In this document: piece after piece, positions 1 to 64,000 of the stretch
How the letters are laid out: each line of letters begins with the position of its first letter
How positions within the stretch are numbered: position 1 is the stretch's first letter
Translations under genes and position numbers: made by a program
Notes under the pieces: generated by a model
Databases searched by the model: none
What the model was told of the DNA's origin: nothing
What the model saw: only the letters and a program-made list of their open reading frames with translations
Source: Gracilimonas mengyeensis
GTDB lineage: Bacteria > Bacteroidota > Rhodothermia > Balneolales > Balneolaceae
Assembly: GCF_900182705.1 (NCBI RefSeq)
Contig: NZ_FXTP01000001.1
Span: forward strand, 310,001 to 374,000
DNA length: 64,000 nucleotides
Direction: 5' to 3'

Positions 1-1
1 T

Positions 2-1090
2 GTATTATTTGAAGATATTAGTATCGATCTGGATTGGTCTACCCAATGGAGTGAGCGCCAGCGTGATAATATTTCACTGAATTCAGCCGGCGAATTTGGC
101 TCTACGGTTTCTTCAAGCGGCGAGATAAACTCATCGGTCTGGGCTTTTGGAATGGGATATGAAGATTTATTTCACCGACAGCTACAGGCTGCCTTTGACG
201 ATATTAATGGAAATGAGATTATTGATGAGTCGGGTAATGATGACGGCCGTACCGTGCTGAACCGTAATACCCTGCAGGAAGACTTTAGGCATGCATATCT
301 AGGGTCAAATACGGGCGGCGTAGGAGAAAGAGGATATACTCCATTCCCTAAACCAAACTGGCGTATTACCTGGTCGGGGATCGAAGACCTGCTACCTTTT
401 ATCGGTGATATGATGAATCGAGCGACGCTTACGCATCAATATTCCGGTTCTTACCGGTTGGGATGGAGCTTGAATACCCTCACCGGGCAGCAATCTCCTC
501 TGACATTGGGTAATTACCGTGTTACTGATTATAAAGATAGGTATGAGCCCAGTACGATAAATGTTGAGAGGAATTTCTCTCCGTTGCTGCAGCTCAATAT
601 TACCTGGCAATCATCCCTGAGAACCCAAATTGGTTTTGACCGGAGTAAAATTACCAGCCTTGCCATGTCGAGTAAAAAGGTAACCGAGAGTACTACTCAG
701 GGGATCAATGTATCCATCAATTATGCCTTTAAGAATCTTAAGATTCCTTTCTTTCCTGAAATTAGAAATAATATAGATGTAACACTTACCGGTGGTTTGG
801 CTGATGATAAAGATGAGACTTTCGATTTAAGTAGAGACTTGTCTGATGCTCTAAGTGGGGATCCTGATAATATTATTACCGACCCAAACCAATATGAAAT
901 CAATAAACCTCAGATTACAGGCCAAAAACGACTTAATGCTTCCTTAGTGCTCGGATATCGCTTCTCACAAACCGTGAGTTCAAACTTTGAATACAAGTAT
1001 ACCCAGATTGATCCTCGTTCCTCAGGATATTTCGCACGCCGCAATCACGAAATCCGATTCAATTTCCGCATCGCCATTCAATCAAGATAA
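2..1090 (+). CDS. sprA: SprA (Sov) cell-surface protein, C-terminal part, 5'-truncated
   Basis: The reading frame is open from base 2, so the N-terminal bulk lies outside the window; about 362 residues are visible. The segment around PNWRITWSGIEDLLPFIGDM, followed by a threonine/histidine-rich strand (ATLTHQYSGSYRLGW) and alternating beta strands, matches my memory of the C-terminus of SprA. SprA is the very large outer-membrane barrel that forms the translocon of the type IX secretion system and is needed for gliding in Bacteroidota. The chain ends in a beta strand with aromatic/basic residues, as expected for the end of a barrel. The next gene starts about 270 bp downstream behind a riboswitch, so sprA is probably the last gene of its transcript. 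Identification rests on motif recall, not alignment. Confidence 0.75.
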   Translation, partial: VLFEDISIDLDWSTQWSERQRDNISLNSAGEFGSTVSSSGEINSSVWAFGMGYEDLFHRQLQAAFDDINGNEIIDESGNDDGRTVLNRNTLQEDFRHAYLGSNTGGVGERGYTPFPKPNWRITWSGIEDLLPFIGDMMNRATLTHQYSGSYRLGWSLNTLTGQQSPLTLGNYRVTDYKDRYEPSTINVERNFSPLLQLNITWQSSLRTQIGFDRSKITSLAMSSKKVTESTTQGINVSINYAFKNLKIPFFPEIRNNIDVTLTGGLADDKDETFDLSRDLSDALSGDPDNIITDPNQYEINKPQITGQKRLNASLVLGYRFSQTVSSNFEYKYTQIDPRSSGYFARRNHEIRFNFRIAIQSR

Positions 1091-1203
1091 AGGTAGTCTG
1101 TTAACACTAACAAACACACAACTCAACACTCAAAACTCAAACTTCAATTAACATTGCCCAAAGGTGTTCTTAGCCTTATATTCTCTGCGTAATATTTAAT
1201 GAA

Positions 1204-1311
1204 TGCTTATAGAGAAAGACCGAGGGAATGGGCCCGTGGACGTCTTGGCAACCACTTCTGGAAAGGGGCAGGTGCCAAATCCCACTTCGCTTCCGCGAAG
1301 AAAGATAAGCG
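1204..1311 (+). promoter_or_regulatory. SAM-I (S-box) riboswitch aptamer
   Basis: Hallmarks of the S-box core appear in order. P1 is GCTTAT (1205-1210) pairing with ATAAGC (1305-1310). Then come a kink-turn-like AGAGAAAGACCGAGGGA, the TGGGCCC block, CTTGGCAACC, GGTGCCAAATCC, and a P4 hairpin CTTCGC/GCGAAG near 1284-1299. It lies directly ahead of methionine synthase and MTHFR genes, the expected target of SAM repression. The A/C-rich stretch upstream (about 1100-1150) shows no gene. Confidence 0.9.
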
Positions 1312-1327
1312 AGCTAATCCCTCACAG

Positions 1328-1364
1328 ACTCTTTCTATATAAGCTCATCTAAGCAGGAAAGAGT
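1328..1364 (+). promoter_or_regulatory. Riboswitch expression platform: Shine-Dalgarno sequestering stem
   Basis: ACTCTTTC (1328-1335) is exactly complementary to GAAAGAGT (1357-1364), which holds the ribosome-binding AGGAAA and the first bases of the GTG start. The same strand, TCTTTCT (1330-1336), is also exactly complementary to AGAAAGA (1213-1219) inside the aptamer. The two pairings exclude each other. SAM binding should lock 1213-1219 into the aptamer and release 1330-1336 to hide the start, giving a translational OFF switch. No T-run terminator is present. Confidence 0.55.
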
Positions 1365-2388
1365 GAACATACAAGAAGCTTTAGAACAACGTATTTTAAT
1401 CCTTGATGGGGCCATGGGCACCATGATTCAGCGCTATAAGCTGGGAGAAGAGGATTACAGGGGAGAGCAATTCAAAGATCACCCCGATGACTTAAAAGGG
1501 AATAACGACTTATTGAGCCTTACCCGGCCGGATATCATCAAAGCCATCCATGAGGAATATTTGGAAGCGGGGGCTGATATTGTTGAAACCAACACGTTCA
1601 GCGGCACCACCATTGCTCAGGCTGATTATAACCTGGAAGAAGTGGTGTATGAGCTGAACAAGAAATCGGCCGAAATTGCCCGCGAGGCTGCTGGTGCTTT
1701 CACAAAAAAGAATCCTGATAAGCCACGCTTTGTAGCGGGTTCCATGGGACCTACTAACAAAACGGCTTCCATTTCACCGGAAGTTACCGATCCCGGCTAC
1801 CGTGCCGTTACTTTTGATGAACTGGCGGAAGCTTATAAGCTACAAGCTCGTGGCCTTATGGACGGCGGGGCAGATGTATTGCTGGTAGAAACCATTTTTG
1901 ATACGCTGAACGCTAAAGCCGCGCTCTTTGCCATTCAGGAACTTTTTGAAGAACGGGGTGAGGAAATTCCCATCATGGTTTCTGGAACGATAACGGATGC
2001 ATCAGGCAGAACGCTGTCTGGCCAAACAGTAGAAGCATTTCTTATTTCGGTTTCTCATGCACCCATTTTAAGTGTTGGCTTCAACTGCGCGCTGGGCGCC
2101 AAGCAGCTGCAGCCTTACCTGCAAAACTTGTCTGACCGATCTCCTTTTTACATCAGTGCATACCCGAATGCAGGACTGCCCAATGAATTTGGGGAGTATG
2201 ACGAAGGTCCGGATGAAATGGGAGCCCAGGTTGAACAGTATCTGGAAGACGGCTTGGTGAACATTTTAGGAGGATGTTGCGGAACTACACCGGGACATAT
2301 CACCAAGATGGCGGAATTAGCTCAAAATTATGAACCACGTAAAATAAACCGCCAAGACGCGAAGAGCGCCAAGGAGATGTTGGTATGA
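1363..2388 (+). CDS. metH: Methionine synthase, homocysteine-binding domain (MetH N-terminal half)
   Basis: This 341-residue protein is the zinc/homocysteine domain of B12-dependent methionine synthase (EC 2.1.1.13). The start [10 protein letters not shown], the [16 protein letters not shown] block and the three zinc-ligand cysteines C242 (FNCALG) and C305/C306 (GGCCGTTP) are all present. The GTG start is preceded by AGGA at 7 nt and is masked by the riboswitch stem. Residues after I328 ([13 protein letters not shown]) are encoded by a repeat element that interrupts the gene, so the last 13 residues are not native MetH sequence. The pterin, B12 and activation domains follow in a second ORF at 2759. 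Two-gene MetH also occurs naturally in Bacteroidota, but here the break looks like an insertion. Confidence 0.93.
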
Positions 2389-2755
2389 AAGAGTTTTCAT
2401 CAATCATAGACCTGTCAGGTTTTAAAAACCTGACAGGTCTGGACGTTAGCTGCCATTCGTCAGACGGGCATGAAGCCGTCAAACGAAGTCTTAGTATAAA
2501 CTATCTACTTTTCCATCTGACGGCTTCGCGAATGTTTCGTGCACAGAATTACCGCACCGAGCCGTCTGATGGATGCATAGGGCAGACCTCTAAAAAACTG
2601 ATCAGACGGTCTTGGAGCCTTCAAACCACAAGCGAGACGCTTGCGGTAGGGGTAGACTCAGTACTTAATTTTTCTACCTGGTTCAAGCGTCCCGCTTGGA
2701 CCAAGAACTGGAATACAAGCAACCTTCGCGCTCTTAACGCCTTAGCGGTTAAATA
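2347..2755. mobile_element. MITE-like element interrupting metH
   Basis: The unit has imperfect 28-bp inverted ends, 2347-2374 against 2723-2750, with 23 of 28 positions matching and termini AACCGC...GCGGTT. AAATA occurs immediately outside each end (2342-2346 and 2751-2755), as a 5-bp target duplication would; the second copy is included in these coordinates. Deleting 2347-2755 (409 bp) joins the two metH frames as ...[12 protein letters not shown]... with no stop. The interior is a mosaic of palindromes: 2408-2440, several CAGACGG-type words (2460-2615), and the CAAGCG-N-CGCTTG hairpins near 2629-2643 and 2692-2708. No transposase is encoded, so this would be a non-autonomous, REP/MITE-like unit. 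Confidence 0.65.
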
Positions 2756-2756
2756 A
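2385..2756 (+). other. Open frame through the metH element, possible translational bridge
   Basis: A 123-codon frame begins with an ATG overlapping the metH1 stop (ATGA at 2385-2388) and ends with TAA at 2754-2756, two bases before the metH2 ATG. Its translation resembles no protein I know and reflects the palindromic repeats, so it is unlikely to be a functional protein. Its exact fit between the metH halves could let ribosomes continue across the insertion and re-initiate on metH2, which has no visible Shine-Dalgarno of its own. This is inference. Confidence 0.25.
2408..2440. repeat. Perfect 16-bp inverted repeat
   Basis: Arms AGACCTGTCAGGTTTT (2408-2423) and its exact complement (2425-2440) flank a single A. 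Each arm has its own inner near-palindrome CCTGTCAGG. I recall this motif as a frequent intergenic repeat in Bacteroidota-type genomes. Here it is nested in the element that splits metH. Confidence 0.85.
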
Positions 2757-2758
2757 CT

Positions 2759-5458
2759 ATGAAGTCACTACCTCTTACACTCAGCGGCCTTGAACCTCTC
2801 ATCATTACCGAAGATTCCAACTTCGTGAATGTGGGGGAGCGGACCAACGTTACCGGTTCCCGTAAGTTCCTGAATTGCATCAAAGAAAAAGATTACGATC
2901 AAGCCTTAAAGATCGCCTTAGATCAGGTGGAAGGCGGGGCCCAGATCATTGATGTGAATATGGACGAAGGCATGCTGGATAGTGCTGCCGAGATGACCAA
3001 TTTTCTCAACCTGATGGCCTCTGAACCGGATATAGCCAAGATTCCCATTATGGTAGATTCCTCCAAGTGGGAGGTGATTCTGGCCGGACTCAAATGCATG
3101 CAGGGCAAAGGCGTGGTGAATTCCATCAGCCTGAAAGATGGGGAGGAAGAGTTCTTGCGACGAGCTAAAATCATACGACGCTTTGGCGCGGCCGTAATTG
3201 CCATGGCTTTTGATGAAGATGGTCAGGCCGATACTTTGCCCCGCCGAAAGGAAATTTGTGGCCGAGCCTACAAGCTATTGACAGAAGAAGCCGGTTTTCA
3301 CCCTTCCGATATCATTCTGGATCCAAATATTTTCCCGGTGGCTACTGGTATGGACGAACATCGCCGAAATGCCATCGACTATTTTGAGGCGGCCAAATGG
3401 ATTCGGGGAAACTTACCGGGTGCGCATGTGATCGGAGGTGTTAGCAATGTTTCCTTCTCATTTAGGGGGAATAATCGCGTGCGTGAGGCCATTCACTCCG
3501 CCTTTCTCTATCACGGGATACAACACGGTATGGATATGGGCATTGTAAATCCTACGCAGCTGGAAGTGTACGATGACATCCCCGAAGACCTGTTGGAGAG
3601 GGTAGAGGATGTGCTTTTTGACCGACGCGAGGATGCTACGGAGCGCCTCATGGAAATTGCCGAGGAGTACAAAAATGAAGGCTCATCCATCAAGAAAAAA
3701 GCCGACGACGAATGGCGGAAGAAATCGGTAGAAGAACGCATTAGTCACTCACTGGTTAAAGGCATCAACGAGCATATTGAAGAAGATGCGGAAGAAGCGC
3801 GCGTGAAATATGGCAGTCCGCTGGAGGTAATTGAAGGTCCGCTGATGGACGGTATGAACGTAGTGGGCGATCTGTTTGGAGCTGGAAAAATGTTTTTACC
3901 CCAGGTGGTGAAAAGTGCTCGCGTGATGAAACAGGCTGTGGCCTATCTCACCCCGTATTTGGAAGAAGAAAAAGCACAAAATCAGGATACCAGTGAGCAG
4001 CCGAAAGTATTGCTTGCCACTGTAAAAGGCGACGTGCATGACATTGGTAAAAACATAGTGAGCGTGGTTCTGGCCTGTAACAATTACAATGTGGTTGATC
4101 TTGGGGTGATGGTGCCGGCCGATAAAATCCTGGACGAAGCCGAGAAGCACAAGGTAGATGCCATAGGGTTAAGCGGATTGATTACGCCCTCGCTGGATGA
4201 GATGATTCATGTGGCCCGAGAGATGAAAAAGCGGAATATGGATTTGCCACTCATGATTGGCGGGGCAACCACCTCTCGCTTGCATACGGCCGTGAAGATT
4301 GATCCTGAGTACGACTCATCCGTAGTGCATGTGCTGGATGCTTCCCGTGCGGTATCTATGGCCGGGGATGTCATCAACCCGAAGAAAAAAGAACAGGTGA
4401 AGCAGGAAATTAAGAAAGAGTATTCGGAGCTCCGCGAGCAGCATGAAGGCCGGCAGACGAAGAAAAAGCTGTTGACCATTGAAGAGGCCAGGGCCAACCA
4501 AACGGAGATTGATTGGGAAGGATACGAACCTCCCAAACCTTCGGTTATAGGGACAAAAGTTTTTGAAGATTACCCAATATCTGAACTTCGGAATTACATC
4601 GACTGGTCACCTTTTTTCCGCACATGGATGCTTACCGGGAAGTTCCCTGATATCCTGGATGATGAGGAAGTAGGAGAGCAGGCTCAATCGCTTTACGCCG
4701 ATGCCAATGCTCTGCTGGATGAAATTGTAGCGAAAGACTTACTAAAAGCCAAAGGAGTGATAGGTTTGTATCCCGCAAAACGTTACGGCGATGATGTGAT
4801 ACTATACGAAGATGAAAGTACGGATAAAGAATTAACTCGTTTTCATTTTCTGCGGCAGCAAACCAAAAAGCGCAGGGGACAACCAAATTCCTGTTTAGCG
4901 GATTACATTGCCCCAAAACAAACCGGAATTACCGATTACATTGGTTTTTTTGCAGTTACTGCCGGGTTAGGTATTGAAAAGCTCATCAAACATTACGAAG
5001 AAAAACACGATGACTATAATGTAATTCTGGTTAAGGCTGTAGCTGATCGACTGGCTGAGGCTTTCGCCGAGCGCATGCACGAGCGGGTTCGCAAGGAATT
5101 TTGGGGCTATTCTAAGGAAGAAAGTTTTAGCAATGAAGAGTTGATTGCCGAAGATTATTCGGGTATTCGTCCGGCCCCGGGGTATCCTGCTTGTCCTGAT
5201 CACACCGAAAAACGCATTTTGTTTGATTTATTGGATGTGGAGAAAAATGCCAGTATTGAGCTCACGGAATCCTTTGCGATGTATCCTGCTTCTTCGGTGA
5301 GTGGGATTTACTTCTCGCATCCTCAGTCGCGCTATTTCCGGGTGGGTAACCTCGGCGAAGATCAAATCACCGACTACGCACAACGAAAATCATCTGCTAA
5401 AGAGAAAGTTGAGAAATGGCTTTCTTCTAATTTAGACTACGATCCCAATTCACAATGA
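2759..5458 (+). CDS. metH: Methionine synthase, pterin-, cobalamin- and activation domains (MetH C-terminal part)
   Basis: This 899-residue protein covers the rest of MetH. It opens with LSGLEPL and [15 protein letters not shown], the start of the methyltetrahydrofolate-binding domain. The B12 module carries the DxHxxG signature as DVHDIG (D425, H427) plus the downstream SGLITPS and GGATTS loops. The activation domain near the C-terminus has [16 protein letters not shown]. Together with residues 1-328 of the upstream ORF it makes about 1,230 residues, the usual length of single-chain MetH. The ATG lies four bases past the repeat element's GCGGTTAAATA edge and lacks a clear Shine-Dalgarno, suggesting dependence on coupled translation. 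Its stop overlaps the metF start (ATGA). Confidence 0.95.
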
Positions 5459-6411
5459 AAGTTAACGAACACATAAAAAAAGCAAACGGCAACACCTTGT
5501 TTTCTTTTGAGGTATTGCCGCCTCTAAAAGGCCAAAACATTCAATCCCTGTTTGAGCATATGGACCCGCTGATGGAGTTCAATCCGCCTTTTGTGGATGT
5601 GACTTATCACCGCGAGGAGTTTGTATATAAGAAGCGGGAGAACGGCTTGCTGGAGCGCAAAACAGTGCGTAAGCGTCCCGGTACCGTGGGCATTTGTGCG
5701 GCTATTCAAAATCGGTATGAAGTGGATGCCGTACCACACATTATATGTGGAGGTTTTACCCGTGAAGAAACGGAAAATGCGCTCATTGATCTCAATTTTT
5801 TGGGGATAGATAATGTGCTGCTTATTCAGGGCGATACCCGTAAGCCTGAAAGAGAATTTGTCCCAGAGCCAGGTGGCCATGAGTATGCTTCTGATTTAAT
5901 TGAACAAGTGGTGGACTTGAACAATGGTGTATACCTGGATGAAGACCTCGAAAATGCCCAGCCCTCAGATTTTTGTATTGGCGTAGCCGGATATCCTGAA
6001 AAACACTTTGCCGCACCCAACATGGAAACCGACCTGAAATATCTGAAGCAAAAAGTTGATAAAGGTGGGTGCTACGTGGTTACTCAAATGTTTTTTGATA
6101 ATCAGCATTATTTTGATTTTGTGAAAAAATGCAGGGCCTTGGGCATTGATGCTCCCATTATACCGGGCCTAAAACCTATTACATCCAAAAAACAGCTTAC
6201 AATCTTACCACAAATATTCCACGTAGATTTACCTGTTGAGCTAACCAGTGAAGTGGAAAAATGCAGTAGCAGGGAAGAGGTGCGACAGGTTGGAATTGAA
6301 TGGGCTATTGCACAATCCAAGGAGCTGATGGAATTTGGGGTGCCAACCCTTCATTTTTATTCGATGGGTAAATCTGATTCGGTATATGCTATTGCCAAAG
6401 AGCTTTTCTAG
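5455..6411 (+). CDS. metF: Methylenetetrahydrofolate reductase
   Basis: The 318-residue MetF-type flavoenzyme (EC 1.5.1.20) makes the 5-methyltetrahydrofolate that MetH uses to methylate homocysteine. [11 protein letters not shown] at the N-terminus, [17 protein letters not shown] and VTQMFFDN fit the family, and the length is typical of the catalytic-only bacterial form. The start overlaps the metH2 stop by four bases, so both are translationally coupled. The set metH1-metH2-metF should be shut off together by the upstream SAM riboswitch. No terminator hairpin is obvious in the roughly 450 bp that follow. Confidence 0.95.
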
Positions 6412-6862
6412 TAATCTCTTTTTATGATCTTTTGATAGGATTCTGAAATAATATTGTAATCTAATGTTAATTATTAAGTTAGCGGAGGATAAAAAATAGT
6501 TTGCTGAAATATTAAAAATTTTTAATATTGGGCGGTAGAAAAGAAACATACACCAATTCCCTACATCGTTTATACTCTTCAACAAGGTTAGCGAGTAAAG
6601 AAAAAATAGAATGAGCAATTGGCTTAAACGATTGGATACCAAAGGGTTTAGTATTTTGACTTAATGCTTAAGTCATCTGATATTTCAAAAAAAAGGCAAT
6701 TTATTTTGTAACAAGTGCAACAATCCTTACTCTTGTGAATGGACAAGGCTAAAATTTTAAAAATCTAATTCATTTTGGTGAGCATATTGCTAAATTTATC
6801 GCCGAAATGAACTTATAACACAAGTTTAACAACTAACAAAACCTAACACTTAGGAGATCATC
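6412..6862. other. AT-rich non-coding stretch upstream of the pilin-like gene
   Basis: This 451-bp AT-rich region contains no convincing gene. A 17-codon frame at 6611 (MSNWLKRLDTKGFSILT) is the only small frame preceded by a purine run, and it has no support beyond that. The region presumably holds the promoter and 5' leader of the gene at 6863, which has the Shine-Dalgarno TAGGAG eight bases ahead of its ATG. I could not define promoter boxes. Confidence 0.4.
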
Positions 6863-7294
6863 ATGGGTCAACAACAATTACTACTCGTTATTTTAGTAAC
6901 AATCATCGTAGGTATCGCGACGGTTGTGGCAATCAACACCTTCGGTTCTGCCGCCGATTCTGCTAATCTGGATGCTGTGAGACAGGATGTAGCTTCTATA
7001 GCTGCTTCGGCTCAGGGTTATTATATGAAACCAGAAATGCTTGGTGGTGGTGGACAAGATTTCACTAATATGACTTTTAATGACATTGCTTTTGCTGCTG
7101 ATTCAGTTATAAACAGTGGATTAACTGCTGTAAATGCAAATGGCACCTATATTTTTGGAACAGGAACAAGTACAGAGATGCCAATAACAGCACATCCTTC
7201 TAGTTGTGATGGATATACTCCTGGTACTGGATGTACTGAGACTGCAGATCAACTTAGTGGCGATATTGAAGCAGATGATCTCACTTGGGATTAA
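6863..7294 (+). CDS. Small pilin-like membrane-anchored protein, MGQQQLLL family
   Basis: The 143-residue protein begins MGQQQLLLVILVTIIVGIAT, a hydrophobic helix running from residue 6 to about 25. It is followed by an alpha-helical stretch (DSANLDAVRQDVASIAASAQGYY) and a glycine/threonine-rich C-terminal part with two cysteines near GYTPGTGC. This resembles type IV pilin organisation: Gly2 followed by a hydrophobic helix entering an extended N-terminal helix. It lacks both the usual basic leader and the Glu5 of classical prepilins. I recall similar MGQQQLLL proteins in FCB-group genomes, without assigned function. It has its own long leader, a good Shine-Dalgarno (TAGGAG) and a strong terminator, so it is a single-gene transcript and may be well expressed. 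Confidence 0.75.
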   Translation: MGQQQLLLVILVTIIVGIATVVAINTFGSAADSANLDAVRQDVASIAASAQGYYMKPEMLGGGGQDFTNMTFNDIAFAADSVINSGLTAVNANGTYIFGTGTSTEMPITAHPSSCDGYTPGTGCTETADQLSGDIEADDLTWD

Positions 7295-7317
7295 CTCAAT
7301 ATTAAATCACTTAACCT

Positions 7318-7365
7318 CGTTACGTAGCTCCGCTGTGTAACGCATATCGGAGGCTCTGCCTCCAT
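7318..7365. repeat. Composite palindromic repeat, copy C
   Basis: TTACGTAGCTCCGCTGTGTAA is followed by the perfect palindrome GGAGGCTCTGCCTCC. The same order of words, GTAGCTCTGC then GAGGCTCTGCCTC, occurs at 45752-45800, and a degraded version at 46602-46655. About 65 bp further on, past the terminator, TTTTGAACCAGGATTTTGAGGAT (7428-7450) matches the second module that follows the other copies. Confidence 0.7.
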
Positions 7366-7384
7366 GTAAAAGAAAAAAATTTAT

Positions 7385-7417
7385 AAAGCCCCTCTTACTA
7401 CAAGAGGGGCTTTTTTT
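7385..7417 (+). terminator. Rho-independent terminator of the pilin-like gene
   Basis: A perfect 12-bp stem (7385-7396 with 7402-7413, core GCCCCTCTT/AAGAGGGGC) with a 5-nt loop is followed by seven T residues. Confidence 0.92.
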
Positions 7418-7605
7418 ATGGGTAAGAGTTTTGAACCAGGATTTTGAGGATTTAGGAGATTTCCAAGATTATGTCATCAATTATATAAAGGAACATTACC
7501 CAAAGGGGCTTTTTCAATTGAATAGATCGGACTGTTAATCGGCCAGAATTGGTTATATCTGTTGATAAATGTAATACGATGCTCAAATCCGTTAATTATT
7601 CAGCT

Positions 7606-7863
7606 ATGCCAGACTCAAACAACTCAGACCGCATAAAAAATGAAGAGCAATATGAAGAACTTCGTGACCAGGGAATGAGCAAAGAGAAAGCTGCCCGTAT
7701 TGCCAACTCTGGTGAAGAAGCTTCCAAGAAGGGAGGGAAGCACCCGAAATATGAGGAATGGACTAAAGAGGAACTCTATGATAAAGCTAAAGAGGTTGGC
7801 ATTGATGGCCGTTCTGATATGAGCAAAGATGAATTAATTGAAGCACTACGTTCCGGGGATTAA
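7606..7863 (+). CDS. Small Rho_N-like / DUF7218-type protein
   Basis: The 85-residue hydrophilic protein starts MPDSNNSDRIKNEEQYEELR. The N-terminal half (YEELRDQGMSKEKAARIANS) resembles the short conserved proteins annotated DUF7218. The C-terminal half (WTKEELYDKAKEVGIDGRSDMSKDELIEALR) is a typical Rho N-terminal/SAP-like helix-extension-helix with two LxxxAKExGI and KxELIxALR signatures. I chose the internal ATG at 7606 because the family begins there; an upstream in-frame ATG at 7549 would add 19 unrelated residues. Such domains bind nucleic acid or act as small stress-related proteins, but no specific role can be read from the context. Confidence 0.75.
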   Translation: MPDSNNSDRIKNEEQYEELRDQGMSKEKAARIANSGEEASKKGGKHPKYEEWTKEELYDKAKEVGIDGRSDMSKDELIEALRSGD

Positions 7864-8104
7864 CTATTTATATCACCGGTGTTTATTGGGATGAATTTGT
7901 TGATTTTGGGATTTAATAGATGAGCCAATAGACTGTTCATTGCCCAATTTTCGGTTTACAGAAGTAGCTTTCGCAGCATCAGGGCGAAAATTTTACTTTT
8001 TTCGGTTTCCTTAAATCTACCCACCAAGCGTTCCGCTGGAACGCGGTTAAAAATAGCATAGGATTAAGTGGGGCGATGTATTTAGATAGCTATGTCCTTC
8101 GCCA

Positions 8105-8134
8105 TCCATCAGACCGGCCAATCGGTCAGATGGA
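8105..8134. repeat. Hairpin of the CAGACCG repeat type
   Basis: TCCATCAGACCG (8105-8116) and CGGTCAGATGGA (8123-8134) pair at 11 of 12 positions around a 6-nt loop. Related CAGACGG and CGTCTGATGG words occur inside the metH element (2460-2615). Confidence 0.65.
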
Positions 8135-8289
8135 TTTCGAAGTGGTTTTAAAAGATCTCGCGGTCTGATGGCTGAATTTCCTCTCCATACCCAAAATCCT
8201 GCCCCGAATTCTCGGGGCCGTCCGACCGATAAACAAGGTTATTTACAGCAACAGACCTCTTTTCACATTTCCCTTTTCACTTTTAGAAA

Positions 8290-8317
8290 CAACAGCTCGA
8301 AAAATTTTGAGCTGTTG
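8290..8317 (-). terminator. Putative terminator of the thr operon
   Basis: CAACAGCTC and GAGCTGTTG (9-bp stem, A/T-rich loop) lie about 27 bp beyond the thrC stop. On the minus strand the stem is followed by a short T-rich run, TTTCT. A second small palindrome (ATTGAGT...ACTCAAT, 8318-8344) touches the thrC stop. Confidence 0.5.
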
Positions 8318-8343
8318 ATTGAGTAACTAAACTAGTCACTCAA

Positions 8344-9633
8344 TTATCTTTCCAACAAATACTCCTTAAAAGCCACAAAATCATTTTCAAAAGCAATCGA
8401 CTTCTTCTCTTTGCTATCAAACTCCAAAACGGGGTCTAAGGACTTCTCAATTTCTTCTTCAACAGTTTCCCTGAATTTGTAAGGATGTGCTGTCTCAAGG
8501 AAGATTCCGGTACCAGCTTGCTCTTTAAGGTAGGCTTCCAATCCTAAATATCCCACAGCTCCATGAGGATCCAGCACGTAGCCGGTTTCGTCGTACACTT
8601 TTTCAATGGCAGCACGGGTCTGCTTATCCGTATAGGAATAGCCGGTGATATTTTCTTTCATTCTTTGATGAGAACCGGAGTACAGATCAAGCATTCTTAC
8701 AAAATTACTGGGATCGCCCACGTCCATAGCATTGGAAATAGTGGGTACACTGGCTTTTGCATTGTACTCAGCCGTTTCCAGGTATTTAGGAACGGTATCG
8801 TTTACGTTTGAGCATGCCAGGAAATGCTTTAAGGGTAAGCCCATTTTCTGGGCAATAAGTCCGCCGGTGAGATTGCCATAATTTCCACTGGGCACCGATA
8901 CAACTACATCCTTTCGTTCTTCGGGGTGAAGCTGGGCCCACCCGTGAAAGTAGTAGATACTTTGGGGCAACATCCGCGCAATGTTGATGGAATTGGCAGA
9001 GGTCAGTTTAATCCGCTTATTTAATTCATTATCCAAAAACGCCTGTTTTACCAGGCGCTGACAATCATCAAAAACTCCATCTACCTCCAGGGCAGTGATG
9101 TTTTTGCCGAGGGTTGTCATTTGCTGCTCCTGGAACTTGCTGATTTTACCCGAAGGGTAGAGGATGACTACTTCAATATTGGGTACATCATAAAATCCCT
9201 GGGCTACGGCACTGCCCGTATCGCCGGAGGTAGCTACGAGAACGGTCAGTTTTTCATCGCTTTGCTGACTGAAGTAACTCAGAGTTCTGGCCAAAAAACG
9301 TGCCCCCACATCTTTAAATGCAAAAGTGGGTCCATGAAACAGTTCCAGGGCATATAATTCATCCCTTACCTTTTCCAGTGGGATATCAAAACTCAGGGTT
9401 TCTTCCATTAATCTGGATAGCTCTTCGTCTGGAATTTCTCCGTCAACAAATTCCCGCATCACCCGAAAGCCTATCTCAGGCAGACTTAATTCATCCAGTT
9501 CATCAAAAAAAGAAGAAGGAAAATGAGAGATGGTTTCCGGCATGTAAAGTCCGTTATCTTCCGGCAAACCTTTAAAAACGGCTTCTTGAAAAGAGGCTTC
9601 GGGTGCTTGTCCCTTGGTGCTGTAATACTTCAT
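8344..9633 (-). CDS. thrC: Threonine synthase
   Basis: The 429-residue PLP enzyme (EC 4.2.3.1) converts O-phosphohomoserine to threonine. The pyridoxal lysine sits in FHGPTFAFKDVGARF (K107), and SGDTGSAVAQGF and SVPSGNYGNLTGG are the phosphate-binding loops of the ThrC family. The N-terminus, MKYYSTKG, is characteristic, and the length fits the bacterial type. It is the last gene of the minus-strand run thrA-thrB-thrC, with only two bases between it and thrB, so the two are translationally coupled. Confidence 0.97.
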   Translation of the reverse strand: MKYYSTKGQAPEASFQEAVFKGLPEDNGLYMPETISHFPSSFFDELDELSLPEIGFRVMREFVDGEIPDEELSRLMEETLSFDIPLEKVRDELYALELFHGPTFAFKDVGARFLARTLSYFSQQSDEKLTVLVATSGDTGSAVAQGFYDVPNIEVVILYPSGKISKFQEQQMTTLGKNITALEVDGVFDDCQRLVKQAFLDNELNKRIKLTSANSINIARMLPQSIYYFHGWAQLHPEERKDVVVSVPSGNYGNLTGGLIAQKMGLPLKHFLACSNVNDTVPKYLETAEYNAKASVPTISNAMDVGDPSNFVRMLDLYSGSHQRMKENITGYSYTDKQTRAAIEKVYDETGYVLDPHGAVGYLGLEAYLKEQAGTGIFLETAHPYKFRETVEEEIEKSLDPVLEFDSKEKKSIAFENDFVAFKEYLLER

Positions 9634-9635
9634 TG

Positions 9636-10568
9636 TTACTTAATTATCTGCGTTCCTTTTGCGTTGATGGGGGATACATGTACGTAGCTTTCCAGCCCGA
9701 TATCTTCAAAGAGCTTTCGAAAAGCTTCGGCCACTTGCTGAGCATTTTTCATGCCTTGGCTGAGGGCAAAAATTGAGGGACCTGAACCGGAGATACTGGC
9801 ACCAAGTGCCCCTGCTTCTTTTGATTTTTGCTTGGCTTCGGCAAAACCAGGGATAAGGATGCCGCGAATAGGTTCAGCGATTACATCCTGTAAAGAGCGT
9901 CCAATCAGGCCGTAGTCGCCTTGGGCAAGACCGCTTACCAGTCCGGCCACGTTGCCCCATTGCACGATCGCATCACGAAGCTCAATTTGCTGTCGCAGCA
10001 TTTTTTTAGCATCCGAAGTTTTTACCTCAATCTGGGGATGTACGACCGTAGCACATAGCTCATCGGGAAATTGGAGAGGAATTACATCTAAAGGATTATA
10101 GCTGCGAATAAGCACAAAACCGCCCAGCAGGGAAGGGGCTACATTATCGGCATGAGGTACGCCCGAGGCTAGCTTTTCACCTTCCATGGCAAACCGTACC
10201 AGTTCTGTAGTACTAAAAGGTTCTCCAAGGATTTGGTTCACCCCAAAAACAGCTGCAGCAGAACTGGAGGCACTGGAGCCCAGGCCACTGCCGGGTTGTA
10301 CTTTTTTGGTGAGTTCGAATTGCAATCCGAAGTCTGGCTTTTTAGTCAGGGAATCAATCAAAGCCTGCGCTGCCACAGTTATTACGTTTTCTTCCGGTTT
10401 TTTGGAAAGATGATTGCTGCCATGGATGTCAGTAATGGTAAGTCCGGGCGACTCGGTTTTGGTGATGATGAGTTCATCCCCGATGCCTTCCAGCGCAAAG
10501 CCCAATACATCGTAACCGCAAGCTACGTTGGCTACCGTAGCCGGGGCAAATACTTTAATTGATTCCAT
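9636..10568 (-). CDS. thrB: Homoserine kinase
   Basis: The 310-residue GHMP-family kinase (EC 2.7.1.39) phosphorylates homoserine for ThrC. It has the N-terminal VFAPATVANVACGYDVLGFA, the phosphate loop GLGSSASSSAAAVFG, and a C-terminal GASISGSGPSIFAL that matches GHMP motif 3. Length is normal. It is separated from thrA by 276 bp containing a strong palindrome, so it may have its own promoter or be reached by readthrough. Confidence 0.97.
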   Translation of the reverse strand: MESIKVFAPATVANVACGYDVLGFALEGIGDELIITKTESPGLTITDIHGSNHLSKKPEENVITVAAQALIDSLTKKPDFGLQFELTKKVQPGSGLGSSASSSAAAVFGVNQILGEPFSTTELVRFAMEGEKLASGVPHADNVAPSLLGGFVLIRSYNPLDVIPLQFPDELCATVVHPQIEVKTSDAKKMLRQQIELRDAIVQWGNVAGLVSGLAQGDYGLIGRSLQDVIAEPIRGILIPGFAEAKQKSKEAGALGASISGSGPSIFALSQGMKNAQQVAEAFRKLFEDIGLESYVHVSPINAKGTQIIK

Positions 10569-10798
10569 TTAGATGTTGTTCATTAGATAATTGTAGTGGT
10601 AAAATAGGCCGCAAAAATACGAAAGCATAACATTGTTTTTCACTGACTCCATACAGTTGAATTTGTTTTACTAAGTAACAAAGGTTTATGCACTGCTGAA
10701 ATCATCTTTGTATTAAAAAGATTGACGAATAATCGATAGACCGAAAGATCGAATGACCGATATTAACTTGTATAAATCCCTCTACTATAAGACCCCCT

Positions 10799-10823
10799 GG
10801 TTCCTACGCTCTGCGTGGGAACC
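10799..10823. repeat. Palindromic repeat, GGTTCCTACGC-TCT-GCGTGGGAACC
   Basis: Arms GGTTCC/GGAACC enclose a second helix ACGC/GCGT with a TCT loop. A unit with the same CGC-TCT-GCG core but different, still complementary arms lies at 29910-29934. A smaller palindrome, CCGACTAAGTCGG, follows at 10831-10843. The unit sits between thrA and thrB. Confidence 0.75.
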
Positions 10824-10844
10824 AAAGGGGCCGACTAAGTCGGA

Positions 10845-13295
10845 CTAAGCAGAGGCAATCTTCATTACATCCGCAAAGATACCAGAAGCAGTCACTGCTG
10901 CTCCGGCACCCGCGCCTTTAACTACCAGCGGTTGTTCACTGTAGCGATTGGTATAAAACAGCACGATGTTATCTTTACCGCCGAGATTAAAGAACGGATG
11001 GTCGGAGGCAAAAGCTTCCAGTCCGGTTTCGGACTCACCGTCTTCATAGGTGGCTACATATTTCAGGCGTTTGCCTTGATCTGCGGCTTCTTTGTATAGC
11101 TTTTGGAATACTTCTTCGTTTTCATCCAGCTTGTCGTAAAACTCTTCAAGAGTGTCTGTGTTCATACACTCATCCGGCACAAAGCTGTTGTTGGTGATGT
11201 CATTCAGTTCCATTTCAAAGCCACTTACACGAGCTAAAATCAGGATTTTACGCATCACGTCTTTACCGCTCAGATCCAGTCGGGGGTCAGGTTCGGTGAA
11301 GCCGGCCGCCTTCGCGTCTTTTACCACTTCGCTGAATTTCTTGGTACCATCATAATTGTTGAAGATGAAATTCAGTGTTCCTGAAAGCACAGCCTGAATC
11401 TTGTGTACCTGATCGCCGCTTTTAATGAGATCATTCAAGGTAGAGATCACAGGAAGCCCGGCACCAACATTCGTCTCATACAAGAATTTAGACTTGTACT
11501 TCAGTGCCGAATCGGTGAGTTTCTTGAAGGTTTTGTAATCGGAAGAACAGGCAATTTTATTGGGAGTGACTATTGAGATACTGCTTTCCAGTACATCCTG
11601 GTACAATTTTGCCACATCCTCTGAGGCGGTAGAATCAATGAAAACTGTATTGCGCAGGTTCAGCTCTTGCATATTTTGCAAGAACACCTGGTGATCCATC
11701 TTCTCACTTTTCTCTTCCATCAAAGCTTGCCAGTTATCCAGGTCAATGCCTTCTTCATCAAAATACATTTGACGTGAATTGGCCAATCCGGCTATAAATA
11801 CATCCAGGTGATGTTTTTCAGAGAGATATTCCTGCTGAGCTTTTACCTGATCGATAAACACTTTACCTACATTTCCAACGCCAATCATAAACAAGTTCAG
11901 TTTTTTGCGATCGGAGAGGAAGAACGCCTCATGAATACTGTTTAGTGATTTCTTTAGATCTTTTTTGTTGATAACTACGGAGATATTCAACTCGGTAGAA
12001 CCCTGAGCAATTGCTCTAACGTTTACACCGTTGTGACTGAGCGTATCGAAGAGCTTGGCACTTACTCCAACCTGTTTCTTCATTCGGGAACCGACCAGTG
12101 CTATAATAGAAAGACCGGTTTCTACATCCAGCGGATTAATTTTGTGATTCTCAATTTCATAGGCAAATTCTTCTGAGATGGCTTTTTTGGCTCTGTCTAC
12201 ATCTTCCAGGGAAATCCCCACGGTAATAGAGTGCTCGGAAGAAGCCTGGGTTATCATAATCACATTTACATGTTGCCGGCTAAGTGATCCAAACAAGCGA
12301 GAGGAGATATTCGGAACGGCAATCATTCCACTACCCGTCAGGGTGCAGAGGGCAATTTCCTCAATGCTGGAAGTTCCTTTCACCACCTCGCCTTCTTCCG
12401 GGCCTTCGCGTGAAATCAATGTCCCGTTTTCATCCGGTTCGAACGTATTTTTGATATGAACGGGAATGTCTGCATCCAATACGGGCTGGATGGTGGGGGG
12501 ATAAATGACTTTAGCACCAAAGTGCGAAAGCTCCATGGCCTCTTCGTAGGAGAGATGCTCAATAGGATGGGCATTATTTACCATTCGGGGATCGGAGGTC
12601 ATCATGCCGCTTACATCGGTCCATATCTGAAGTTCATCCGCCTGAACGGCCGCAGCAATCAAAGCAGCAGTATAATCCGAGCCGCCTCTGCCCAAAGTAG
12701 TAACCGATCCATCTTCTTTTGATGAGGCCACAAAGCCTGGGAATACTGAAACCTGACTGGGTTTGCTTAGCTGGTCGCGAATTTTAGAATAGGATATGGA
12801 AAAGTCTACCGAAGCTTTACCAAAACGACTATTGGTTTTGATTAGCTCTCTGGAGTCTAAAAACTTAGCATCGAGACCGCTTGATTTGAAGAAATCAGCA
12901 ATGATGCCGGCTGATAGTATCTCACCATAACTCAGAATATGGTCTAAAGAGCGGCTGGAAAGTTCCTGAATGAGATAAACGCCCCGGCAAATGTCTTCGA
13001 GGTCATTTAATAGTAGCTTTGTACGCGTGAGCGTTTCACTACGCTTTTGTACCGACAGCAAATCGTTGCATAATGCCAGGTGCCGTTTTTCAACTTCTAC
13101 CAGTTTATCTTTATATCCTTCATCACCTTTTGCTGCCTGGGTTGCACATTCCTGAAGCTGGTTGGTAATACCGCCAAGCGCTGACACCACCACGGAAACC
13201 GTGTTATTTTGGGATTGATCTTTAACAATTTGCTGTACTTTTTTAAGGTTTTCTGAGGTGGCTACAGAACTACCACCGAATTTTAAAACAAGCAT
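10845..13295 (-). CDS. thrA: Bifunctional aspartokinase / homoserine dehydrogenase
   Basis: The 816-residue fusion catalyses the first and third steps from aspartate to threonine (EC 2.7.2.4 and 1.1.1.3). The aspartokinase domain starts VLKFGGSSVA and carries GRGGSDYTAALIA. Two ACT-type regulatory regions follow at about 300-460, and the Rossmann loop of the dehydrogenase, FMIGVGNVGKVF, lies at about 469-480. The dehydrogenase part has TPNKIA and LDLSGKDVMRK. Length equals that of ThrA/MetL-type fusions, and the thrB-thrC context argues for ThrA. Feedback inhibition by threonine through the ACT domains is expected from the family. I found no threonine-codon leader peptide upstream. Confidence 0.96.
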   Translation of the reverse strand: MLVLKFGGSSVATSENLKKVQQIVKDQSQNNTVSVVVSALGGITNQLQECATQAAKGDEGYKDKLVEVEKRHLALCNDLLSVQKRSETLTRTKLLLNDLEDICRGVYLIQELSSRSLDHILSYGEILSAGIIADFFKSSGLDAKFLDSRELIKTNSRFGKASVDFSISYSKIRDQLSKPSQVSVFPGFVASSKEDGSVTTLGRGGSDYTAALIAAAVQADELQIWTDVSGMMTSDPRMVNNAHPIEHLSYEEAMELSHFGAKVIYPPTIQPVLDADIPVHIKNTFEPDENGTLISREGPEEGEVVKGTSSIEEIALCTLTGSGMIAVPNISSRLFGSLSRQHVNVIMITQASSEHSITVGISLEDVDRAKKAISEEFAYEIENHKINPLDVETGLSIIALVGSRMKKQVGVSAKLFDTLSHNGVNVRAIAQGSTELNISVVINKKDLKKSLNSIHEAFFLSDRKKLNLFMIGVGNVGKVFIDQVKAQQEYLSEKHHLDVFIAGLANSRQMYFDEEGIDLDNWQALMEEKSEKMDHQVFLQNMQELNLRNTVFIDSTASEDVAKLYQDVLESSISIVTPNKIACSSDYKTFKKLTDSALKYKSKFLYETNVGAGLPVISTLNDLIKSGDQVHKIQAVLSGTLNFIFNNYDGTKKFSEVVKDAKAAGFTEPDPRLDLSGKDVMRKILILARVSGFEMELNDITNNSFVPDECMNTDTLEEFYDKLDENEEVFQKLYKEAADQGKRLKYVATYEDGESETGLEAFASDHPFFNLGGKDNIVLFYTNRYSEQPLVVKGAGAGAAVTASGIFADVMKIASA

Positions 13296-13949
13296 AATCT
13301 TTTTGTAATGAAGTTAACGACTTAAAGCTGCGAAAGAATGGCAAAATGCCCGGTTGGCGATATGTAGATAAGAACCCCCTAAGGGGTTGTAATAATAATG
13401 GTCGTTGTAGAAATAGATGTAATCATAGCAAGGGCTGTCCGAAAGCGGATTGTTTGGTTAGGAATGCTATGTGAAATAAGTAATTTCATTGCCTTAAGTG
13501 TATTCCATTCAGCAACTAAAGTAAACCCTTTTATTAAAAAAATAGATAAGTGCTTGTTTCACAAAGGGTATGGTGAAATTGGTAGCGCTTCTATGTATTT
13601 GCAAGTGTTCAAGAGCTCCGAAAAGGAAATACTTTTTTGGGTAAAGGGATGAAATTCAAAATTAAAGATTGAAGATTAAAAATTAGTTTTATCCAGTATT
13701 GCAGCTCGGATATTATTACTCAGAAAATTTTCTTCAAGTTGAAATGCTATACTTTTATTTGGGATTGTAAAAAATTCAGCCCTTGGTAACAGAACCCATC
13801 CTTGTTCCTTCCCTAACGCCCAAGGGCGCCAAGGAAGGAAACGCCTATATATATTCTGAGACGAGTATTGCCAACCCAAGTAATGGGACACTAGTCTTCT
13901 CTAACGTAATCTTCAATTTTTAATCTTGAATCTTTAATCATAAACCTTC
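13296..13949. other. Long intergenic region between thrA and the SulP gene
   Basis: These 654 bp contain the thrA promoter side, a small AACCCC/GGGGTT hairpin near 13372-13387, and a repeat unit at 13661-13938. An 84-codon plus-strand frame at 13398 has no recognisable features, so I do not call it a gene. Confidence 0.5.
13661..13938. repeat. 278-bp unit with 24-bp inverted ends
   Basis: Positions 13661-13684 (ATTAAAGATTGAAGATTAAA...) and the reverse complement of 13915-13938 match at 23 of 24 positions. The inside holds CCCAAGGGCGCCAAGGAAGG (near 13812), resembling the CGCCAAG words of the metH element. No coding capacity is recognisable. Confidence 0.75.
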
Positions 13950-15683
13950 CTATGCGCAAATTTCCATGTATTCTTTCAGGCGGGAGCCTTGGTCTTGCTC
14001 GTCTTGCTTTTTGAGAGCGGCACGTACGCCGTCATGTACGGTATTAAAAAACCGGTTAGACTTAACAAAAGTGCTAATGTCTGATTTGCGCAGTACATCG
14101 CGAACAGGGCCTATCAATCCGGAGATATACAGTTCAATGCCTTCTTTATTGAGGGTTTCGATGATCATTAGAAGAGAATCCATTGCGGACACATCGAGGT
14201 CGCCAATGGTGGTGCCATCGATGATTACGTATTTTGGGGCATCCTCGTCAGTCATGCTTTTCTCGAGAATGTAATTTTTAAAGAACTCAGCATTCATAAA
14301 AGAGAAGGCCGCATCAACCCGTAATATTAACACACCTGGAATAGGCTGGGCTTCTGAAAATCGCTCTCTGTTTTTGAAATCACGGGTGCCGGGTAGTAAG
14401 CCTAATTCGGCAACCGTTGGTTTGCTCATCTTAAGCAGCAGCGCAATCACCGATGACACCAGCCCGATTATTATGCCTTCCTGAATCCCAATCGTCAATA
14501 CACTTACAAAAGTGATAAAAGCCACCATGGCATCCCTGCGCTTAGTGTTGATCAGAAAACGCAGCTCTTTAATATCAACCAGACTGCTTACGGACACTAC
14601 AATTATAGCCCCTAACAAAGGCTCGGGGAGAATCTCGAAAAGAGGAGTGAGAAACAGTAGTGTGAAGAGAATGAGTATGGCAGCAAACACATTGTTGAGT
14701 GAAGTTTCAGCTCCGCCTTGTTCAGCAATGGCCGAACGCGTGAAACTGGAGGAAACCGGTAAGGATTGAAACAGGCTTCCCATGATATTACTGGCTCCAA
14801 TGGCGACTAATTCCTGATTTGGATTTACCGTGTAGCTGTGCTTTCGCGCAAAGGATTTTGACAGCGAAGCTATGGTCATGAATTGTATAAGTGATAGCGT
14901 GAACGCGTTGGGCGCCAATTCTCTAATCATATCTGTATCAAAAGGGGGAAGGTCAAATTCAGGAAGCCCAACAGGGATAGCCCCAACTTGTTGTATGCCC
15001 CACTGCGATACGCTGATAAAAGATACCACCAAAATTGTAGCAGCCACAAGAATGACGGATTCCGGCAACTTGGAATAATAACGACGCATCAATACCAAGA
15101 ATAGAATAAAGAAAACCGACAGCCCAAATGATGGCCAGTGTATGTTGCCTATCTGTTGGAAAACATGGTAGGCTATTTCATGAATAAATTGGGAATTGGG
15201 GATGTCAATTTTAAGTAACGTTCCAAGCTGACTCGCTATAATGATGATGGGGGCCGCTATGGTAAAACCGGAAATAACCGGACGTGAAAACAGATTGAAA
15301 ACGACACCCAGTTTCATAAAACCCATTACCACCTGGAACGTCCCGGTCATAGCGGCAATCATTACGGCGAGAGTCACCTTTTCAGCAGGATCATTCCCGG
15401 CAAGGAAACCAAGAGCGGCGGCCAAAATCAGCATATCAATGGCTACCGGACCGATGGAGATGTGGCGGGAAGTTCCCAGTAATGGATAGATCAGCAAAGG
15501 CACCAAACCGGCATAAAGGCCATAAATGGGCGGCAGGCCGGCAATGACCGCATAAGCCATACCTTGAGGAATCAGCACCACACCTACGGTAGAACCCGAT
15601 ATGGCATCGGCCTTAAGTTTACTGAGATTATACTCTTTCAGAGTTTTGAGTATGGGAAAGTATTTAAACAGAAAATGCTGCAT
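13950..15683 (-). CDS. SulP family anion transporter with STAS domain
   Basis: The 577-residue inner-membrane protein belongs to the SLC26/SulP family (sulfate, bicarbonate or other anions). The N-terminal signature DAISGSTVGVVLIPQGMAYA and GLPPIYGLYAGLVPLLIY are typical. About 10-14 membrane spans fill residues 20-420. A cytosolic STAS domain at about 440-560 contains VIIDGTTIGDLDVSAMDSL. The gene starts six bases after the SLC13-type permease stops, so the two form an operon. Substrate cannot be told from sequence; sulfate or bicarbonate are both possible. Confidence 0.9.
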   Translation of the reverse strand: MQHFLFKYFPILKTLKEYNLSKLKADAISGSTVGVVLIPQGMAYAVIAGLPPIYGLYAGLVPLLIYPLLGTSRHISIGPVAIDMLILAAALGFLAGNDPAEKVTLAVMIAAMTGTFQVVMGFMKLGVVFNLFSRPVISGFTIAAPIIIIASQLGTLLKIDIPNSQFIHEIAYHVFQQIGNIHWPSFGLSVFFILFLVLMRRYYSKLPESVILVAATILVVSFISVSQWGIQQVGAIPVGLPEFDLPPFDTDMIRELAPNAFTLSLIQFMTIASLSKSFARKHSYTVNPNQELVAIGASNIMGSLFQSLPVSSSFTRSAIAEQGGAETSLNNVFAAILILFTLLFLTPLFEILPEPLLGAIIVVSVSSLVDIKELRFLINTKRRDAMVAFITFVSVLTIGIQEGIIIGLVSSVIALLLKMSKPTVAELGLLPGTRDFKNRERFSEAQPIPGVLILRVDAAFSFMNAEFFKNYILEKSMTDEDAPKYVIIDGTTIGDLDVSAMDSLLMIIETLNKEGIELYISGLIGPVRDVLRKSDISTFVKSNRFFNTVHDGVRAALKKQDEQDQGSRLKEYMEICA

Positions 15684-15689
15684 ATCTAT

Positions 15690-17477
15690 TTAGAATGGCC
15701 AAAAATATGGAATTGCAAAGGTACCAATAATCCAGAATAAAAGATTAAGTGGCGTACCTACTTTCACGAAATCAGTGAACTTGTATTGACCGGGCCCAAA
15801 TATCATGGTATTGGTTTGATAGCCGATCGGGGTCATAAAACTCAGGGAGGCTGCCATCGTTACAGCTACCAGCAGGGGAGCTGCGTTTACATCAATCGAA
15901 CTGGCTGCCTCAATGGCAATGGGGGCCAACAATGCCGCAGTGGCTTGGTTGGAGATCAGGTTGGTCAGCATCATCGACATAAAAAAGAAAGCAGAGAGTA
16001 CAGCCGTTGGACCTAATGACGCAAACTGGGTGATAACTACATCAACCATAAGCTGAGCAGCCCCGGTTTTTTGCATGGCAATGCCAAGCGGAAGTACACC
16101 TCCCAACAGAAAAATGACCTTCCAGTTTATGGACTGATAGGCTTCCTCGTTGGTTAAACAGCCCGTTAGTACCATCAATATCACCCCGCAAATAGCCGTT
16201 GCTACAATGGGAAGGATGCCCAGGGCCGCAAAACCTACCACACCGGCAATGATACCCAGCGCTACGGTAATTTTAGAGGATTCGTGTTCCGGGAGTTCAA
16301 TCTCGGTAGCTAATACAAATTCCTCAGCGGTTTTAATATCATTTACTCGTTCCTTTTTGGCGTACAATAAAATAGAGGTTCCGCTTTGAAGTCGTATGTC
16401 TTGCAGGTTGTCTTTTTGAAGTTCGCCTTGTTGACGAATAGCCAGTACCAAAGCCTCATATTTTTGCCAGAGTTGGAGATCTTTTAGTTGTTTACCCTCA
16501 ATAGAAGATTCCGGGGCTACCACTGACTCCACCAGTTGTGCGTTACCGATTTCAAAATCCCGGTCTTCCCAGTGTTTGGAAGGTTTAATGAACACATCTT
16601 CCCGGTTCAATAACTTGTTTAGCTCTTTAACGCTTCCACGGATGCGTAGTATATCATTGGCTTCCAACTCGATATTCATGCGATCTGGTTTCGACTCACC
16701 GTCCTCATCAAAAACCTCTACGATATCAAGGTCTAAATCCTGAATGAGTTTGGTATTTTTAAGTGGCGTATCAACAAATGGGGAATGAGGTTGCAAAATT
16801 ACGTCGGTGAGATAGCTTTGCATCTCGAAGGTATCGGTGAGCGACTCGTCTTTTCTTCTCTCAGGGATGAGATTAATACCAAACGTAAACAGGTAAATAA
16901 AGCCTACAACAAAAAAGATGAGTCCCACAGGGGCAAACTCAAACATGGTGAAGCCCGCCAGGTTGTTATCGGTTGCGATAGAATCAACCAAAAGGTTGGT
17001 AGAAGTACCAATAAGTGTACAAACGCCCCCAAACATGGCGGCAAAAGACATGGGCATGAGCAGCTTGGACGCACTTTCACCCAGATCCCGGGATAAACTA
17101 ATAAGTACAGGGATGAAAATGGCTACTGCGGCCGTATTATTAATGAATGCTGAAATCACCCCAATCACCAGCATGATGATAAACATAGCCAAGCGGTAAT
17201 TTAGCTTACTGAGCTTGAAAAAATAATCACCTACAATGTCCAGTGCCCCGGTTTGCCGTAATCCCTCGCTGAGAATAAACATACAGGCAATAGTGACCGT
17301 GGCCGGGTTGCTGAAGCCCGAAAGGCCCTCACGAGGTGTAAGGATGCCGGATACCACCAAAATGGCCAATAAAATGAGCGAGGTAATGTCAAAGGAAATA
17401 CGTTTGTTGACGAACAGAAATACCGCCAAAACGATAAGTCCATATACAAACCAAATTTCCAGAGATACTCCAAACAT
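15690..17477 (-). CDS. SLC13-type permease with two TrkA-C (RCK_C) domains
   Basis: The 595-residue inner-membrane transporter follows the DASS/CitMHS layout. One bundle of helices spans residues 1-200, two RCK_C domains lie at about 205-290 and 305-390, and a second bundle fills 400-595. The signatures GTSTNLLVDSIA and, near the end, MTPIGYQTNTMIFGPG are the paired re-entrant motifs of the family. Members move sulfate or dicarboxylates. It lies directly upstream of a SulP anion transporter, so sulfate uptake is a reasonable but unproven guess. Confidence 0.88.
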   Translation of the reverse strand: MFGVSLEIWFVYGLIVLAVFLFVNKRISFDITSLILLAILVVSGILTPREGLSGFSNPATVTIACMFILSEGLRQTGALDIVGDYFFKLSKLNYRLAMFIIMLVIGVISAFINNTAAVAIFIPVLISLSRDLGESASKLLMPMSFAAMFGGVCTLIGTSTNLLVDSIATDNNLAGFTMFEFAPVGLIFFVVGFIYLFTFGINLIPERRKDESLTDTFEMQSYLTDVILQPHSPFVDTPLKNTKLIQDLDLDIVEVFDEDGESKPDRMNIELEANDILRIRGSVKELNKLLNREDVFIKPSKHWEDRDFEIGNAQLVESVVAPESSIEGKQLKDLQLWQKYEALVLAIRQQGELQKDNLQDIRLQSGTSILLYAKKERVNDIKTAEEFVLATEIELPEHESSKITVALGIIAGVVGFAALGILPIVATAICGVILMVLTGCLTNEEAYQSINWKVIFLLGGVLPLGIAMQKTGAAQLMVDVVITQFASLGPTAVLSAFFFMSMMLTNLISNQATAALLAPIAIEAASSIDVNAAPLLVAVTMAASLSFMTPIGYQTNTMIFGPGQYKFTDFVKVGTPLNLLFWIIGTFAIPYFWPF

Positions 17478-17852
17478 AGATGAATAAAATCGCTTTATGT
17501 TAAAGTCTCACAATTAAATACAATGTTAGGAACGGCTTTCGTTCAATGTATTAATAGATTTACGGGCAAAGAAGTTCAATCTTTTTGCACTTTGGAAATT
17601 AAACATCTCAGAGGCATTCAGAAGAGATATCATAACAAGTTCTTAGAGTAAGGATCTATCTCAATTTTATGAAATGTTTAGACCTTAGAATCATGCCGCT
17701 TAGGTGCATCTCAGAAATAAAAATCAAAGATGGAAAAACACTCTTTAAGCTCTTATTTTAGAGGCAGATTTTAGAATGCACTGAAAAAGCCATCTGCCTT
17801 TGGCAGGTTGCTTTTTTTATATGTAGAAACCAACAAAAAGAATGAAACGACT
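17478..17852. other. Divergent promoter region and greA leader
   Basis: These 375 bp separate the minus-strand transporter operon from plus-strand greA. The only structure I can define is the terminator/antiterminator pair at 17762-17818; promoter boxes were not assigned. Confidence 0.5.
17762..17818 (+). promoter_or_regulatory. Attenuator-like structure in the greA leader
   Basis: A terminator-like hairpin (17784-17816: AAAAAGC and CTGCC pairing with GGCAG and GCTTTTT around a TTT loop, then further Ts) ends 34 bases before the greA ATG. AGGCAGAT at 17762-17769 is exactly complementary to ATCTGCCT at 17792-17799, which forms one arm of that hairpin. An alternative, mutually exclusive helix is therefore available. 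Control of greA by leader termination is known for E. coli (GraL); the link here is inference. Confidence 0.5.
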
Positions 17853-18326
17853 ATGAGTAAAGTACAATATTTGACTCAGGAAGGTTATGACAAGCTGGAA
17901 GCTGAATTAAAAGATTTGAAGACACGGGGACGTAAAGAAATTGCCAACGACATAGCCGAAGCCCGGGCCAAAGGAGATTTAAGTGAAAATGCGGAATATG
18001 ATGCTGCCAAAGAGGCTCAGGGTCACCTTGAAGATCGCATTACAAAATTGGAAGATGCTCTGGCTAATGCTCGCGTTCTTGACAAAAAAGACCTGGATCT
18101 TTCCAAAGTACGTGTGTTGACGACTGTTACTATCCTTAATAAAAAGATGGATAAGGAAATGAAATACACGCTTGTTTCTGCTAATGAAGCGGACTTCAAA
18201 GAAGGCAAGATTTCGGTTGATTCTCCTATTGGTAAAGCTCTTATGGGAAGAGAAATCGGCGAGACCGTAGAAGTAGATGTACCCGCCGGTAAGCTGGAAC
18301 TGGAAGTGAAAAACATCGAAATCTAA
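17853..18326 (+). CDS. greA: Transcription elongation factor GreA
   Basis: The 157-residue factor rescues backtracked RNA polymerase by stimulating transcript cleavage. YLTQEGYDKLEAELKDLK opens the coiled-coil domain. The tip motif GDLSENAEYDAAKE carries the acidic residues that enter the secondary channel. The C-terminal FKBP-like domain ends GREIGETVEVDVPAGKLELEVKNIEI. The ATG at 17853 gives the normal GreA N-terminus; a frame extension upstream would add 15 unrelated residues overlapping the leader hairpin. A Nudix gene follows after 15 bases. Confidence 0.96.
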   Translation: MSKVQYLTQEGYDKLEAELKDLKTRGRKEIANDIAEARAKGDLSENAEYDAAKEAQGHLEDRITKLEDALANARVLDKKDLDLSKVRVLTTVTILNKKMDKEMKYTLVSANEADFKEGKISVDSPIGKALMGREIGETVEVDVPAGKLELEVKNIEI

Positions 18327-18341
18327 TCTCAAACGGCTACA

Positions 18342-18800
18342 ATGAAAAAGCTCATTGACGTTTATCCCTACAAAATAAAGAATGGCGTTCCGCTGTTTCT
18401 TATTTTCAAACGTTCGTCTGGTAAGATATATGCCAATCAATGGCGGATGGTAGGCGGGAAAGTGAAGGAGGGTGAAGCCTATTGGGAAGCAGCCCTCCGT
18501 GAGCTTAAAGAAGAGACCGGGATCACTCCAACCAATTTTTGGACAATTCCCTCAGTGAATCAGTTTTATGAAGCCAAGACCGATTCCATACATTCAATTC
18601 CGGCCTTTGCTGCCGAAATTGATGCAAAAGCGGACATCGTTTTAGATGACGAACACAGTGAATACAAATGGATAGGGGTGGAAGGGATGGCGCCTTTCAT
18701 CAGCTGGCCCGAGCAACGGCGGCTTATCAAGCTGACCTATGATATTTTAACCGATGAATTTCTTGAAATCCTGCCCGAGTGGAACATCGACATCTCCTGA
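18342..18800 (+). CDS. Nudix hydrolase
   Basis: The 152-residue protein has a complete Nudix box, G39-x5-E45-x7-R53-E-L-x-E-E-x-G-I61, embedded in GGKVKEGEAYWEAALRELKE. Nudix enzymes hydrolyse nucleoside diphosphates linked to another group; the substrate cannot be inferred. The form resembles dihydroneopterin-triphosphate or dATP pyrophosphohydrolases (NudB-like), based only on size and the start of the chain. Its last 22 bases overlap the next gene, implying coupled translation. Confidence 0.88.
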   Translation: MKKLIDVYPYKIKNGVPLFLIFKRSSGKIYANQWRMVGGKVKEGEAYWEAALRELKEETGITPTNFWTIPSVNQFYEAKTDSIHSIPAFAAEIDAKADIVLDDEHSEYKWIGVEGMAPFISWPEQRRLIKLTYDILTDEFLEILPEWNIDIS

Positions 18801-20095
18801 TCGCCTTACTTTTTTGCCTGATCCCTGCCTTCGGGCTTGCTCAATCTTCTCAAGATTACGGGGATGATTACAGTTTGGAGTTTGTGCCAGATCTGTGGTA
18901 TAACGATGTGGATGGCATCAGGGTAGGCGTCCGCGTCCGGGGCGAGATGGAAGGAAGTTTTAATGATGGACCGCACCGACTAAATGCGGGCCTGTGGTTG
19001 GGAACGTGGTTTCCGGATCAGCCGGTATCCTATTATTTCTCTTTTACCGAACCGATTCCTTCTATCTCATCCTTTGGGAGTGAAGGCAGCCTGCAGCTGG
19101 AAACCAGCGTACGTACCGGTTTCAGCAAGCACGGCTTGTATTTCAACAAGCGATGGCAATTTGGCTTTGATGAACTGAAATATGTGGAATTCCGCACCGG
19201 GCTCAGCACTGAAAAAATGTTTGATGAGGAATACCGGCAATTTCCTGAGCATTGGGTTTTTAATGTGAACCAAGACCTGCCCCTTGACAGCCCGACCGGG
19301 CCGAGACCACGAGTTAAAGAGCAAATTCATTTATTGAATGCGAGCTTGTTGTTACACCAGCAGAATCTTTTGGGAACCTATTCGATTGATCTTGATTTCA
19401 AACAGCAACTAAATGAAAAGGTTCTGCCTTCATTCACACGGTTTGATGCAGAAATAACGCAACAGATTGTCTTAGGCAGCGGTTTTAAGCTGGATTTTAG
19501 GTCATTTTTTGGGATGGCAAACAAAGACGTTCCCTATCAGTATTCTTATTTATCCAGCATGCAATCCATGATTGGTTGGCTAGATCATGGTTTATCAAGA
19601 GCAAAGGGTACCATACCCATAAGTATGATGAATGAAGGGATTGTTCAGTTTACCGGAGGCCCTAATTTGAGGGGCTATTTGAATCAGGATGTAAAAGCAT
19701 TGAAGAGTAATGCTTTTATTCAGGGTATAGGTGCTGGCGATTATTATCTACTAAATGCTGTACTCAGCTTAAATGCCGAGTTGGATTATCCAAACCCTCT
19801 TCATAAAAAATTAAAATCTATCCCTTTTCTTGGAGACTTCTTAGCGATGAGGAGTTATATGTTTTATGATGTCGGTACCATGCCTGAACGAAGAGGTGGC
19901 AACTTGTTTGATGCACAAAAAAGTGATGCAGGAGCAGGTTTTGAGCTATCCATAAACATTCCCGATTATTTGGGTAAAGATCGTGGCCTTTTTATCCGAT
20001 ACGATATACCATTCTGGCTTTCTCATCCGGGCGGAGGAGAATCACATGTTGAATTCCGCCACTTAATTGGAATTGGAGCTTTAATCTCATTTTAA
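18779..20095 (+). CDS. Predicted outer-membrane beta-barrel protein
   Basis: The 438-residue protein has a signal peptide (HLLIALLFCLIPAFGLAQS) with cleavage expected after GLA. It then consists of alternating beta strands with many aromatic residues and finishes in ISF, the terminal aromatic typical of outer-membrane barrels. The segment LEFVPDLWYNDVDGIRVGVRVRG resembles the surface-antigen/BamA-like barrels that also form the C-terminus of some Bacteroidota M1 peptidases. Here no peptidase part is present. The ATG overlaps the Nudix gene by 22 bases. Function is unknown. Confidence 0.75.
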   Translation: MEHRHLLIALLFCLIPAFGLAQSSQDYGDDYSLEFVPDLWYNDVDGIRVGVRVRGEMEGSFNDGPHRLNAGLWLGTWFPDQPVSYYFSFTEPIPSISSFGSEGSLQLETSVRTGFSKHGLYFNKRWQFGFDELKYVEFRTGLSTEKMFDEEYRQFPEHWVFNVNQDLPLDSPTGPRPRVKEQIHLLNASLLLHQQNLLGTYSIDLDFKQQLNEKVLPSFTRFDAEITQQIVLGSGFKLDFRSFFGMANKDVPYQYSYLSSMQSMIGWLDHGLSRAKGTIPISMMNEGIVQFTGGPNLRGYLNQDVKALKSNAFIQGIGAGDYYLLNAVLSLNAELDYPNPLHKKLKSIPFLGDFLAMRSYMFYDVGTMPERRGGNLFDAQKSDAGAGFELSINIPDYLGKDRGLFIRYDIPFWLSHPGGGESHVEFRHLIGIGALISF

Positions 20096-20107
20096 CTCAT
20101 TATTGTC

Positions 20108-21328
20108 ATGAAAATTCTGGTCATCAATTGCGGCAGTTCATCCATCAAGTACCAGCTTATTAATACCGAAAATCAGGAGTGCCTTTGTAAGGGACTGGTT
20201 GAACGTATTGGAGCCGTAACTTCAATTATCAAACAGGAATTCAAGGATGAGAAGCCGGTGAAGAAAACCATGGTTATTGAAAACCATGCGGCCGCGCTCA
20301 AAACCATTATGGAACTGTTGTTGGAGGCTGATAACGATCACCTGCATTCCCTGGATGAAATTGAAGCCGTAGGGCACCGCGTGGTACACGGGGGAGAGAC
20401 CTTCAAAGATTCCGTTCTTATTGATGAAGATGTGGAAGAAGCCATCCAGCAGGCCTTTGATATTGCACCGTTGCACAACCCACCAAACCTGGATGGTATC
20501 CGTGCAGCTAAAAAGCACTTGCCGGATGTACCTCACGTAGCGGTATTTGATACAGCCTTCCATCACTCCATACCCAAACATGCCTTTTTATATGGAATTC
20601 CAAACCGCCTGTATCGACGCTACAAAATTCGTAAATACGGGTTTCACGGAACCTCACATTATTACGTGAGCCGCAAGTATTACAACCTGTCTGATAAAGA
20701 CAAAGAAGGTTCCAAAATTATTACTTGTCACCTGGGTAACGGTTGCTCTATTGCTGCCATAAAGGATGGTGAATCCTACGATACCAGTATGGGTTTTTCA
20801 CCTTTGGAAGGGCTGATTATGGGAACCAGAAGTGGCGATATCGATCCCTCTATCTTGTTCTACCTCATAGAGAAAGAAGAATTATCTCTCGCAAACGTTC
20901 ATGCATTATTGAATAAACACAGTGGTCTGTTAGGCCTGAGTGGTTTTGCTGCCGATATGCGTGATTTACTGGAAGAAGCTGACCGTGGCGACCGTCGCTG
21001 CCAGGAAGCCATTGATGTATTCTGCTACAGGATTCGTAAGTATATTGGCTCCTATGTTGCTTCCATGAATGGGGTAGATGCCATCATCTTTACCGGAGGT
21101 ATTGGTGAGAACGCTTCACCTATCCGCGAAAAAGTGCTTAAGGAGATGGATTACCTTGGTATTGAAGTAGACCCGCAACGCAATGCTAACCTTGAAAAAG
21201 GACAGACCCAAATCCATACGGATAATTCTAAGGCCGAAGTACACGTTATACCCACCAACGAAGAACTGGTAATAGCGATTGATGCCGCCAAAATTGCGAC
21301 GGCATCCAAACAAACACCATGGGCCTAA
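20108..21328 (+). CDS. ackA: Acetate kinase
   Basis: The 406-residue enzyme (EC 2.7.2.1) interconverts acetyl phosphate and acetate with ATP formation. ILVINCGSSSIKYQ, GHRVVHGGE, the histidine-containing FHGTSHYYVS, and ITCHLGNGCSIAAI with the following MGFSPLEGLIMGTRSGDIDP are textbook AckA signatures. Length is normal. The stop overlaps the next gene by 10 bases. Its metabolic partner pta lies 2.7 kb downstream, separated by two unrelated membrane-associated genes on the same strand. Confidence 0.98.
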   Translation: MKILVINCGSSSIKYQLINTENQECLCKGLVERIGAVTSIIKQEFKDEKPVKKTMVIENHAAALKTIMELLLEADNDHLHSLDEIEAVGHRVVHGGETFKDSVLIDEDVEEAIQQAFDIAPLHNPPNLDGIRAAKKHLPDVPHVAVFDTAFHHSIPKHAFLYGIPNRLYRRYKIRKYGFHGTSHYYVSRKYYNLSDKDKEGSKIITCHLGNGCSIAAIKDGESYDTSMGFSPLEGLIMGTRSGDIDPSILFYLIEKEELSLANVHALLNKHSGLLGLSGFAADMRDLLEEADRGDRRCQEAIDVFCYRIRKYIGSYVASMNGVDAIIFTGGIGENASPIREKVLKEMDYLGIEVDPQRNANLEKGQTQIHTDNSKAEVHVIPTNEELVIAIDAAKIATASKQTPWA

Positions 21329-23052
21329 ATCAACGCGCTTATTTTGCACTCACTTCTTTAATCCTGGCTTTACTCATCCAGGGCTGTTCGGTCACCAGCT
21401 GGACGGTAGTGGATGAGGGAGCCCGGGATACCGAAGATTTTGAAATCATTGATACCCGGTATCTCTTACAAAGCACTAACGGAATAAACCCGGAACAACC
21501 CCTAGCGTATTTTGACCTCTACAGGATAAATACTTACGAATACACCCAACGGGTTCAAACAGAACGATATGTACAGCAGTATCGTCCACGCCTTGGCTAC
21601 GTATTACTTGGGGCAGCAGGGGCAGGGCTTTCCTATTACGCAGCCTTTTCTGATCAGTTGTTATCCCGGCCTACGGATACTCAGCGTTATGCCCTGATGG
21701 GCGCAGGGACTTTGCTCACCGGTGTTTCTTTCCTCAATATGAAACCGGTGGGAGAACCCAAGAAAACAGGAGAAAGCCGTTTGCTTCGCCAAACCGGCAC
21801 CGAGACCGAGGTTGATACCTTAGCATCTGATCCTTACCAGGAAGAAACGGCACGTCTTCGGGTTCGGTACAATGGTGATATGCTTATTCAAAGTGATAAC
21901 TGGCCGTTTGATGGGAACCGGCTAAGCATCAATCTGGCAGATAATATCGATGCCTCTATTTTTGAGGAAGAGCCTGCAGAAAACCTGGTAGTTGAAGCCA
22001 CTTACGACACACTACAGAAAATCATAGAAGTACCGGTTGCTTCTGTTTTTGAACGGTTTGTAGTAGTAGATAAACCGCTCACCGCTTTACGGAATGAACC
22101 TGAGGTAAACCCGGACAATGTGCTCAACGACCTGGCTGAAGGCAGTCAGCTTAAACTTGTTTCCAGACAAGGGGACTGGTTTAAGGTTCTATATGGAATT
22201 TCGGAAACCTGGATTGCTGCAAATGATGTGAGAACCATTTGGCGTCCTTCTGATTTTGCATCGGACCTTTCCGTAATTGCAATTCCCAACGTTCCTTTTG
22301 GCAGTGTAGATGTAGAACAGGATATCCCCGTCTTAGCTGAAGATAATAGCTCATCAAGCGCCCTTATTTTATCTAATTTCAGGTATGATGGTGCTTTTTC
22401 GGAGAAAAATTATGGGCAACGTGATGTACAGCTTATGGAGGCTTACTTTCAGAATGCCTTTAGGGTTCGTGATAATTTCCTGGCAACAATAACCAATACC
22501 TCAAGTCAGGGGATGGTAGCCCGGAGCATCCGGCGTTTACAGTCAGCCGCATCGGATTCTTCTCATACATTGTATGTATACCTTGGTGGCTTTACAGTTT
22601 TAAAAGATGATCAACTTCATCTTGCCGGTCCCGAATACACCGACGACACCCCTAAGTCAATAAACCTTCATTGGCTATTTGAACAGCTGGGTGCTATAGA
22701 AAATGGTCGGATTATCGTATTTGCTGATTTCGATTTCTTCAATTTTGCTCAGGATGATGAGATATTACAAGAGACCGTTGAACCATTAATCTCTCAAAAC
22801 CCATCATCTGCAGTCATATTCAGTTCAATCCTGAATCAACAATCAGGAATTTACTCTTCCCCCGGCGGTGATCAAAAACGCCATAGTATTTTTACCTATT
22901 TCCTGGCTGATGCCTTCAAAAATGGAAATACGTACATATCGGATATCATGAGTTACCTGGATCGTAATGTTACCTTTATATCCCGCAGCCTCTACGAACG
23001 CCCCCAAACCCCGATACTTTTTGGTAACAATCAGCTGGAAATTGTGAACTGA
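21319..23052 (+). CDS. Lipoprotein with SH3-like and catalytically dead caspase (C14) domain
   Basis: The 577-residue chain has a lipobox (LLIQGC) and is probably anchored in a periplasmic membrane leaflet. A short hydrophobic segment (GYVLLGAAGAGLSYYAAF) may form a hairpin. Residues about 249-308 look like a bacterial SH3 domain (GDWFKVLYGISETWIAANDVR). Residues about 350-570 follow the caspase/peptidase C14 order: SALILSNFRYD, RDVQLMEAYF, the strand before the catalytic His, the strand before the catalytic Cys, and HSIFTYFLADAFKNG. The catalytic dyad is missing: the GHG motif reads G423-G-F, and DxC reads D470-F-D472. It is therefore a predicted pseudo-enzyme. Its start overlaps ackA and its stop overlaps the next gene. 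Confidence 0.75.
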   Translation: MGLNQRAYFALTSLILALLIQGCSVTSWTVVDEGARDTEDFEIIDTRYLLQSTNGINPEQPLAYFDLYRINTYEYTQRVQTERYVQQYRPRLGYVLLGAAGAGLSYYAAFSDQLLSRPTDTQRYALMGAGTLLTGVSFLNMKPVGEPKKTGESRLLRQTGTETEVDTLASDPYQEETARLRVRYNGDMLIQSDNWPFDGNRLSINLADNIDASIFEEEPAENLVVEATYDTLQKIIEVPVASVFERFVVVDKPLTALRNEPEVNPDNVLNDLAEGSQLKLVSRQGDWFKVLYGISETWIAANDVRTIWRPSDFASDLSVIAIPNVPFGSVDVEQDIPVLAEDNSSSSALILSNFRYDGAFSEKNYGQRDVQLMEAYFQNAFRVRDNFLATITNTSSQGMVARSIRRLQSAASDSSHTLYVYLGGFTVLKDDQLHLAGPEYTDDTPKSINLHWLFEQLGAIENGRIIVFADFDFFNFAQDDEILQETVEPLISQNPSSAVIFSSILNQQSGIYSSPGGDQKRHSIFTYFLADAFKNGNTYISDIMSYLDRNVTFISRSLYERPQTPILFGNNQLEIVN

Positions 23053-23921
23053 TGGCATTGATCTACATTGCCTTAAGTATTGGTTGCTCACTCATTTTGG
23101 CCCAAATCTTAAAACTGGCTGAAAACCAGAAATTGAGTGTACTGCATGTGCTGGTTAGCAATTATGCGGCCGGATGCCTCATCAGTTTGTGGAATGCCCC
23201 GGAATGGGGAGGCACTTCCTTTTTTCCAGAAACAGCAAATCTTGGTTGGGGAGTAACTACAACCGTACTATTATTGGGCTTGGTATTTATTGCCAATCTG
23301 CTGGTTTACAGCAAATCTATCCACCGGGTGGGGATGGGAGTGAGCATAGCCGCCATGCGGATGTCACTGGTTTTTCCCATTGGAGTGAGCCTGTTTGTAT
23401 TTGGGGAACAACTGGTAAGCATTCGTTATATCGGCATTTTAGTAGCCTTAGCTTCTCTACTTTTGATGGTACCGCGTATACGCACAAAAAGCATTTCCGG
23501 CGTTTCCGATGCCTGGTTGCCTGTACTCATATTTGTGATGACCGGTGTGGCCGATACCGGAATGAAGGTATATGAGCGGTTGTTTTCAGCGCAGATATCT
23601 GAGGACTTATTTGTTTCCGGTATTTTTCTGGTTTCCTTTTTAATCGGTGGACTGGTATTGCTCAAACGGGGTGAATACCAAATTACTTGGAAAGAAGCGA
23701 TGTATGGTGTGGTGGCCGGGCTTGTAAACCTGTATTCGTCTATATTTTTACTATATGCCCTAAAAATGATGCCGGGCTCCGTAGTATTCCCTTTGGTAAA
23801 TGTCAGTCTGGTAGTGTTCGGCACGTTTATTGGGGTCTGGTTCTGGAATGATAAACCTTCTGGCAAGCAATGGACCGGGCTGGCTATGGCTGTTGTTTCT
23901 ATATTTTTGTTGTTAGGTTGA
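23052..23921 (+). CDS. EamA/DMT family transporter
   Basis: The 289-residue protein is almost entirely hydrophobic, with about ten membrane spans arranged as two repeats, as in the drug/metabolite transporter superfamily. The end, PSGKQWTGLAMAVVSIFLLLG, is typical for EamA proteins. Its ATG overlaps the stop of the pseudo-caspase gene (TGATG), so both are translated together with ackA. The substrate is unknown; export of a small metabolite is the usual assumption for the family. Confidence 0.88.
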   Translation: MALIYIALSIGCSLILAQILKLAENQKLSVLHVLVSNYAAGCLISLWNAPEWGGTSFFPETANLGWGVTTTVLLLGLVFIANLLVYSKSIHRVGMGVSIAAMRMSLVFPIGVSLFVFGEQLVSIRYIGILVALASLLLMVPRIRTKSISGVSDAWLPVLIFVMTGVADTGMKVYERLFSAQISEDLFVSGIFLVSFLIGGLVLLKRGEYQITWKEAMYGVVAGLVNLYSSIFLLYALKMMPGSVVFPLVNVSLVVFGTFIGVWFWNDKPSGKQWTGLAMAVVSIFLLLG

Positions 23922-24067
23922 AGGGAGGAGTAGCCCACCAACTTAAGTTCATAAAAACTTTAAGTTAAATAGGGAAGTTTACGATGTGTCTTGAACATAA
24001 CTCTATGAGGTCTCAAGAACACAGTTTTCAAAACCATAGGTCGAAATAAAACACACTTAGCTAAACA

Positions 24068-25021
24068 ATGGATATTATACAGGACATTCGAAATCGTGCA
24101 CAATCATCACTAAAAACTATTGTATTACCACGCTCTTCTGATCCACGTGTGATACAAGCCGCAGAATTTCTGCATAACGAGAAGCTGGTTCGCCCTGTTC
24201 TTATTAAAAACGAGGGAGCGGTCATTCCGGAAGAACTCACTATTGTTGATCCCGAAACAGACGATAACCTTAAAAAATATGCCGATGCTTTCTATGAGCG
24301 CCGAAAGCATAAAGGCATCACCAGAGAAGAAGCCGTAAAGACCGTTAAAGATCCCCTTTATTTTGCTGCTTCCATGATTGCAGCCGGAGATGCTGACGGC
24401 GCCGTTGCAGGTTCTGTTTCAACAACCGGAGAAGTGCTGCGGGCAGCTATTCAAGCCGTGGGGCTCAAAGAAGGCTCCAATGTGGTTTCCAGTACGTTTT
24501 TGATGAGTTTTGATGATGGCCGCGTGTTCACGTATGGTGATTGTGCGGTAGTGCCTTATCCAAATTCTGAGCAACTGGCTACTATCGCGATGGACTCAGC
24601 TCAAACGCACAAGAAAGTGACCGGGAAGGATCAAAAAGTATCTATGCTATCTTTTTCAACCAAAGGAAGTGCGGTTCACGAGCGCATTGAGCTGGTGACC
24701 AAAGCACTGGAAATTGTTAAATCCCACAATCTGGATTTTCCCGTAGATGGCGAGCTGCAATTTGATGCCTCCATCGTTCCGGAAATTGCCAAGCGCAAAG
24801 CACCTGATTCAGAAGTAGCGGGCAAAGCAAACGTTTTTATTTTCCCTAATCTGGATGCTGGTAATATTGGCTATAAAATCACGGAACGTCTGGCTGGGGC
24901 TACCGCTACGGGCCCAATCATTCAAGGCCTCGCCAAACCCATGATGGACCTCTCACGTGGTTGCAGCTGGGAAGATATTGTAAATACCGCTTGCGTAAGT
25001 GCTTTGATGTGTGAAGTTTGA
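24068..25021 (+). CDS. pta: Phosphate acetyltransferase (short form)
   Basis: The 317-residue enzyme (EC 2.3.1.8) exchanges CoA for phosphate on acetyl-CoA, giving acetyl phosphate for AckA. IVLPRSSDPRVIQAAEFL, the ADGAVAGSVSTTGEVLRAA segment and NVFIFPNLDAGNIGYK are family signatures. The short form lacks the regulatory N-terminal domains of E. coli Pta. It is preceded by a 146-bp gap after the transporter gene and followed by a clear terminator, so it closes the ackA region. Confidence 0.96.
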   Translation: MDIIQDIRNRAQSSLKTIVLPRSSDPRVIQAAEFLHNEKLVRPVLIKNEGAVIPEELTIVDPETDDNLKKYADAFYERRKHKGITREEAVKTVKDPLYFAASMIAAGDADGAVAGSVSTTGEVLRAAIQAVGLKEGSNVVSSTFLMSFDDGRVFTYGDCAVVPYPNSEQLATIAMDSAQTHKKVTGKDQKVSMLSFSTKGSAVHERIELVTKALEIVKSHNLDFPVDGELQFDASIVPEIAKRKAPDSEVAGKANVFIFPNLDAGNIGYKITERLAGATATGPIIQGLAKPMMDLSRGCSWEDIVNTACVSALMCEV

Positions 25022-25083
25022 TGTAAGCATTATCTTATTATCTGCTATACTATCACTTTGTCACCACTGCTAAATTTATAGAA

Positions 25084-25114
25084 CAGAGAGCCAAAAATAA
25101 TTGGCTCTCTGTTT
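25084..25114 (+). terminator. Terminator after pta
   Basis: CAGAGAGCCAA (25084-25094) pairs perfectly with TTGGCTCTCTG (25101-25111) around a 6-nt loop, followed by TTT. Confidence 0.8.
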
Positions 25115-25239
25115 ATACACGCTTTACTTACTCTGTAGCTAAAAATGCTTCTATTTATTCCTTATTGGGATAAGTTTTTGAAGAATTTTGACCAGATATT
25201 TCTTACAATCTTTCAATCATTTTAAAAATAAAAGGTCAG

Positions 25240-25890
25240 ATGAAGAATAGAGTCAAGTTTTTGGTTTTAGGGGTGTTGCTGTTTTCTGCAAACGGATGTG
25301 TAACTGTATTTTCTGAGTTTCAAAGTGCTCGTACTTTGGGTGAAGGGAATAAGGAAGTTACTGCCAACATATCCGGGGTAAATTATGCAGGAGAGGGAGA
25401 CAATGAATACCATCAAACCAACATTGGCGTTCAATTTGGAATGGGCCTCAACGAATCCGCTGATATACGTTTCAGAATTGAAAACCTGAATCTGTCAGGT
25501 GAGTCCGGAGATAACTTTGAATACTATGCGGTGGGAGTAGGACCGAAGATCAGCCTGATTAGAGATAAGATGGCTTTATATGTTCCCATAGGTTTTGCTT
25601 TTGATTTTGGGGATAGATTAGAAACCGATGAAACCTTTGAAATACAACCTACGCTGCTATACACTTTTCCGGTTTCAGAAGATTTCGAAGTAAACACCTC
25701 TGGTAAATACATTTTTGTTTTTGAGGATTCTCCTGATGCTTTACGAGACGATGCTTTAGCGTTTAATATTGGCCTGGGCATTTTCAGTAATTCTTTTACC
25801 GTTCGTCCGGAAATGGGTTTTATGATTTATCCAGAGGATACAGACATGCTTTTCTTTCATTTTGGGACCGGGGTAAGCTATAATTTCTGA
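25240..25890 (+). CDS. Predicted outer-membrane beta-barrel lipoprotein
   Basis: The 216-residue protein has a signal sequence ending in a possible lipobox (LLFSANGC, Cys20). Beta strands follow with glycine/aromatic alternation (YYAVGVGPKISL, ALYVPIGFAFDFG) and the chain ends in YNF. This looks like a small 8-10-stranded outer-membrane barrel. No specific family was recognised. It stands alone between the pta terminator and the suf operon. Confidence 0.7.
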   Translation: MKNRVKFLVLGVLLFSANGCVTVFSEFQSARTLGEGNKEVTANISGVNYAGEGDNEYHQTNIGVQFGMGLNESADIRFRIENLNLSGESGDNFEYYAVGVGPKISLIRDKMALYVPIGFAFDFGDRLETDETFEIQPTLLYTFPVSEDFEVNTSGKYIFVFEDSPDALRDDALAFNIGLGIFSNSFTVRPEMGFMIYPEDTDMLFFHFGTGVSYNF

Positions 25891-26158
25891 TTTTATAGAT
25901 GTCTTCTCATTAACGAAGTATTGGGCCTCAAGCAGCTACTGAACCCGGCCTTAGTCTGTAAGCTATTTTTCAACTGCTGATAATTACCTGCCGATTGCTG
26001 TAATAGAAATTCTCAATCATTTCGGTTTAGGGATGAGAGGTAGATTTTGTATATTTGAACTCGTTCTAAATAGGCTAGAAAAACAACGAACGCAAGAAAT
26101 TAGAAGGTTGTTTTTTCGTAAAGCCACAAAGACAAATTTTTAAAACCAACTACAGCTA

Positions 26159-27601
26159 ATGAGCGAGACGCAAGCATTAGAATCAATGATTGGGGAAGAG
26201 TACAAATATGGCTTTTCCACCGATGTTGAATATGAAGATTTTCCCACAGGACTGAATGAGGATATCATCCGTGAGCTTTCGGCACGCAAAGAGGAGCCGG
26301 AGTGGATGCTTGAATTCCGCCTGAAGGCTTTCCGTGCATGGCAGGAGATGGAAGAACCCGACTGGTTCAATGCCACTTATGAGAAGCCTGATTTCGAGAA
26401 TATCCAGTACTATTCAGCTCCAAAAAATAAGCCGAAATTAGACAGCCTGGATGACGTAGATCCCAAAATCAAAGAGACTTACGATAAGCTTGGGATCCCT
26501 TTAGAAGAGCAGAAACAACTGGCAGGTGTGGCTGTTGACGCCGTATTTGATAGTGTATCGGTATTTACAAGTTTCAAAGAGAAGCTTGCAGAAGCAGGCG
26601 TTATCTTCTGCTCCATTTCAGAAGCCATTCAGAATCACCCCGAATTGGTGAAAAAATACATGGGTTCTGTAGTTCCTGCACGTGATAACTTTTACGCAGC
26701 ATTGAATTCAGCCGTATTTTCTGACGGCTCGTTCTGCTACGTGCCGAAAGACACCGTGTGCCCGATGGAGCTTTCTACCTATTTTCGTATCAACAACATG
26801 AATTCCGGGCAGTTTGAGCGTACGCTCATCATCGCAGAAGATAATTCTCATGTGAGCTACCTGGAAGGCTGTACGGCTCCAATGTACGATGAGCACCAAC
26901 TGCACGCAGCTGTGGTAGAGTTGGTAGCTATGGATGATGCCGAGATCAAGTACTCCACTATTCAGAACTGGTATTCCGGTGATGAAGAAGGAAAAGGCGG
27001 TATCTACAACTTTGTAACCAAGCGTGGTGCTTGCCGAGGCAAGAATTCAAAAATTAGCTGGACCCAGCTTGAAACCGGTTCAGCCGTAACGCTTAAATAC
27101 CCAAGTGTGATTTTGCAGGGCGATAATTCCATTGGCGAATTTTACTCTGTTGCTGTAACCAACAAAAAACAGCAGGCCGATACCGGCACCAAGATGATTC
27201 ACATTGGTAAAAACACCAAGAGTACTATTATTTCTAAAGGTATTTCTGCGGGTCGTTCCAATAACAGCTACCGCGGAGAAGTGAAAATCAATAAAGGTGC
27301 TGATGGCGCTCGTAATTACTCAGTGTGTGATTCCATGTTAATTGGACAGGAGTGCGGAGCGCATACTTTCCCATATATTGAATCCAAAAACCCAACAGCC
27401 AGTGTAGAGCACGAGGCTTCCACTTCACGTGTAGGTGAAGAGCAAATCTTTTACCTGATGCAGCGTGGAATCAGCGAGCAGGATGCGATTTCCATGATCA
27501 TCAATGGATTTGTGAAAGAAGTATTGAAAGAGCTGCCCCTTGAATTTGCTACCGAAGCAAACGCCCTGCTCGATGTGAAGCTGGAAGGTAGTGTTGGATA
27601 G
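26159..27601 (+). CDS. sufB: Fe-S cluster assembly protein SufB
   Basis: The 480-residue scaffold subunit of the SufBCD complex assembles Fe-S clusters with sulfur delivered from Suf[20 protein letters not shown] at the N-terminus and the C-terminal [38 protein letters not shown] and [14 protein letters not shown] are diagnostic. Length is normal. It heads the suf cluster; a TATATTTG element at 26050-26057 resembles the -7 box of Bacteroidota promoters but has no clear upstream partner. No SufR, IscR or Rrf2 regulator gene is nearby. Confidence 0.98.
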
Positions 27602-27621
27602 AAATTTTAAATGTTGAATGC

Positions 27622-27659
27622 TGAATGTTAAATGTAACAGAGCACACATTTAACATTCA
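27622..27659. repeat. Perfect 14-bp inverted repeat in the sufB-sufC gap
   Basis: TGAATGTTAAATGT (27622-27635) and ACATTTAACATTCA (27646-27659) form a stem with a 10-nt loop. They are flanked by further related words, AATGTTGAATG and CAACATT. The low-complexity TGAATGTTAAATG type is one I recall as common between genes in Bacteroidota-type genomes. There is no T-run, so it is not a typical terminator; it might affect relative sufB/sufC levels. Confidence 0.75.
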
Positions 27660-27724
27660 AAATCTAAAATTCAACATTCCCTGAACAAATTAGACAATCA
27701 AAAAAAGACAAAAAGAACAGAAAC

Positions 27725-28498
27725 GTGTTAGAGATCAAAAACTTACATGCCTCGGTTGAGGGCGAAGACGAACAGATTCTCAAAGGTGTAAACCTCACCA
27801 TCAACAAAGGAGAGATCCATGCGATTATGGGTCCAAACGGAAGTGGTAAAAGTACGCTGGCCAAAGTAGTATCCGGCCATCCGGAATATGAGGTTACCGA
27901 AGGAGAGATCCTTTTTGAAGGCGAAGATGTAACCGAATTAGACGCCGATGAAAGAGCTCACCTTGGAATGTTCCTTGCTTTCCAATATCCCATTGAAGTT
28001 CCCGGAATCACCAATCGTACATTGTTGCGCGAGTCTTATAATACCATCGCTCGCGAAAATGACCGTGAAGAACTGGACCCGCTCGAATTTGACGATTATT
28101 TGAAAGAGCGTCTTGAAGTGATTGACATGAAAGACGAATTCCTCGAGCGTAGTATCAACACTGGTTTTTCCGGTGGTGAGAAGAAGAAGAACGAGGTATT
28201 CCAGATGGCCGTGCTGAATCCTAAGCTGGCTTTCATGGATGAGACCGACTCCGGATTGGATATTGATGCCCTGAAAATTGTTTCTGATGGCATCAACAAA
28301 ATTGCCGGCCCGGAAAATGCCATTGTGCTTATTACGCACTATCAGCGTTTGCTCAACTACATCACTCCAGATTATGTACATGTGATGATGAATGGTAAGA
28401 TTGTAAAATCTGCCGGCAAAGAGCTGGCTCTTGAACTTGAAGATCAGGGCTACGAGCAATTGGAAAAAGAATTTTCTGTAAACGGAGAGGCTCAGTAA
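27725..28498 (+). CDS. sufC: Fe-S cluster assembly ATPase SufC
   Basis: The 257-residue ABC ATPase powers the SufBCD scaffold. Walker A is GPNGSGKS, the signature loop FSGGEKKKNE is the SufC form, and Walker B with the SufC-specific DETDSGLD follows. The start is GTG (GTGTTAGAGATC). The stop overlaps the sufD ATG (TAATG), so the two are coupled. Confidence 0.98.
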   Translation: MLEIKNLHASVEGEDEQILKGVNLTINKGEIHAIMGPNGSGKSTLAKVVSGHPEYEVTEGEILFEGEDVTELDADERAHLGMFLAFQYPIEVPGITNRTLLRESYNTIARENDREELDPLEFDDYLKERLEVIDMKDEFLERSINTGFSGGEKKKNEVFQMAVLNPKLAFMDETDSGLDIDALKIVSDGINKIAGPENAIVLITHYQRLLNYITPDYVHVMMNGKIVKSAGKELALELEDQGYEQLEKEFSVNGEAQ

Positions 28499-29838
28499 TG
28501 AGTGTAGCAGTTAAAGAAAAAGAAACCATATTGAATTTTTTGGACGGCGATTTCGGGACGGTATCCAACATTCCGACGATCGCTGGAGTGAATGAGAAAG
28601 GAGCCGGAAATATTTCCGAATTTCCTTTTCCTAAAAAAAAGGATGAAGATTGGAGATTTACCGATCTGAGATCCATCAGTCGCAACCATTTTGTGCCGGT
28701 AGCAGATGCCGGGGCAGAGCCAGTGGGAGACATTAGCAAGCATTATCTGCCGGAGGCAAAAAATAGCCGGCTGGTATTTGTGAATGGCGAATTTAATACC
28801 GAGTTGTCCTCCACCGAAGATATTCCTGAAGAGGTAATTGTGGGTAATATGGCGGCTTATGGAGACAACGAGATCCTCCAAAAGCACTTGGGTAAATACA
28901 CCAATTATGACCAGGATCAGGACGTTTTTGCTGCATTGAACGATGCGAATTTCAAAGACGGCACCTTTATCTATGTACCTAAGGAAACAAAGGTAGAAGC
29001 GCCGATTCACATCCTGAACATCTTCACCGATGCTCAAAAAGCTTTTTATGCCACTCCGCGTGTGTTGTTTGTTGGGGAAGCGTACTCCAAAGCTACCATC
29101 GTGGAAGAGCACATCGCATTAGTTGAAAACGAGTACCTGAACGTGACGGTAAACGAATTCAAATTATTTGAAGGCGCGCACGTTCACCATGCCCGTATTC
29201 AGCGCGACAGCAAGAAGGCGAACCATATTTCCCGTCCGCTTGCCCATTTGGACAAATACGCTGAATATCATTCCTACACTATTTGTCTTGGAGCCAAGTT
29301 GTTCCGCAACGATCCGAGGGTAGTGCAGAATGATGAAGAAGTAGATTTCACCATTGATGGTTTAGTGCTGATTGATGGCGAACAAATCGCTGATACGCAT
29401 TCGGCTATTGATCACCGACACTGGCATGCGAAAAGTCACCAGCTTCACAAAGTGGTAGTGAATGACAATGCGCACTCCATCTTCAACGGTAAGATTTTTG
29501 TACGGGAAGATTCCCAGAAAATTGACTCTTTCCAGGAAAACAGAAACTTGTTGCTTTCTGAAAACGGTACGGTGAATACAAAGCCACAGCTTGAGATTTT
29601 CTCTGATGATGTGCTTTGTTCACACGGTGCCACCATTGGTCACTTGAATGAAGATGAGGTATTTTACCTGCACAGTCGTGGGTTGACCAAAAAGAAAGCG
29701 CGTGAACTACTGGTTTATGCTTTTACGCTCGAAAGTATCGAGACGATGGAAGTTGAATCAGTACACAAGTTATTGCTGGAAGAAGTTGTTAAGTATACCT
29801 CTCGCGACGAAGAATTTGTTGCGGTTGGTAAAGATTAG
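28498..29838 (+). CDS. sufD: Fe-S cluster assembly protein SufD
   Basis: The 446-residue protein is the partner of SufB in the SufBC2D complex. It has the SufD-type N-terminus with KKDEDWRFTDLRSI, and a C-terminal beta-helix region ending in CSHGATIGHLNEDEVFYLHSRGL, where the conserved SufD histidine sits. Length is usual. The start overlaps sufC. A repeat-filled gap of 341 bp separates it from sufS. Confidence 0.97.
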   Translation: MSVAVKEKETILNFLDGDFGTVSNIPTIAGVNEKGAGNISEFPFPKKKDEDWRFTDLRSISRNHFVPVADAGAEPVGDISKHYLPEAKNSRLVFVNGEFNTELSSTEDIPEEVIVGNMAAYGDNEILQKHLGKYTNYDQDQDVFAALNDANFKDGTFIYVPKETKVEAPIHILNIFTDAQKAFYATPRVLFVGEAYSKATIVEEHIALVENEYLNVTVNEFKLFEGAHVHHARIQRDSKKANHISRPLAHLDKYAEYHSYTICLGAKLFRNDPRVVQNDEEVDFTIDGLVLIDGEQIADTHSAIDHRHWHAKSHQLHKVVVNDNAHSIFNGKIFVREDSQKIDSFQENRNLLLSENGTVNTKPQLEIFSDDVLCSHGATIGHLNEDEVFYLHSRGLTKKKARELLVYAFTLESIETMEVESVHKLLLEEVVKYTSRDEEFVAVGKD

Positions 29839-29909
29839 CAAACATTACTTCCGCTACTACGCAGAACGTACGTAGCGAGTTTGTTTGAAGAAATTCCATT
29901 AATTGCACT

Positions 29910-29934
29910 CGCTCCTGCGCTCTGCGTCGGAGCG
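29910..29934. repeat. Palindromic repeat with CGC-TCT-GCG core
   Basis: CGCTCC and GGAGCG arms enclose the same core as the repeat at 10799-10823. The arm sequences differ between the two copies but remain complementary, which favours a folded RNA or DNA hairpin over a conserved primary sequence. Confidence 0.75.
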
Positions 29935-29973
29935 ATGTGTGATTTCTGACAGCGTTGAATTATTGTTTAATGA

Positions 29974-30122
29974 AGTCCTCCCTTGAGGGAGGTGCCCGAT
30001 TGAACGAATGTGAAGTCTGGCGGAGGGTGTAAGCCAAGGATCATATTGCAGGCATAAACCAAAATATTCCTTGGCACTAACACCTCTCCCGGCTAAAGCC
30101 GTACTCTCCTCAAGGAGAGACT
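29974..30122. repeat. About 149-bp imperfect inverted repeat unit
   Basis: AGTCCTCCCTTGAGGGAGGT at the left edge and the reverse complement of the right edge (AGTCTCTCCTTGAGGAGAGT) match at most positions. The inner words GGGTGTAAGCCAAGGA and the complement of TCCTTGGCACTAACACC also pair. This is a MITE/REP-like unit of a type I recall as frequent in Bacteroidota-type genomes. Confidence 0.75.
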
Positions 30123-30179
30123 ATTCCGAGACTAGATAAGTTTCGAGATTGATACCTAAACACTTGATATTCTATTATC

Positions 30180-31427
30180 ATGCAAGAAACCCTGAATACA
30201 GAGAATAAAACCAATATCAATTGGGAAGCCAACCGGGCACAATTTCCTGTGCTACAGCGGGAAGTGAACGGCCAGCCTTTGGTCTATCTGGATAATGGGG
30301 CTTCCAGCCAGATGCCTCAGCGGGTCATTGATCGAATCAATGCATATCACGCTAACGAGCACTCTAATGTGCACCGTGGCATTCATTCTTTAAGCCAGTA
30401 CGCTACGGATGCCTATGAACTGGCTCGTAAGCGGGTTCAAAAGTTCATCAATGCGCGGTATGAAGAAGAGATTATTTACACTACCGGCACAACGGATTCC
30501 ATCAACCTGGTAGCCCAGAGTTATGGCCGGAAACACTTCAAAGAGGGGGATGAAATTCTGCTTACGGCTATGGAGCATCACGCCAATATTGTTCCCTGGC
30601 AAATGGTGGCAGAGCTGACTGGAGCAACGATTAAAGTGATCCCTATGACGGACGAAGGGGAGTTGTTGATGGATGAGTTCCATGCTTTGCTTTCTAACAA
30701 AACCAAGATGGTGGCCGTTGTTCACGTTTCCAACGCGTTGGGAACCATCAATCCGGTAGAAGAGATTATTGAAGCGTCGCACGCTAAGGATATTCCGGTT
30801 TTGGTAGATGGCGCCCAGGCAACCCCGCATTCTGTAATTGATGTTCAGGAACTTGACGCTGACTTTTATGCTTTTTCGGCTCATAAAATGTGTGGTCCTA
30901 CAGGCTTCGGCATTTTATATGGTAAAAAGGAATTGCTGAATGAGATGCCTCCATATCGTGGGGGAGGAGATATGATCGACAAGGTGACATTCGAGAAAAC
31001 CACTTGGAATGATCTTCCTCACAAGTTTGAAGCGGGAACCCCACCGATTTCGGCCGGGGTGGGTTTTGCAGAAACCATTGCTTTTTTGGATGAAATAGGC
31101 ATGGAGAACATTGCCGCTCGCGAACAAGAGTTACTGGATTATGCAACGGAGAAATTGAACGAGATCGACGGATTACGAATTGTGGGAACGGCCCGCAATA
31201 AAGCTTCGGTGATTTCATTTTTATTAGAGGGCATTCACCCAACCGATGCGGGCACTATCCTGGACCAGAAAGGGATAGCGGTACGAACGGGGCATCATTG
31301 CACGCAACCCATTATGGACCGGTTTAAAATCCCCGGTACCGCCCGTGCTTCCATATCTTTCTACAACAATGAAGAAGATATTGACCGTTTGGCTGAAGGA
31401 ATTAAATACGTAAAAGAATTTTTTTGA
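30180..31427 (+). CDS. sufS: Cysteine desulfurase SufS
   Basis: The 415-residue class V PLP aminotransferase-like enzyme (EC 2.8.1.7) supplies persulfide sulfur for Fe-S assembly. VYLDNGASSQMPQRVIDR, the HRGIHSLSQYAT block, the pyridoxal lysine in AFSAHKMCGPTG (K236) and the active-site cysteine in RTGHHCTQPIM (C374) fit the SufS/group II class. Length is normal. It is followed after 18 bases by the Nfu-type gene. No sufE/sufU sulfur acceptor was seen in the window. Confidence 0.97.
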   Translation: MQETLNTENKTNINWEANRAQFPVLQREVNGQPLVYLDNGASSQMPQRVIDRINAYHANEHSNVHRGIHSLSQYATDAYELARKRVQKFINARYEEEIIYTTGTTDSINLVAQSYGRKHFKEGDEILLTAMEHHANIVPWQMVAELTGATIKVIPMTDEGELLMDEFHALLSNKTKMVAVVHVSNALGTINPVEEIIEASHAKDIPVLVDGAQATPHSVIDVQELDADFYAFSAHKMCGPTGFGILYGKKELLNEMPPYRGGGDMIDKVTFEKTTWNDLPHKFEAGTPPISAGVGFAETIAFLDEIGMENIAAREQELLDYATEKLNEIDGLRIVGTARNKASVISFLLEGIHPTDAGTILDQKGIAVRTGHHCTQPIMDRFKIPGTARASISFYNNEEDIDRLAEGIKYVKEFF

Positions 31428-31445
31428 TAATAAAGGAGAACTGAA

Positions 31446-31997
31446 ATGGCTAAAATTAAAGAAATAGAACGCACCCCAAACCCAGATGCTATGCGCTTTG
31501 TGCTGGCTGAACCACTGACTAACGGAACTACGCGTTCCTTTGAAAGTGCTGCTGAAGCCGAAGGCGATGAGCTGGCGTCTGCATTATTTGACGTAGATAA
31601 CGTAATCAACGTGTACTACGTGGATAAATATGTAACGGTAACGCAAGACGGTAAAGCTGTTTGGTCGGAATTACTCCGTAAACTGGCTCCGCCTATTCGC
31701 GAAGCTCAACCGCTTACCATGGAAGAGGACGATACCGATGTACACCTGAGTAAAGAAGTACAGGGTTCGGACGATCCCCGTTTGCAACAAATTACCCAAA
31801 TGCTGGACGAGCAAGTACGTCCTTACCTGCTGGCTGACGGCGGTGGATTGAAAGTGCTTGGTCTGGAAGAAAATCGACTGAAAGTACACTACCAGGGAGC
31901 TTGCGGAACGTGCCCAACGGCTACAACCGGAACGCTGTACGCCATCGAAAGCATGGTGAAGCGCATCGATCCTAAAATTCAGGTAGTATCAGTATAA
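31446..31997 (+). CDS. NfuA-like Fe-S scaffold/carrier (Nfu_N + NifU domains)
   Basis: The 183-residue protein has an N-terminal Nfu_N domain (RTPNPDAMRFVLAEPL). Its C-terminal NifU-like domain has the cluster-binding C153-x2-C156 in GACGTCPTATTG. Such proteins carry assembled Fe-S clusters to targets. It is preceded by AAGGAG six bases before its ATG and followed after 18 bases by a SufA-type carrier, making a sufS-nfu-sufA unit. Confidence 0.93.
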   Translation: MAKIKEIERTPNPDAMRFVLAEPLTNGTTRSFESAAEAEGDELASALFDVDNVINVYYVDKYVTVTQDGKAVWSELLRKLAPPIREAQPLTMEEDDTDVHLSKEVQGSDDPRLQQITQMLDEQVRPYLLADGGGLKVLGLEENRLKVHYQGACGTCPTATTGTLYAIESMVKRIDPKIQVVSV

Positions 31998-32015
31998 TTC
32001 ATTTGGAGCAGTATC

Positions 32016-32354
32016 ATGGATGAACTTTCCATTACAGAACGAGCTACGGAACGCATCAATTTAATCCGCAAAGAACAAAATGTGCCGGATGATGCATTTC
32101 TCCGGGTAGGAGTTGTGAGCGGTGGATGTTCGGGGTTAACCTACGACCTTGAATTTAATTCTGATGTACAGCCCGAGGAGAACGATAAAATCTTTGATGT
32201 CGACGGATTGAAGGTCTTAGTTGACATGAGAAGCTTTCTTTATCTGGCGGGAACTGAGCTCGATTATACGGAAGGATTAGAAGGGCAGGGGTTCCACTTT
32301 AAGAATCCCAACGCCACCCGTACGTGCTCCTGCGGAGAATCCTTTTCCATATAA
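32016..32354 (+). CDS. A-type Fe-S carrier (SufA/IscA/ErpA family)
   Basis: The 112-residue HesB-fold protein has the three conserved cysteines: C38 in SGGCSGLTYDL, and C104 and C106 in the C-terminal RTCSCGESF. A-type carriers deliver 2Fe-2S or 4Fe-4S clusters to apo-proteins. Which paralogue (SufA, ErpA) it corresponds to cannot be fixed from sequence alone; location in the suf cluster suggests SufA. Confidence 0.94.
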   Translation: MDELSITERATERINLIRKEQNVPDDAFLRVGVVSGGCSGLTYDLEFNSDVQPEENDKIFDVDGLKVLVDMRSFLYLAGTELDYTEGLEGQGFHFKNPNATRTCSCGESFSI

Positions 32355-32369
32355 GTTTCATTTTATAAT

Positions 32370-32438
32370 TGTCATTCTGAGCCTTAGCTAAGAATCTTTT
32401 TGAATAAACGAGATCCTTCGCTATCGCTCAGGATGACA
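32370..32438. repeat. 69-bp imperfect inverted repeat (TGTCATTCTGAG type)
   Basis: Positions 32370-32397 and the complement of 32411-32438 match at 23 of 28, both beginning TGTCAT(T/C)CTGAGC. This is a short palindromic unit I recall as very widespread in bacterial intergenic DNA. It fills the gap between the A-type carrier and DUF2480. Confidence 0.85.
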
Positions 32439-32451
32439 TATCAAAACGGTT

Positions 32452-32961
32452 ATGTCTGAAGATACGATTGTCAATAAAGTACAGCAGAATACGAAGCTCG
32501 TCACGATAGATCTGCAGAAATTCCATGATGCTACGCCTATTGAAGAGCTGGATATCAAGCAGTTTCTGTTTCAGGAATTACTGCTGAAGGAGAAAGATTT
32601 TCGTCAGCAGATTAAAGATTTTGACTGGTCCCAGTTTGAAGGGAAATACCTATGCGTGTACTGCAGCACGGATGCCATCATCGCTCCATGGGCATGGATG
32701 TTGATTACGGCTCAAGCTTCAAAATACGCCAAAGAAGTGTTTAAGGGACGCAAAGATGCCTTTCAATACCAACTCTACCAACGTGCCCTTGATGATGTAG
32801 ACTGGGATCAGTACCAGGATAAGTTTGTGCTGTTAAAAGGATGCGGCGACGTGCACGTGCCGGATTCCATTTATCTGCACGCCACCAATAAACTCATGAA
32901 ACGGGCTAAGAAAATTATGTACGGGGAAGCTTGTTCTAATGTGCCGGTTTGGCGGGGTTAA
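32452..32961 (+). CDS. DUF2480 family protein
   Basis: The 169-residue soluble protein begins DTIVNKVQQNTKLVTIDLQ and contains WAWMLITAQASKYA and LLKGCGDVHVPDSIYLHAT, which I recognise as the DUF2480 family common in Bacteroidota near suf genes. Three cysteines (YLCVYCS, LKGCGD) and GEACSNVPVW near the end could bind metal or matter in Fe-S biology, but no function is known to me. It lies directly after the suf genes, separated only by a repeat. Confidence 0.85.
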   Translation: MSEDTIVNKVQQNTKLVTIDLQKFHDATPIEELDIKQFLFQELLLKEKDFRQQIKDFDWSQFEGKYLCVYCSTDAIIAPWAWMLITAQASKYAKEVFKGRKDAFQYQLYQRALDDVDWDQYQDKFVLLKGCGDVHVPDSIYLHATNKLMKRAKKIMYGEACSNVPVWRG

Positions 32962-33057
32962 GGGATCACAGATTTGTGGGATGAATGGATTTAGGGATTA
33001 ATTTCTGTTGGGTTAAAATTCAGGTAATCCTATTATCATTAAAATATTGGTTTTAAA

Positions 33058-33336
33058 CTATTTGCTTATCAAGGGATACTTCTCTGGATTTTTGATGGAA
33101 TCAAGGTGTAGATCTACATCCAAGTCCGGCCAGTAGAAGTGATCCTGGGAAGGATTCTCTACATTTAGCACTTCCTTTATATTTGCCTTTTCAAACCATG
33201 GAAACTGATCAAAGGGTAAGAAATATTCTTTAGAGTCGTAAAAAAGCCAAATTCCATGAGATGAGATATTTGTTATCTCTGTTTTAGCTTCTGAAATGGT
33301 TGTTCCAGCTTTCTCTGATTTCATTTTCATGCTCAT
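33058..33336 (-). CDS. DUF2442 family protein
   Basis: The 92-residue protein contains GIWLFYDSKEYFLPFDQFPWFEKANIKEV and FYWPDLDVDLHLDSI, matching the DUF2442 pattern (a strand with L.F.D G.E..LP...FPWF, then W......DI.L). Its start overlaps the end of the upstream DUF4160 gene by about 50 bases on the same strand. DUF4160-DUF2442 pairs are widely distributed and often sit near mobile or toxin-antitoxin genes. Function is not established to my knowledge. Confidence 0.85.
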   Translation of the reverse strand: MSMKMKSEKAGTTISEAKTEITNISSHGIWLFYDSKEYFLPFDQFPWFEKANIKEVLNVENPSQDHFYWPDLDVDLHLDSIKNPEKYPLISK

Positions 33337-33523
33337 TTACTTGTTCAAGGATTTCTTTTAGCTGCTTTGAATTTAATCCATAAGAAGTCTCAATTTCTAT
33401 TTGTGGCTCAATCCATATTTTAGCCTCACCTTCAGCATGAATTACATGGATATGAATTCTATCTTCTTCTCTTGAAAAGAAAAAGAATCTATATCCTTTG
33501 AATCTGAATACTGTTGGGCTCAT
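33284..33523 (-). CDS. DUF4160 family protein
   Basis: The 79-residue protein starts MSPTVFRFKGYRFFFFSRE. It carries the family hallmark, histidine-containing RIHIHVIHAEGEAKIWI, followed by a helix ending in WNNHF. It forms an overlapping pair with the DUF2442 gene. Both are opposite in strand to every neighbour from the suf genes to fni, which suggests an inserted two-gene cassette. Confidence 0.88.
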   Translation of the reverse strand: MSPTVFRFKGYRFFFFSREEDRIHIHVIHAEGEAKIWIEPQIEIETSYGLNSKQLKEILEQVNEHENEIRESWNNHFRS

Positions 33524-33560
33524 ATTTTCAATCTAACTTCAAAATACTAACGAATCAAGC

Positions 33561-34283
33561 ATGCACATATTAATCACCGGCACCTCACGCGGCATTGGCC
33601 ACTCCATTTGTGAATTGTTATTGGAAAAAGGCCATTCAGTCACCGGTACTTCCAGATCTTCCAATACACCATTTCCCAATAACCAACATTACACACATCT
33701 AAAATGTGATTTGGCTATAGAAGAGGAGGTTGAAAACCTCAAGGGAGTTTTCCATGGAGAGAATATTCCTGAAGTACTCATCAACAACGCCGGGATGTTT
33801 GAAGAAGCGCAGTTTGATATCTCCGATGAAGACTGGCTCGAAAATTGGGATAAAACCTTACAGGTGAATCTCCGATCGGCGGCCTTACTTTCCAAGTGGG
33901 CGTTGAATACCTGGACCAAGGCTGACATTGAAGGAAGACTTATCAATATTTCATCAAGGGCGGGCTATCGGGGAGATACGGGCGAATATGCCAGTTATGC
34001 CGCCAGCAAAGGAGGGATGGTAGCTTTCACCAAAAGCATCGCCCGCAGTTTTGGCAAGCACGGTATCACGGCTTACACCATTGCTCCCGGTTTTGTAGAT
34101 ACCGATATGGCGCAGGGTTCCATAGAAGTGTACGGATCTGATTATCTAACCAAAGACCTGGCGCTAGATTCCATTGCCCCACCCGGACAAATTGCTGAAA
34201 TTACTCTGCTATTGGCAGAAGGCAAACTCACCCACGCCACCGGCCAAACCTTTCACGTGAATTCGGGCAGCTACCTGATCTGA
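33561..34283 (+). CDS. Short-chain dehydrogenase/reductase
   Basis: The 240-residue Rossmann oxidoreductase has the glycine-rich TGTSRGIG, NNAGM, the catalytic serine strand INISSRAGYRG and the YxxxK pair in YASYAASKGG. The layout is a classical SDR (FabG-like). Substrate is unknown; 3-oxoacyl or sugar-alcohol substrates are both possible. It starts 37 bases after the divergent DUF4160 gene. Confidence 0.92.
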   Translation: MHILITGTSRGIGHSICELLLEKGHSVTGTSRSSNTPFPNNQHYTHLKCDLAIEEEVENLKGVFHGENIPEVLINNAGMFEEAQFDISDEDWLENWDKTLQVNLRSAALLSKWALNTWTKADIEGRLINISSRAGYRGDTGEYASYAASKGGMVAFTKSIARSFGKHGITAYTIAPGFVDTDMAQGSIEVYGSDYLTKDLALDSIAPPGQIAEITLLLAEGKLTHATGQTFHVNSGSYLI

Positions 34284-34357
34284 TTTTAAATTGAATGTTT
34301 GGGCTTATCACACATGACCAAAATATGTAATAAAATAAGACCTGTTTATACATTTAG

Positions 34358-34377
34358 ATCCCTGCCTGCGCAGGGAT
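34358..34377. repeat. Short palindrome ATCCCTGC-CTGC-GCAGGGAT
   Basis: The 8-bp arms are perfect. The reverse strand reads through as VIPAQAGI, the translation typical of a widespread bacterial REP-type repeat. It lies between the SDR and fni genes. Confidence 0.75.
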
Positions 34378-34479
34378 GACGCGTTTGAAAGAAACGAGCC
34401 AAAAAATCTGCGAAATCCAAAAATCCAACAAATCTGTGTTCCCATTTTGTCTTTTCCCGATTAAGTCGCAATTTCCGGC

Positions 34480-35502
34480 ATGACAGACATCAGAGACCGA
34501 AAAAAAGACCACGTAGAGCTTACCACCGACGAAGCCACGCAATACCAGCAATCCTCGGGATTTGATCAATTCCGGTTTATCCATAACGCGCTTCCAGAGG
34601 TTAACTTCGGGGAGATATCTACTGAAGCTTCTTTTTTAGGACGAACCTTTGATTTTCCATTTTTTATTTCATCGATGACGGGAGGGTATGCAGAAGCTGG
34701 TCCTGTTAACGCAATTATTGCTGAATTTTGTGAGGCTGAGAATTTGCCTTTTGGAGTGGGAAGTCAGCGTGCCATGCTGGAAGATGAAAGTCTCACCGAG
34801 ACCTTTTCAATAGTTCGAAAGAAAGCGCCTAATGCATTTATCTGTTCTAATATTGGCGGGGCTCAGCTTTTTGGCGGACTTGAATCAAAGAAACTGCGGT
34901 TGTTGGTAGATTCCATAGAAGCCAATGCGGTAATCGTTCATCTGAATCCGCTTCAGGAACTCATGCAGCCGGAAGGCGATCGTAATTTTAAAGGGATTTT
35001 AGACGGCATTGAACAGCTGGTACAACAAACTGAACTGCCTGTAATTGTAAAAGAAACCGGTGCAGGGATTTCTGAACACACTGCAAGACGGTTACTGAAT
35101 GCTGGAGTGGAAGTTATTGATGTAGCCGGGGCAGGAGGGACCAGCTGGGCAAAAGTTGAGAATTCCCGGGCGACAAATACCCAATCCAATCATGATTTTG
35201 ACGAATGGGGACTACCCACCGTCTACTGCATTCGTCAGCTAAGCAAACTCGAATGGGAGCGAAGTTTTGAAATTATAGCATCCGGTGGTATTCGATCTTC
35301 ATTTGATATCGCCAAATCACTTTGTTTAGGTGCTCATTTTGCGGCCACAGCTCAGCCTGTCATCAAATCCATCAAACAAAACGGTTATGACGGATTGGAA
35401 GAATGGTATGGGAAGTGGAAGAAAGATCTGAGGTTGATCATGACGCTTTTGGGATGCCGGACTGTGCAGGAGTTGTCGGAGGCGCATCTTTTGAAAATTT
35501 GA
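34480..35502 (+). CDS. fni: Type 2 isopentenyl-diphosphate delta-isomerase
   Basis: The 340-residue FMN/NADPH-dependent enzyme (EC 5.3.3.2) interconverts IPP and DMAPP. RKKDHVELTT at the N-terminus, FFISSMTGG, VGSQRAMLED, SNIGGAQLFGG and the phosphate loop IASGGIRSSFDIAKSL are typical Fni/IDI-2 motifs. It precedes a polyprenyl synthase that uses the same C5 units, so the two act in sequence in isoprenoid synthesis. Confidence 0.95.
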   Translation: MTDIRDRKKDHVELTTDEATQYQQSSGFDQFRFIHNALPEVNFGEISTEASFLGRTFDFPFFISSMTGGYAEAGPVNAIIAEFCEAENLPFGVGSQRAMLEDESLTETFSIVRKKAPNAFICSNIGGAQLFGGLESKKLRLLVDSIEANAVIVHLNPLQELMQPEGDRNFKGILDGIEQLVQQTELPVIVKETGAGISEHTARRLLNAGVEVIDVAGAGGTSWAKVENSRATNTQSNHDFDEWGLPTVYCIRQLSKLEWERSFEIIASGGIRSSFDIAKSLCLGAHFAATAQPVIKSIKQNGYDGLEEWYGKWKKDLRLIMTLLGCRTVQELSEAHLLKI

Positions 35503-35613
35503 AGTCTTTATTTCAATCTTCTAAGCTGATCAGGAGCTCATATTTAGGCATTATTCAACCCACTCCAAATAAAGCAGAAAAGCTGTCAAAACCCTGTCCT
35601 ATTTTCCTTATCT

Positions 35614-36636
35614 TTGTCTGATTCATCTACGGGAAGAACATTGAGCAAAACCAATTTACACACACAGTTATTAGAAAAGATCGAAACCGGTCTGAAGGCA
35701 CTTGATTTGCCAGGCTCTCCGGTTAGCTTGTATGAACCTTATCGATATGCACTTTCGGTAGGAGGTAAACGAATACGTCCCATTTTGGCTTTGGTCTCTT
35801 GTGGTTTATGCAAGGGTAAAGTTGATGATGCACTCCCTGCGGCTTTGGCCCTGGAAATATTACACAACTTCACCCTGGTGCACGATGATATTATGGATAG
35901 CGCTGAAACCCGCCGAGGTGAACCCAGCGTGTACAAAAAGTGGAGTGAAGATGTAGCCATTCTTTCCGGTGATGTGATGTTTGCGGATGCGTACAAGCAG
36001 TTGGCTTTTTATGGCCACTCTGAGGAATATTCCAAAGAGGAATTTGCAGCCATACATGATGTTTTCACGCAATCGGTAATTACCGTGTGTGAAGGTCAAG
36101 CGCTGGATATGGAATTTGTGGACCGGGATTCGGTAACACGTGATGAATACCTCGAGATGATATCCGGCAAAACAGCCGCTTTAATAAGCGGAGCGCTTGA
36201 AATGGGAGCTATCGCGGCGCATGCATCCACAGAACAACGTGAACAGCTGGCCAGTTTGGGGGTTGAAATGGGACTTGCTTTCCAGATTCAGGATGACCTG
36301 CTGGATGCAACAGCTAATCCAGAAAAGTTTGGCAAACGTCCCGGCGGAGATATTTTTGAAGGCAAGAAAACATATCTTACTATCTTTGCGTTAGAACGTG
36401 CGAATACTTCACAACAACAGTTAATACGGCAGGTGCTGGATGAAAATGAACCCACACAAGAACGTGTTGACCATGTATTGGATACTATGAAGGAACTGAA
36501 TGTACTTGATGATGTGGCTGCACAGGTACAAAAGCATTATCAGAAAGCCGGCGAATTGCTGCATTCATTTGCAGATTCGGAATACAAACAAGAGCTTCAA
36601 AATCTTCTTAACTTTCTACAAAATCGTGATCATTAA
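35614..36636 (+). CDS. Polyprenyl (farnesyl/geranylgeranyl) diphosphate synthase
   Basis: The 340-residue trans-prenyltransferase shows GGKRIRPIL, the first aspartate-rich motif HDDIMDSAETRRG and the second, FQIQDDLLDATANPEKFGK. The Ala/Ser-rich residues before the first DD suggest a C15-C20 product, but chain length cannot be fixed by eye. The start is uncertain: TTG at 35614 gives the frame listed, while TTG at 35641 has GGGAAG four bases upstream and would shorten the protein by nine residues. It follows fni and precedes bamD. Confidence 0.9.
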   Translation: MSDSSTGRTLSKTNLHTQLLEKIETGLKALDLPGSPVSLYEPYRYALSVGGKRIRPILALVSCGLCKGKVDDALPAALALEILHNFTLVHDDIMDSAETRRGEPSVYKKWSEDVAILSGDVMFADAYKQLAFYGHSEEYSKEEFAAIHDVFTQSVITVCEGQALDMEFVDRDSVTRDEYLEMISGKTAALISGALEMGAIAAHASTEQREQLASLGVEMGLAFQIQDDLLDATANPEKFGKRPGGDIFEGKKTYLTIFALERANTSQQQLIRQVLDENEPTQERVDHVLDTMKELNVLDDVAAQVQKHYQKAGELLHSFADSEYKQELQNLLNFLQNRDH

Positions 36637-36655
36637 TTCACAGAATACACAATCA

Positions 36656-37480
36656 ATGCAATCAAAATTTCTTTTTATTCTCGGATTTCTATTCCTTTTC
36701 ACTGCCTGCAAAAACGATTCTCTGATTAAGCGGGGTGATACGGTTGATGTGGCATTTGAAAAAGCCATGGCTATGTATCAAAATGAAGACTACGTGGATG
36801 CAGCCGACGCTTTTGAAACGGTGACACGCGTTGGCCGGGGAACCGAATACGGACAGGAAGCTCAGTTCTATTTAGCTGAAAGTTATTTTAAAAGCCGTCA
36901 GTATTTGTTAGCGGCTTCAGAATACGACCGTTACATCAGTTACTATCCGCAAGATGAACGTCGCGTAGATGCCGAGTTTAAAGCCGCCCTTTGCTATTAT
37001 CACCAGAGTCCTCGCTATAAACTAGATCAAACACCAACCCGCAATGCAATCGAGCGGTTTCAATTATTCAATAACCGCTATCCTGATTCAGAATATGTAA
37101 CACAAGCAGCCAATTACATTGATGAAATGCGCAACAAGCTAGCGCACAAAACTTACGAAGGTGCTCAATTCTATATCCGGACCGAGCAATATGAAGCTGC
37201 TATTATTTACCTGAACCAGACTATCGACCGCTTCCCGGAGTCAAAATGGGCTGCACGCGCTTTGGTTGATCAGGTTGAAACCTATATCGCATATGCCGAC
37301 AACAGTATTCTTAGCAAACAGCAGGAGCGGTATGAAAAAGCTATTGAAGCATACGAGAAATTCTTACAGCTATTCCCTGAAAGTGATATGAGAGCCGAAA
37401 TCGAGAATCTTCACGATGAGGCCTTAAATAAGCTGCAGGATGTTGTTACCGGAGAAGAGGCTAGCCCGGAACAAAGCTAA
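36656..37480 (+). CDS. bamD: Outer-membrane assembly lipoprotein BamD
   Basis: The 274-residue lipoprotein has a signal peptide with lipobox LFTAC (Cys18) and five TPR-like repeats (FEKAMAMYQNEDYVDAADAFE, AQFYLAESYFKSRQYLLAASEYDRY and following, YPDSEY). BamD is the essential lipoprotein of the BAM complex that folds barrel proteins into the outer membrane. I took the ATG at 36656 because it gives a proper signal peptide; a longer frame would overlap the polyprenyl synthase and destroy it. The stop overlaps the nadD start (TAATG). Confidence 0.93.
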   Translation: MQSKFLFILGFLFLFTACKNDSLIKRGDTVDVAFEKAMAMYQNEDYVDAADAFETVTRVGRGTEYGQEAQFYLAESYFKSRQYLLAASEYDRYISYYPQDERRVDAEFKAALCYYHQSPRYKLDQTPTRNAIERFQLFNNRYPDSEYVTQAANYIDEMRNKLAHKTYEGAQFYIRTEQYEAAIIYLNQTIDRFPESKWAARALVDQVETYIAYADNSILSKQQERYEKAIEAYEKFLQLFPESDMRAEIENLHDEALNKLQDVVTGEEASPEQS

Positions 37481-38067
37481 TGGCCCGTTCGGTTGGTTTA
37501 TTTGGCGGTACTTTCGATCCTGTACACAACGGGCATCTTGCCATCGCCAAAGCATTTTTGGATTCGCCCCACATTGATGAATTGTGGGTGTTGCTAACGC
37601 CTTATCCGCCGCATAAGCAAAATGACCAGCAGAGCCATTACAAGATGCGCCTAAACATGCTGGAGGCTGCTTTTGCTGATTTTACCAAAGTAAAAATCAG
37701 TACCATCGAAAATGAGCTGCCCAAGCCTTCCTATACGGTGCAAACAGTTCGCTATTTGAAAAAAGAGCATCCTGAGACCACCTTTTATTTTTGTATGGGT
37801 GAAGACAGCCTGGCCCAGTTTCATACCTGGAAGCATCACGAACAGATTTTGGAAGAATGCGACCTGCTGGTAGCGCACCGGCCCGGTGAGTCTCATGATG
37901 ATGTAGATCCCGATATCCTTTCCAAAGTTCACTTTGTTGATCACCAACCACTGGAAGCCGCTTCATCTGATATCCGGAAACGGAAAAGAGAGGGAATATC
38001 CATATCCGGCTATGTTCCTGAAAAAGTATTGGCAATCATTAAAAAAAATCAGTTATATAGCACGTAA
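37480..38067 (+). CDS. nadD: Nicotinate-nucleotide adenylyltransferase
   Basis: The 195-residue enzyme (EC 2.7.7.18) makes deamido-NAD from nicotinate mononucleotide. GLFGGTFDPVHNGH is the nucleotidyltransferase alpha/beta motif with its H-x-x-H, and the C-terminal ASSDIRKRKREG carries the ISSTxIR-type motif. Length is typical. It overlaps the bamD stop by one base. Confidence 0.96.
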   Translation: MARSVGLFGGTFDPVHNGHLAIAKAFLDSPHIDELWVLLTPYPPHKQNDQQSHYKMRLNMLEAAFADFTKVKISTIENELPKPSYTVQTVRYLKKEHPETTFYFCMGEDSLAQFHTWKHHEQILEECDLLVAHRPGESHDDVDPDILSKVHFVDHQPLEAASSDIRKRKREGISISGYVPEKVLAIIKKNQLYST

Positions 38068-38094
38068 CATTTTTCTCCGCTAAATCCCCAATAG

Positions 38095-39123
38095 ATGTCA
38101 AAAACCCGTAAACAATTTCTGCAACAAAGTTTGTTGGCTTTGCTTTCCGGAGCGGGGATGTTTAGAGGAACTCAGCTATTGGCGGATAAAGGCTACTCAT
38201 CATCCCAAAAAATTAAGCCTAAAGCCTTACAAGCCGGCGACACCCTTGGTTTAGTCGCCCCTGCAAGCCCCATCTACCAGTCTTCGGTCTTTCAGGAAAT
38301 GCTGATCAACCTTGAAGAACTGGGATTCTCACTAAAGTTAGGTGAGAGCGTTCAAAAACAGCGAGGCTACCTGGCAGGACCCGATGAAGCAAGAGCCCGG
38401 GATTTAATGGATATGTTTGAGGATGATGAAGTGGACGGCATCATGTGTATTCGCGGGGGATGGGGTAGCAACCGAATACTGCCGTTATTGGATTTTGAAA
38501 TCATTAAGATGCATCCCAAAGTATTTTGCGGTTTCAGCGATATCACCTCCCTGCATATGGCTTTATATGAAAAAAGTGATCTGATCACCTTTCATGGTCC
38601 GGTAGGGAAATCCGTTTGGACGCCTACCACTACCAAAGCGTTTCAGCAGGTGATTTTTAAAGGAGAGAGTCCCGAGTTTTGTTTGCCAAAAGAAGAAAAG
38701 GATGCCTTTACTATCACTCCCGGAGTGGCTTCCGGTAAGTTATTTGGTGGAAATCTTTCCGTCTTAACCTCAATGATGGGTTCCGATTACTTGCCAACTT
38801 TCAAAGGAGCTATTCTTTTCCTGGAAGATATTGGTGAGAGTGTGTATCGCATCGATCGTATGATGACACAACTGAAACTGAATGGCATTTTGTATGAAAT
38901 CTCCGGCTTCGTATTTGGTAAGTGTACGGATTGTTCGGCAGGTACCAACAGCTTGTCCATGCAGGAAATGCTAAATGACCACCTCAAACCGCTAAAGATT
39001 CCGGCCTTCTATGGCGCGTTAATCAGTCATGAGGATGACAATATCACCCTGCCGGTTGGAATACGGGCTGAGATCGATGCCGGTAAAAAATCCATTCGTC
39101 TTTTGGAGCCGGCGGTTGTATGA
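38095..39123 (+). CDS. LD-carboxypeptidase (peptidase S66)
   Basis: The 342-residue protein is of the LdcA/MccF family, which cleaves L,D-peptide bonds in recycled murein peptides. The nucleophile serine is S148 in CGFSDITSL. The acidic member is E244 in FLEDIGES and the histidine is H312 in LISHEDDN, the usual Ser-Glu-His triad. RGGWGS precedes the nucleophile region as in other members. The N-terminus MSKTRKQFLQQSLLALLSGAG resembles a Tat-type signal with an RK pair, so it may act outside the cytoplasm, unlike E. coli LdcA. Its stop overlaps the next gene by four bases. Confidence 0.92.
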   Translation: MSKTRKQFLQQSLLALLSGAGMFRGTQLLADKGYSSSQKIKPKALQAGDTLGLVAPASPIYQSSVFQEMLINLEELGFSLKLGESVQKQRGYLAGPDEARARDLMDMFEDDEVDGIMCIRGGWGSNRILPLLDFEIIKMHPKVFCGFSDITSLHMALYEKSDLITFHGPVGKSVWTPTTTKAFQQVIFKGESPEFCLPKEEKDAFTITPGVASGKLFGGNLSVLTSMMGSDYLPTFKGAILFLEDIGESVYRIDRMMTQLKLNGILYEISGFVFGKCTDCSAGTNSLSMQEMLNDHLKPLKIPAFYGALISHEDDNITLPVGIRAEIDAGKKSIRLLEPAVV

Positions 39124-41585
39124 GCAGAGTTAAATTTCGGGATATGGGAAGGGGGAGATGTAAAAGTGGGTTGGTTTTAGTTTGCCTGCTTTTGGGCGTG
39201 TATGCACCTTCCTTAGCTCAAACCGGAATCTTGAAGGGACATGTGTATGATGCGGAGACAAATGAACCCTTAGCTTATGCCAATATCATACTGGAAGGCA
39301 CCAGTAGGGGCACTTATTCTTTGGCCGATGGTTCGTATGAAATAAAGCTGGACAGCGGCCGCCATCAAATACGTTATCACTTTTTATCCTATCGTGATAC
39401 TACCGTTACCGTTGATATCAAGTCTGGAGAACATACTACACAGGATATCAGTCTCTGGCCGGATATGGTGTCGATGGATGTGACAGTGAGCGCTAATCAA
39501 GCCGAAAAGAAAGTGCAGCAAATTGCCCTGAACCGGGAACAGCGTAATTCTAATCTTAAAGCCTACCGGGCCAATGTGTACAAGCTGGCCATACTCAGTA
39601 AAATCCCCGATAGTATCAGCCATGAGCAAGTTAAACCCGATGAGCTGGAACCCATGGCTTTCTCGGAAAGGACGGGCTCCATAACTTACACGGCATCACC
39701 CGAACGATATGTTGAGACCATAGATGCCAATCGTGCCAGCGATAACTTTTTCAGCGAATATGATTTTTTCTCCACCGGCGGCTCACCTCTCAACCTCAAT
39801 GCCGAAGAAGTTCCGCTAAGTATCTTATCTGAAGATATCACGGTGGCAGGGCCGGTAGCATCCGATGCCGGTAGGTTTTATTATCTGCAGGATGAGCCGG
39901 CCGACAACACGTGGCCGGCAGGAACCATCAAAATAACCGTAGATCCCAAAACCGATAACCGCCCGCTCTTTGAAGGAACCATCTGGTATCAAGAGGAACA
40001 GGGAGCCATTTTGGGCATAGATGTAAAACTCAACGACTATGCCAATACCAACACCGGTACTTTCAAAATATCCAACCTCAGATACCAACAGAGTTACGCC
40101 AAGGTGGGGGATTTCTGGTTGCCCGAAACCACTGAACTCTCTGCCGTGATTGAGTTTTTGGCCTCCAAGGATCCCATCTTTTATCACGATGAGTGGAGCT
40201 GGACCGACTATCGGATCAATGACCGAAGCATTCGCAATGAACGCCTGGGATTGAACACTACGCAAATCCAGCCGGATGCCCATCAAAAAGAGGAAAGTTA
40301 CTGGGACAGCCTCTCCGGGAGAAAGCATAACAGTAATGTTCAACAGCTTGAGTCAGCCAAAAACTACACCGAAGAGAATGTACTCGTTCGAACCGGAATG
40401 AGCGCCATGCGGGCTTTCTTCAGGCTTCCATACCAGCTGGAAGATTTTTATCTGACGAACATCAGTGACATCTACCACTATAATCGCGTTGAAGGACATT
40501 ATCTTGGTTTGGGATTAAGAAGTCCGGTTCATCCCAATTATACTTACCGGCTTATTGGCGGGTATGGTTTTGGCAACGAATCTTACAGTTATGAAGTCAG
40601 CGGCCATCACTATCCCCGGGGCTTTTTTGCCGGACCGGAATTTGGGCTGTACAAAACTACGGTTCAGCAGTATCAAGATTACGAATACAATCGTACGCCA
40701 CTCGACTTTTTTGAATTCCGGCAAACCCTGTACGCTTTATTATCAGGAACCACACAGAACAATTACTTTGAACGGGAGGGATGGAAAGCTGGCCTTCGGT
40801 TTCGATTACGCCCTGAGTCCTTCTTCCGGGTTTTGTACCTGGATGAACATCATAATTCTCTGTCTGCCACTACTAATTTTTCGTTGTTTGGGGGTGATTT
40901 GGAAGTCGATAAATTCTTAAATAACGATCCGGCACATCCCACCGAAGCCGGCCGAAACAAAGGATTGTACCTCCATCTCCACCATGATACCCGGAAGTAC
41001 CAGCGTGCCCAGTTTCTGCGGGATTATAACATCCGTGAATTTGGCTGGCTGGCAGATGCGGTCTGGGAAATGGGGCTTGAAGAATGGGACAGCGACTTTG
41101 ATTTTAATCGCTACCGGTTGGGTTTAAAATTCTACTGGCCGGTGTTTTCTTCCCATTTCTTCCAAACCGACATCATTCTTGGCGCTGCTGATGGCGGGAC
41201 TCCAAATCAACGATTATTTACCTACAACGGCTTTGTGGTGGATGACTACGTGCGCTACCGTCCATTCGCCACCATCTCATACCGTGAGCCTATCGTTCAG
41301 CGGGTATCACAGCTTAAACTGCGATACAAATTTGGGAGTTCAGTCACCCGAAGCATTCCTATTGGTTTCATCCGCAAAAGTGGTATCCAAATTTCCACCG
41401 TATTAACGGGTGGCGTAGTGGATGACAAAGCTACACTGGAACCTTTATTGCCATACTCCGAATCCGAGGCACAAGCCGAAGTAGGAATAGCCTTCTCGAA
41501 GATACTGGGTATTTTCTATGCCGAATTTAGTAAGAAGCTCTATGGTAATTTTGGTGAGAGCTACGGCTTTACAATAATATTTTGA
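39120..41585 (+). CDS. DUF5686 / carboxypeptidase-like regulatory domain outer-membrane protein
   Basis: The 821-residue protein has a signal peptide (LVLVCLLLGVYAPSLAQ) and a CarboxypepD_reg-like beta-sandwich (ILKGHVYDAETNEPLAYANI...) at about 35-115. A long region follows that I recognise as the DUF5686 family, ending in beta strands with a final IIF. This is a Bacteroidota-type outer-membrane barrel with a TonB-receptor-like N-terminal plug extension, but no TonB box or plug domain was seen. Substrate is unknown. It overlaps the LD-carboxypeptidase gene (ATGA), suggesting joint expression. Confidence 0.85.
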   Translation: MSRVKFRDMGRGRCKSGLVLVCLLLGVYAPSLAQTGILKGHVYDAETNEPLAYANIILEGTSRGTYSLADGSYEIKLDSGRHQIRYHFLSYRDTTVTVDIKSGEHTTQDISLWPDMVSMDVTVSANQAEKKVQQIALNREQRNSNLKAYRANVYKLAILSKIPDSISHEQVKPDELEPMAFSERTGSITYTASPERYVETIDANRASDNFFSEYDFFSTGGSPLNLNAEEVPLSILSEDITVAGPVASDAGRFYYLQDEPADNTWPAGTIKITVDPKTDNRPLFEGTIWYQEEQGAILGIDVKLNDYANTNTGTFKISNLRYQQSYAKVGDFWLPETTELSAVIEFLASKDPIFYHDEWSWTDYRINDRSIRNERLGLNTTQIQPDAHQKEESYWDSLSGRKHNSNVQQLESAKNYTEENVLVRTGMSAMRAFFRLPYQLEDFYLTNISDIYHYNRVEGHYLGLGLRSPVHPNYTYRLIGGYGFGNESYSYEVSGHHYPRGFFAGPEFGLYKTTVQQYQDYEYNRTPLDFFEFRQTLYALLSGTTQNNYFEREGWKAGLRFRLRPESFFRVLYLDEHHNSLSATTNFSLFGGDLEVDKFLNNDPAHPTEAGRNKGLYLHLHHDTRKYQRAQFLRDYNIREFGWLADAVWEMGLEEWDSDFDFNRYRLGLKFYWPVFSSHFFQTDIILGAADGGTPNQRLFTYNGFVVDDYVRYRPFATISYREPIVQRVSQLKLRYKFGSSVTRSIPIGFIRKSGIQISTVLTGGVVDDKATLEPLLPYSESEAQAEVGIAFSKILGIFYAEFSKKLYGNFGESYGFTIIF

Positions 41586-41829
41586 TCACAGATTATCTTG
41601 ATTTCAGGATGAAAGGATTAGACTGAATATCCGGTATCAGGCTTCTAAAAAAATAGTTCTCCTTATTATCTAAGGGTGTAGCTGGATCTTTCTTTCGCAG
41701 TTTAACCTGAGAAAACTGTTTACTGATATCCTTAAAACAATTTTTTACGGAAAGATGAGCAACAAAAACTGTTTCTTCCGTAAGGGTTTATGTTTAGGTA
41801 CGATAACTACAATTAACCAAATAAAAGCT

Positions 41830-44800
41830 ATGAACTGTAAAACCAACCGGATGCACAGGCGCATCCCGCTACTATTTCTATTCAGCCTGTTTTTAACTCA
41901 GGGTACAATGGCTTCTCCTTTTGCTTTTCAGCAAGATACTACCGAAGCCGATACCAATAAAATTGCCAAAGCTGACAATGAACTTCCCATGGAGCCCGGC
42001 CGTGTGGTAGAATTTACCACCACCGAAGGTACCTGGATGTCGCTGGATGTTAGTCCTGATGGCCAACATATTGTATTTGACCTGATGGGAGATATCTACC
42101 GAATTCCAGCCGAAGGAGGGAAGGCCGAACAACTAACCGACGGCATGGCATTTGATACCCATCCCCGCTACAGCCCGGATGGCAAATACGTTTTGTTTAC
42201 TTCGGATGCTTCCGGTGAAGAGGATCTATACTATGTAAATGTTGAAGACACTTCCGAAATCACACAAATAACCAAAGGCGGCAACACTCGCTATACCAAT
42301 GCTGAATGGACCCCCGACGGTGAATACGTGATTGCCTCCAAAGGTGGACTGACTCCCAAACTTTGGCTCTTTCATAAAGATGGAGGAAGCGGAACCGCAC
42401 TAATTGGGGAACCGGAAGGTTTAAAAATCATTGATCCTGCCGTAAGTCCCGACGGACGTTACGTGTATTACTCACAACGACGCGGTGCATGGAATTACAA
42501 TGCCCAACTGCCGCAGTACCAACTTGGACAGTACGATCGTGAAGACGGTTCAAGTTCTACCATCACTTCTCGTTACGGCTCGGCTTTCACCCCAACCGTT
42601 TCCGGCGATGGCAAATGGTTGGTGTACGGTTCCCGCTACGAAGATCAAACCGGGCTGGTGCTCCGCGATATGGAAACCGGCGATGAACGATGGTTGGCCT
42701 ACCCGGTTCAGCGTGATGATCAGGAGTCCATTGCAACCATGGGCGTTCTGCCGGGCATGACTTTCACACCGGATAACAAGAAGCTTTTAACTTCCTACAA
42801 CGGAAAGATTTACAGTATTGATATAGAAAGTGGAGAAGAAACCGAAATTCCTTTTGAGGTGGATGTACACCTGGAGATGGGGCCCGAAGTGTTCTTCGAT
42901 TATCCTGTTAATGATGATAAGGAAATGCTGGCCACTCAAATCCGTGATGCTGTACCTTCACCGGATGGCAGTCTGCTGGCGTTTACCGTGCTGGATAAAT
43001 TATACGTCCAGAAACTGCCGGATGGTGAGCCTAAGCGTCTCACCGATTCTGATTTAATTGAAGCACAACCGGCCTGGTCGCCCGATGGCGAGTGGCTGGT
43101 ATATGCTACTTATGATGCCGAGGAGGGAGGCGCACTATATAAAGTGAATCCCAATGCCCGTCGTGTTCGTCCTGAAAAGATTTCAGAAACACCGGGCTTG
43201 TATAGCGAACCGGCATGGTCGTACAACAGCGATCGCATTGTAGCTCTAAAAGGCGATAATCGTTCCTATGAGCGTGCTTACGGGCCTTTTGCCTTTGGCT
43301 CTACCGAAGAACTGGTTTGGGTTGATGTGGATGGCAGTGAGGCTAATTTCATTGCTAAAAGCGAAGGCCGTGATAACCCGCATTTTGTGAAAGGCAACGA
43401 TCGTATTCACTTGAACCGTGGAAATGGAACCTTGCTTTCCATACGCTGGGATGGAACTGATGAGAAGGAACATGTAAAGATTTCGGGGATTACTACAGCC
43501 GGTTTCAACAACAGAAACTATCCAAGCCCGGATGCCCTTCACCCCGATGAAAATCACGAGGCAGAAGAAAACAATCCGCCTTCTACCGCCGATAACGTAA
43601 CCATGGCCCCAGAAGGTGACCAAGCACTGGCCCTCATCAACAATGATATTTATGTGGTGACTATACCAAAAGTTGGGGAAGCTCCAAGCATTTCGGTTGC
43701 AAGTCCGGCTAATGCCGCTTTTCCAGCTAAGAAACTCACAACCATCGGCGGACAGTTTCCGCATTGGTCAGATGATGCGACAAACGTACACTGGTCGATT
43801 GGCCCCGGGCATTTTATTTATGACCTGGAAGAAGCCGAAGCCTATGCGGATAGCGTAGAAGCGGCCAAGGAGGCTGAGGAAGAACAGAAGAAATCCGAAG
43901 AAAAAGCGGATGAGGACACCGAAGAGGAAGATGATTCCAAAGTTGATGCTGAAGAAACAGACGAGGAGTCACCGAATGAAGAAGAAAAAGAAGAGGATGA
44001 AGGCTACAAGCCGACCGAGCTTAACATCGAAGTGACACTGGAACGGGACATTCCCGAAGGAACCATTCTGCTACAAAATGCACGCATCATCACAATGAAT
44101 GGGGATGAAGTCATTGAAAACGGTGATATCCTCATTGAAAACAATCGCATTAAAGAGGTGGGTGAAAACCTGACGGCTCCTGATGGCGCCGAAACACGCG
44201 ATTTATCTGGCAAGACCGTTATTCCCGGCTTTGTGGATACCCACGCGCACTTGCGTCCCAGTTGGGGCATCCATAAGCAACGGGTTTGGGCCTATGCCGC
44301 TAATTTGGCGTATGGCGTAACCACAACCCGCGATCCCCAAACCGGAACCACCGATGTACTGACATATTCCGACATGGTAGAAACAGGTATGATGGAAGGT
44401 CCGCGCATTTATTCTACCGGCCCGGGGCTGGGATACTGGGCCTACAATATCAAAAGCCAGGAGCACGCCCGCAATGTGATGAAGCAGTACAGCAAGTACT
44501 ACGACACCAAAACCATCAAAATGTACCTGGCAGGGAACCGTAAGCAGCGCCAGTGGATTTTGACGGCCGCACGCGAGCAAAACATCATGCCAACTACCGA
44601 AGGGGCTCTCGACTGGAAGCTGAACATGACGCAGTTGATTGACGGTTACCCCGGTCATGAGCACTCGTTCCCGATCTACCCGATTTACAAGGATGTGATT
44701 GAAACGACCACTGAGGCTCAAATGGCGGTTACGCCAACGCTGCTGGTTTCTTACGGTGGTCCGTGGGCCGAGAACTACTTCTATTCCCGCGAGAATCCAT

Positions 44801-45312
44801 TTTATGATGCCAAGTTGCGCACTTTTACACCGTATGAAGAACTGGCCTCCAAATCACGACGCCGGCCCGGCTGGTTCCACGATGAGGAGCATGTGTTCAA
44901 GAAACACGCCGAATTCCAGAAAGACCTGAAAGAAGCAGGCGGACTTTCCGGTGTGGGAAGTCATGGGCAGTTACAGGGACTTGGTTTCCACTGGGAGCTG
45001 TGGTCGGTAGCTTCCGGAGGCATGGATAACCACGATGCCCTGGAAGTGGCCACCATTGACGGCGCCAAAGCAATTGGTTTGGACGGCGACCTCGGCTCCA
45101 TCGAAGCCAGCAAGCTGGCCGACCTAGTGATCTTACGCGAGAATCCGCTGGAAGACCTCCGCAACACCAACACCATCGAATGGGTGATGAAAAACGGTCG
45201 CCTTTACAATGGCACTACGCTGGATCAGGTCTATCCTGATCAGGTTACCGCCGGTCCTTTTGAATGGACGAGTACCAATCCCGGAGAGATTGGCTTGCCC
45301 GGAGTAGAGTAA
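41830..45312 (+). CDS. Secreted propeller-amidohydrolase (TolB/PD40 repeats + metal-dependent hydrolase)
   Basis: This protein of about 1,160 residues has a signal peptide (IPLLFLFSLFLTQGTMAS). A TolB-like beta-propeller follows with repeated SPDGxxxxF/Y strands (VSPDGQHIVFDL, YSPDGKYVLFTS, and others). Residues about 667-727 are a highly acidic Glu/Asp/Lys linker. The C-terminal amidohydrolase domain carries the metal motif GFVDTHAHL (H805, H807), HEHSFP and GSHGQLQG. Family members are annotated as amidohydrolases or dipeptidase-like; substrate unknown. I prefer the ATG at 41830; an in-frame ATG at 41755 would put 25 extra residues before the signal peptide. A terminator follows. Confidence 0.88.
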   Translation: MNCKTNRMHRRIPLLFLFSLFLTQGTMASPFAFQQDTTEADTNKIAKADNELPMEPGRVVEFTTTEGTWMSLDVSPDGQHIVFDLMGDIYRIPAEGGKAEQLTDGMAFDTHPRYSPDGKYVLFTSDASGEEDLYYVNVEDTSEITQITKGGNTRYTNAEWTPDGEYVIASKGGLTPKLWLFHKDGGSGTALIGEPEGLKIIDPAVSPDGRYVYYSQRRGAWNYNAQLPQYQLGQYDREDGSSSTITSRYGSAFTPTVSGDGKWLVYGSRYEDQTGLVLRDMETGDERWLAYPVQRDDQESIATMGVLPGMTFTPDNKKLLTSYNGKIYSIDIESGEETEIPFEVDVHLEMGPEVFFDYPVNDDKEMLATQIRDAVPSPDGSLLAFTVLDKLYVQKLPDGEPKRLTDSDLIEAQPAWSPDGEWLVYATYDAEEGGALYKVNPNARRVRPEKISETPGLYSEPAWSYNSDRIVALKGDNRSYERAYGPFAFGSTEELVWVDVDGSEANFIAKSEGRDNPHFVKGNDRIHLNRGNGTLLSIRWDGTDEKEHVKISGITTAGFNNRNYPSPDALHPDENHEAEENNPPSTADNVTMAPEGDQALALINNDIYVVTIPKVGEAPSISVASPANAAFPAKKLTTIGGQFPHWSDDATNVHWSIGPGHFIYDLEEAEAYADSVEAAKEAEEEQKKSEEKADEDTEEEDDSKVDAEETDEESPNEEEKEEDEGYKPTELNIEVTLERDIPEGTILLQNARIITMNGDEVIENGDILIENNRIKEVGENLTAPDGAETRDLSGKTVIPGFVDTHAHLRPSWGIHKQRVWAYAANLAYGVTTTRDPQTGTTDVLTYSDMVETGMMEGPRIYSTGPGLGYWAYNIKSQEHARNVMKQYSKYYDTKTIKMYLAGNRKQRQWILTAAREQNIMPTTEGALDWKLNMTQLIDGYPGHEHSFPIYPIYKDVIETTTEAQMAVTPTLLVSYGGPWAENYFYSRENPFYDAKLRTFTPYEELASKSRRRPGWFHDEEHVFKKHAEFQKDLKEAGGLSGVGSHGQLQGLGFHWELWSVASGGMDNHDALEVATIDGAKAIGLDGDLGSIEASKLADLVILRENPLEDLRNTNTIEWVMKNGRLYNGTTLDQVYPDQVTAGPFEWTSTNPGEIGLPGVE

Positions 45313-45347
45313 GTTGGTGATTGGTTAATGGTTATTTGTTGAAATGG

Positions 45348-45373
45348 AAAAGGCTCCCGGGTGGGAGCCTTTT
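45348..45373. terminator. Bidirectional terminator
   Basis: AAAAGGCTCCC (45348-45358) pairs perfectly with GGGAGCCTTTT (45363-45373) around a 4-nt loop. The A/T ends let it serve both the amidohydrolase and the convergent small gene at 45396-45590. Confidence 0.9.
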
Positions 45374-45395
45374 ATTAAAATTAAAAATATAAAGA

Positions 45396-45590
45396 CTATT
45401 TACCTTGTCTTTTTTTCTCACGCTTATAGGCTTGTCTATAAGTGTTACGATCTTCTTTTTCTTTACTTGAATGAGTCCCACCAATGGCGGTTCCTTTTAA
45501 ACCTAAGGCTCCTTTATGAGGTAAATCATATTTACCATCAGTGACATCTTCTCTTGCTTTTTGAGCGATTTCGCGTGTAGATTTTGACAT
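45396..45590 (-). CDS. Small basic protein of unknown function
   Basis: The 64-residue protein is rich in Lys, Arg and Glu and starts MSKSTREIAQKAREDV, with a middle GKYDLPHKGALGLKGTAIGGTH and a KREKKRQGK tail. It has no membrane segment or cysteine. The compact, well-formed frame, the shared bidirectional terminator and the absence of another gene in the gap support it as real. I recall no name or function for it. The charge suggests a nucleic-acid or ribosome association, which is only a guess. Confidence 0.6.
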   Translation of the reverse strand: MSKSTREIAQKAREDVTDGKYDLPHKGALGLKGTAIGGTHSSKEKEDRNTYRQAYKREKKRQGK

Positions 45591-46017
45591 AATTCAGAAT
45601 TTTTAGTTAGTGATTTATGATGAAGCAGATATATATCCGGGATTTTTAATACGATTTAATGGGCTAATTATTGTAATTATAATACTTTAACTGAAAGTAG
45701 TGTATGATATTCATACATTATCAATTTTTGGTAGCATTTCAATTTTAGACTTGTTCCGTAGCTCTGCTGCGGAATGCTTTTATGAGGCTCTGCCTCAATT
45801 AATGTATTTGGTAGGCTAAAGCATATCCCTGCCTTTGAACCATGATTTAAAGGATTAGTTGGTACTCAGGATTTTGTTCTAATCCTTTAAATCCCATCCA
45901 TTCTTAAATTAGTATTTAAAGGCACATAGTCTGGGTTAGCATGGAAAAGAAATTAATAGCCAAAATTGTTACTATAGTCGTAGAGTAAAAAAGCATCTTA
46001 AAATCATCGGAAGCATT
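45591..46017. other. Non-coding stretch with composite repeat, upstream of the toxin-antitoxin pair
   Basis: This 427-bp region holds no gene. Its left part is AT-rich and its middle is the composite repeat 45752-45900. The rest precedes the antitoxin ATG and should hold its promoter. Confidence 0.5.
45752..45900. repeat. Composite palindromic repeat, copy A
   Basis: Module 1 (45752-45800) contains GTAGCTCTGCTGCGGAATGC and GAGGCTCTGCCTC. Module 2 (45834-45900) starts TTTGAACCATGATTTAAAGGATTA and continues with the complementary-type TAATCCTTTAAATC words. The same two modules in the same order occur downstream of the toxin gene (46602-46739) and after the pilin-like gene (7318-7450). Confidence 0.75.
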
Positions 46018-46266
46018 ATGGATTTACAGACAGAAAAAGATTTCATAAAGGCAGAATTGGATAAAGTGGATGATATACATTTGGTAAAGGCCATTAAGCA
46101 TATTTTGGCTTCCGGAACGGCTAAGAATTATGAGCATTCCAAAAATCCGATGAGTAAAGAGACGTTCTATAAAAGGAATGAAATCTCCAGACAAGGAATA
46201 GAAGAGGATGCATTGATTAGTCAGGAGGAGGCTAAGCAATATTTTGTAAGAAAGAATGACCAGTAA
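46018..46266 (+). CDS. Putative antitoxin of a ParE-type module
   Basis: The 82-residue acidic/polar protein starts MDLQTEKDFIKAELDKVDDIHLVKAIKHIL and ends EEDALISQEEAKQYFVRKND. Its length, and an 11-base overlap with a ParE/RelE-type toxin gene downstream, fit the antitoxin of a type II system. The N-terminal helix segment is like short antitoxins that act by wrapping the toxin. A DNA-binding domain was not recognised. The call depends mainly on context. Confidence 0.72.
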   Translation: MDLQTEKDFIKAELDKVDDIHLVKAIKHILASGTAKNYEHSKNPMSKETFYKRNEISRQGIEEDALISQEEAKQYFVRKNDQ

Positions 46267-46588
46267 GCCCGTCTCCATACAATGGACACCATTTGCCCTC
46301 CGGTGCCTGGATGAAATCCATGATTTCATCCAATATCAGGAGAAAGCCGTTGAGCCAGCTGACCAATTGATCAACATGTTATTTGAGAGGGTAGATCAGC
46401 TTATTGATTTTCCAGAATCTGGTCAGGAAGAACCATTGTTAAAAGAAATCGGGCAAAACAGCCGATACCTGGTAGAATTCAACTACAAGATCATTTATGA
46501 ATTTGATCAAAAGCGCTCAAGAATTATTATAACCGATGTATTTCACGCCAGCCAGGATCCTGGAAAATTGAAAAGAGAGTCCAGATAA
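46256..46588 (+). CDS. ParE/RelE superfamily toxin
   Basis: The 110-residue protein contains the fold signature of ParE-like toxins: IQWTPFALRCLDEIHDFI, then a helix pair, LIDFPESGQEEPLLKEIGQN, RYLVEFNYKIIYEFDQ and IIITDVFHASQDP. ParE proteins poison DNA gyrase and RelE proteins cleave mRNA on the ribosome; the sequence favours ParE by its FPxxGxxxP and YRxxYxF-like strands. It overlaps its antitoxin by 11 bases. The pair sits between two copies of the same composite repeat. Confidence 0.87.
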   Translation: MTSKPVSIQWTPFALRCLDEIHDFIQYQEKAVEPADQLINMLFERVDQLIDFPESGQEEPLLKEIGQNSRYLVEFNYKIIYEFDQKRSRIIITDVFHASQDPGKLKRESR

Positions 46589-46601
46589 CGTCCCTTTACC
46601 T

Positions 46602-46739
46602 GTTAGTAGCTCTGCCTTAAGTAATCCATTGGAATGCTTAAGTATATTTTGCCTCTGAACCATGATTTTCAAGATTTCCAGGATAATCAGGATTTTCTCT
46701 ATTCATGTTAATCCTATCAATCCTTAAAATCATGGTTCA
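46602..46739. repeat. Composite palindromic repeat, copy B
   Basis: Module 1 is degraded (GTTAGTAGCTCTGCC...GGAATGC...TGCCTC). Module 2 is well kept: TGAACCATGATTTT (46656-46669) is the exact reverse complement of AAAATCATGGTTCA (46726-46739), so it forms an 84-bp inverted unit. Confidence 0.75.
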
Positions 46740-46856
46740 AAACAGATGCTCCACTAGTTTCACAAGCCCTTCACTTCGTCTTCAAATATTAGCTATTTAA
46801 CCTTCAATCTTCCGCAGCTCACTGTATCTTCACTTAATTAACCAAAAGGCATCTAC

Positions 46857-47594
46857 ATGAATCCCCAAAAATCTGTATTCAACTGGAGTGGTGGTAAGGA
46901 TAGCTCTATTGCACTCTATCACGCCCTAAGAAACGGGGATTATGCCATTGAGCAGCTGCTTAGCACGCTAAACCAGTCTACCGACCGGCTTTCCATGCAC
47001 CGGGTTCGCCGTGCACTCATTCAACAACAGGCGCAAAGTATTGGCATTCCTTTGGAAATGGTAGATTTGCCGGCTGAGCCATCTATGAAAGCTTATAATG
47101 AAAGCATGGGAGAAGTGATGCAAGCTTTAAAAAGCGATGGATTCACGCACTCAATTTTCGGGGATATCTTCCTGGAAGACCTTCGGCAATATCGCGAGCA
47201 ACAATCCCAAAAATTAGGTTTTGAAGCCGTTTTTCCAATCTGGAAAAGAGATACCGAAGAGCTCATGCAAGAATTCCTGGATCTTGATTTTAAGGCCATC
47301 ACCATCTGTGTGAAAGCCGAGCTTTTGGGAAAAGAGTTTGTGGGAAGAGTGATTGATGAGGCTTTTGTTGATGATTTACCTGAAGCAGTGGACCCCTGCG
47401 GGGAAAACGGGGAATTCCATACCTTTGTCTATGATGGCCCCATGTTTGATCGCCCCATACCTTTTGAAATAGGAGAGAAGGTCTATCGGGAATACGAGGC
47501 TCCATCTTCCGAAAAAGACGAGTGCGAGCTCTCCAATGAAACCGATCCGGATAAAATTGGTTTTTGGTTTTGTGATTTGGTGCCTGAAAAATAA
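46857..47594 (+). CDS. Diphthine-ammonia ligase-like ATP pyrophosphatase
   Basis: The 245-residue protein begins with the PP-loop SWSGGKDSSIALYHAL-type motif (NWSGGKDSSIALYHAL). It contains HSIFGDIFLEDLRQYRE and DPCGENGEFHTFVYDGPMF, the typical Dph6/MJ0570 family pattern. Archaeal and eukaryotic members amidate diphthine on elongation factor 2; bacteria lack diphthamide, so the bacterial substrate is unknown. It stands as a single gene after the repeat copy B. Confidence 0.9.
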   Translation: MNPQKSVFNWSGGKDSSIALYHALRNGDYAIEQLLSTLNQSTDRLSMHRVRRALIQQQAQSIGIPLEMVDLPAEPSMKAYNESMGEVMQALKSDGFTHSIFGDIFLEDLRQYREQQSQKLGFEAVFPIWKRDTEELMQEFLDLDFKAITICVKAELLGKEFVGRVIDEAFVDDLPEAVDPCGENGEFHTFVYDGPMFDRPIPFEIGEKVYREYEAPSSEKDECELSNETDPDKIGFWFCDLVPEK

Positions 47595-47745
47595 ATTCAA
47601 AGTATTCGAGTACTATCCTATAGTTTTCTTTGCTCTATGTATTAAGCCTGATATTCAGCATGCTCCCCTTCAATCCTGAAACAAAACAGGCTGTTGTGAC
47701 TTTAAGAGAGTAGAAACAAGAGCATCAATCATCACCACGAATACT

Positions 47746-47994
47746 ATGAAAGACGATACTGGAAAGAAGATCATTATTACGGGAGCCTCGCTACTGGCGG
47801 GGTTTGCCATGAAGCAGTTTGCCACTAAAAATTGGGAAAAGATATTCGGGGAAGAGCCGCCCTCTACCAATCCTTCTAAAGAAATAGACTGGAAAAAAGT
47901 GTTATTGTGGACCGTGATAACAGGTACGGCCGTAAGTTCCAGTAAACTGGCAGCCAAACGATATCTCACCCTAAAACTTGAAGAGAAGGAGTAG
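47746..47994 (+). CDS. Small membrane protein, DUF4235-like
   Basis: The 82-residue protein has two hydrophobic stretches (IIITGASLLAGFAMKQF and VLLWTVITGTAVSSSKLAAKR) separated by a polar KNWEKIFGEEPPSTNPSKEIDW. The order helix, W..xGxxPP, helix and an Arg/Lys-rich end match DUF4235. These proteins are small membrane components of unknown function, sometimes stress-linked. A DUF4112 gene follows about 90 bases downstream. Confidence 0.7.
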   Translation: MKDDTGKKIIITGASLLAGFAMKQFATKNWEKIFGEEPPSTNPSKEIDWKKVLLWTVITGTAVSSSKLAAKRYLTLKLEEKE

Positions 47995-48045
47995 GAAGTG
48001 TTCTAAAGAATTCCTATTCCAGCTTTTACTACTTTAGTTACTATC

Positions 48046-48071
48046 AACCCAAACCCAAACCCAAACCCAAA
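48046..48071. repeat. Short tandem repeat (AAACCC)n, about four units
   Basis: AACCC followed by three AAACCC units and AAA lies between the DUF4235 gene and the DUF4112 start, ending 15 bases before the TTG. Such repeats can change length by slippage. Confidence 0.8.
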
Positions 48072-48086
48072 TAAGTTTGAATTATT

Positions 48087-48554
48087 TTGGCTGAAAAGAC
48101 CCGCTACCACTCAAAATCACGAAAATATGCCGAACTGCTCGACAGTCGGTTTACCATTCCAGGAACTGAAATACGATTCGGGATTGATCCATTGATCGGT
48201 CTTATTACCGGATATGGAGACTTGGCCGGAGCAGCGCTCTCCGTTTACTTCATGTATTTCGCCACCCGGTTGGGAGCCCAGAGTGGTGTGCTTATCCGGA
48301 TGTTTGTAAATGTATTGGCTGATCTGGCTATCGGCGTTATTCCCGTTTTAGGTGATCTGTTTGATGTTGGATGGAAAGCAAATATCCGAAATGCCAAACT
48401 ACTGGAGAAGCTGGAACAGAATCCCGAAAAGCTGGAAAAGCAAAGCAGTCTGTTGATGTGGCTGCTTTTTGCTGTACTGGTTGCCATCTTGATTGGAATT
48501 ATCGCTCTTACCGCATGGATTATTTCTGAGGTTTGGGAAACCTTATTTGGATAA
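48087..48554 (+). CDS. DUF4112 family membrane protein
   Basis: The 155-residue protein has the family opening AELLDSRFTIPGTEIRFGIDPLIGLITGYGDL and the central LADLAIGVIPVLGDLFDVGWKANIRNAKLL, which are clear DUF4112 signatures. There are three to four hydrophobic segments; the last one (LLFAVLVAILIGIIALTAWII) is a strong membrane helix. The start is TTG at 48087, as no ATG gives the family N-terminus. Function is unknown. Confidence 0.85.
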   Translation: MAEKTRYHSKSRKYAELLDSRFTIPGTEIRFGIDPLIGLITGYGDLAGAALSVYFMYFATRLGAQSGVLIRMFVNVLADLAIGVIPVLGDLFDVGWKANIRNAKLLEKLEQNPEKLEKQSSLLMWLLFAVLVAILIGIIALTAWIISEVWETLFG

Positions 48555-48894
48555 ACCTTTTATATGTTTGCAGGATATTGTGATATGGTGATAAAAAACT
48601 TGTTATTTAATGTGAGTTCGAGATGAGAAATAAATTGCTCCGGTCTTCAGCCCGGTGAAAGCGAACCTCTTTTACAAAAAAACCGATGGTAAAAGATTAT
48701 GCAGCCTAAGCTTTGAAGAATAGTCATGTCATTCATCCATTGGGCAAAGCTTTATTGGTCTCAGCTGAGGGGTAAAACCCCTGCAATTTCAGTGCAAGAT
48801 AGTTTAGTTTTCTTGTCTTTGTTCACCATAAAGTTAAAATGTTATTTCGAACTCAGGTTAAGTAAGTCCTTCCGATATTGCTGTTTCTGATTAA
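48555..48894. other. Non-coding gap containing an inverted-repeat unit
   Basis: The 340 bp between the DUF4112 gene and the convergent PAS gene hold no gene, and are almost filled by the repeat unit at 48607-48861. Confidence 0.6.
48607..48861. repeat. 255-bp unit with TTAATGTGAGTTCGAGAT inverted ends
   Basis: The left end 48607-48624 and the reverse complement of 48844-48861 agree at 15 of 18 positions. Internal hairpin words include CCGG...CCCGG (near 48641-48656) and GAGGGGTAAAACCCCTG (near 48768-48784). No coding capacity is recognised, so a MITE-like unit is likely. Confidence 0.65.
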
Positions 48895-50292
48895 TTAATG
48901 CTGCTCTTGTTTTAAGGAAATGTTCAGGTTTTTTAAAATTTGGGTTAAATCACTGTGTCGCTCACGGAATTTTTCTACTACATGTTTGTGAGATACAATA
49001 CTATCGGACAGTTCATTTAAATGTCCTTCAGCCGTATTGATTTCCTCCAATAATGATTGAAAAGTAGTAGCAAAAGCTGAATTACTGGCCATGCGAGAAA
49101 CTTCAACCTTACCGGTTATATGGATAAAACGGAGCGTCATAAGGAAACGCTCAATAACCTTTACACCCGTCAGCAGTCCTTGCATGTATTCCGGAATCTT
49201 GATCAAACCATCACAAATGGTCTTAAGTCGAGGTTCAAACGCACTATAGAGTATTTTTTTTGCTTCCTCAGGTTTCAATTCGGCGTTATCGTATTTGTTG
49301 GAGTTGTCTTTAAGTTCTCGAATAAACTCAAGGGTCATCTCTACCTGCAATTTGGCAGAGACAATATCAAAGTTCAGGGTACCGGTGATATCACTAAATT
49401 TTTCGATAATATTCTTTAGATCCACCAAATTACTTTCCCCTAAAATAGATTGTTCACCCATTTTTTCTGCAATCACAGAAAGCGATTGGTCGGTATCTGT
49501 TAGCTTACTGGAATTGACCTGCGCATTTAAAGAAAGCCGTACTATACTTTTTGCAAGAGCAAGAATATAGCCAGAGTGTCCGGAAATAGACTCATAAACA
49601 CTTTTCAGGCTTACCAGAGAACAAACCAGATTGGAGAGATAGCCATCCAGCTCGGCCAGTGTTTTAAACTCTTCCGTGGCATGCTCGTAGTTGTCATAAT
49701 GATTCTTTGAGATTTGGTCCTCGCGACTTTTCATTTCTCCTTGCAGCGCATTCCACATAAAATCATCGTAACAGGCAAAACCTTCTTCTTTTAGCAGAGA
49801 TAGAAGGTGTTCTTCTCCGGCTTGCATGGCTTTCTTTTTGTCACCGCCTATTTCTCGTTGTTTCTCTAACTTCAAGGTTTCTGCATAAATTTTTCTAACC
49901 TTGTCAAAAATCTGGCAGCTGGGTTTCAGCCGTATAGACAGGTATCCTGCATCACAAGGGAAGGCAAGCGCCATTACCCAATAATAGGAACCATCTTTGG
50001 CCATATTTTTCACATAAGCAGCCACCGGTTTGTTTGCCTTAAGGTGATCCCAAAAAATCTTAAACACTGATCTTGGCATATCCGGGTGACGAATAACCTT
50101 ATGTAGTTGACCGAGAATCTCTTCTTCCTTGTATTTACTGATTCGGACGAATACATCGTTGGCAAATAAAATATTTGATTTCTTGTCCGTAACCGAAAAA
50201 AACAGCTCATCAAAGTTAAACCTGCTCTCCTGGTTAATAGGGGTGACCTCTGGTAAATCTTTTATCTTTGGTTGTATTTTTGTTAACTCCAT
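48895..50292 (-). CDS. Cytosolic PAS-domain protein with degenerate MCP signalling hairpin
   Basis: The protein of about 465 residues starts with an Aer-type PAS domain (residues about 25-125). It shows NVFVRISKY-like NDVFVRISKY, VIRHPDMPRSVF and NMAKDGSYYWV, the pattern of PAS sensors attached to chemoreceptors. A long helical C-terminus follows. Around residues 252-282, LSLNAQVNSS and, in register, SLSVIAEKMGEQS align with LALNAAIEAA and GFAVVADEVRKLA of the MCP tip, but the GEQGRGF turn reads TDTDQSL. No membrane segment is present. I chose the ATG at 50292 over a TTG at 50304. No chemotaxis genes lie nearby. Confidence 0.75.
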   Translation of the reverse strand: MELTKIQPKIKDLPEVTPINQESRFNFDELFFSVTDKKSNILFANDVFVRISKYKEEEILGQLHKVIRHPDMPRSVFKIFWDHLKANKPVAAYVKNMAKDGSYYWVMALAFPCDAGYLSIRLKPSCQIFDKVRKIYAETLKLEKQREIGGDKKKAMQAGEEHLLSLLKEEGFACYDDFMWNALQGEMKSREDQISKNHYDNYEHATEEFKTLAELDGYLSNLVCSLVSLKSVYESISGHSGYILALAKSIVRLSLNAQVNSSKLTDTDQSLSVIAEKMGEQSILGESNLVDLKNIIEKFSDITGTLNFDIVSAKLQVEMTLEFIRELKDNSNKYDNAELKPEEAKKILYSAFEPRLKTICDGLIKIPEYMQGLLTGVKVIERFLMTLRFIHITGKVEVSRMASNSAFATTFQSLLEEINTAEGHLNELSDSIVSHKHVVEKFRERHSDLTQILKNLNISLKQEQH

Positions 50293-50584
50293 ATCCCTTA
50301 ACAATAAGTTTTAGTATCAGTTTGTAATGATTTTATCGGGACTATCAAGCAAAATTTAAACTATGTATACCATAAGGATTTATGTTTTCGCAACTTCATA
50401 AAAACATGAAATTAGAGCTGGTAATATTTTCATAATAATACATCAGATATTTAAGTAATTATTTTTGAAGGCCTCTGTTTTGAGCATGTTATACCCATAA
50501 AAACCGTAAAACTATGCTGTGCCATTTGGGCTGTTTCAATTACTTTCTTAATCTCCATAGGTTAAAATCTACTATAAACAATCT

Positions 50585-51880
50585 ATGAGGAACAGTTTGG
50601 CCGGTATGCAAGAAAAATTACCACGTAATCTTGGTTTATGGGGCTTATGGCTGTTAGTTGTAAATGGGTTGATAGGGGCAGGCATCTTTGGGCTGCCCAG
50701 TGGCGCCTATGCGCTGGCCGGTGAGTACAGTGTCTGGATTTATCTTGTCTGCGCTCTTCTGATCTTACCCGTAATACTGAGTTTTGCAGAATTAGGCAGT
50801 TATTTTAGAGGTACCGGAGGACCTGTTCGGTATGGTACAGAAGCATTTGGCCGGTTCATCGGTTTTCAAAGCGGATGGCTTTTTTATATTGCACGTATCA
50901 TTTCTTTTTCGGCAAATTCAGTTCTGCTTACCGATAGCATTGCTTACTTCTTTGCTCCTGCAGGAGAGGGGACCGGACGACTGATTACCCTGGCTTTAAT
51001 TATCGGCGGACTCACCCTCATCAATGTGTTAGGTTCCGTAGAATCCATTCGTTCTTTGGCAATATTTACCATAGTGAAATTTTCCGTACTGCTGTTTTTG
51101 GTTTTTGGCGGGTTGATATTTTTGGGAGAGCAAGTCCTTCCTGCTTTTGAGCGCGGGGTTCCACCAATGAGTGATTTAGGAGCTGCTACTTTGTTGCTTA
51201 TTTATGCCTTTGTTGGCTTCGAAGGTGCCGTAGTTCCCGCAGGTGAAGCCAAACGCCCGGAACGGGATATGCCCCTTGCTTTATTATTTGGATTGGGTTC
51301 CATTGTGATTTTATATATGCTGATACAAATGGTTGCACAAGCCGCGGTACCTGATTTAGGCAGTTCAGAATCACCCTTACTTGATGCATCCGGACGGTTA
51401 TTCGGTCCTGCGGGTGCCATAATCCTTATGATTGGAGTAGTTACATCTGTAACTGGCAACCTGGTGGGAAATATATTTGCTACGCCCCGGCTTACCTACG
51501 CACTCTCCATCGATAAAATGCTGCCCAAATGGTTTGGGGAGGTTCATTCCAGGTTTCAGACTCCGGCTAATTCTATTCTTTTCTTTGGGATATTTGCGTT
51601 TATTGGAGCGGCTTTAGGTTCCTTCACTGCGTTAGCTGCCATGACGGTTTTATCTCGTTTATTCCTTTATATCATCACTTGTGCAGCTGTACCCGTATTA
51701 CGACCAAAATTCAGGGAACAGGAAAAGAGTTTTGTTCTAAAAGGAGGATACCTGGTGCCTGTTTTAGGAATACTGGCATGCATATGGCTGATGTTCCAGG
51801 TAAGCTTTACTTCCATTTGGATGACCGCTTTATTTATTGCCGGTGGAACGGGCTTGTATTGGCTTGGCAGTAGAAACTAA
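50585..51880 (+). CDS. APC family amino-acid permease
   Basis: The 431-residue inner-membrane protein has about twelve helices. LVVNGLIGAGIFGLPSGAYA in helix 1 is the APC substrate-binding motif, and FVGFEGAVVPAGEAKRPERDMPLAL is the characteristic helix 6 plus loop. It should import amino acids or amines by proton or sodium symport. Substrate cannot be told. A cation exchanger gene follows 42 bases downstream. Confidence 0.92.
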   Translation: MRNSLAGMQEKLPRNLGLWGLWLLVVNGLIGAGIFGLPSGAYALAGEYSVWIYLVCALLILPVILSFAELGSYFRGTGGPVRYGTEAFGRFIGFQSGWLFYIARIISFSANSVLLTDSIAYFFAPAGEGTGRLITLALIIGGLTLINVLGSVESIRSLAIFTIVKFSVLLFLVFGGLIFLGEQVLPAFERGVPPMSDLGAATLLLIYAFVGFEGAVVPAGEAKRPERDMPLALLFGLGSIVILYMLIQMVAQAAVPDLGSSESPLLDASGRLFGPAGAIILMIGVVTSVTGNLVGNIFATPRLTYALSIDKMLPKWFGEVHSRFQTPANSILFFGIFAFIGAALGSFTALAAMTVLSRLFLYIITCAAVPVLRPKFREQEKSFVLKGGYLVPVLGILACIWLMFQVSFTSIWMTALFIAGGTGLYWLGSRN

Positions 51881-51922
51881 AGCCATTTGAATAAATTTAA
51901 TAGAATACTAAGAGCTTAACAT

Positions 51923-52954
51923 ATGATATTATCTCTGTTGTTTTGGTCAGCTATTGCAATAGTGGCTACTCTTATTCTGTGGAAAGGCAGTGACTGGCTC
52001 GAGAAATCCAGCGAGAAGCTATCCGTATATTATGAATTACCCGATATTGTGCAAGGGGCTGTAGTAGTTGCTATTGGCTCCAGCTTTCCTGAACTGTCTA
52101 CAGTGATACTATCCAGTCTGCTGCACGGAGAATTTGAATTGGGAGTAGCCGCTATAGTCGGTTCGGCCATATTCAATATTCTGGTGATATCGGCCGTGGC
52201 GGGATTGGCCACTAAGGATCATTTGGAGTCAAACCGTGACTTGGTTTATAAAGAAGCACAGTTCTATATCATCTCAGTTGCTGTGTTGATCATAACCTTT
52301 TCTTTTGCTGCAATCTTTAATCCGGTGAGTTCTGATGATGGAACCATCTTAGGAGAGATGGATCGTGTATTGGCACTGATTCCACTCGTACTATATCTCT
52401 TCTACATATTTATTCAGTACCAGGACACCATGGATTATACACCCAAGGTGGAAGCATCTAATATCAAGCCACTAAAACAATGGGGACTGTTACTGGCAAG
52501 TTTGGTGGTTATACTAATCGGGGTAGAGATGTTGGTTCAGGCAGCCATTAATTTTGGAGATCTGTTAGGAACTCCTTCTTTTCTGTGGGGGATATCGGTA
52601 GTTGCTGCCGGTACAAGCATCCCTGATATGTTTGTCAGTGTTAAAAAAGCCCGCAAGGGAGACGGAATAACCTCCTTAGCCAATGTGTTGGGTAGCAACA
52701 TATTCGACTTATTGGTTTGTATTCCGCTGGGGGTGATTATTGCTGGGACTACCGTGATCAACTTCACCGTAGCAGCTCCGCTTATGGGCGCTCTTACCTT
52801 CGCTACGTTATTACTTTTCAGTTTTATGCGCACTCGCATGATTCTTGGCCGCAGAGAATCAGTTACACTTTTAGTGGTGTATGCACTCTTTTTGAGCTGG
52901 ATGGCACTTGAGAATTTTGGAGTGATTGATACGATTCCATCATTTCCCGCCTGA
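51923..52954 (+). CDS. Calcium/sodium (CaCA) antiporter
   Basis: The 343-residue membrane protein shows the two alpha repeats of the CaCA family: AIGSSFPELSTVILSSLLHG with IVGSAIFNILVI in the first half, and AAGTSIPDMFVSVKKARKG with NVLGSNIFDLLV in the second. The Glu (SSFPE) and Asp (TSIPD) in these repeats bind Ca2+. About ten helices are present. It follows the APC permease with a short gap. Confidence 0.93.
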   Translation: MILSLLFWSAIAIVATLILWKGSDWLEKSSEKLSVYYELPDIVQGAVVVAIGSSFPELSTVILSSLLHGEFELGVAAIVGSAIFNILVISAVAGLATKDHLESNRDLVYKEAQFYIISVAVLIITFSFAAIFNPVSSDDGTILGEMDRVLALIPLVLYLFYIFIQYQDTMDYTPKVEASNIKPLKQWGLLLASLVVILIGVEMLVQAAINFGDLLGTPSFLWGISVVAAGTSIPDMFVSVKKARKGDGITSLANVLGSNIFDLLVCIPLGVIIAGTTVINFTVAAPLMGALTFATLLLFSFMRTRMILGRRESVTLLVVYALFLSWMALENFGVIDTIPSFPA

Positions 52955-53028
52955 TAATCTCAATTCAAAACAGCTGCTAACCCGAAATTATCATACTATT
53001 TTGTGTGCTAAATCAGCTTAAGAATAAT

Positions 53029-53057
53029 TTGCGCAAATTTTCTCAATACTTGCGCAA
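53029..53057. promoter_or_regulatory. Pair of operator-like palindromes upstream of the GH43 xylosidase
   Basis: TTGCGCAA occurs at 53029-53036 (within the 12-bp palindrome ATTTGCGCAAAT, 53027-53038) and again at 53050-53057. Centres are exactly 21 bp apart, two helical turns. The palindrome with CG at its centre is the form bound by LacI-family regulators. Which regulator acts is not visible in the window. Confidence 0.5.
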
Positions 53058-53151
53058 ATATTTCATAATTAAGTGGAAAAAACTTCATTATATATTGATA
53101 TTTCAGCTATAAAGTAATTCACGTTAATTGTCAGCCTAAAATACCTGATTC

Positions 53152-54792
53152 ATGAAAATCACCAATCCTATTCTTCCCGGTTTTAATCCCGATCCTTCTA
53201 TCCTGCGGGTAGGGGATGACTACTATATCGCCACCTCCACTTTTGAGTGGTTTCCAGGCGTTCAAATCCATCATTCCAAAGATCTCAAAAACTGGAAACT
53301 GATTGCTCATCCTTTGAATAGGACTTCCCAGCTTAATATGGCAGGAAACCCTAATTCTTGTGGAGTTTGGGCGCCGTGTCTGTCGTATCATGACGGCAAG
53401 TTCTACCTGATCTTCACCGACGTAAAAACCTTCCGCGGCCCATACAAAGATGCCCATAATTACCTGGTAACTGCGGATGAAATTACCGGCGAATGGTCGG
53501 AGCCAATTTATTTGAATTCTTCTGGCTTTGATCCGTCGATTTTCCATGATGATGACGGTAAAAAATGGCTGGTGAATATGGTTTGGGACCACCGGCAGGA
53601 GAAGCACCCTTTTGGGGGAATTTTGTTGCAGGAATTCTCAGAAGAAGAGGGCAAACTGGTAGGTCCGATTACCAATATTTACGAAGGCACCGATATTAAA
53701 TTAGTAGAAGCTCCTCACCTGTATAAAAAAGATGGTTATTACTACCTGATGACGGCTGAGGGCGGCACCGTACTTCGCCACGCCGTTACCATGGCCCGGT
53801 CCAAAGAGATTACGGGGCCTTACGAGACCGATCCGAATAATCCCATGCTAACGTCTTTTAATAACCCTGAGCTGGAGCTGCAACGTGCTGGGCACGCGTC
53901 ATTGGTTGAAACGCAAAACGGAGAATGGTACCTGGCTCACTTGGCCGGACGGCGCATGCCAACTCGCGGCCGATGCCCAATGGGACGAGAAACGGCCATC
54001 CAGAAAGTAGAATGGACCGAAGATGGCTGGTTGCGCCTTACCGATGGAACCAACGAGCCAAACTTAGTAGTTGAAGGGCCGGATTTACCTGAGCATCCGT
54101 GGGAAGAAGTCCCCGCTCGAGATGATTTTGACTCAGAGGTGCTGGATGTAAACTATCAGTTTCTGCGGGTTGATATTGAAGAAAGAGGCTTGCTATCACT
54201 TACTGAGCGCCCCGGTTACCTGCGCTTGAAAGGAGGGGAGTCGCTGAATTCTCATCATGCACAATCATTGGTAGTTCGCCGTCAGCAGTCCTTTTTCTAT
54301 ACGGCAGAAACCCAACTCGAATTTAATCCCGATACTTTCCAGCAAATGGCGGGTCTCATTTGCATGTACGACAACCGAAACCTGTATTACTTGCATGTAA
54401 CCTGGCATGAAGACCTGGGCCGTTGTATCGATCTGCACAGCTTTATTGGTGGAGAATACGGTGAGCCATTAAACCAGGAACGCATTAGCATTAGCGATGA
54501 AGGTCCCGTGTATCTGCGTGCAAAAGTGGATTATGACAAGCTCCGTTTCTTCTATTCAGAAGATGGCGAAAACTGGATCTTTACCGGGCAAATTCTGGAT
54601 GCCAGTACTTTATCCGATGAATTTGAAAAACCGGGCGGCGATGGACACTTTACCGGAGCATTCGTAGGCATGTGTTGCCAGGATCTTTCCGGACGTAAAA
54701 AACCGGCCGACTTCGATTATTTCGAGTACAAAAACCGAAAAGAAATGGACAAAACACCTACAAAGGCCAAAGACTACTACTATGTTGGATAA
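53152..54792 (+). CDS. GH43 beta-xylosidase
   Basis: The 546-residue protein is a glycoside hydrolase family 43 enzyme of the XynB type. NPILPGFNPDPSILRVGDDY opens the five-bladed propeller with the general base D14. D127 (SGFDPSIFHD) and the general acid E186 (LVEAPHLY) complete the catalytic set. A C-terminal beta-sandwich (about 330-530) is the GH43_C2-like domain. There is no signal peptide, so it should act on imported xylo-oligosaccharides in the cytoplasm. It stands alone behind two operator-like palindromes and ends at a terminator. Confidence 0.95.
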   Translation: MKITNPILPGFNPDPSILRVGDDYYIATSTFEWFPGVQIHHSKDLKNWKLIAHPLNRTSQLNMAGNPNSCGVWAPCLSYHDGKFYLIFTDVKTFRGPYKDAHNYLVTADEITGEWSEPIYLNSSGFDPSIFHDDDGKKWLVNMVWDHRQEKHPFGGILLQEFSEEEGKLVGPITNIYEGTDIKLVEAPHLYKKDGYYYLMTAEGGTVLRHAVTMARSKEITGPYETDPNNPMLTSFNNPELELQRAGHASLVETQNGEWYLAHLAGRRMPTRGRCPMGRETAIQKVEWTEDGWLRLTDGTNEPNLVVEGPDLPEHPWEEVPARDDFDSEVLDVNYQFLRVDIEERGLLSLTERPGYLRLKGGESLNSHHAQSLVVRRQQSFFYTAETQLEFNPDTFQQMAGLICMYDNRNLYYLHVTWHEDLGRCIDLHSFIGGEYGEPLNQERISISDEGPVYLRAKVDYDKLRFFYSEDGENWIFTGQILDASTLSDEFEKPGGDGHFTGAFVGMCCQDLSGRKKPADFDYFEYKNRKEMDKTPTKAKDYYYVG

Positions 54793-54836
54793 TACCTGAA
54801 TAGGGCATCCCAGCTATTGAATGAACTAAAGTGCCG

Positions 54837-54866
54837 AACCCCGGATTAATTTCCGGGGTTTTCTTT
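54837..54866 (+). terminator. Terminator after the xylosidase gene
   Basis: AACCCCGGA (54837-54845) pairs with TCCGGGGTT (54852-54860) around a 6-nt loop, followed by TTCTTT on the plus strand. Confidence 0.85.
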
Positions 54867-54895
54867 TGTATGATATAAATGATGCTCGCTTACCT

Positions 54896-55957
54896 TTAAG
54901 TGCCACTTAGATGATCCAGTACCTTACCGTTGGTGGTATGATACTGTCCCATTAAATCGGCTGTAAGGCAGGAATGGATAGGAAAAACTTGTAGTGATTC
55001 CCCCACCTTGATTTGCTCAAAAACCTCTTTGCTACATTGAACGATACCATGCTCTTGTGACAAGCTTTTCATGTAGGTAGCTTTGGAAAGATGTTTTAAG
55101 CGTGGTTCGCCATAGCTTAGATAATCATTTACCTGAATGCTTTCTTTGGAGAAATGAACAGCTCCGCCATGAACCAGCACCTGTTTTCGGTCTTCAAATT
55201 TCTCTACCACAGGACATTCCATATACACAGCAATCTCATTGGGCGTGCATGAGCCTATTTGAACCTGCATCCAATCGTAGAACACAAAGTTACCCGGACT
55301 AATCTGATCGGCCGGAACGAATTCATCCAACACACTGCAGGAGGGAGTATCCCCAAAGCAGAGCGGAAGATCTGGCCATTTTTTCTTAAGAGCTGTTAGC
55401 TTTTTTAATGCTTTGAGGGAGAGCTCCTTAATTTCTTCTTCAGAGCGGGTTTTATAGGTATGGCCGGCATGGCAGTAAAATCCGGCCGGATAGAAATGAT
55501 CCGATTCTTCGATTTCGTTAAGGACTTCTGCAATTTTTTCTGTTTGTGATACAGGGATACCACTACGCCCGTAATCAGGATCAATCTCAATATAAAGCCC
55601 CATTTTTTCCGTAATCAGTTTGTCCAGCTTTTTCACAATTTCTGAGGAAATAACCAGGGTTTTTAAATTACACCGGGAGGCCAATCGATGATAATATGAT
55701 GAGGCTAACACATTGGCAGGGAATGCAATAGTAATGTCATTCCATCCGTCTTCCACAAAATACTCAGCCATAATTGGTGAAGAAACGGTAATGGCTTTTA
55801 CCCCATAGTCTTTGAACATCCTTCCAATTTTTCTTGATTGATGCGTCTTAAAATGGGGCCTGAATTCGACATCAGCCTTCTCTGCTTTGGCAGTCATTCG
55901 TTCAATATTAGTACGAACAATGTCGAGGTCAACAATCAAGGTTGGAAACGGGTGCAT
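54896..55957 (-). CDS. D-threonine aldolase / D-serine dehydratase-like PLP enzyme
   Basis: The 353-residue fold-type III PLP enzyme belongs to the DSD1/alanine-racemase-N group. The pyridoxal lysine is K37 in FRPHFKTHQS. EIDPDYGRSGIPV and FYCHAGHTYKTRS are further group motifs. The C-terminus has IHSCLTADLM, whose His and Cys are the likely Zn2+ ligands of the D-serine dehydratase subgroup. It could dehydrate D-serine or cleave D-threonine-type 3-hydroxy amino acids. It lies alone on the minus strand. Confidence 0.88.
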   Translation of the reverse strand: MHPFPTLIVDLDIVRTNIERMTAKAEKADVEFRPHFKTHQSRKIGRMFKDYGVKAITVSSPIMAEYFVEDGWNDITIAFPANVLASSYYHRLASRCNLKTLVISSEIVKKLDKLITEKMGLYIEIDPDYGRSGIPVSQTEKIAEVLNEIEESDHFYPAGFYCHAGHTYKTRSEEEIKELSLKALKKLTALKKKWPDLPLCFGDTPSCSVLDEFVPADQISPGNFVFYDWMQVQIGSCTPNEIAVYMECPVVEKFEDRKQVLVHGGAVHFSKESIQVNDYLSYGEPRLKHLSKATYMKSLSQEHGIVQCSKEVFEQIKVGESLQVFPIHSCLTADLMGQYHTTNGKVLDHLSGT

Positions 55958-56011
55958 AGCTTTTTATGAGGTTAGAAAATCTGGTGTCTAATTTATTTAT
56001 GATTGGGCAGT

Positions 56012-56554
56012 TTAAAAAATGTACCCAACTGAGATTCCAACACGAGGGAAAAAGTCGTCGCCGGAAAAAATGGGTGTAAAAGCTACCTTAACAGTAATGT
56101 CTTCAGAATTGGGTAAAAGCCGGTAGCCGATAGTTCCAGTAAAAGAAGGATAAGCAGGCAAGCGCAGATCAAAATCATTATCAGAAAACCCAAATATGAA
56201 ACCGGCCCCCAATTCCAGCCGGTGTGTTTCATGGCCAATAAAGTAACTTGGCATGAGTAAAACCTGGAAACTTTGAGAATGTTCATCACTGTAGGTTAAT
56301 GAAGATTCATCGTAATTCTGATCAGCTAAAAAAATGGGGGTTATACCTACCCTTATACCAAAATTGTTCTTTCCGATATAATCGTAATTCAGAGAAAAGT
56401 AATACGCATTCCCAAATAGCTCGGCATAAATGCTTGAAATGGGAGGTTCTCGTGGAGGTACAATTTCTTCGGGTTCCTCAAAAGTAACTTGTGCATAGGT
56501 ATGGGTACTCACTCCTAAAAAAATAAATAAGATGGCGAGTATCCTGGAAAACAT
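56012..56554 (-). CDS. Small secreted / outer-membrane protein
   Basis: The 180-residue protein has a signal peptide (ILAILFIFLGVSTHTYAQ) with cleavage after TYA, a proline-rich start (EEPEEIVPPREPP) and then beta strands with aromatics ending in VGYIF. This looks like a small 8-stranded outer-membrane barrel. No family was recognised. It follows the acid phosphatase gene on the same strand with an eight-base gap, so both may be cotranscribed. Confidence 0.7.
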   Translation of the reverse strand: MFSRILAILFIFLGVSTHTYAQVTFEEPEEIVPPREPPISSIYAELFGNAYYFSLNYDYIGKNNFGIRVGITPIFLADQNYDESSLTYSDEHSQSFQVLLMPSYFIGHETHRLELGAGFIFGFSDNDFDLRLPAYPSFTGTIGYRLLPNSEDITVKVAFTPIFSGDDFFPRVGISVGYIF

Positions 56555-56562
56555 GGCACTAA

Positions 56563-57408
56563 TTACTTTTTGGTATTTAATCGTTTACGGAGAATTCTAA
56601 TGCGTTCTTGCTCGCTTAAATCATCTTCAAAATCAAATAACGCTTGTTCCCAGGAGCCATAAACAGGATTGGGCAGCACAAACCAGCGGCGACCGAAATA
56701 CTGCGTGTATTCGCTAACCAGTTCATCCCTTTTTTTTTGGGTGATATCTTTGGCCGGTAAAAAATCATTCAGATCATCTCCAAACAACATGACTACCCGG
56801 TAATTTTCTTCTATAATACGGCGTCGCTGAATTTTTGAGGAATTCCATCCCGGTTCTTCTCCATTTAGCATGATGTTATCCAGCGTGTCAGAGACGGGAA
56901 AGCCTTCTTTAATAAGATTTCGGCGGGTCGCATCTTCTACTTCGTAATCACGATTGCTTATATAAAAGATGGTAACTCCCTGTTCTGCGGCATATTGAGT
57001 GAATTGGGCCGCTCCCGGCACACCTTCAGCTTTGGCCTCATTGCACCAGGCATTCCAGTCCTCACTGTTAAAAGACTTATCCTGCTTGATCATGCGCGCC
57101 TGAAACGGGGAGTTATCAAGCACGGTTTCGTCAATGTCCAGAATAACTGCAGGAGGGAGGCTGGCAATTTCGTCATCGTTCTCCGATTGGTTGATGGAAG
57201 CGGTCCAAAAAGAATCCTCTATTGTTAGGGGAAGCACACGAGAGGCACTTCCGTACGCCTGATAGGCTAAAGCTTCATATTCAGCAGCATTTTGAACCCA
57301 TAAAGTAGCTTGTGTAGTGGGATTATCAGGGGCTTGTAATTCTTTGCTTGAACTGCAGGCTGAGGCTGCGATTAGAAGTAATGCACATAAAAAAGTAGGA
57401 TATCTCAT
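56563..57408 (-). CDS. Class C acid phosphatase, lipoprotein e(P4)-like (HAD)
   Basis: The 281-residue lipoprotein has lipobox SACSSS (Cys18). The HAD nucleophile motif is AVILDIDETVLDNS, with D91 and D93. MLFGDDLNDF is the HAD motif with the second acidic pair. FYISNRDYE and NLIKEGFP are the P4 family connectors. It dephosphorylates nucleotides such as NMN at the cell surface. Length is normal. It is divergent from the RimB-like gene on the plus strand. Confidence 0.94.
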   Translation of the reverse strand: MRYPTFLCALLLIAASACSSSKELQAPDNPTTQATLWVQNAAEYEALAYQAYGSASRVLPLTIEDSFWTASINQSENDDEIASLPPAVILDIDETVLDNSPFQARMIKQDKSFNSEDWNAWCNEAKAEGVPGAAQFTQYAAEQGVTIFYISNRDYEVEDATRRNLIKEGFPVSDTLDNIMLNGEEPGWNSSKIQRRRIIEENYRVVMLFGDDLNDFLPAKDITQKKRDELVSEYTQYFGRRWFVLPNPVYGSWEQALFDFEDDLSEQERIRILRKRLNTKK

Positions 57409-57529
57409 TATAAAATTGCTTGCTGAATTAAACTTTGAACGTAAAGATAGGAAATCACAACCACAGCTAAAGAAATTTTATAATAAGAAGATGTTATTCC
57501 CGGATTAAAACCTGTATTTTTACCCGTAT

Positions 57530-57979
57530 ATGAGTTCAACAAAACCAAAAGTAATAGGTCGGTCTGAATTGGTTGATCTGCCGGAGTGGGATTTCCAGGA
57601 ACTGGAAGCTAAGGTGGATACCGGGGCCTACACCTCAAGTTTACACTGTCATCACATTGAACCTTTTGAAAAAGAAGGCCAGAAATGGGTCCGCTTTTAC
57701 CTGCTGGATCCTGATCATGAGGCATACAACGATCAAATGCTGGAAATGCCATTGTCAGACCAGCGAAAAGTAAAAAGTTCAAACGGGGTAAGTCAGTTAC
57801 GGTACTTTGTAAAAACCAGCATCCGTATGTTTGAACGAAATTATTCAATTGAGTTGTCTTTGGCCGACCGTTCTGCTATGAAATATCCGCTTTTATTGGG
57901 GAGAAAATTTTTAACAAAACGGCATTTCCTGGTTGATGTTACTCAGACAAATCTATCACTTAGCAAAAAGACGAGGTAG
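57530..57979 (+). CDS. RimB-like retropepsin-type (ATP-dependent zinc) protease
   Basis: The 149-residue protein contains the retroviral-type active site [13 protein letters not shown] (D30) and the terminal [18 protein letters not shown] of the RimB/DUF785 family. The family is annotated as ATP-dependent zinc protease and is linked to RimK. In Pseudomonas RimB works with RimK to trim or limit poly-glutamate chains on ribosomal protein S6. The next gene is rimK, nine bases downstream, so a similar role is plausible. The aspartic-type motif and the zinc annotation conflict, so mechanism is uncertain. Confidence 0.88.
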
Positions 57980-57987
57980 TCTTAAAA

Positions 57988-58911
57988 ATGAAAATTGGAA
58001 TTCTTTCCAGAAACACCAATCTCTATTCAACCCAACGGCTTGTTGAGGCAGCAGAAAAACGAGGGCATGATGTAGAAGTTATTGACCACCTGAAATGTGA
58101 CATCGTTATAGAGCAAGACAATCCTAAAATTTATTATAAAAGCAAGCGTATTGATTACCTTGATGCCATCATTCCGCGTATTGGCGCATCTGTAACTTTT
58201 TATGGAGCTGCTGTGGTACGTCAGTTTGAAATGATGGATGTATTCAGTGCCGTGCATTCACAGGCTTTGGTTCGATCCAGAGATAAACTGCGCAGCTTGC
58301 AGTTATTGGCCAGCTCCGGTGTGGGGCTACCTAAAACCGTGTTTACCAACTACTCTAAGGAGGTAAAAAAGCTCATTGAATCGGTAGGCGGCGCCCCTTT
58401 AATTGTGAAGCTTTTAGAAGGCACTCAGGGACATGGTGTGGTGCTGGGGCCTACAAAGAAAGCTGCTGAATCCATTATTGAAGCTTTTCATGCTATGAAA
58501 ACGCGTGTTATCGTACAGGAGTTTATCCCGGAATCCAAGGGAGCCGACATCCGCGCATTTGTAGTAGATGGTAAAGTAGTGGGAGCCATGAAGCGACAGG
58601 GTAAAGAGGGCGAATTCCGTTCTAATCTTCATCAGGGAGGTACCAGCGAGCTCATAAAATTATCACCAAAAGAAAAGCAGGCTGCGTTGACTGCTGCACA
58701 AGCCATGGATTTACAGATTGCCGGTGTAGATATGCTGCAATCAGACCGTGGACCGTTGATCCTGGAAGTAAATTCTTCGCCCGGACTTGAGGGCATTGAA
58801 AAGACCACCAAGAAAGATATTGGAGATAAGATTATCGCTTTTATCGAAAAGGGTGTTGAAGAGCGCCGTAAGAATCCAGCTCGCCGAAAGAAAGCAAAGA
58901 AGCATGCCTGA
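57988..58911 (+). CDS. rimK: RimK-type L-glutamate ligase (ribosomal protein S6 modification)
   Basis: The 307-residue ATP-grasp enzyme adds glutamate to the C-terminus of ribosomal protein S6 or a related peptide. It has [14 protein letters not shown]-type [43 protein letters not shown] and [24 protein letters not shown], all RimK signatures including the metal-binding end. Length is typical, with a basic tail. It overlaps the downstream AstE-like gene by eight bases. Confidence 0.94.
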
Positions 58912-59848
58912 GTTTATCACTATAAACAAGCAGAAAATTGGCTTGGGTGAGCAGCGCACGGTGAACCTGAACATAGCCCGCCTGCCAACCTACACCAGCA
59001 TCGACTTGCCGGTTTTGGTATATCGTGCCCATGAAGATGGTCCGGTTTTGTTACTTACGGGTGGGTTACACGGAGATGAAGTCAACGGCGTTGAAATTGT
59101 TCGCCGCTTGATTGAGCGAGAAACAGTGATACCCCAAAAGGGATCTGTCATTGCTATTCCCATTGTGAATATCTACGGATTTATTCAAAACGTAAGGGGA
59201 TTACCGGATGGTAAAGATATCAACCGGAGTTTTCCCGGCAGCAAGAGTGGCTCACTGGCCAGTTTGCTGGCATATACCTTGATGAACGAGATTATCCCGG
59301 AAATAGATTTTGGTATTGATTTCCATACCGGGGGCGCCGACCGTGCCAACTATCCGCAAATTCGTTGCTCTTTTGAATCTGAAAAGGCCAAAGAACTTGC
59401 AGAGGCTTTTCAAGCTCCCGTAATGCTACATTCCGGGCTCATTTCTAAATCATTTAGAAGCGCGGTACATAAAAAAGGCAAAGAAATACTGGTATACGAA
59501 ACAGGTGAGTCGCTCAGGTATGATGAATATGGGATCGAAGAAGGAATCAAAGGCACCAAACGTTTAATGCATTCTTTAGGCATGTTAGATGAAGGAGCTA
59601 CCGCAAAAACTACCAAGGTGTTTAATAGTTCAACCTGGATTCGTACTAAAAATGCAGGCTTGTTCATTACCAAATGTAAACTGGGAGAAGAATTTAATAA
59701 ACGTCAGGTTTTGGGGTCAATCAAAGATCCTTACGGTGATTTAAATTCCAGGATTACCGCACCTAAGGATGGTATGATTATCGGCATAAATAATTGCCCC
59801 GTAGTAAATAAGGGCGATGCCCTCATTCATTTTGCATTCAATAAATAA
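58904..59848 (+). CDS. Succinylglutamate desuccinylase/aspartoacylase family zinc hydrolase
   Basis: The 314-residue M14-like deacylase has the zinc motif [12 protein letters not shown], in which H and E bind zinc, and [18 protein letters not shown] with the third His. ELL/YETGES is the catalytic strand. I take the ATG at 58904, inside rimK, because it gives the family N-terminus; a longer frame inside rimK is not used. Together with rimK and the protease it suggests a cassette that adds and removes glutamate groups. Its substrate is not known. Confidence 0.9.
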
Positions 59849-59872
59849 CACAAATTAACTTAAGTAAATACA

Positions 59873-60220
59873 TTGGATTTCGATTTATTATTTATGGCGG
59901 TAACGCCGTCTGATTGGAAAAAACTATCAGAATCCGGAACTATAAGTCCCGGTAAACTTGACGACAATTCATATCTCAGGGCATTCCAGGGTAAGGATGC
60001 AGAAGAGATCATAAACAAACATTTTGAAGGAGAAGATTCAGTGATGTTACTGGTGCTTGATCCGCTGCGCATCCAATCTCCCTTAAAACAAACTAAGGAA
60101 GCAGATTATCCAATCGTAGCTATTCAAGGAGATATCTCAATAGATACCGTCATTGATAAAATCCGCCTTAAAAATAACAAGGAAGGTAAGTTTTCGGTAC
60201 ATGTAAAACACTTCGATTGA
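59873..60220 (+). CDS. DUF952 family protein
   Basis: The 115-residue soluble protein follows the DUF952 outline: MAVTPSDWKKLSESGTISPGKL, then a polar middle, DSVMLLVLDPLRIQSPLK and YPIVAIQGDISIDTVIDKI. The start is TTG, 24 bases past the deacylase stop. The family resembles ADP-ribosyl-transferase-like folds in general shape, but no function is established to my knowledge. It overlaps the start of the lipid kinase gene. Confidence 0.78.
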   Translation: MDFDLLFMAVTPSDWKKLSESGTISPGKLDDNSYLRAFQGKDAEEIINKHFEGEDSVMLLVLDPLRIQSPLKQTKEADYPIVAIQGDISIDTVIDKIRLKNNKEGKFSVHVKHFD

Positions 60221-61110
60221 GCCGGAAATCCACATACTGCTTTATCATTAATGGGGCATCGAATGCAGAACGTGCAGTTGATGCCTTTAGGAAATATGAA
60301 GCCGAAATAATTAAAGAAGTGCCTGATGCTCACATTGTATATGTGAAGAAGGGAGAATCCATTAAGGAGCAGGCCAGGGAAATGGCTCAAAAGTTTTCTC
60401 ATATCATTGCTTGTGGAGGAGATGGAACCGTGCACCTGGTGGCGAATGGTATGATGGATTCCGAAGCAGTTCTGGGAGTAATTCCAATTGGCAGTGGAAA
60501 TGATTTTGCCCGGCAATTGGGGTTAAATGGGTCTGTAAAACAAGCAATTGAGACCCTGTTTACCGGAAAGCTTAAAACTGTTGATGTGATACAGTTTGAT
60601 GATAATTATGTGTTAAATACTCTGGGCTTTGGAGTAGATGGACTCACAAACTATTACGCAAACCGAAGCAAATTGAAAACCGGTGCACTTCGTTACTTTC
60701 ACGGTGGACTAAAAGCCCTCTTCCGTGCTCGTCCTTTTGAAATCGCTTTGGAATTTGATGAGATGGATACAGTCATCCATCAAAGAAGCTGGATGGTAAC
60801 TCTGGCCAATGGCAACAGAGAAGGCGGGCGTTATGTGATTTCACCACGTTCAAGAAATGATGACGGCATATTAGAAGTACTGGTAGTTAAGGATATAGCC
60901 AAATGGAGGCTATTCTACGAGTTCATCAAATTGTCGGTGGGCATAGCTTTTAACCCTGATGTTGTGGATACATATTCAATCCAAACGGGAGGCGCTTTAA
61001 AAAGTTCAAGACGGGTTAAAACACACGCTGACGGGGAGCAGATAGCAGCAAAAAACATCTGCACTTTTCACTTATTAAAAAGCAAAATATCCGTTATTTG
61101 CGTATCTTAA
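60217..61110 (+). CDS. Diacylglycerol/lipid kinase (DAGK catalytic domain, YegS/BmrU type)
   Basis: The 297-residue protein has the nucleotide loop ACGGDGTVHLVANGM (GGDGT) and IPIGSGNDFARQLGL, both DAGK-family signatures. NTLGFGVDGL and ISPRSRNDDGILEV follow as in YegS-type lipid kinases. The start is TTG overlapping the DUF952 stop by four bases. Such kinases phosphorylate diacylglycerol or related lipids for phospholipid recycling. Confidence 0.9.
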   Translation: MSRKSTYCFIINGASNAERAVDAFRKYEAEIIKEVPDAHIVYVKKGESIKEQAREMAQKFSHIIACGGDGTVHLVANGMMDSEAVLGVIPIGSGNDFARQLGLNGSVKQAIETLFTGKLKTVDVIQFDDNYVLNTLGFGVDGLTNYYANRSKLKTGALRYFHGGLKALFRARPFEIALEFDEMDTVIHQRSWMVTLANGNREGGRYVISPRSRNDDGILEVLVVKDIAKWRLFYEFIKLSVGIAFNPDVVDTYSIQTGGALKSSRRVKTHADGEQIAAKNICTFHLLKSKISVICVS

Positions 61111-61178
61111 ATCAGAGAGCATAAACGCCAATATGGCGCTCTGCTATTTTTCATATAACTTCAAAAAAGGAGGTTGTT

Positions 61179-61865
61179 ATGAAAGGAGTAGCAATACTTA
61201 TCTCACGTGCAAGTGCCTGGAAGAGCAGTTATAGAATACGATTGGAACTGGGTCTGATTCTCACATTGCTTATCATGATTACGGGCTCTAAAATCCAGAT
61301 ACAACCGGTTAAAAACACCACCATATATACTCCCGATAACCAAGAAGTGGTTGAAGTAAGAGAGATTGTACAAACAAAACAAGAGCTAAAAGCTCCGCCG
61401 CCGCCACGCCCGGTAGTTCCTGTGGAAGTTCCGAATGATGAAATCATTGAAAATGAAGTTATTGATCTTGATGCGGAACTTAACATTGAAGAAATACCTC
61501 TGAAGATGCCGCCGCCTCCACCTAAACAAGAAGAACCCGAGGAAGAAGAACAAGAGATTTTTGTAGTGGTTGAACAGATGCCTGAATTGATTGGTGGGCT
61601 TGCATCCATACAAAAGCACATAGAATACCCGGAAATGGCCCGTAAAGCCGGTATTGAAGGCCGGGTAGTGGTTGAATTTGTTATAGATACCACGGGATAC
61701 GTTACTAATCCGATAATTATCCGAGGAATTGGCGGAGGATGTGATGAAGCTGCACTCCAAGCTGTCAAAAAAGCCCGGTTCAAACCTGGAAAACAGCGAG
61801 GAATACCTGTAATGGTTCGCTATAGCTTGCCTATCTCATTTTCACTTAGCAAACATAATCGCTGA
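61179..61865 (+). CDS. TonB family energy transducer, paralogue 1
   Basis: The 228-residue inner-membrane protein has an N-terminal anchor (LELGLILTLLIMITG). The proline/glutamate-rich spacer reads APPPPRPVVPVEVPNDEI and PPPPPKQEEPEEEE. The C-terminal TonB domain has YPEMARKAGIEGRVVVEFVI, IIRGIGGGCDEAAL and VRYSLPISFSL. TonB carries proton-motive energy from ExbBD to outer-membrane receptors. AGGAGG lies five bases before the ATG, a strong Shine-Dalgarno. No exbB/exbD is near. A paralogue follows 304 bases downstream. Confidence 0.94.
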   Translation: MKGVAILISRASAWKSSYRIRLELGLILTLLIMITGSKIQIQPVKNTTIYTPDNQEVVEVREIVQTKQELKAPPPPRPVVPVEVPNDEIIENEVIDLDAELNIEEIPLKMPPPPPKQEEPEEEEQEIFVVVEQMPELIGGLASIQKHIEYPEMARKAGIEGRVVVEFVIDTTGYVTNPIIIRGIGGGCDEAALQAVKKARFKPGKQRGIPVMVRYSLPISFSLSKHNR

Positions 61866-61878
61866 AAGAAGTAATATT

Positions 61879-61918
61879 CATGAAAAAGGAGGAATGTTTT
61901 TGGATCTCCTTTTTCATG
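61879..61918 (+). terminator. Terminator-like hairpin after the first tonB gene
   Basis: CATGAAAAAGGAG (61879-61891) pairs perfectly with CTCCTTTTTCATG (61906-61918) around a 14-nt loop. The T-run lies inside the arm. The rest of the gap up to 62169 is AT-rich and shows nothing else I can name. Confidence 0.7.
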
Positions 61919-62169
61919 TTTTGCTGTGACAAAAAGTTGAGTTACTAGATTTTAAAAAAGCCCTTCCAACTTTTTGCGCTATTCTGCGTACCCGCATATC
62001 GTTCTGAAATTAAAAAAATCAGAAAAATGAGCTTTAACGTCCGTAAAAAGCGTTTTTCTTGGCATTTTGGATAATCCCTCAAAAAAGCTAAAACCATAAA
62101 AGCGCTTCATTAAATCTTCACGGACAGCGAGTATCATTAAACAACTTCTAAAAACTAACGGAGGTTCTT

Positions 62170-62847
62170 ATGCGAGGTCCGGTTAAAATTGTTAAACGAA
62201 ACAAGGATCTGAAACAAGGCTACTTATTACGACTTGAACTAGGATTCATCTTATCACTGCTTATCTTCATAGCAGGCACTAAAATCACTATTCAATCTTC
62301 CGAAAAAGGAGACGATCTTATAGTTGACAAACAGGAAGAAGTGTATGTGGAAGAAATTGTACAAACCAAGCAGGAGTTACAAGCACCGCCACCACCACGG
62401 CCGGTTGTTCCTGTAGAGGTACCCAATGACGAAATCATTGAGGATGAAATTATTGATCTTGACTCTGAGCTCAATATGAATGAAATAGCTATAGATGTTC
62501 CTCCGCCACCACCATCTAATGATGAGGAAGAAGAGGAAAGCGAAATATTTGTAGTGGTTGAACAGATGCCTGAATTAATTGGCGGGCTTCCTTCTATTCA
62601 AAAGTATATTGAGTATCCTGAAATGGCCCGAAAAGCCGGTATTGAAGGACGAGTTGTCGTTCAGTTCGTTATCGATACAGATGGAAATGTTCAAGATCCC
62701 GTGGTTATCCGCGGAATTGGCGGTGGATGTGATGAAGAAGCACTGAAAGCCGTTAAGAAAGCAAAATTTGTTCCCGGAAGACAACGGGGCAAACCTGTAA
62801 TGGTTCGTTACAGTTTACCAATCTCATTTTCACTGCAAAACAGCTGA
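62170..62847 (+). CDS. TonB family energy transducer, paralogue 2
   Basis: The 225-residue protein has the same plan as paralogue 1: a membrane anchor (LELGFILSLLIFIAG), a nearly identical spacer (APPPPRPVVPVEVPNDEI), an acidic stretch and a C-terminal TonB domain (YPEMARKAGIEGRVVVQFVI). The two differ mainly in the region before EIFVVVEQMP. CGGAGG is the Shine-Dalgarno. It has its own terminator, so the two tonB copies are likely separate transcripts from an old tandem duplication. Confidence 0.94.
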   Translation: MRGPVKIVKRNKDLKQGYLLRLELGFILSLLIFIAGTKITIQSSEKGDDLIVDKQEEVYVEEIVQTKQELQAPPPPRPVVPVEVPNDEIIEDEIIDLDSELNMNEIAIDVPPPPPSNDEEEEESEIFVVVEQMPELIGGLPSIQKYIEYPEMARKAGIEGRVVVQFVIDTDGNVQDPVVIRGIGGGCDEEALKAVKKAKFVPGRQRGKPVMVRYSLPISFSLQNS

Positions 62848-62874
62848 ACGTGAAGGTTTATTTTTAGCATAATG

Positions 62875-62907
62875 AAAAGTCCCGGTAGCAATATCGGGAC
62901 TTTTTTT
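62875..62907 (+). terminator. Terminator after the second tonB gene
   Basis: AAAAGTCCCG (62875-62884) pairs with CGGGACTTTT (62895-62904) around a 10-nt loop. The arm runs into seven T residues (62901-62907). Confidence 0.92.
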
Positions 62908-62975
62908 ATTTACGAAATTTTTGAGGTCCATATTTCGCTTCTAAGGCGCTAAAAAGATCAAATGGTCGAGAAGTA

Positions 62976-63341
62976 TCAGGAGGGATCGTCTATTTTTTGA
63001 ATTGACGTTTTAAGTTCCTCAAAACTAATTGGCTTAATAAGGTAATCGGAATAGTTAGTAGCGTTGGCCCGTTCACGATTGGTAGCATCAGAATTTCCGG
63101 TAATGTAGATTACAGTAGTATCGATTGATTTACTACGGATATTTTCTACCACGGTGATGCCGTCGATATCATCTTCAAGCATAATGTCCATCAAAACCAG
63201 GTCTGGTTCCAGTTCAACAATTTTCTCAATGGCTTCAGCACCTTTGGTCACAATCATTAAAACTTCCAAACCAAGCCTTTCGATCATCTTGGATAATAAA
63301 AGAGACAACACCTTGTCGTCTTCAACAATAAGAACTCGCAT
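62976..63341 (-). CDS. CheY-like response regulator, receiver domain only
   Basis: The 121-residue protein is a stand-alone receiver domain. The acidic pocket is VEDD (E7-D9), the phosphorylation site is D52 in LMDIML, the switch threonine is T81 in YITGNSD and the lysine is K103 in LIKPIS. There is no output domain and no sensor kinase gene in the window, so its partner is unknown. It lies on the minus strand between tonB and the peroxiredoxin. Confidence 0.93.
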   Translation of the reverse strand: MRVLIVEDDKVLSLLLSKMIERLGLEVLMIVTKGAEAIEKIVELEPDLVLMDIMLEDDIDGITVVENIRSKSIDTTVIYITGNSDATNRERANATNYSDYLIKPISFEELKTSIQKIDDPS

Positions 63342-63478
63342 AGATTATATATAGATATTTTATTCGGCCCGTAAACTATTTAATTCTTGGATAAAGAGAT
63401 AGGGCTTTGTTTGATTTATTATAATAACACACAAAATGTCCTATAATTTATATTATGTAAAATATAATTAATCTTAAA

Positions 63479-63499
63479 GAGGCTGATTAGCTCAGCCTC
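63479..63499 (-). terminator. Possible terminator of the peroxiredoxin gene
   Basis: GAGGCTGA (63479-63486) pairs with TCAGCCTC (63492-63499) around a 5-nt loop, eight bases beyond the peroxiredoxin stop; on the minus strand a short T-run (TTT) follows. Confidence 0.6.
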
Positions 63500-63506
63500 C
63501 TTCTCA

Positions 63507-63965
63507 TTAGTCGAATTCCGCAAGAACTTCCTGTATTCTATTAAAGTCTGGTTGGTTGCCTGCATCTTCCAGTATTTCAGAGTGAACGATGTCTCCTTCT
63601 TTATTTATCACAAAAGCTGCGCGTTTGGATACTCCTTTCATTCCAAAAAAATCTTCATTGAGAACATCATAAGCTTTACTTGCTTCTTTGTTAAAATCAC
63701 TAAGTAAGGTAAAGTTCAAATTGTTTGACTCTTTGAATGCCCTCAGTGCAAAAAAACTATCTACACTGATGCCAATCACTTCTGCATCAAGTGCATTAAA
63801 CATTTTAAGATTATCTCGGGTTGAGCACATCTCTTTTGTACAAACACTACTAAATGCTAATGGGAAAAAAAGTAACACAACATTCTTTTCTCCTTTAAAA
63901 TCTGTTAGTGATACTTCATCACCGTTGGTATTCTGAAGGGTAAACTCTGGAGCTTTTATACTCAT
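63507..63965 (-). CDS. Peroxiredoxin, BCP-like
   Basis: The 152-residue AhpC/TSA-fold protein has the peroxidatic cysteine C42 in the P-x3-S-x2-C motif (FFPLAFSSVC) and a second cysteine C47 five residues on (CTKEMC), the spacing of BCP-type atypical two-Cys enzymes. An Arg in STRDNL follows. It reduces hydrogen and organic peroxides with thioredoxin as donor. Length matches the family. Confidence 0.93.
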   Translation of the reverse strand: MSIKAPEFTLQNTNGDEVSLTDFKGEKNVVLLFFPLAFSSVCTKEMCSTRDNLKMFNALDAEVIGISVDSFFALRAFKESNNLNFTLLSDFNKEASKAYDVLNEDFFGMKGVSKRAAFVINKEGDIVHSEILEDAGNQPDFNRIQEVLAEFD

Positions 63966-64000
63966 GATGGCTGGGCTTATTTTGGGTTATGAATCTACTT

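Follow-up and report, generated by a model that had tools for sequence, protein, structure and literature searches.

A caspase-fold lipoprotein of the Balneolales maintained under purifying selection without its catalytic cysteine

Introduction

In the 64,000-nt stretch of Gracilimonas mengyeensis DNA analysed here (the window), an ORF of 577 amino acids (21319..23052; all features described below lie on the plus strand) encodes a lipoprotein with a caspase-type domain whose catalytic residues are replaced. This raises the question of what a caspase fold is kept for outside the cytoplasm if not for proteolysis. Discussion of the caspase relatives of prokaryotes usually centres on their kinship with cell-death proteases. 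We compared 93 full-length sequences of the family, leaving out the partial orthologues G041, G074 and G113 (contig ends) and G082 (a 65-residue piece) as well as a weak match in G011. The computations show a caspase-fold lipoprotein that lacks the catalytic Cys family-wide and is under purifying selection. With the cutting residues gone, the protein's role is probably to hold or sense something and not to cut it. We favour, with moderate confidence, a pseudo-orthocaspase that acts outside the cytoplasm as a sensor, tether or scaffold and whose ligand, a basic peptide or a partner in the cell wall, is bound but left uncut.

A caspase fold with a lost dyad and a retained pocket

A first reading made from the sequence alone had assigned the C-terminal part to the caspase C14 fold and named structure prediction as the test. 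The predicted structure of residues 341–577 (22339..23049) bore this out, matching caspases and metacaspases with Z scores of up to 19.2 (rmsd 3.0 over 211 residues; metacaspase 4, Z 19.2; procaspase-1, Z 18.9), with pLDDT below 50 in the loops 505–520 and 554–562. MALT1 paracaspase and plant metacaspase 4, both active eukaryotic His-Cys enzymes, were among the best structural matches at about 7–11% identity. The PF00656 (Peptidase_C14) profile matched 24 of 38 orthologues (best 3.9e-12), the window protein itself scoring 19.9 bits, below the 21.4 cut-off; PDB sequence searches gave nothing significant, and searches of PHROGs and PADLOC gave no match. On the predicted structure and the profile matches to orthologues, the caspase assignment of this domain is beyond chance.

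The Cys slot was correctly placed by the sequence-only reading at D472 (22732..22734), which aligns with the catalytic Cys of 23 intact caspases. Its His slot, G424, was off by one: F425 (22591..22593) aligns with the catalytic His, and G424 is the conserved glycine beside it (G in 92/93 orthologues and 22/23 intact caspases). These 23 controls, all with both catalytic residues, comprise 22 non-family loci from the PF00656 search plus the orthocaspase L044 described below; they are a subset of the caspase matches of the class, and several come from genomes of the Balneolales itself. Among the 93 orthologues, the Cys slot is occupied by Asp in 59, Glu in 18, Gln in 6, Ser in 4, Phe in 2, and Met, Ile, His or Asn in one each, but never by Cys, whereas the His slot retains His in 11 sequences that form a single clade. 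The survey asked for earlier, of whether the dyad is always absent, came out positive for the Cys and for the intact pair (0/93), with His kept in those 11. Neither outcome named beforehand as speaking against the reading, a different fold or homologues with an intact dyad, was found. Accordingly, the family lacks the His-Cys dyad of active orthocaspases and C14 peptidases and has the p20-type domain with substituted dyad by which pseudo-orthocaspases are defined (PMC6426788), and the absence of the dyad throughout the orthologous sequences agrees with the probable non-catalytic role proposed earlier. Since 87 of the 93 orthologues contain no cysteine besides the lipidated one, no other Cys nucleophile is possible in those. 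In a tree of the domain the grouping of the 93 orthologues was weakly supported (0.51); we infer that loss of the catalytic Cys preceded the diversification of the family.

The acidic positions of the specificity pocket, conserved in pseudo-orthocaspases, are present here as well. D369 (22423..22425) is Asp in 75/93 orthologues (16 have Thr or Ser, 2 have Val or Gly) and D470 (22726..22728) is Asp in 91 and Glu in 2; both are Asp in 23/23 intact caspases. They were equated with Asp95 and Asp211 of TbMCA2 by alignment position and structural element (alpha1 and L4), not by superposed coordinates; PMC6426788 and PMC4357240 assign S1 binding in metacaspases to these positions. Retention of an acidic S1-type pocket suggests that an Arg/Lys-bearing peptide or partner protein may be captured uncut. 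R368, adjoining D369, is Arg in 92/93 orthologues versus 3/23 intact caspases and could occupy the pocket and abolish ligand binding. Could D470 and D472 instead constitute an alternative active site, such as one for metal-dependent or aspartic hydrolysis? An acid at position 472 in 77/93 and at 470 in 93/93 orthologues would fit, yet 472 is Q, S, F, M, I, H or N in the remaining 16, and D470 is likewise present in the intact caspases, in which it belongs to the pocket. We therefore consider such new chemistry very improbable.

Relation to known caspase relatives

Pseudo-orthocaspases as a class are already described (Klemencic et al. 2019, PMC6426788; Synechocystis SyOC, PMC7889975), and the p20-type caspase fold is common to them and the family described here. 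According to PMC6426788, 90% of them are alphaproteobacterial or cyanobacterial, Tyr/Ser is the commonest replacement pair, and 10 of 1078 Bacteroidetes sequences are pseudo-enzymes. Further shared features are a replaced dyad, retained acidic pocket positions and clade-wide conservation; the present family differs by its preference for Asp/Glu in the Cys slot and by being a lipoprotein that also carries a hairpin, an Ig-like region and an SH3b domain. The earlier remark that no system of this composition had been described is thus fair for the architecture, for which we found no paper in the open-licence literature, but not for the class; a literature search for caspases in Balneolaceae or Gracilimonas likewise returned none.

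Another relative is a lipoprotein orthocaspase of 417 amino acids that two genomes of this genus encode at a different place (L044 and L045; PF00656 9e-15, lipobox-like start by eye). Its similarity to the family is weak but clear (E 6e-9 and 4e-8) and confined to residues 329–572. It has no SH3 profile match, and L044 differs from the family in retaining intact YSGHG and LDACFSG motifs.

Distribution and selection

The gene was matched in 44 of 57 genomes searched, the window's own included. Among the genomes searched here, the full-length family was found in one order only, which named relatives identify as the Balneolales, and a profile of the stalk matched 49 of 394 genomes of the phylum, all 49 in this order. 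One family of the order lacks the gene in all of its 11 listed genomes, as do G023, G029, G106 and G110; in these it is thus dispensable.

Pairwise dN/dS ranged from 0.052 to 0.149 (dS was measurable in 11 of 15 pairs), with the C-terminal 40% evolving somewhat faster than the rest in 9/15 pairs (dN 0.7 to 2.5 times), and no internal stops occurred among the gene matches listed. A decaying protease with no function left would be in line with a stepwise loss in which the Cys has gone from all sequences and the His survives in one clade of 11. However, the low dN/dS speaks against decay, as do the lack of stops and the presence of the gene through most of the order, and we reject this explanation as hardly credible.

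The human pseudo-caspase FLIP(L) (PMC7586951) is, like the protein described here, a caspase relative without catalytic activity. The targets of FLIP are active caspases in its own cell, and a decoy of this kind would regulate an active caspase alongside it. An additional PF00656 match was indeed found in eight of the order's genomes (G001, G004, G007, G027, G032, G065, G070, G073), with an intact dyad in the seven whose locus was aligned. Most of the order's genomes searched have none, and neither does the window's genome, where the gene is therefore kept without such a partner, unlike FLIP. We regard a FLIP-like decoy as very unlikely overall, though conceivable in those eight genomes.

Neighbouring genes

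In the window, the gene overlaps ackA (20108..21328; TIGR00016) by 10 bases and the gene of an EamA-family transporter (23052..23921; PF00892) by 1 base, with pta following at 24068–25021, as the sequence-only reading had described. Whether this order is conserved received a divided answer: EamA, the most frequent adjacent neighbour, is immediately downstream in 72 of 92 fetched loci (overlapping in 62 of the 72) and pta lies within the fetched stretch in 75/92, but ackA is immediately upstream in only 38/92. It overlaps the gene in 33 of these 38; two overlaps of 50 and 259 bases probably reflect start-codon choice, as ORFs were taken from the first possible codon.

The sequence-only reading had raised a possible link to acetate physiology, in which the lipoprotein would act together with AckA and Pta to sense or handle acetate or acetyl phosphate. 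Besides the ackA overlaps and the frequent presence of pta, this would be supported by an acetate--CoA ligase gene that stands divergently upstream in five ackA-less loci. Against it, ackA has no match in 10 of the 44 gene-bearing genomes and is located elsewhere in 7, while 9 of 13 genomes without the pseudo-caspase gene have it; the two do not co-occur over the 57 genomes (Fisher p 0.71), and we do not count the gene as a component of an ackA-pta operon. Much of the greA-to-suf stretch is conserved as a whole, which makes the ackA adjacency a matter of general synteny. Moreover, AckA and Pta are cytoplasmic proteins, whereas the pseudo-caspase is a lipoprotein. The acetate link was thus rejected, its remaining probability being very small, and the mechanism that we propose would have no tie to acetate metabolism.

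A partnership with the EamA transporter or the barrel gene upstream, in which the lipoprotein would cap or tether, from the periplasm, a unit for export or for outer-membrane assembly, is unlikely in our view, albeit less so than the acetate link. The outer-membrane beta-barrel-like gene (18779..20095) has no significant Pfam match, but its LRGY and FxDAG motifs correspond to those of Omp85 barrels of the clade (hhalign probability 61.7; 29.8 for a second Omp85 type). It is immediately upstream in 44/92 loci, in all without an intervening ackA, which together with the position of EamA would suit such a unit. Yet both neighbours persist without the pseudo-caspase: in genomes of the family lacking it, the barrel is present in 8/9 and EamA in 9/9, and G050, G052 and G011 lack just the pseudo-caspase, the barrel and EamA matches being 12–24 bases apart. 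Conversely, 15 of the 44 gene-bearing genomes have no EamA match and 5 no barrel match, and over the 57 genomes neither is associated with the pseudo-caspase (Fisher p 0.52 and 0.19). Neither is therefore supported as an obligate partner. In the family without the gene, ackA stands apart from barrel, EamA, pta and pseudo-caspase in four fetched regions, and the barrel retains NUDIX and greA in the one region fetched for it; one of these stretches is short, as the contig ends.

Anchor, stalk and a putative role in the envelope

The lipid anchor claimed for the protein agrees with the family: the signal peptide ends in a lipobox Cys (Cys23; 21319..21387) conserved in 93/93 orthologues, the pattern of bacterial lipoproteins. 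It is directly preceded by S, A or G in 87/93 and followed by Ser/Thr at +1 in all 93, and positions +1 to +5 are free of acidic residues throughout. By analogy with the sorting rules of other bacteria, an outer-membrane location is most likely.

Between anchor and SH3b domain, the models predict two long beta strands (residues ~25–52 and 62–90; 21388..21588), found in the full model and, with block pLDDT of 90–96, in the N-terminal part folded alone; a hydrophobic, Gly/Ala-rich hairpin of two helices (residues 92–141; 21592..21741; Kyte-Doolittle averages of 1.10 and 0.91 across the 93 sequences); a third long strand (residues 141–169; 21739..21825); and an Ig-like beta region (residues ~178–238; 21850..22032). 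Stalk models reached a pTM of 0.47 at full length and 0.59 for the N-terminal part, L123 being omitted from the latter prediction. The Ig-like region rests on predicted strands and on matches to Ig-type beta-sandwiches that are marginal (Z at most 8.7, with 93 residues aligned across ~45–240); the best VIA-align match is an Ig-type part of TEP1r, with a span that takes in strand ends. The sequence-only reading had passed over the hairpin, the long strands and the Ig-like region. It had included the SH3 domain (residues ~251–310; 22069..22248), which is supported for the family, SH3_3 matching 11/38 orthologues (best 5e-7) and W287 and W308 being at least 90% conserved; the window protein itself has no SH3 profile match, its domain being assigned by alignment and strands in the model.

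In the mechanism that we favour, lipid and hydrophobic hairpin would serve as the membrane anchor, the inner leaflet of the outer membrane being the most likely site, and the long strands, as modelled, would keep the SH3b and pseudo-caspase domains off the membrane in the periplasm, where the former may touch peptidoglycan and the latter capture its ligand. A stronger version, which we put forward tentatively and with a low probability, is an order-wide receptor whose pocket, re-tuned by the acid replacing Cys, captures periplasmic basic peptides and reports to the envelope. Similarly tentative is the structural side of this receptor, an outer-membrane lipoprotein with a strand-and-hairpin base for which our searches gave no confident PDB match. 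If true, the caspase fold would here be put to a use that is neither cytoplasmic nor related to cell death. Strong selection maintains the fold, stripped of its cutting residues, outside the cytoplasm in most of a bacterial order and, in the window's genome, with no other caspase homologue found. One small protein thereby allows a test of what purpose a caspase fold has when it does not cut, and natural controls are at hand in the family lacking the gene and in the clade that retains His.

Two minor observations concern the N-terminal part. Folded alone, it gave no Foldseek match in the PDB at E 1e-3 or better (best 0.096); a type IV secretion outer-membrane core chain appeared at E 0.24 and suggested an oligomeric pore, which we do not claim. 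Hydropathy alternation was small in the first and third long strands and larger in the second.

Results and Discussion

The pseudo-caspase gene (21319–23052, + strand) is an open reading frame for 577 amino acids that overlaps ackA by 10 bases and the gene for an EamA transporter by 1 base, with pta starting at 24068, downstream of both the pseudo-caspase and EamA. The Pfam caspase profile scored 19.9 bits on the window protein, below the cut-off of 21.4, and matched 24 of 38 orthologues (best E-value 3.9e-12); SH3_3 was found in 11 of these 38. The caspase fold proposed in the sequence-only reading was borne out by prediction, the model of residues 341–577 aligning best with Arabidopsis metacaspase 4 (Z 19.2, rmsd 3.0, 211 residues) and with procaspase-1 at Z 18.9, while the top Foldseek match was the MALT1 caspase domain. 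The full AlphaFold2 model, built with 19 sequences, had a mean pLDDT of 79.8 and a pTM of 0.47, with pLDDT below 50 in loops 315–330, 505–520 and 554–562. Modelled alone, the N-terminal part (pLDDT 90.4, pTM 0.59) was predicted to consist of two strands (residues 25–52 and 62–90), two helices (92–110 and 120–137) that are hydrophobic and rich in Gly/Ala throughout 93 sequences, and a third strand (141–169) followed by an Ig-like region. The long strands, of 28–29 residues each, would measure about 9–10 nm if straight. In the predicted topology, the lipid Cys of the lipobox and the helical hairpin share one end of the strands, so that the N-terminal part would form a membrane-anchored stalk. 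None of the 93 orthologues has an acidic residue at +1 to +5 past the lipid Cys. By the sorting rules of E. coli and Bacteroides, the protein would then be attached to the outer membrane and face the periplasm.

Loss of the catalytic dyad was assessed in 93 full-length orthologues, four partial sequences and a single weak match being left out. Position 472, the Cys slot, is occupied by Asp (59), Glu (18), Gln (6), Ser (4), Phe (2) and, once each, Met, Ile, His and Asn; no Cys occurs anywhere within 466–478 in any of the 93, and the lipid Cys is the sole cysteine in 87. None of the 93 has an intact dyad; the control set, 22 other caspase-domain loci from a class-wide search plus the separate caspase locus L044, carries His and Cys in the same columns in 23/23 cases. 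The position earlier assigned to the catalytic His, G424, proved to be the glycine beside it (Gly in 92/93), a residue described as structurally conserved across all clan CD families (PMC4357240). In 11 orthologues, the actual His slot, 425, is occupied by His. The 93 cluster together in the domain tree with no intact member among them, at a low support of 0.51, and the 11 His-bearing sequences form one clade (support 0.93, and 0.97 in the full-length tree). Because of these groupings, the Cys was probably lost once and early, and the His later, outside the His-bearing clade.

The protein is in use, as judged from Nei–Gojobori dN/dS values of 0.052–0.149 in those 11 of 15 pairs for which dS could be measured. 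For the C-terminal 40%, a split by length that roughly holds the caspase domain, dN was higher than in the rest in nine pairs and lower in six (0.7 to 2.5 times), and far below dS wherever both were measured.

The S1 residues Asp95 and Asp211 of TbMC2 are reported to be retained by pseudo-orthocaspases (PMC6426788). Their alignment equivalents are D369 (75/93 orthologues) and D470 (91/93), both columns being Asp in 23/23 intact caspases. The adjoining R368 is Arg in 92/93 orthologues versus 3/23 controls, and could either shape or plug the pocket. We envisage a periplasmic pseudoprotease that would bind without cutting, anchored by lipid and hairpin, with the stalk between membrane and domains, an SH3b domain for the cell wall and the pocket for a basic ligand. 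Of its elements, computation shows the lipobox, the loss of the dyad, the selection and the pocket residues, as well as the fold at the level of prediction; placement at the outer membrane, the shape of the stalk, contact with the wall and the ligand are inferred. We give this mechanism as a whole an even chance, and place greater confidence in the anatomy.

Pseudo-orthocaspases as a class are known: published work counts 858 among 9,994 bacterial orthocaspases, with 10 among 1078 sequences in Bacteroidetes (PMC6426788), names Ser and Tyr as the usual substitutions (2012 survey, PMC3501461), and reports higher oxidative-stress tolerance upon knock-out of the Synechocystis member (PMC7889975). 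For the architecture, the claim that no such system had been described is fair: our literature search turned up no account of such a lipoprotein, nor of an acidic residue in the Cys slot or of conservation across the order.

The suggested link to acetate or acetyl-phosphate found no support. Directly upstream, 92 loci have the outer-membrane beta-barrel-like gene (barrel; 44), ackA (38), another gene (7) or a contig edge (3); directly downstream are EamA (72), pta (11), another gene (8) or sufB (1). Overlap with the pseudo-caspase occurs for ackA in 33/38 and for EamA in 62/72 cases. Across 57 genomes, co-occurrence was insignificant for ackA (both 34, pseudo-caspase only 10, ackA only 9, neither 4; Fisher p 0.71), EamA (29, 15, 10 and 3; p 0.52) and the barrel (39, 5, 9 and 4; p 0.19), and the pseudo-caspase keeps its place at loci without ackA. 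In three genomes (G050, contig C253; G052, C127; G011, C230), barrel and EamA matches lie 12–24 bases apart with the pseudo-caspase alone missing, a natural clean absence. Gene content around the pseudo-caspase changes slowly, and none of the neighbours is obligate. The sole remaining acetate hint, possibly due to chance, comes from five loci lacking ackA (L035, L037, L040, L041, L042), in which a divergently oriented gene for an acetate--CoA ligase lies upstream; its family was confirmed for L037. The window's barrel (18779–20095, + strand) has no Pfam family and overlaps a NUDIX gene; its LRGY and FxDAG motifs align with Omp85 barrels from the same clade. Locus L058 has two tandem barrel copies upstream of ackA. 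In G052 (C28, 1294–2153), ackA gave two partial matches that directly adjoin each other, pointing either to gene breakage or to an error in sequencing.

A pseudo-caspase match was present in 44 of the 57 genomes searched, the window's own among them. Of 19 loci from a scan of named genome contigs, 17 belong to records named Gracilimonas, Balneola, Balneolaceae or Balneolales, and the others to a 'Rhodothermia bacterium' and a Marinimicrobia record matching 56 residues only. The full-length profile matched 100/217 genomes of the class; the family is present in 96 of these (four partial), all in one order, and four (G011, G158, G210, G212) gave weak or caspase-domain-only matches. From the named relatives and the NCBI placement of Balneolaceae, this order would be Balneolales. 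The N-terminal profile matched 49/394 genomes of the phylum, all within the order, each match lying in an open frame of 563 aa or more. By the full-length profile, one family of the order lacks the gene in each of its 11 listed genomes. No other PF00656 match was found in the window's genome; eight genomes of the order have a further one (G001, G004, G007, G027, G032, G065, G070, G073), with an intact dyad in seven, which are among the controls. L044 (5323–6576, − strand) encodes a 417-aa protein in which an intact dyad was read; L045 has a corresponding match, placing this type in two genomes of the genus. The 417-aa gene adjoins two small genes with, by eye, lipobox-like starts.
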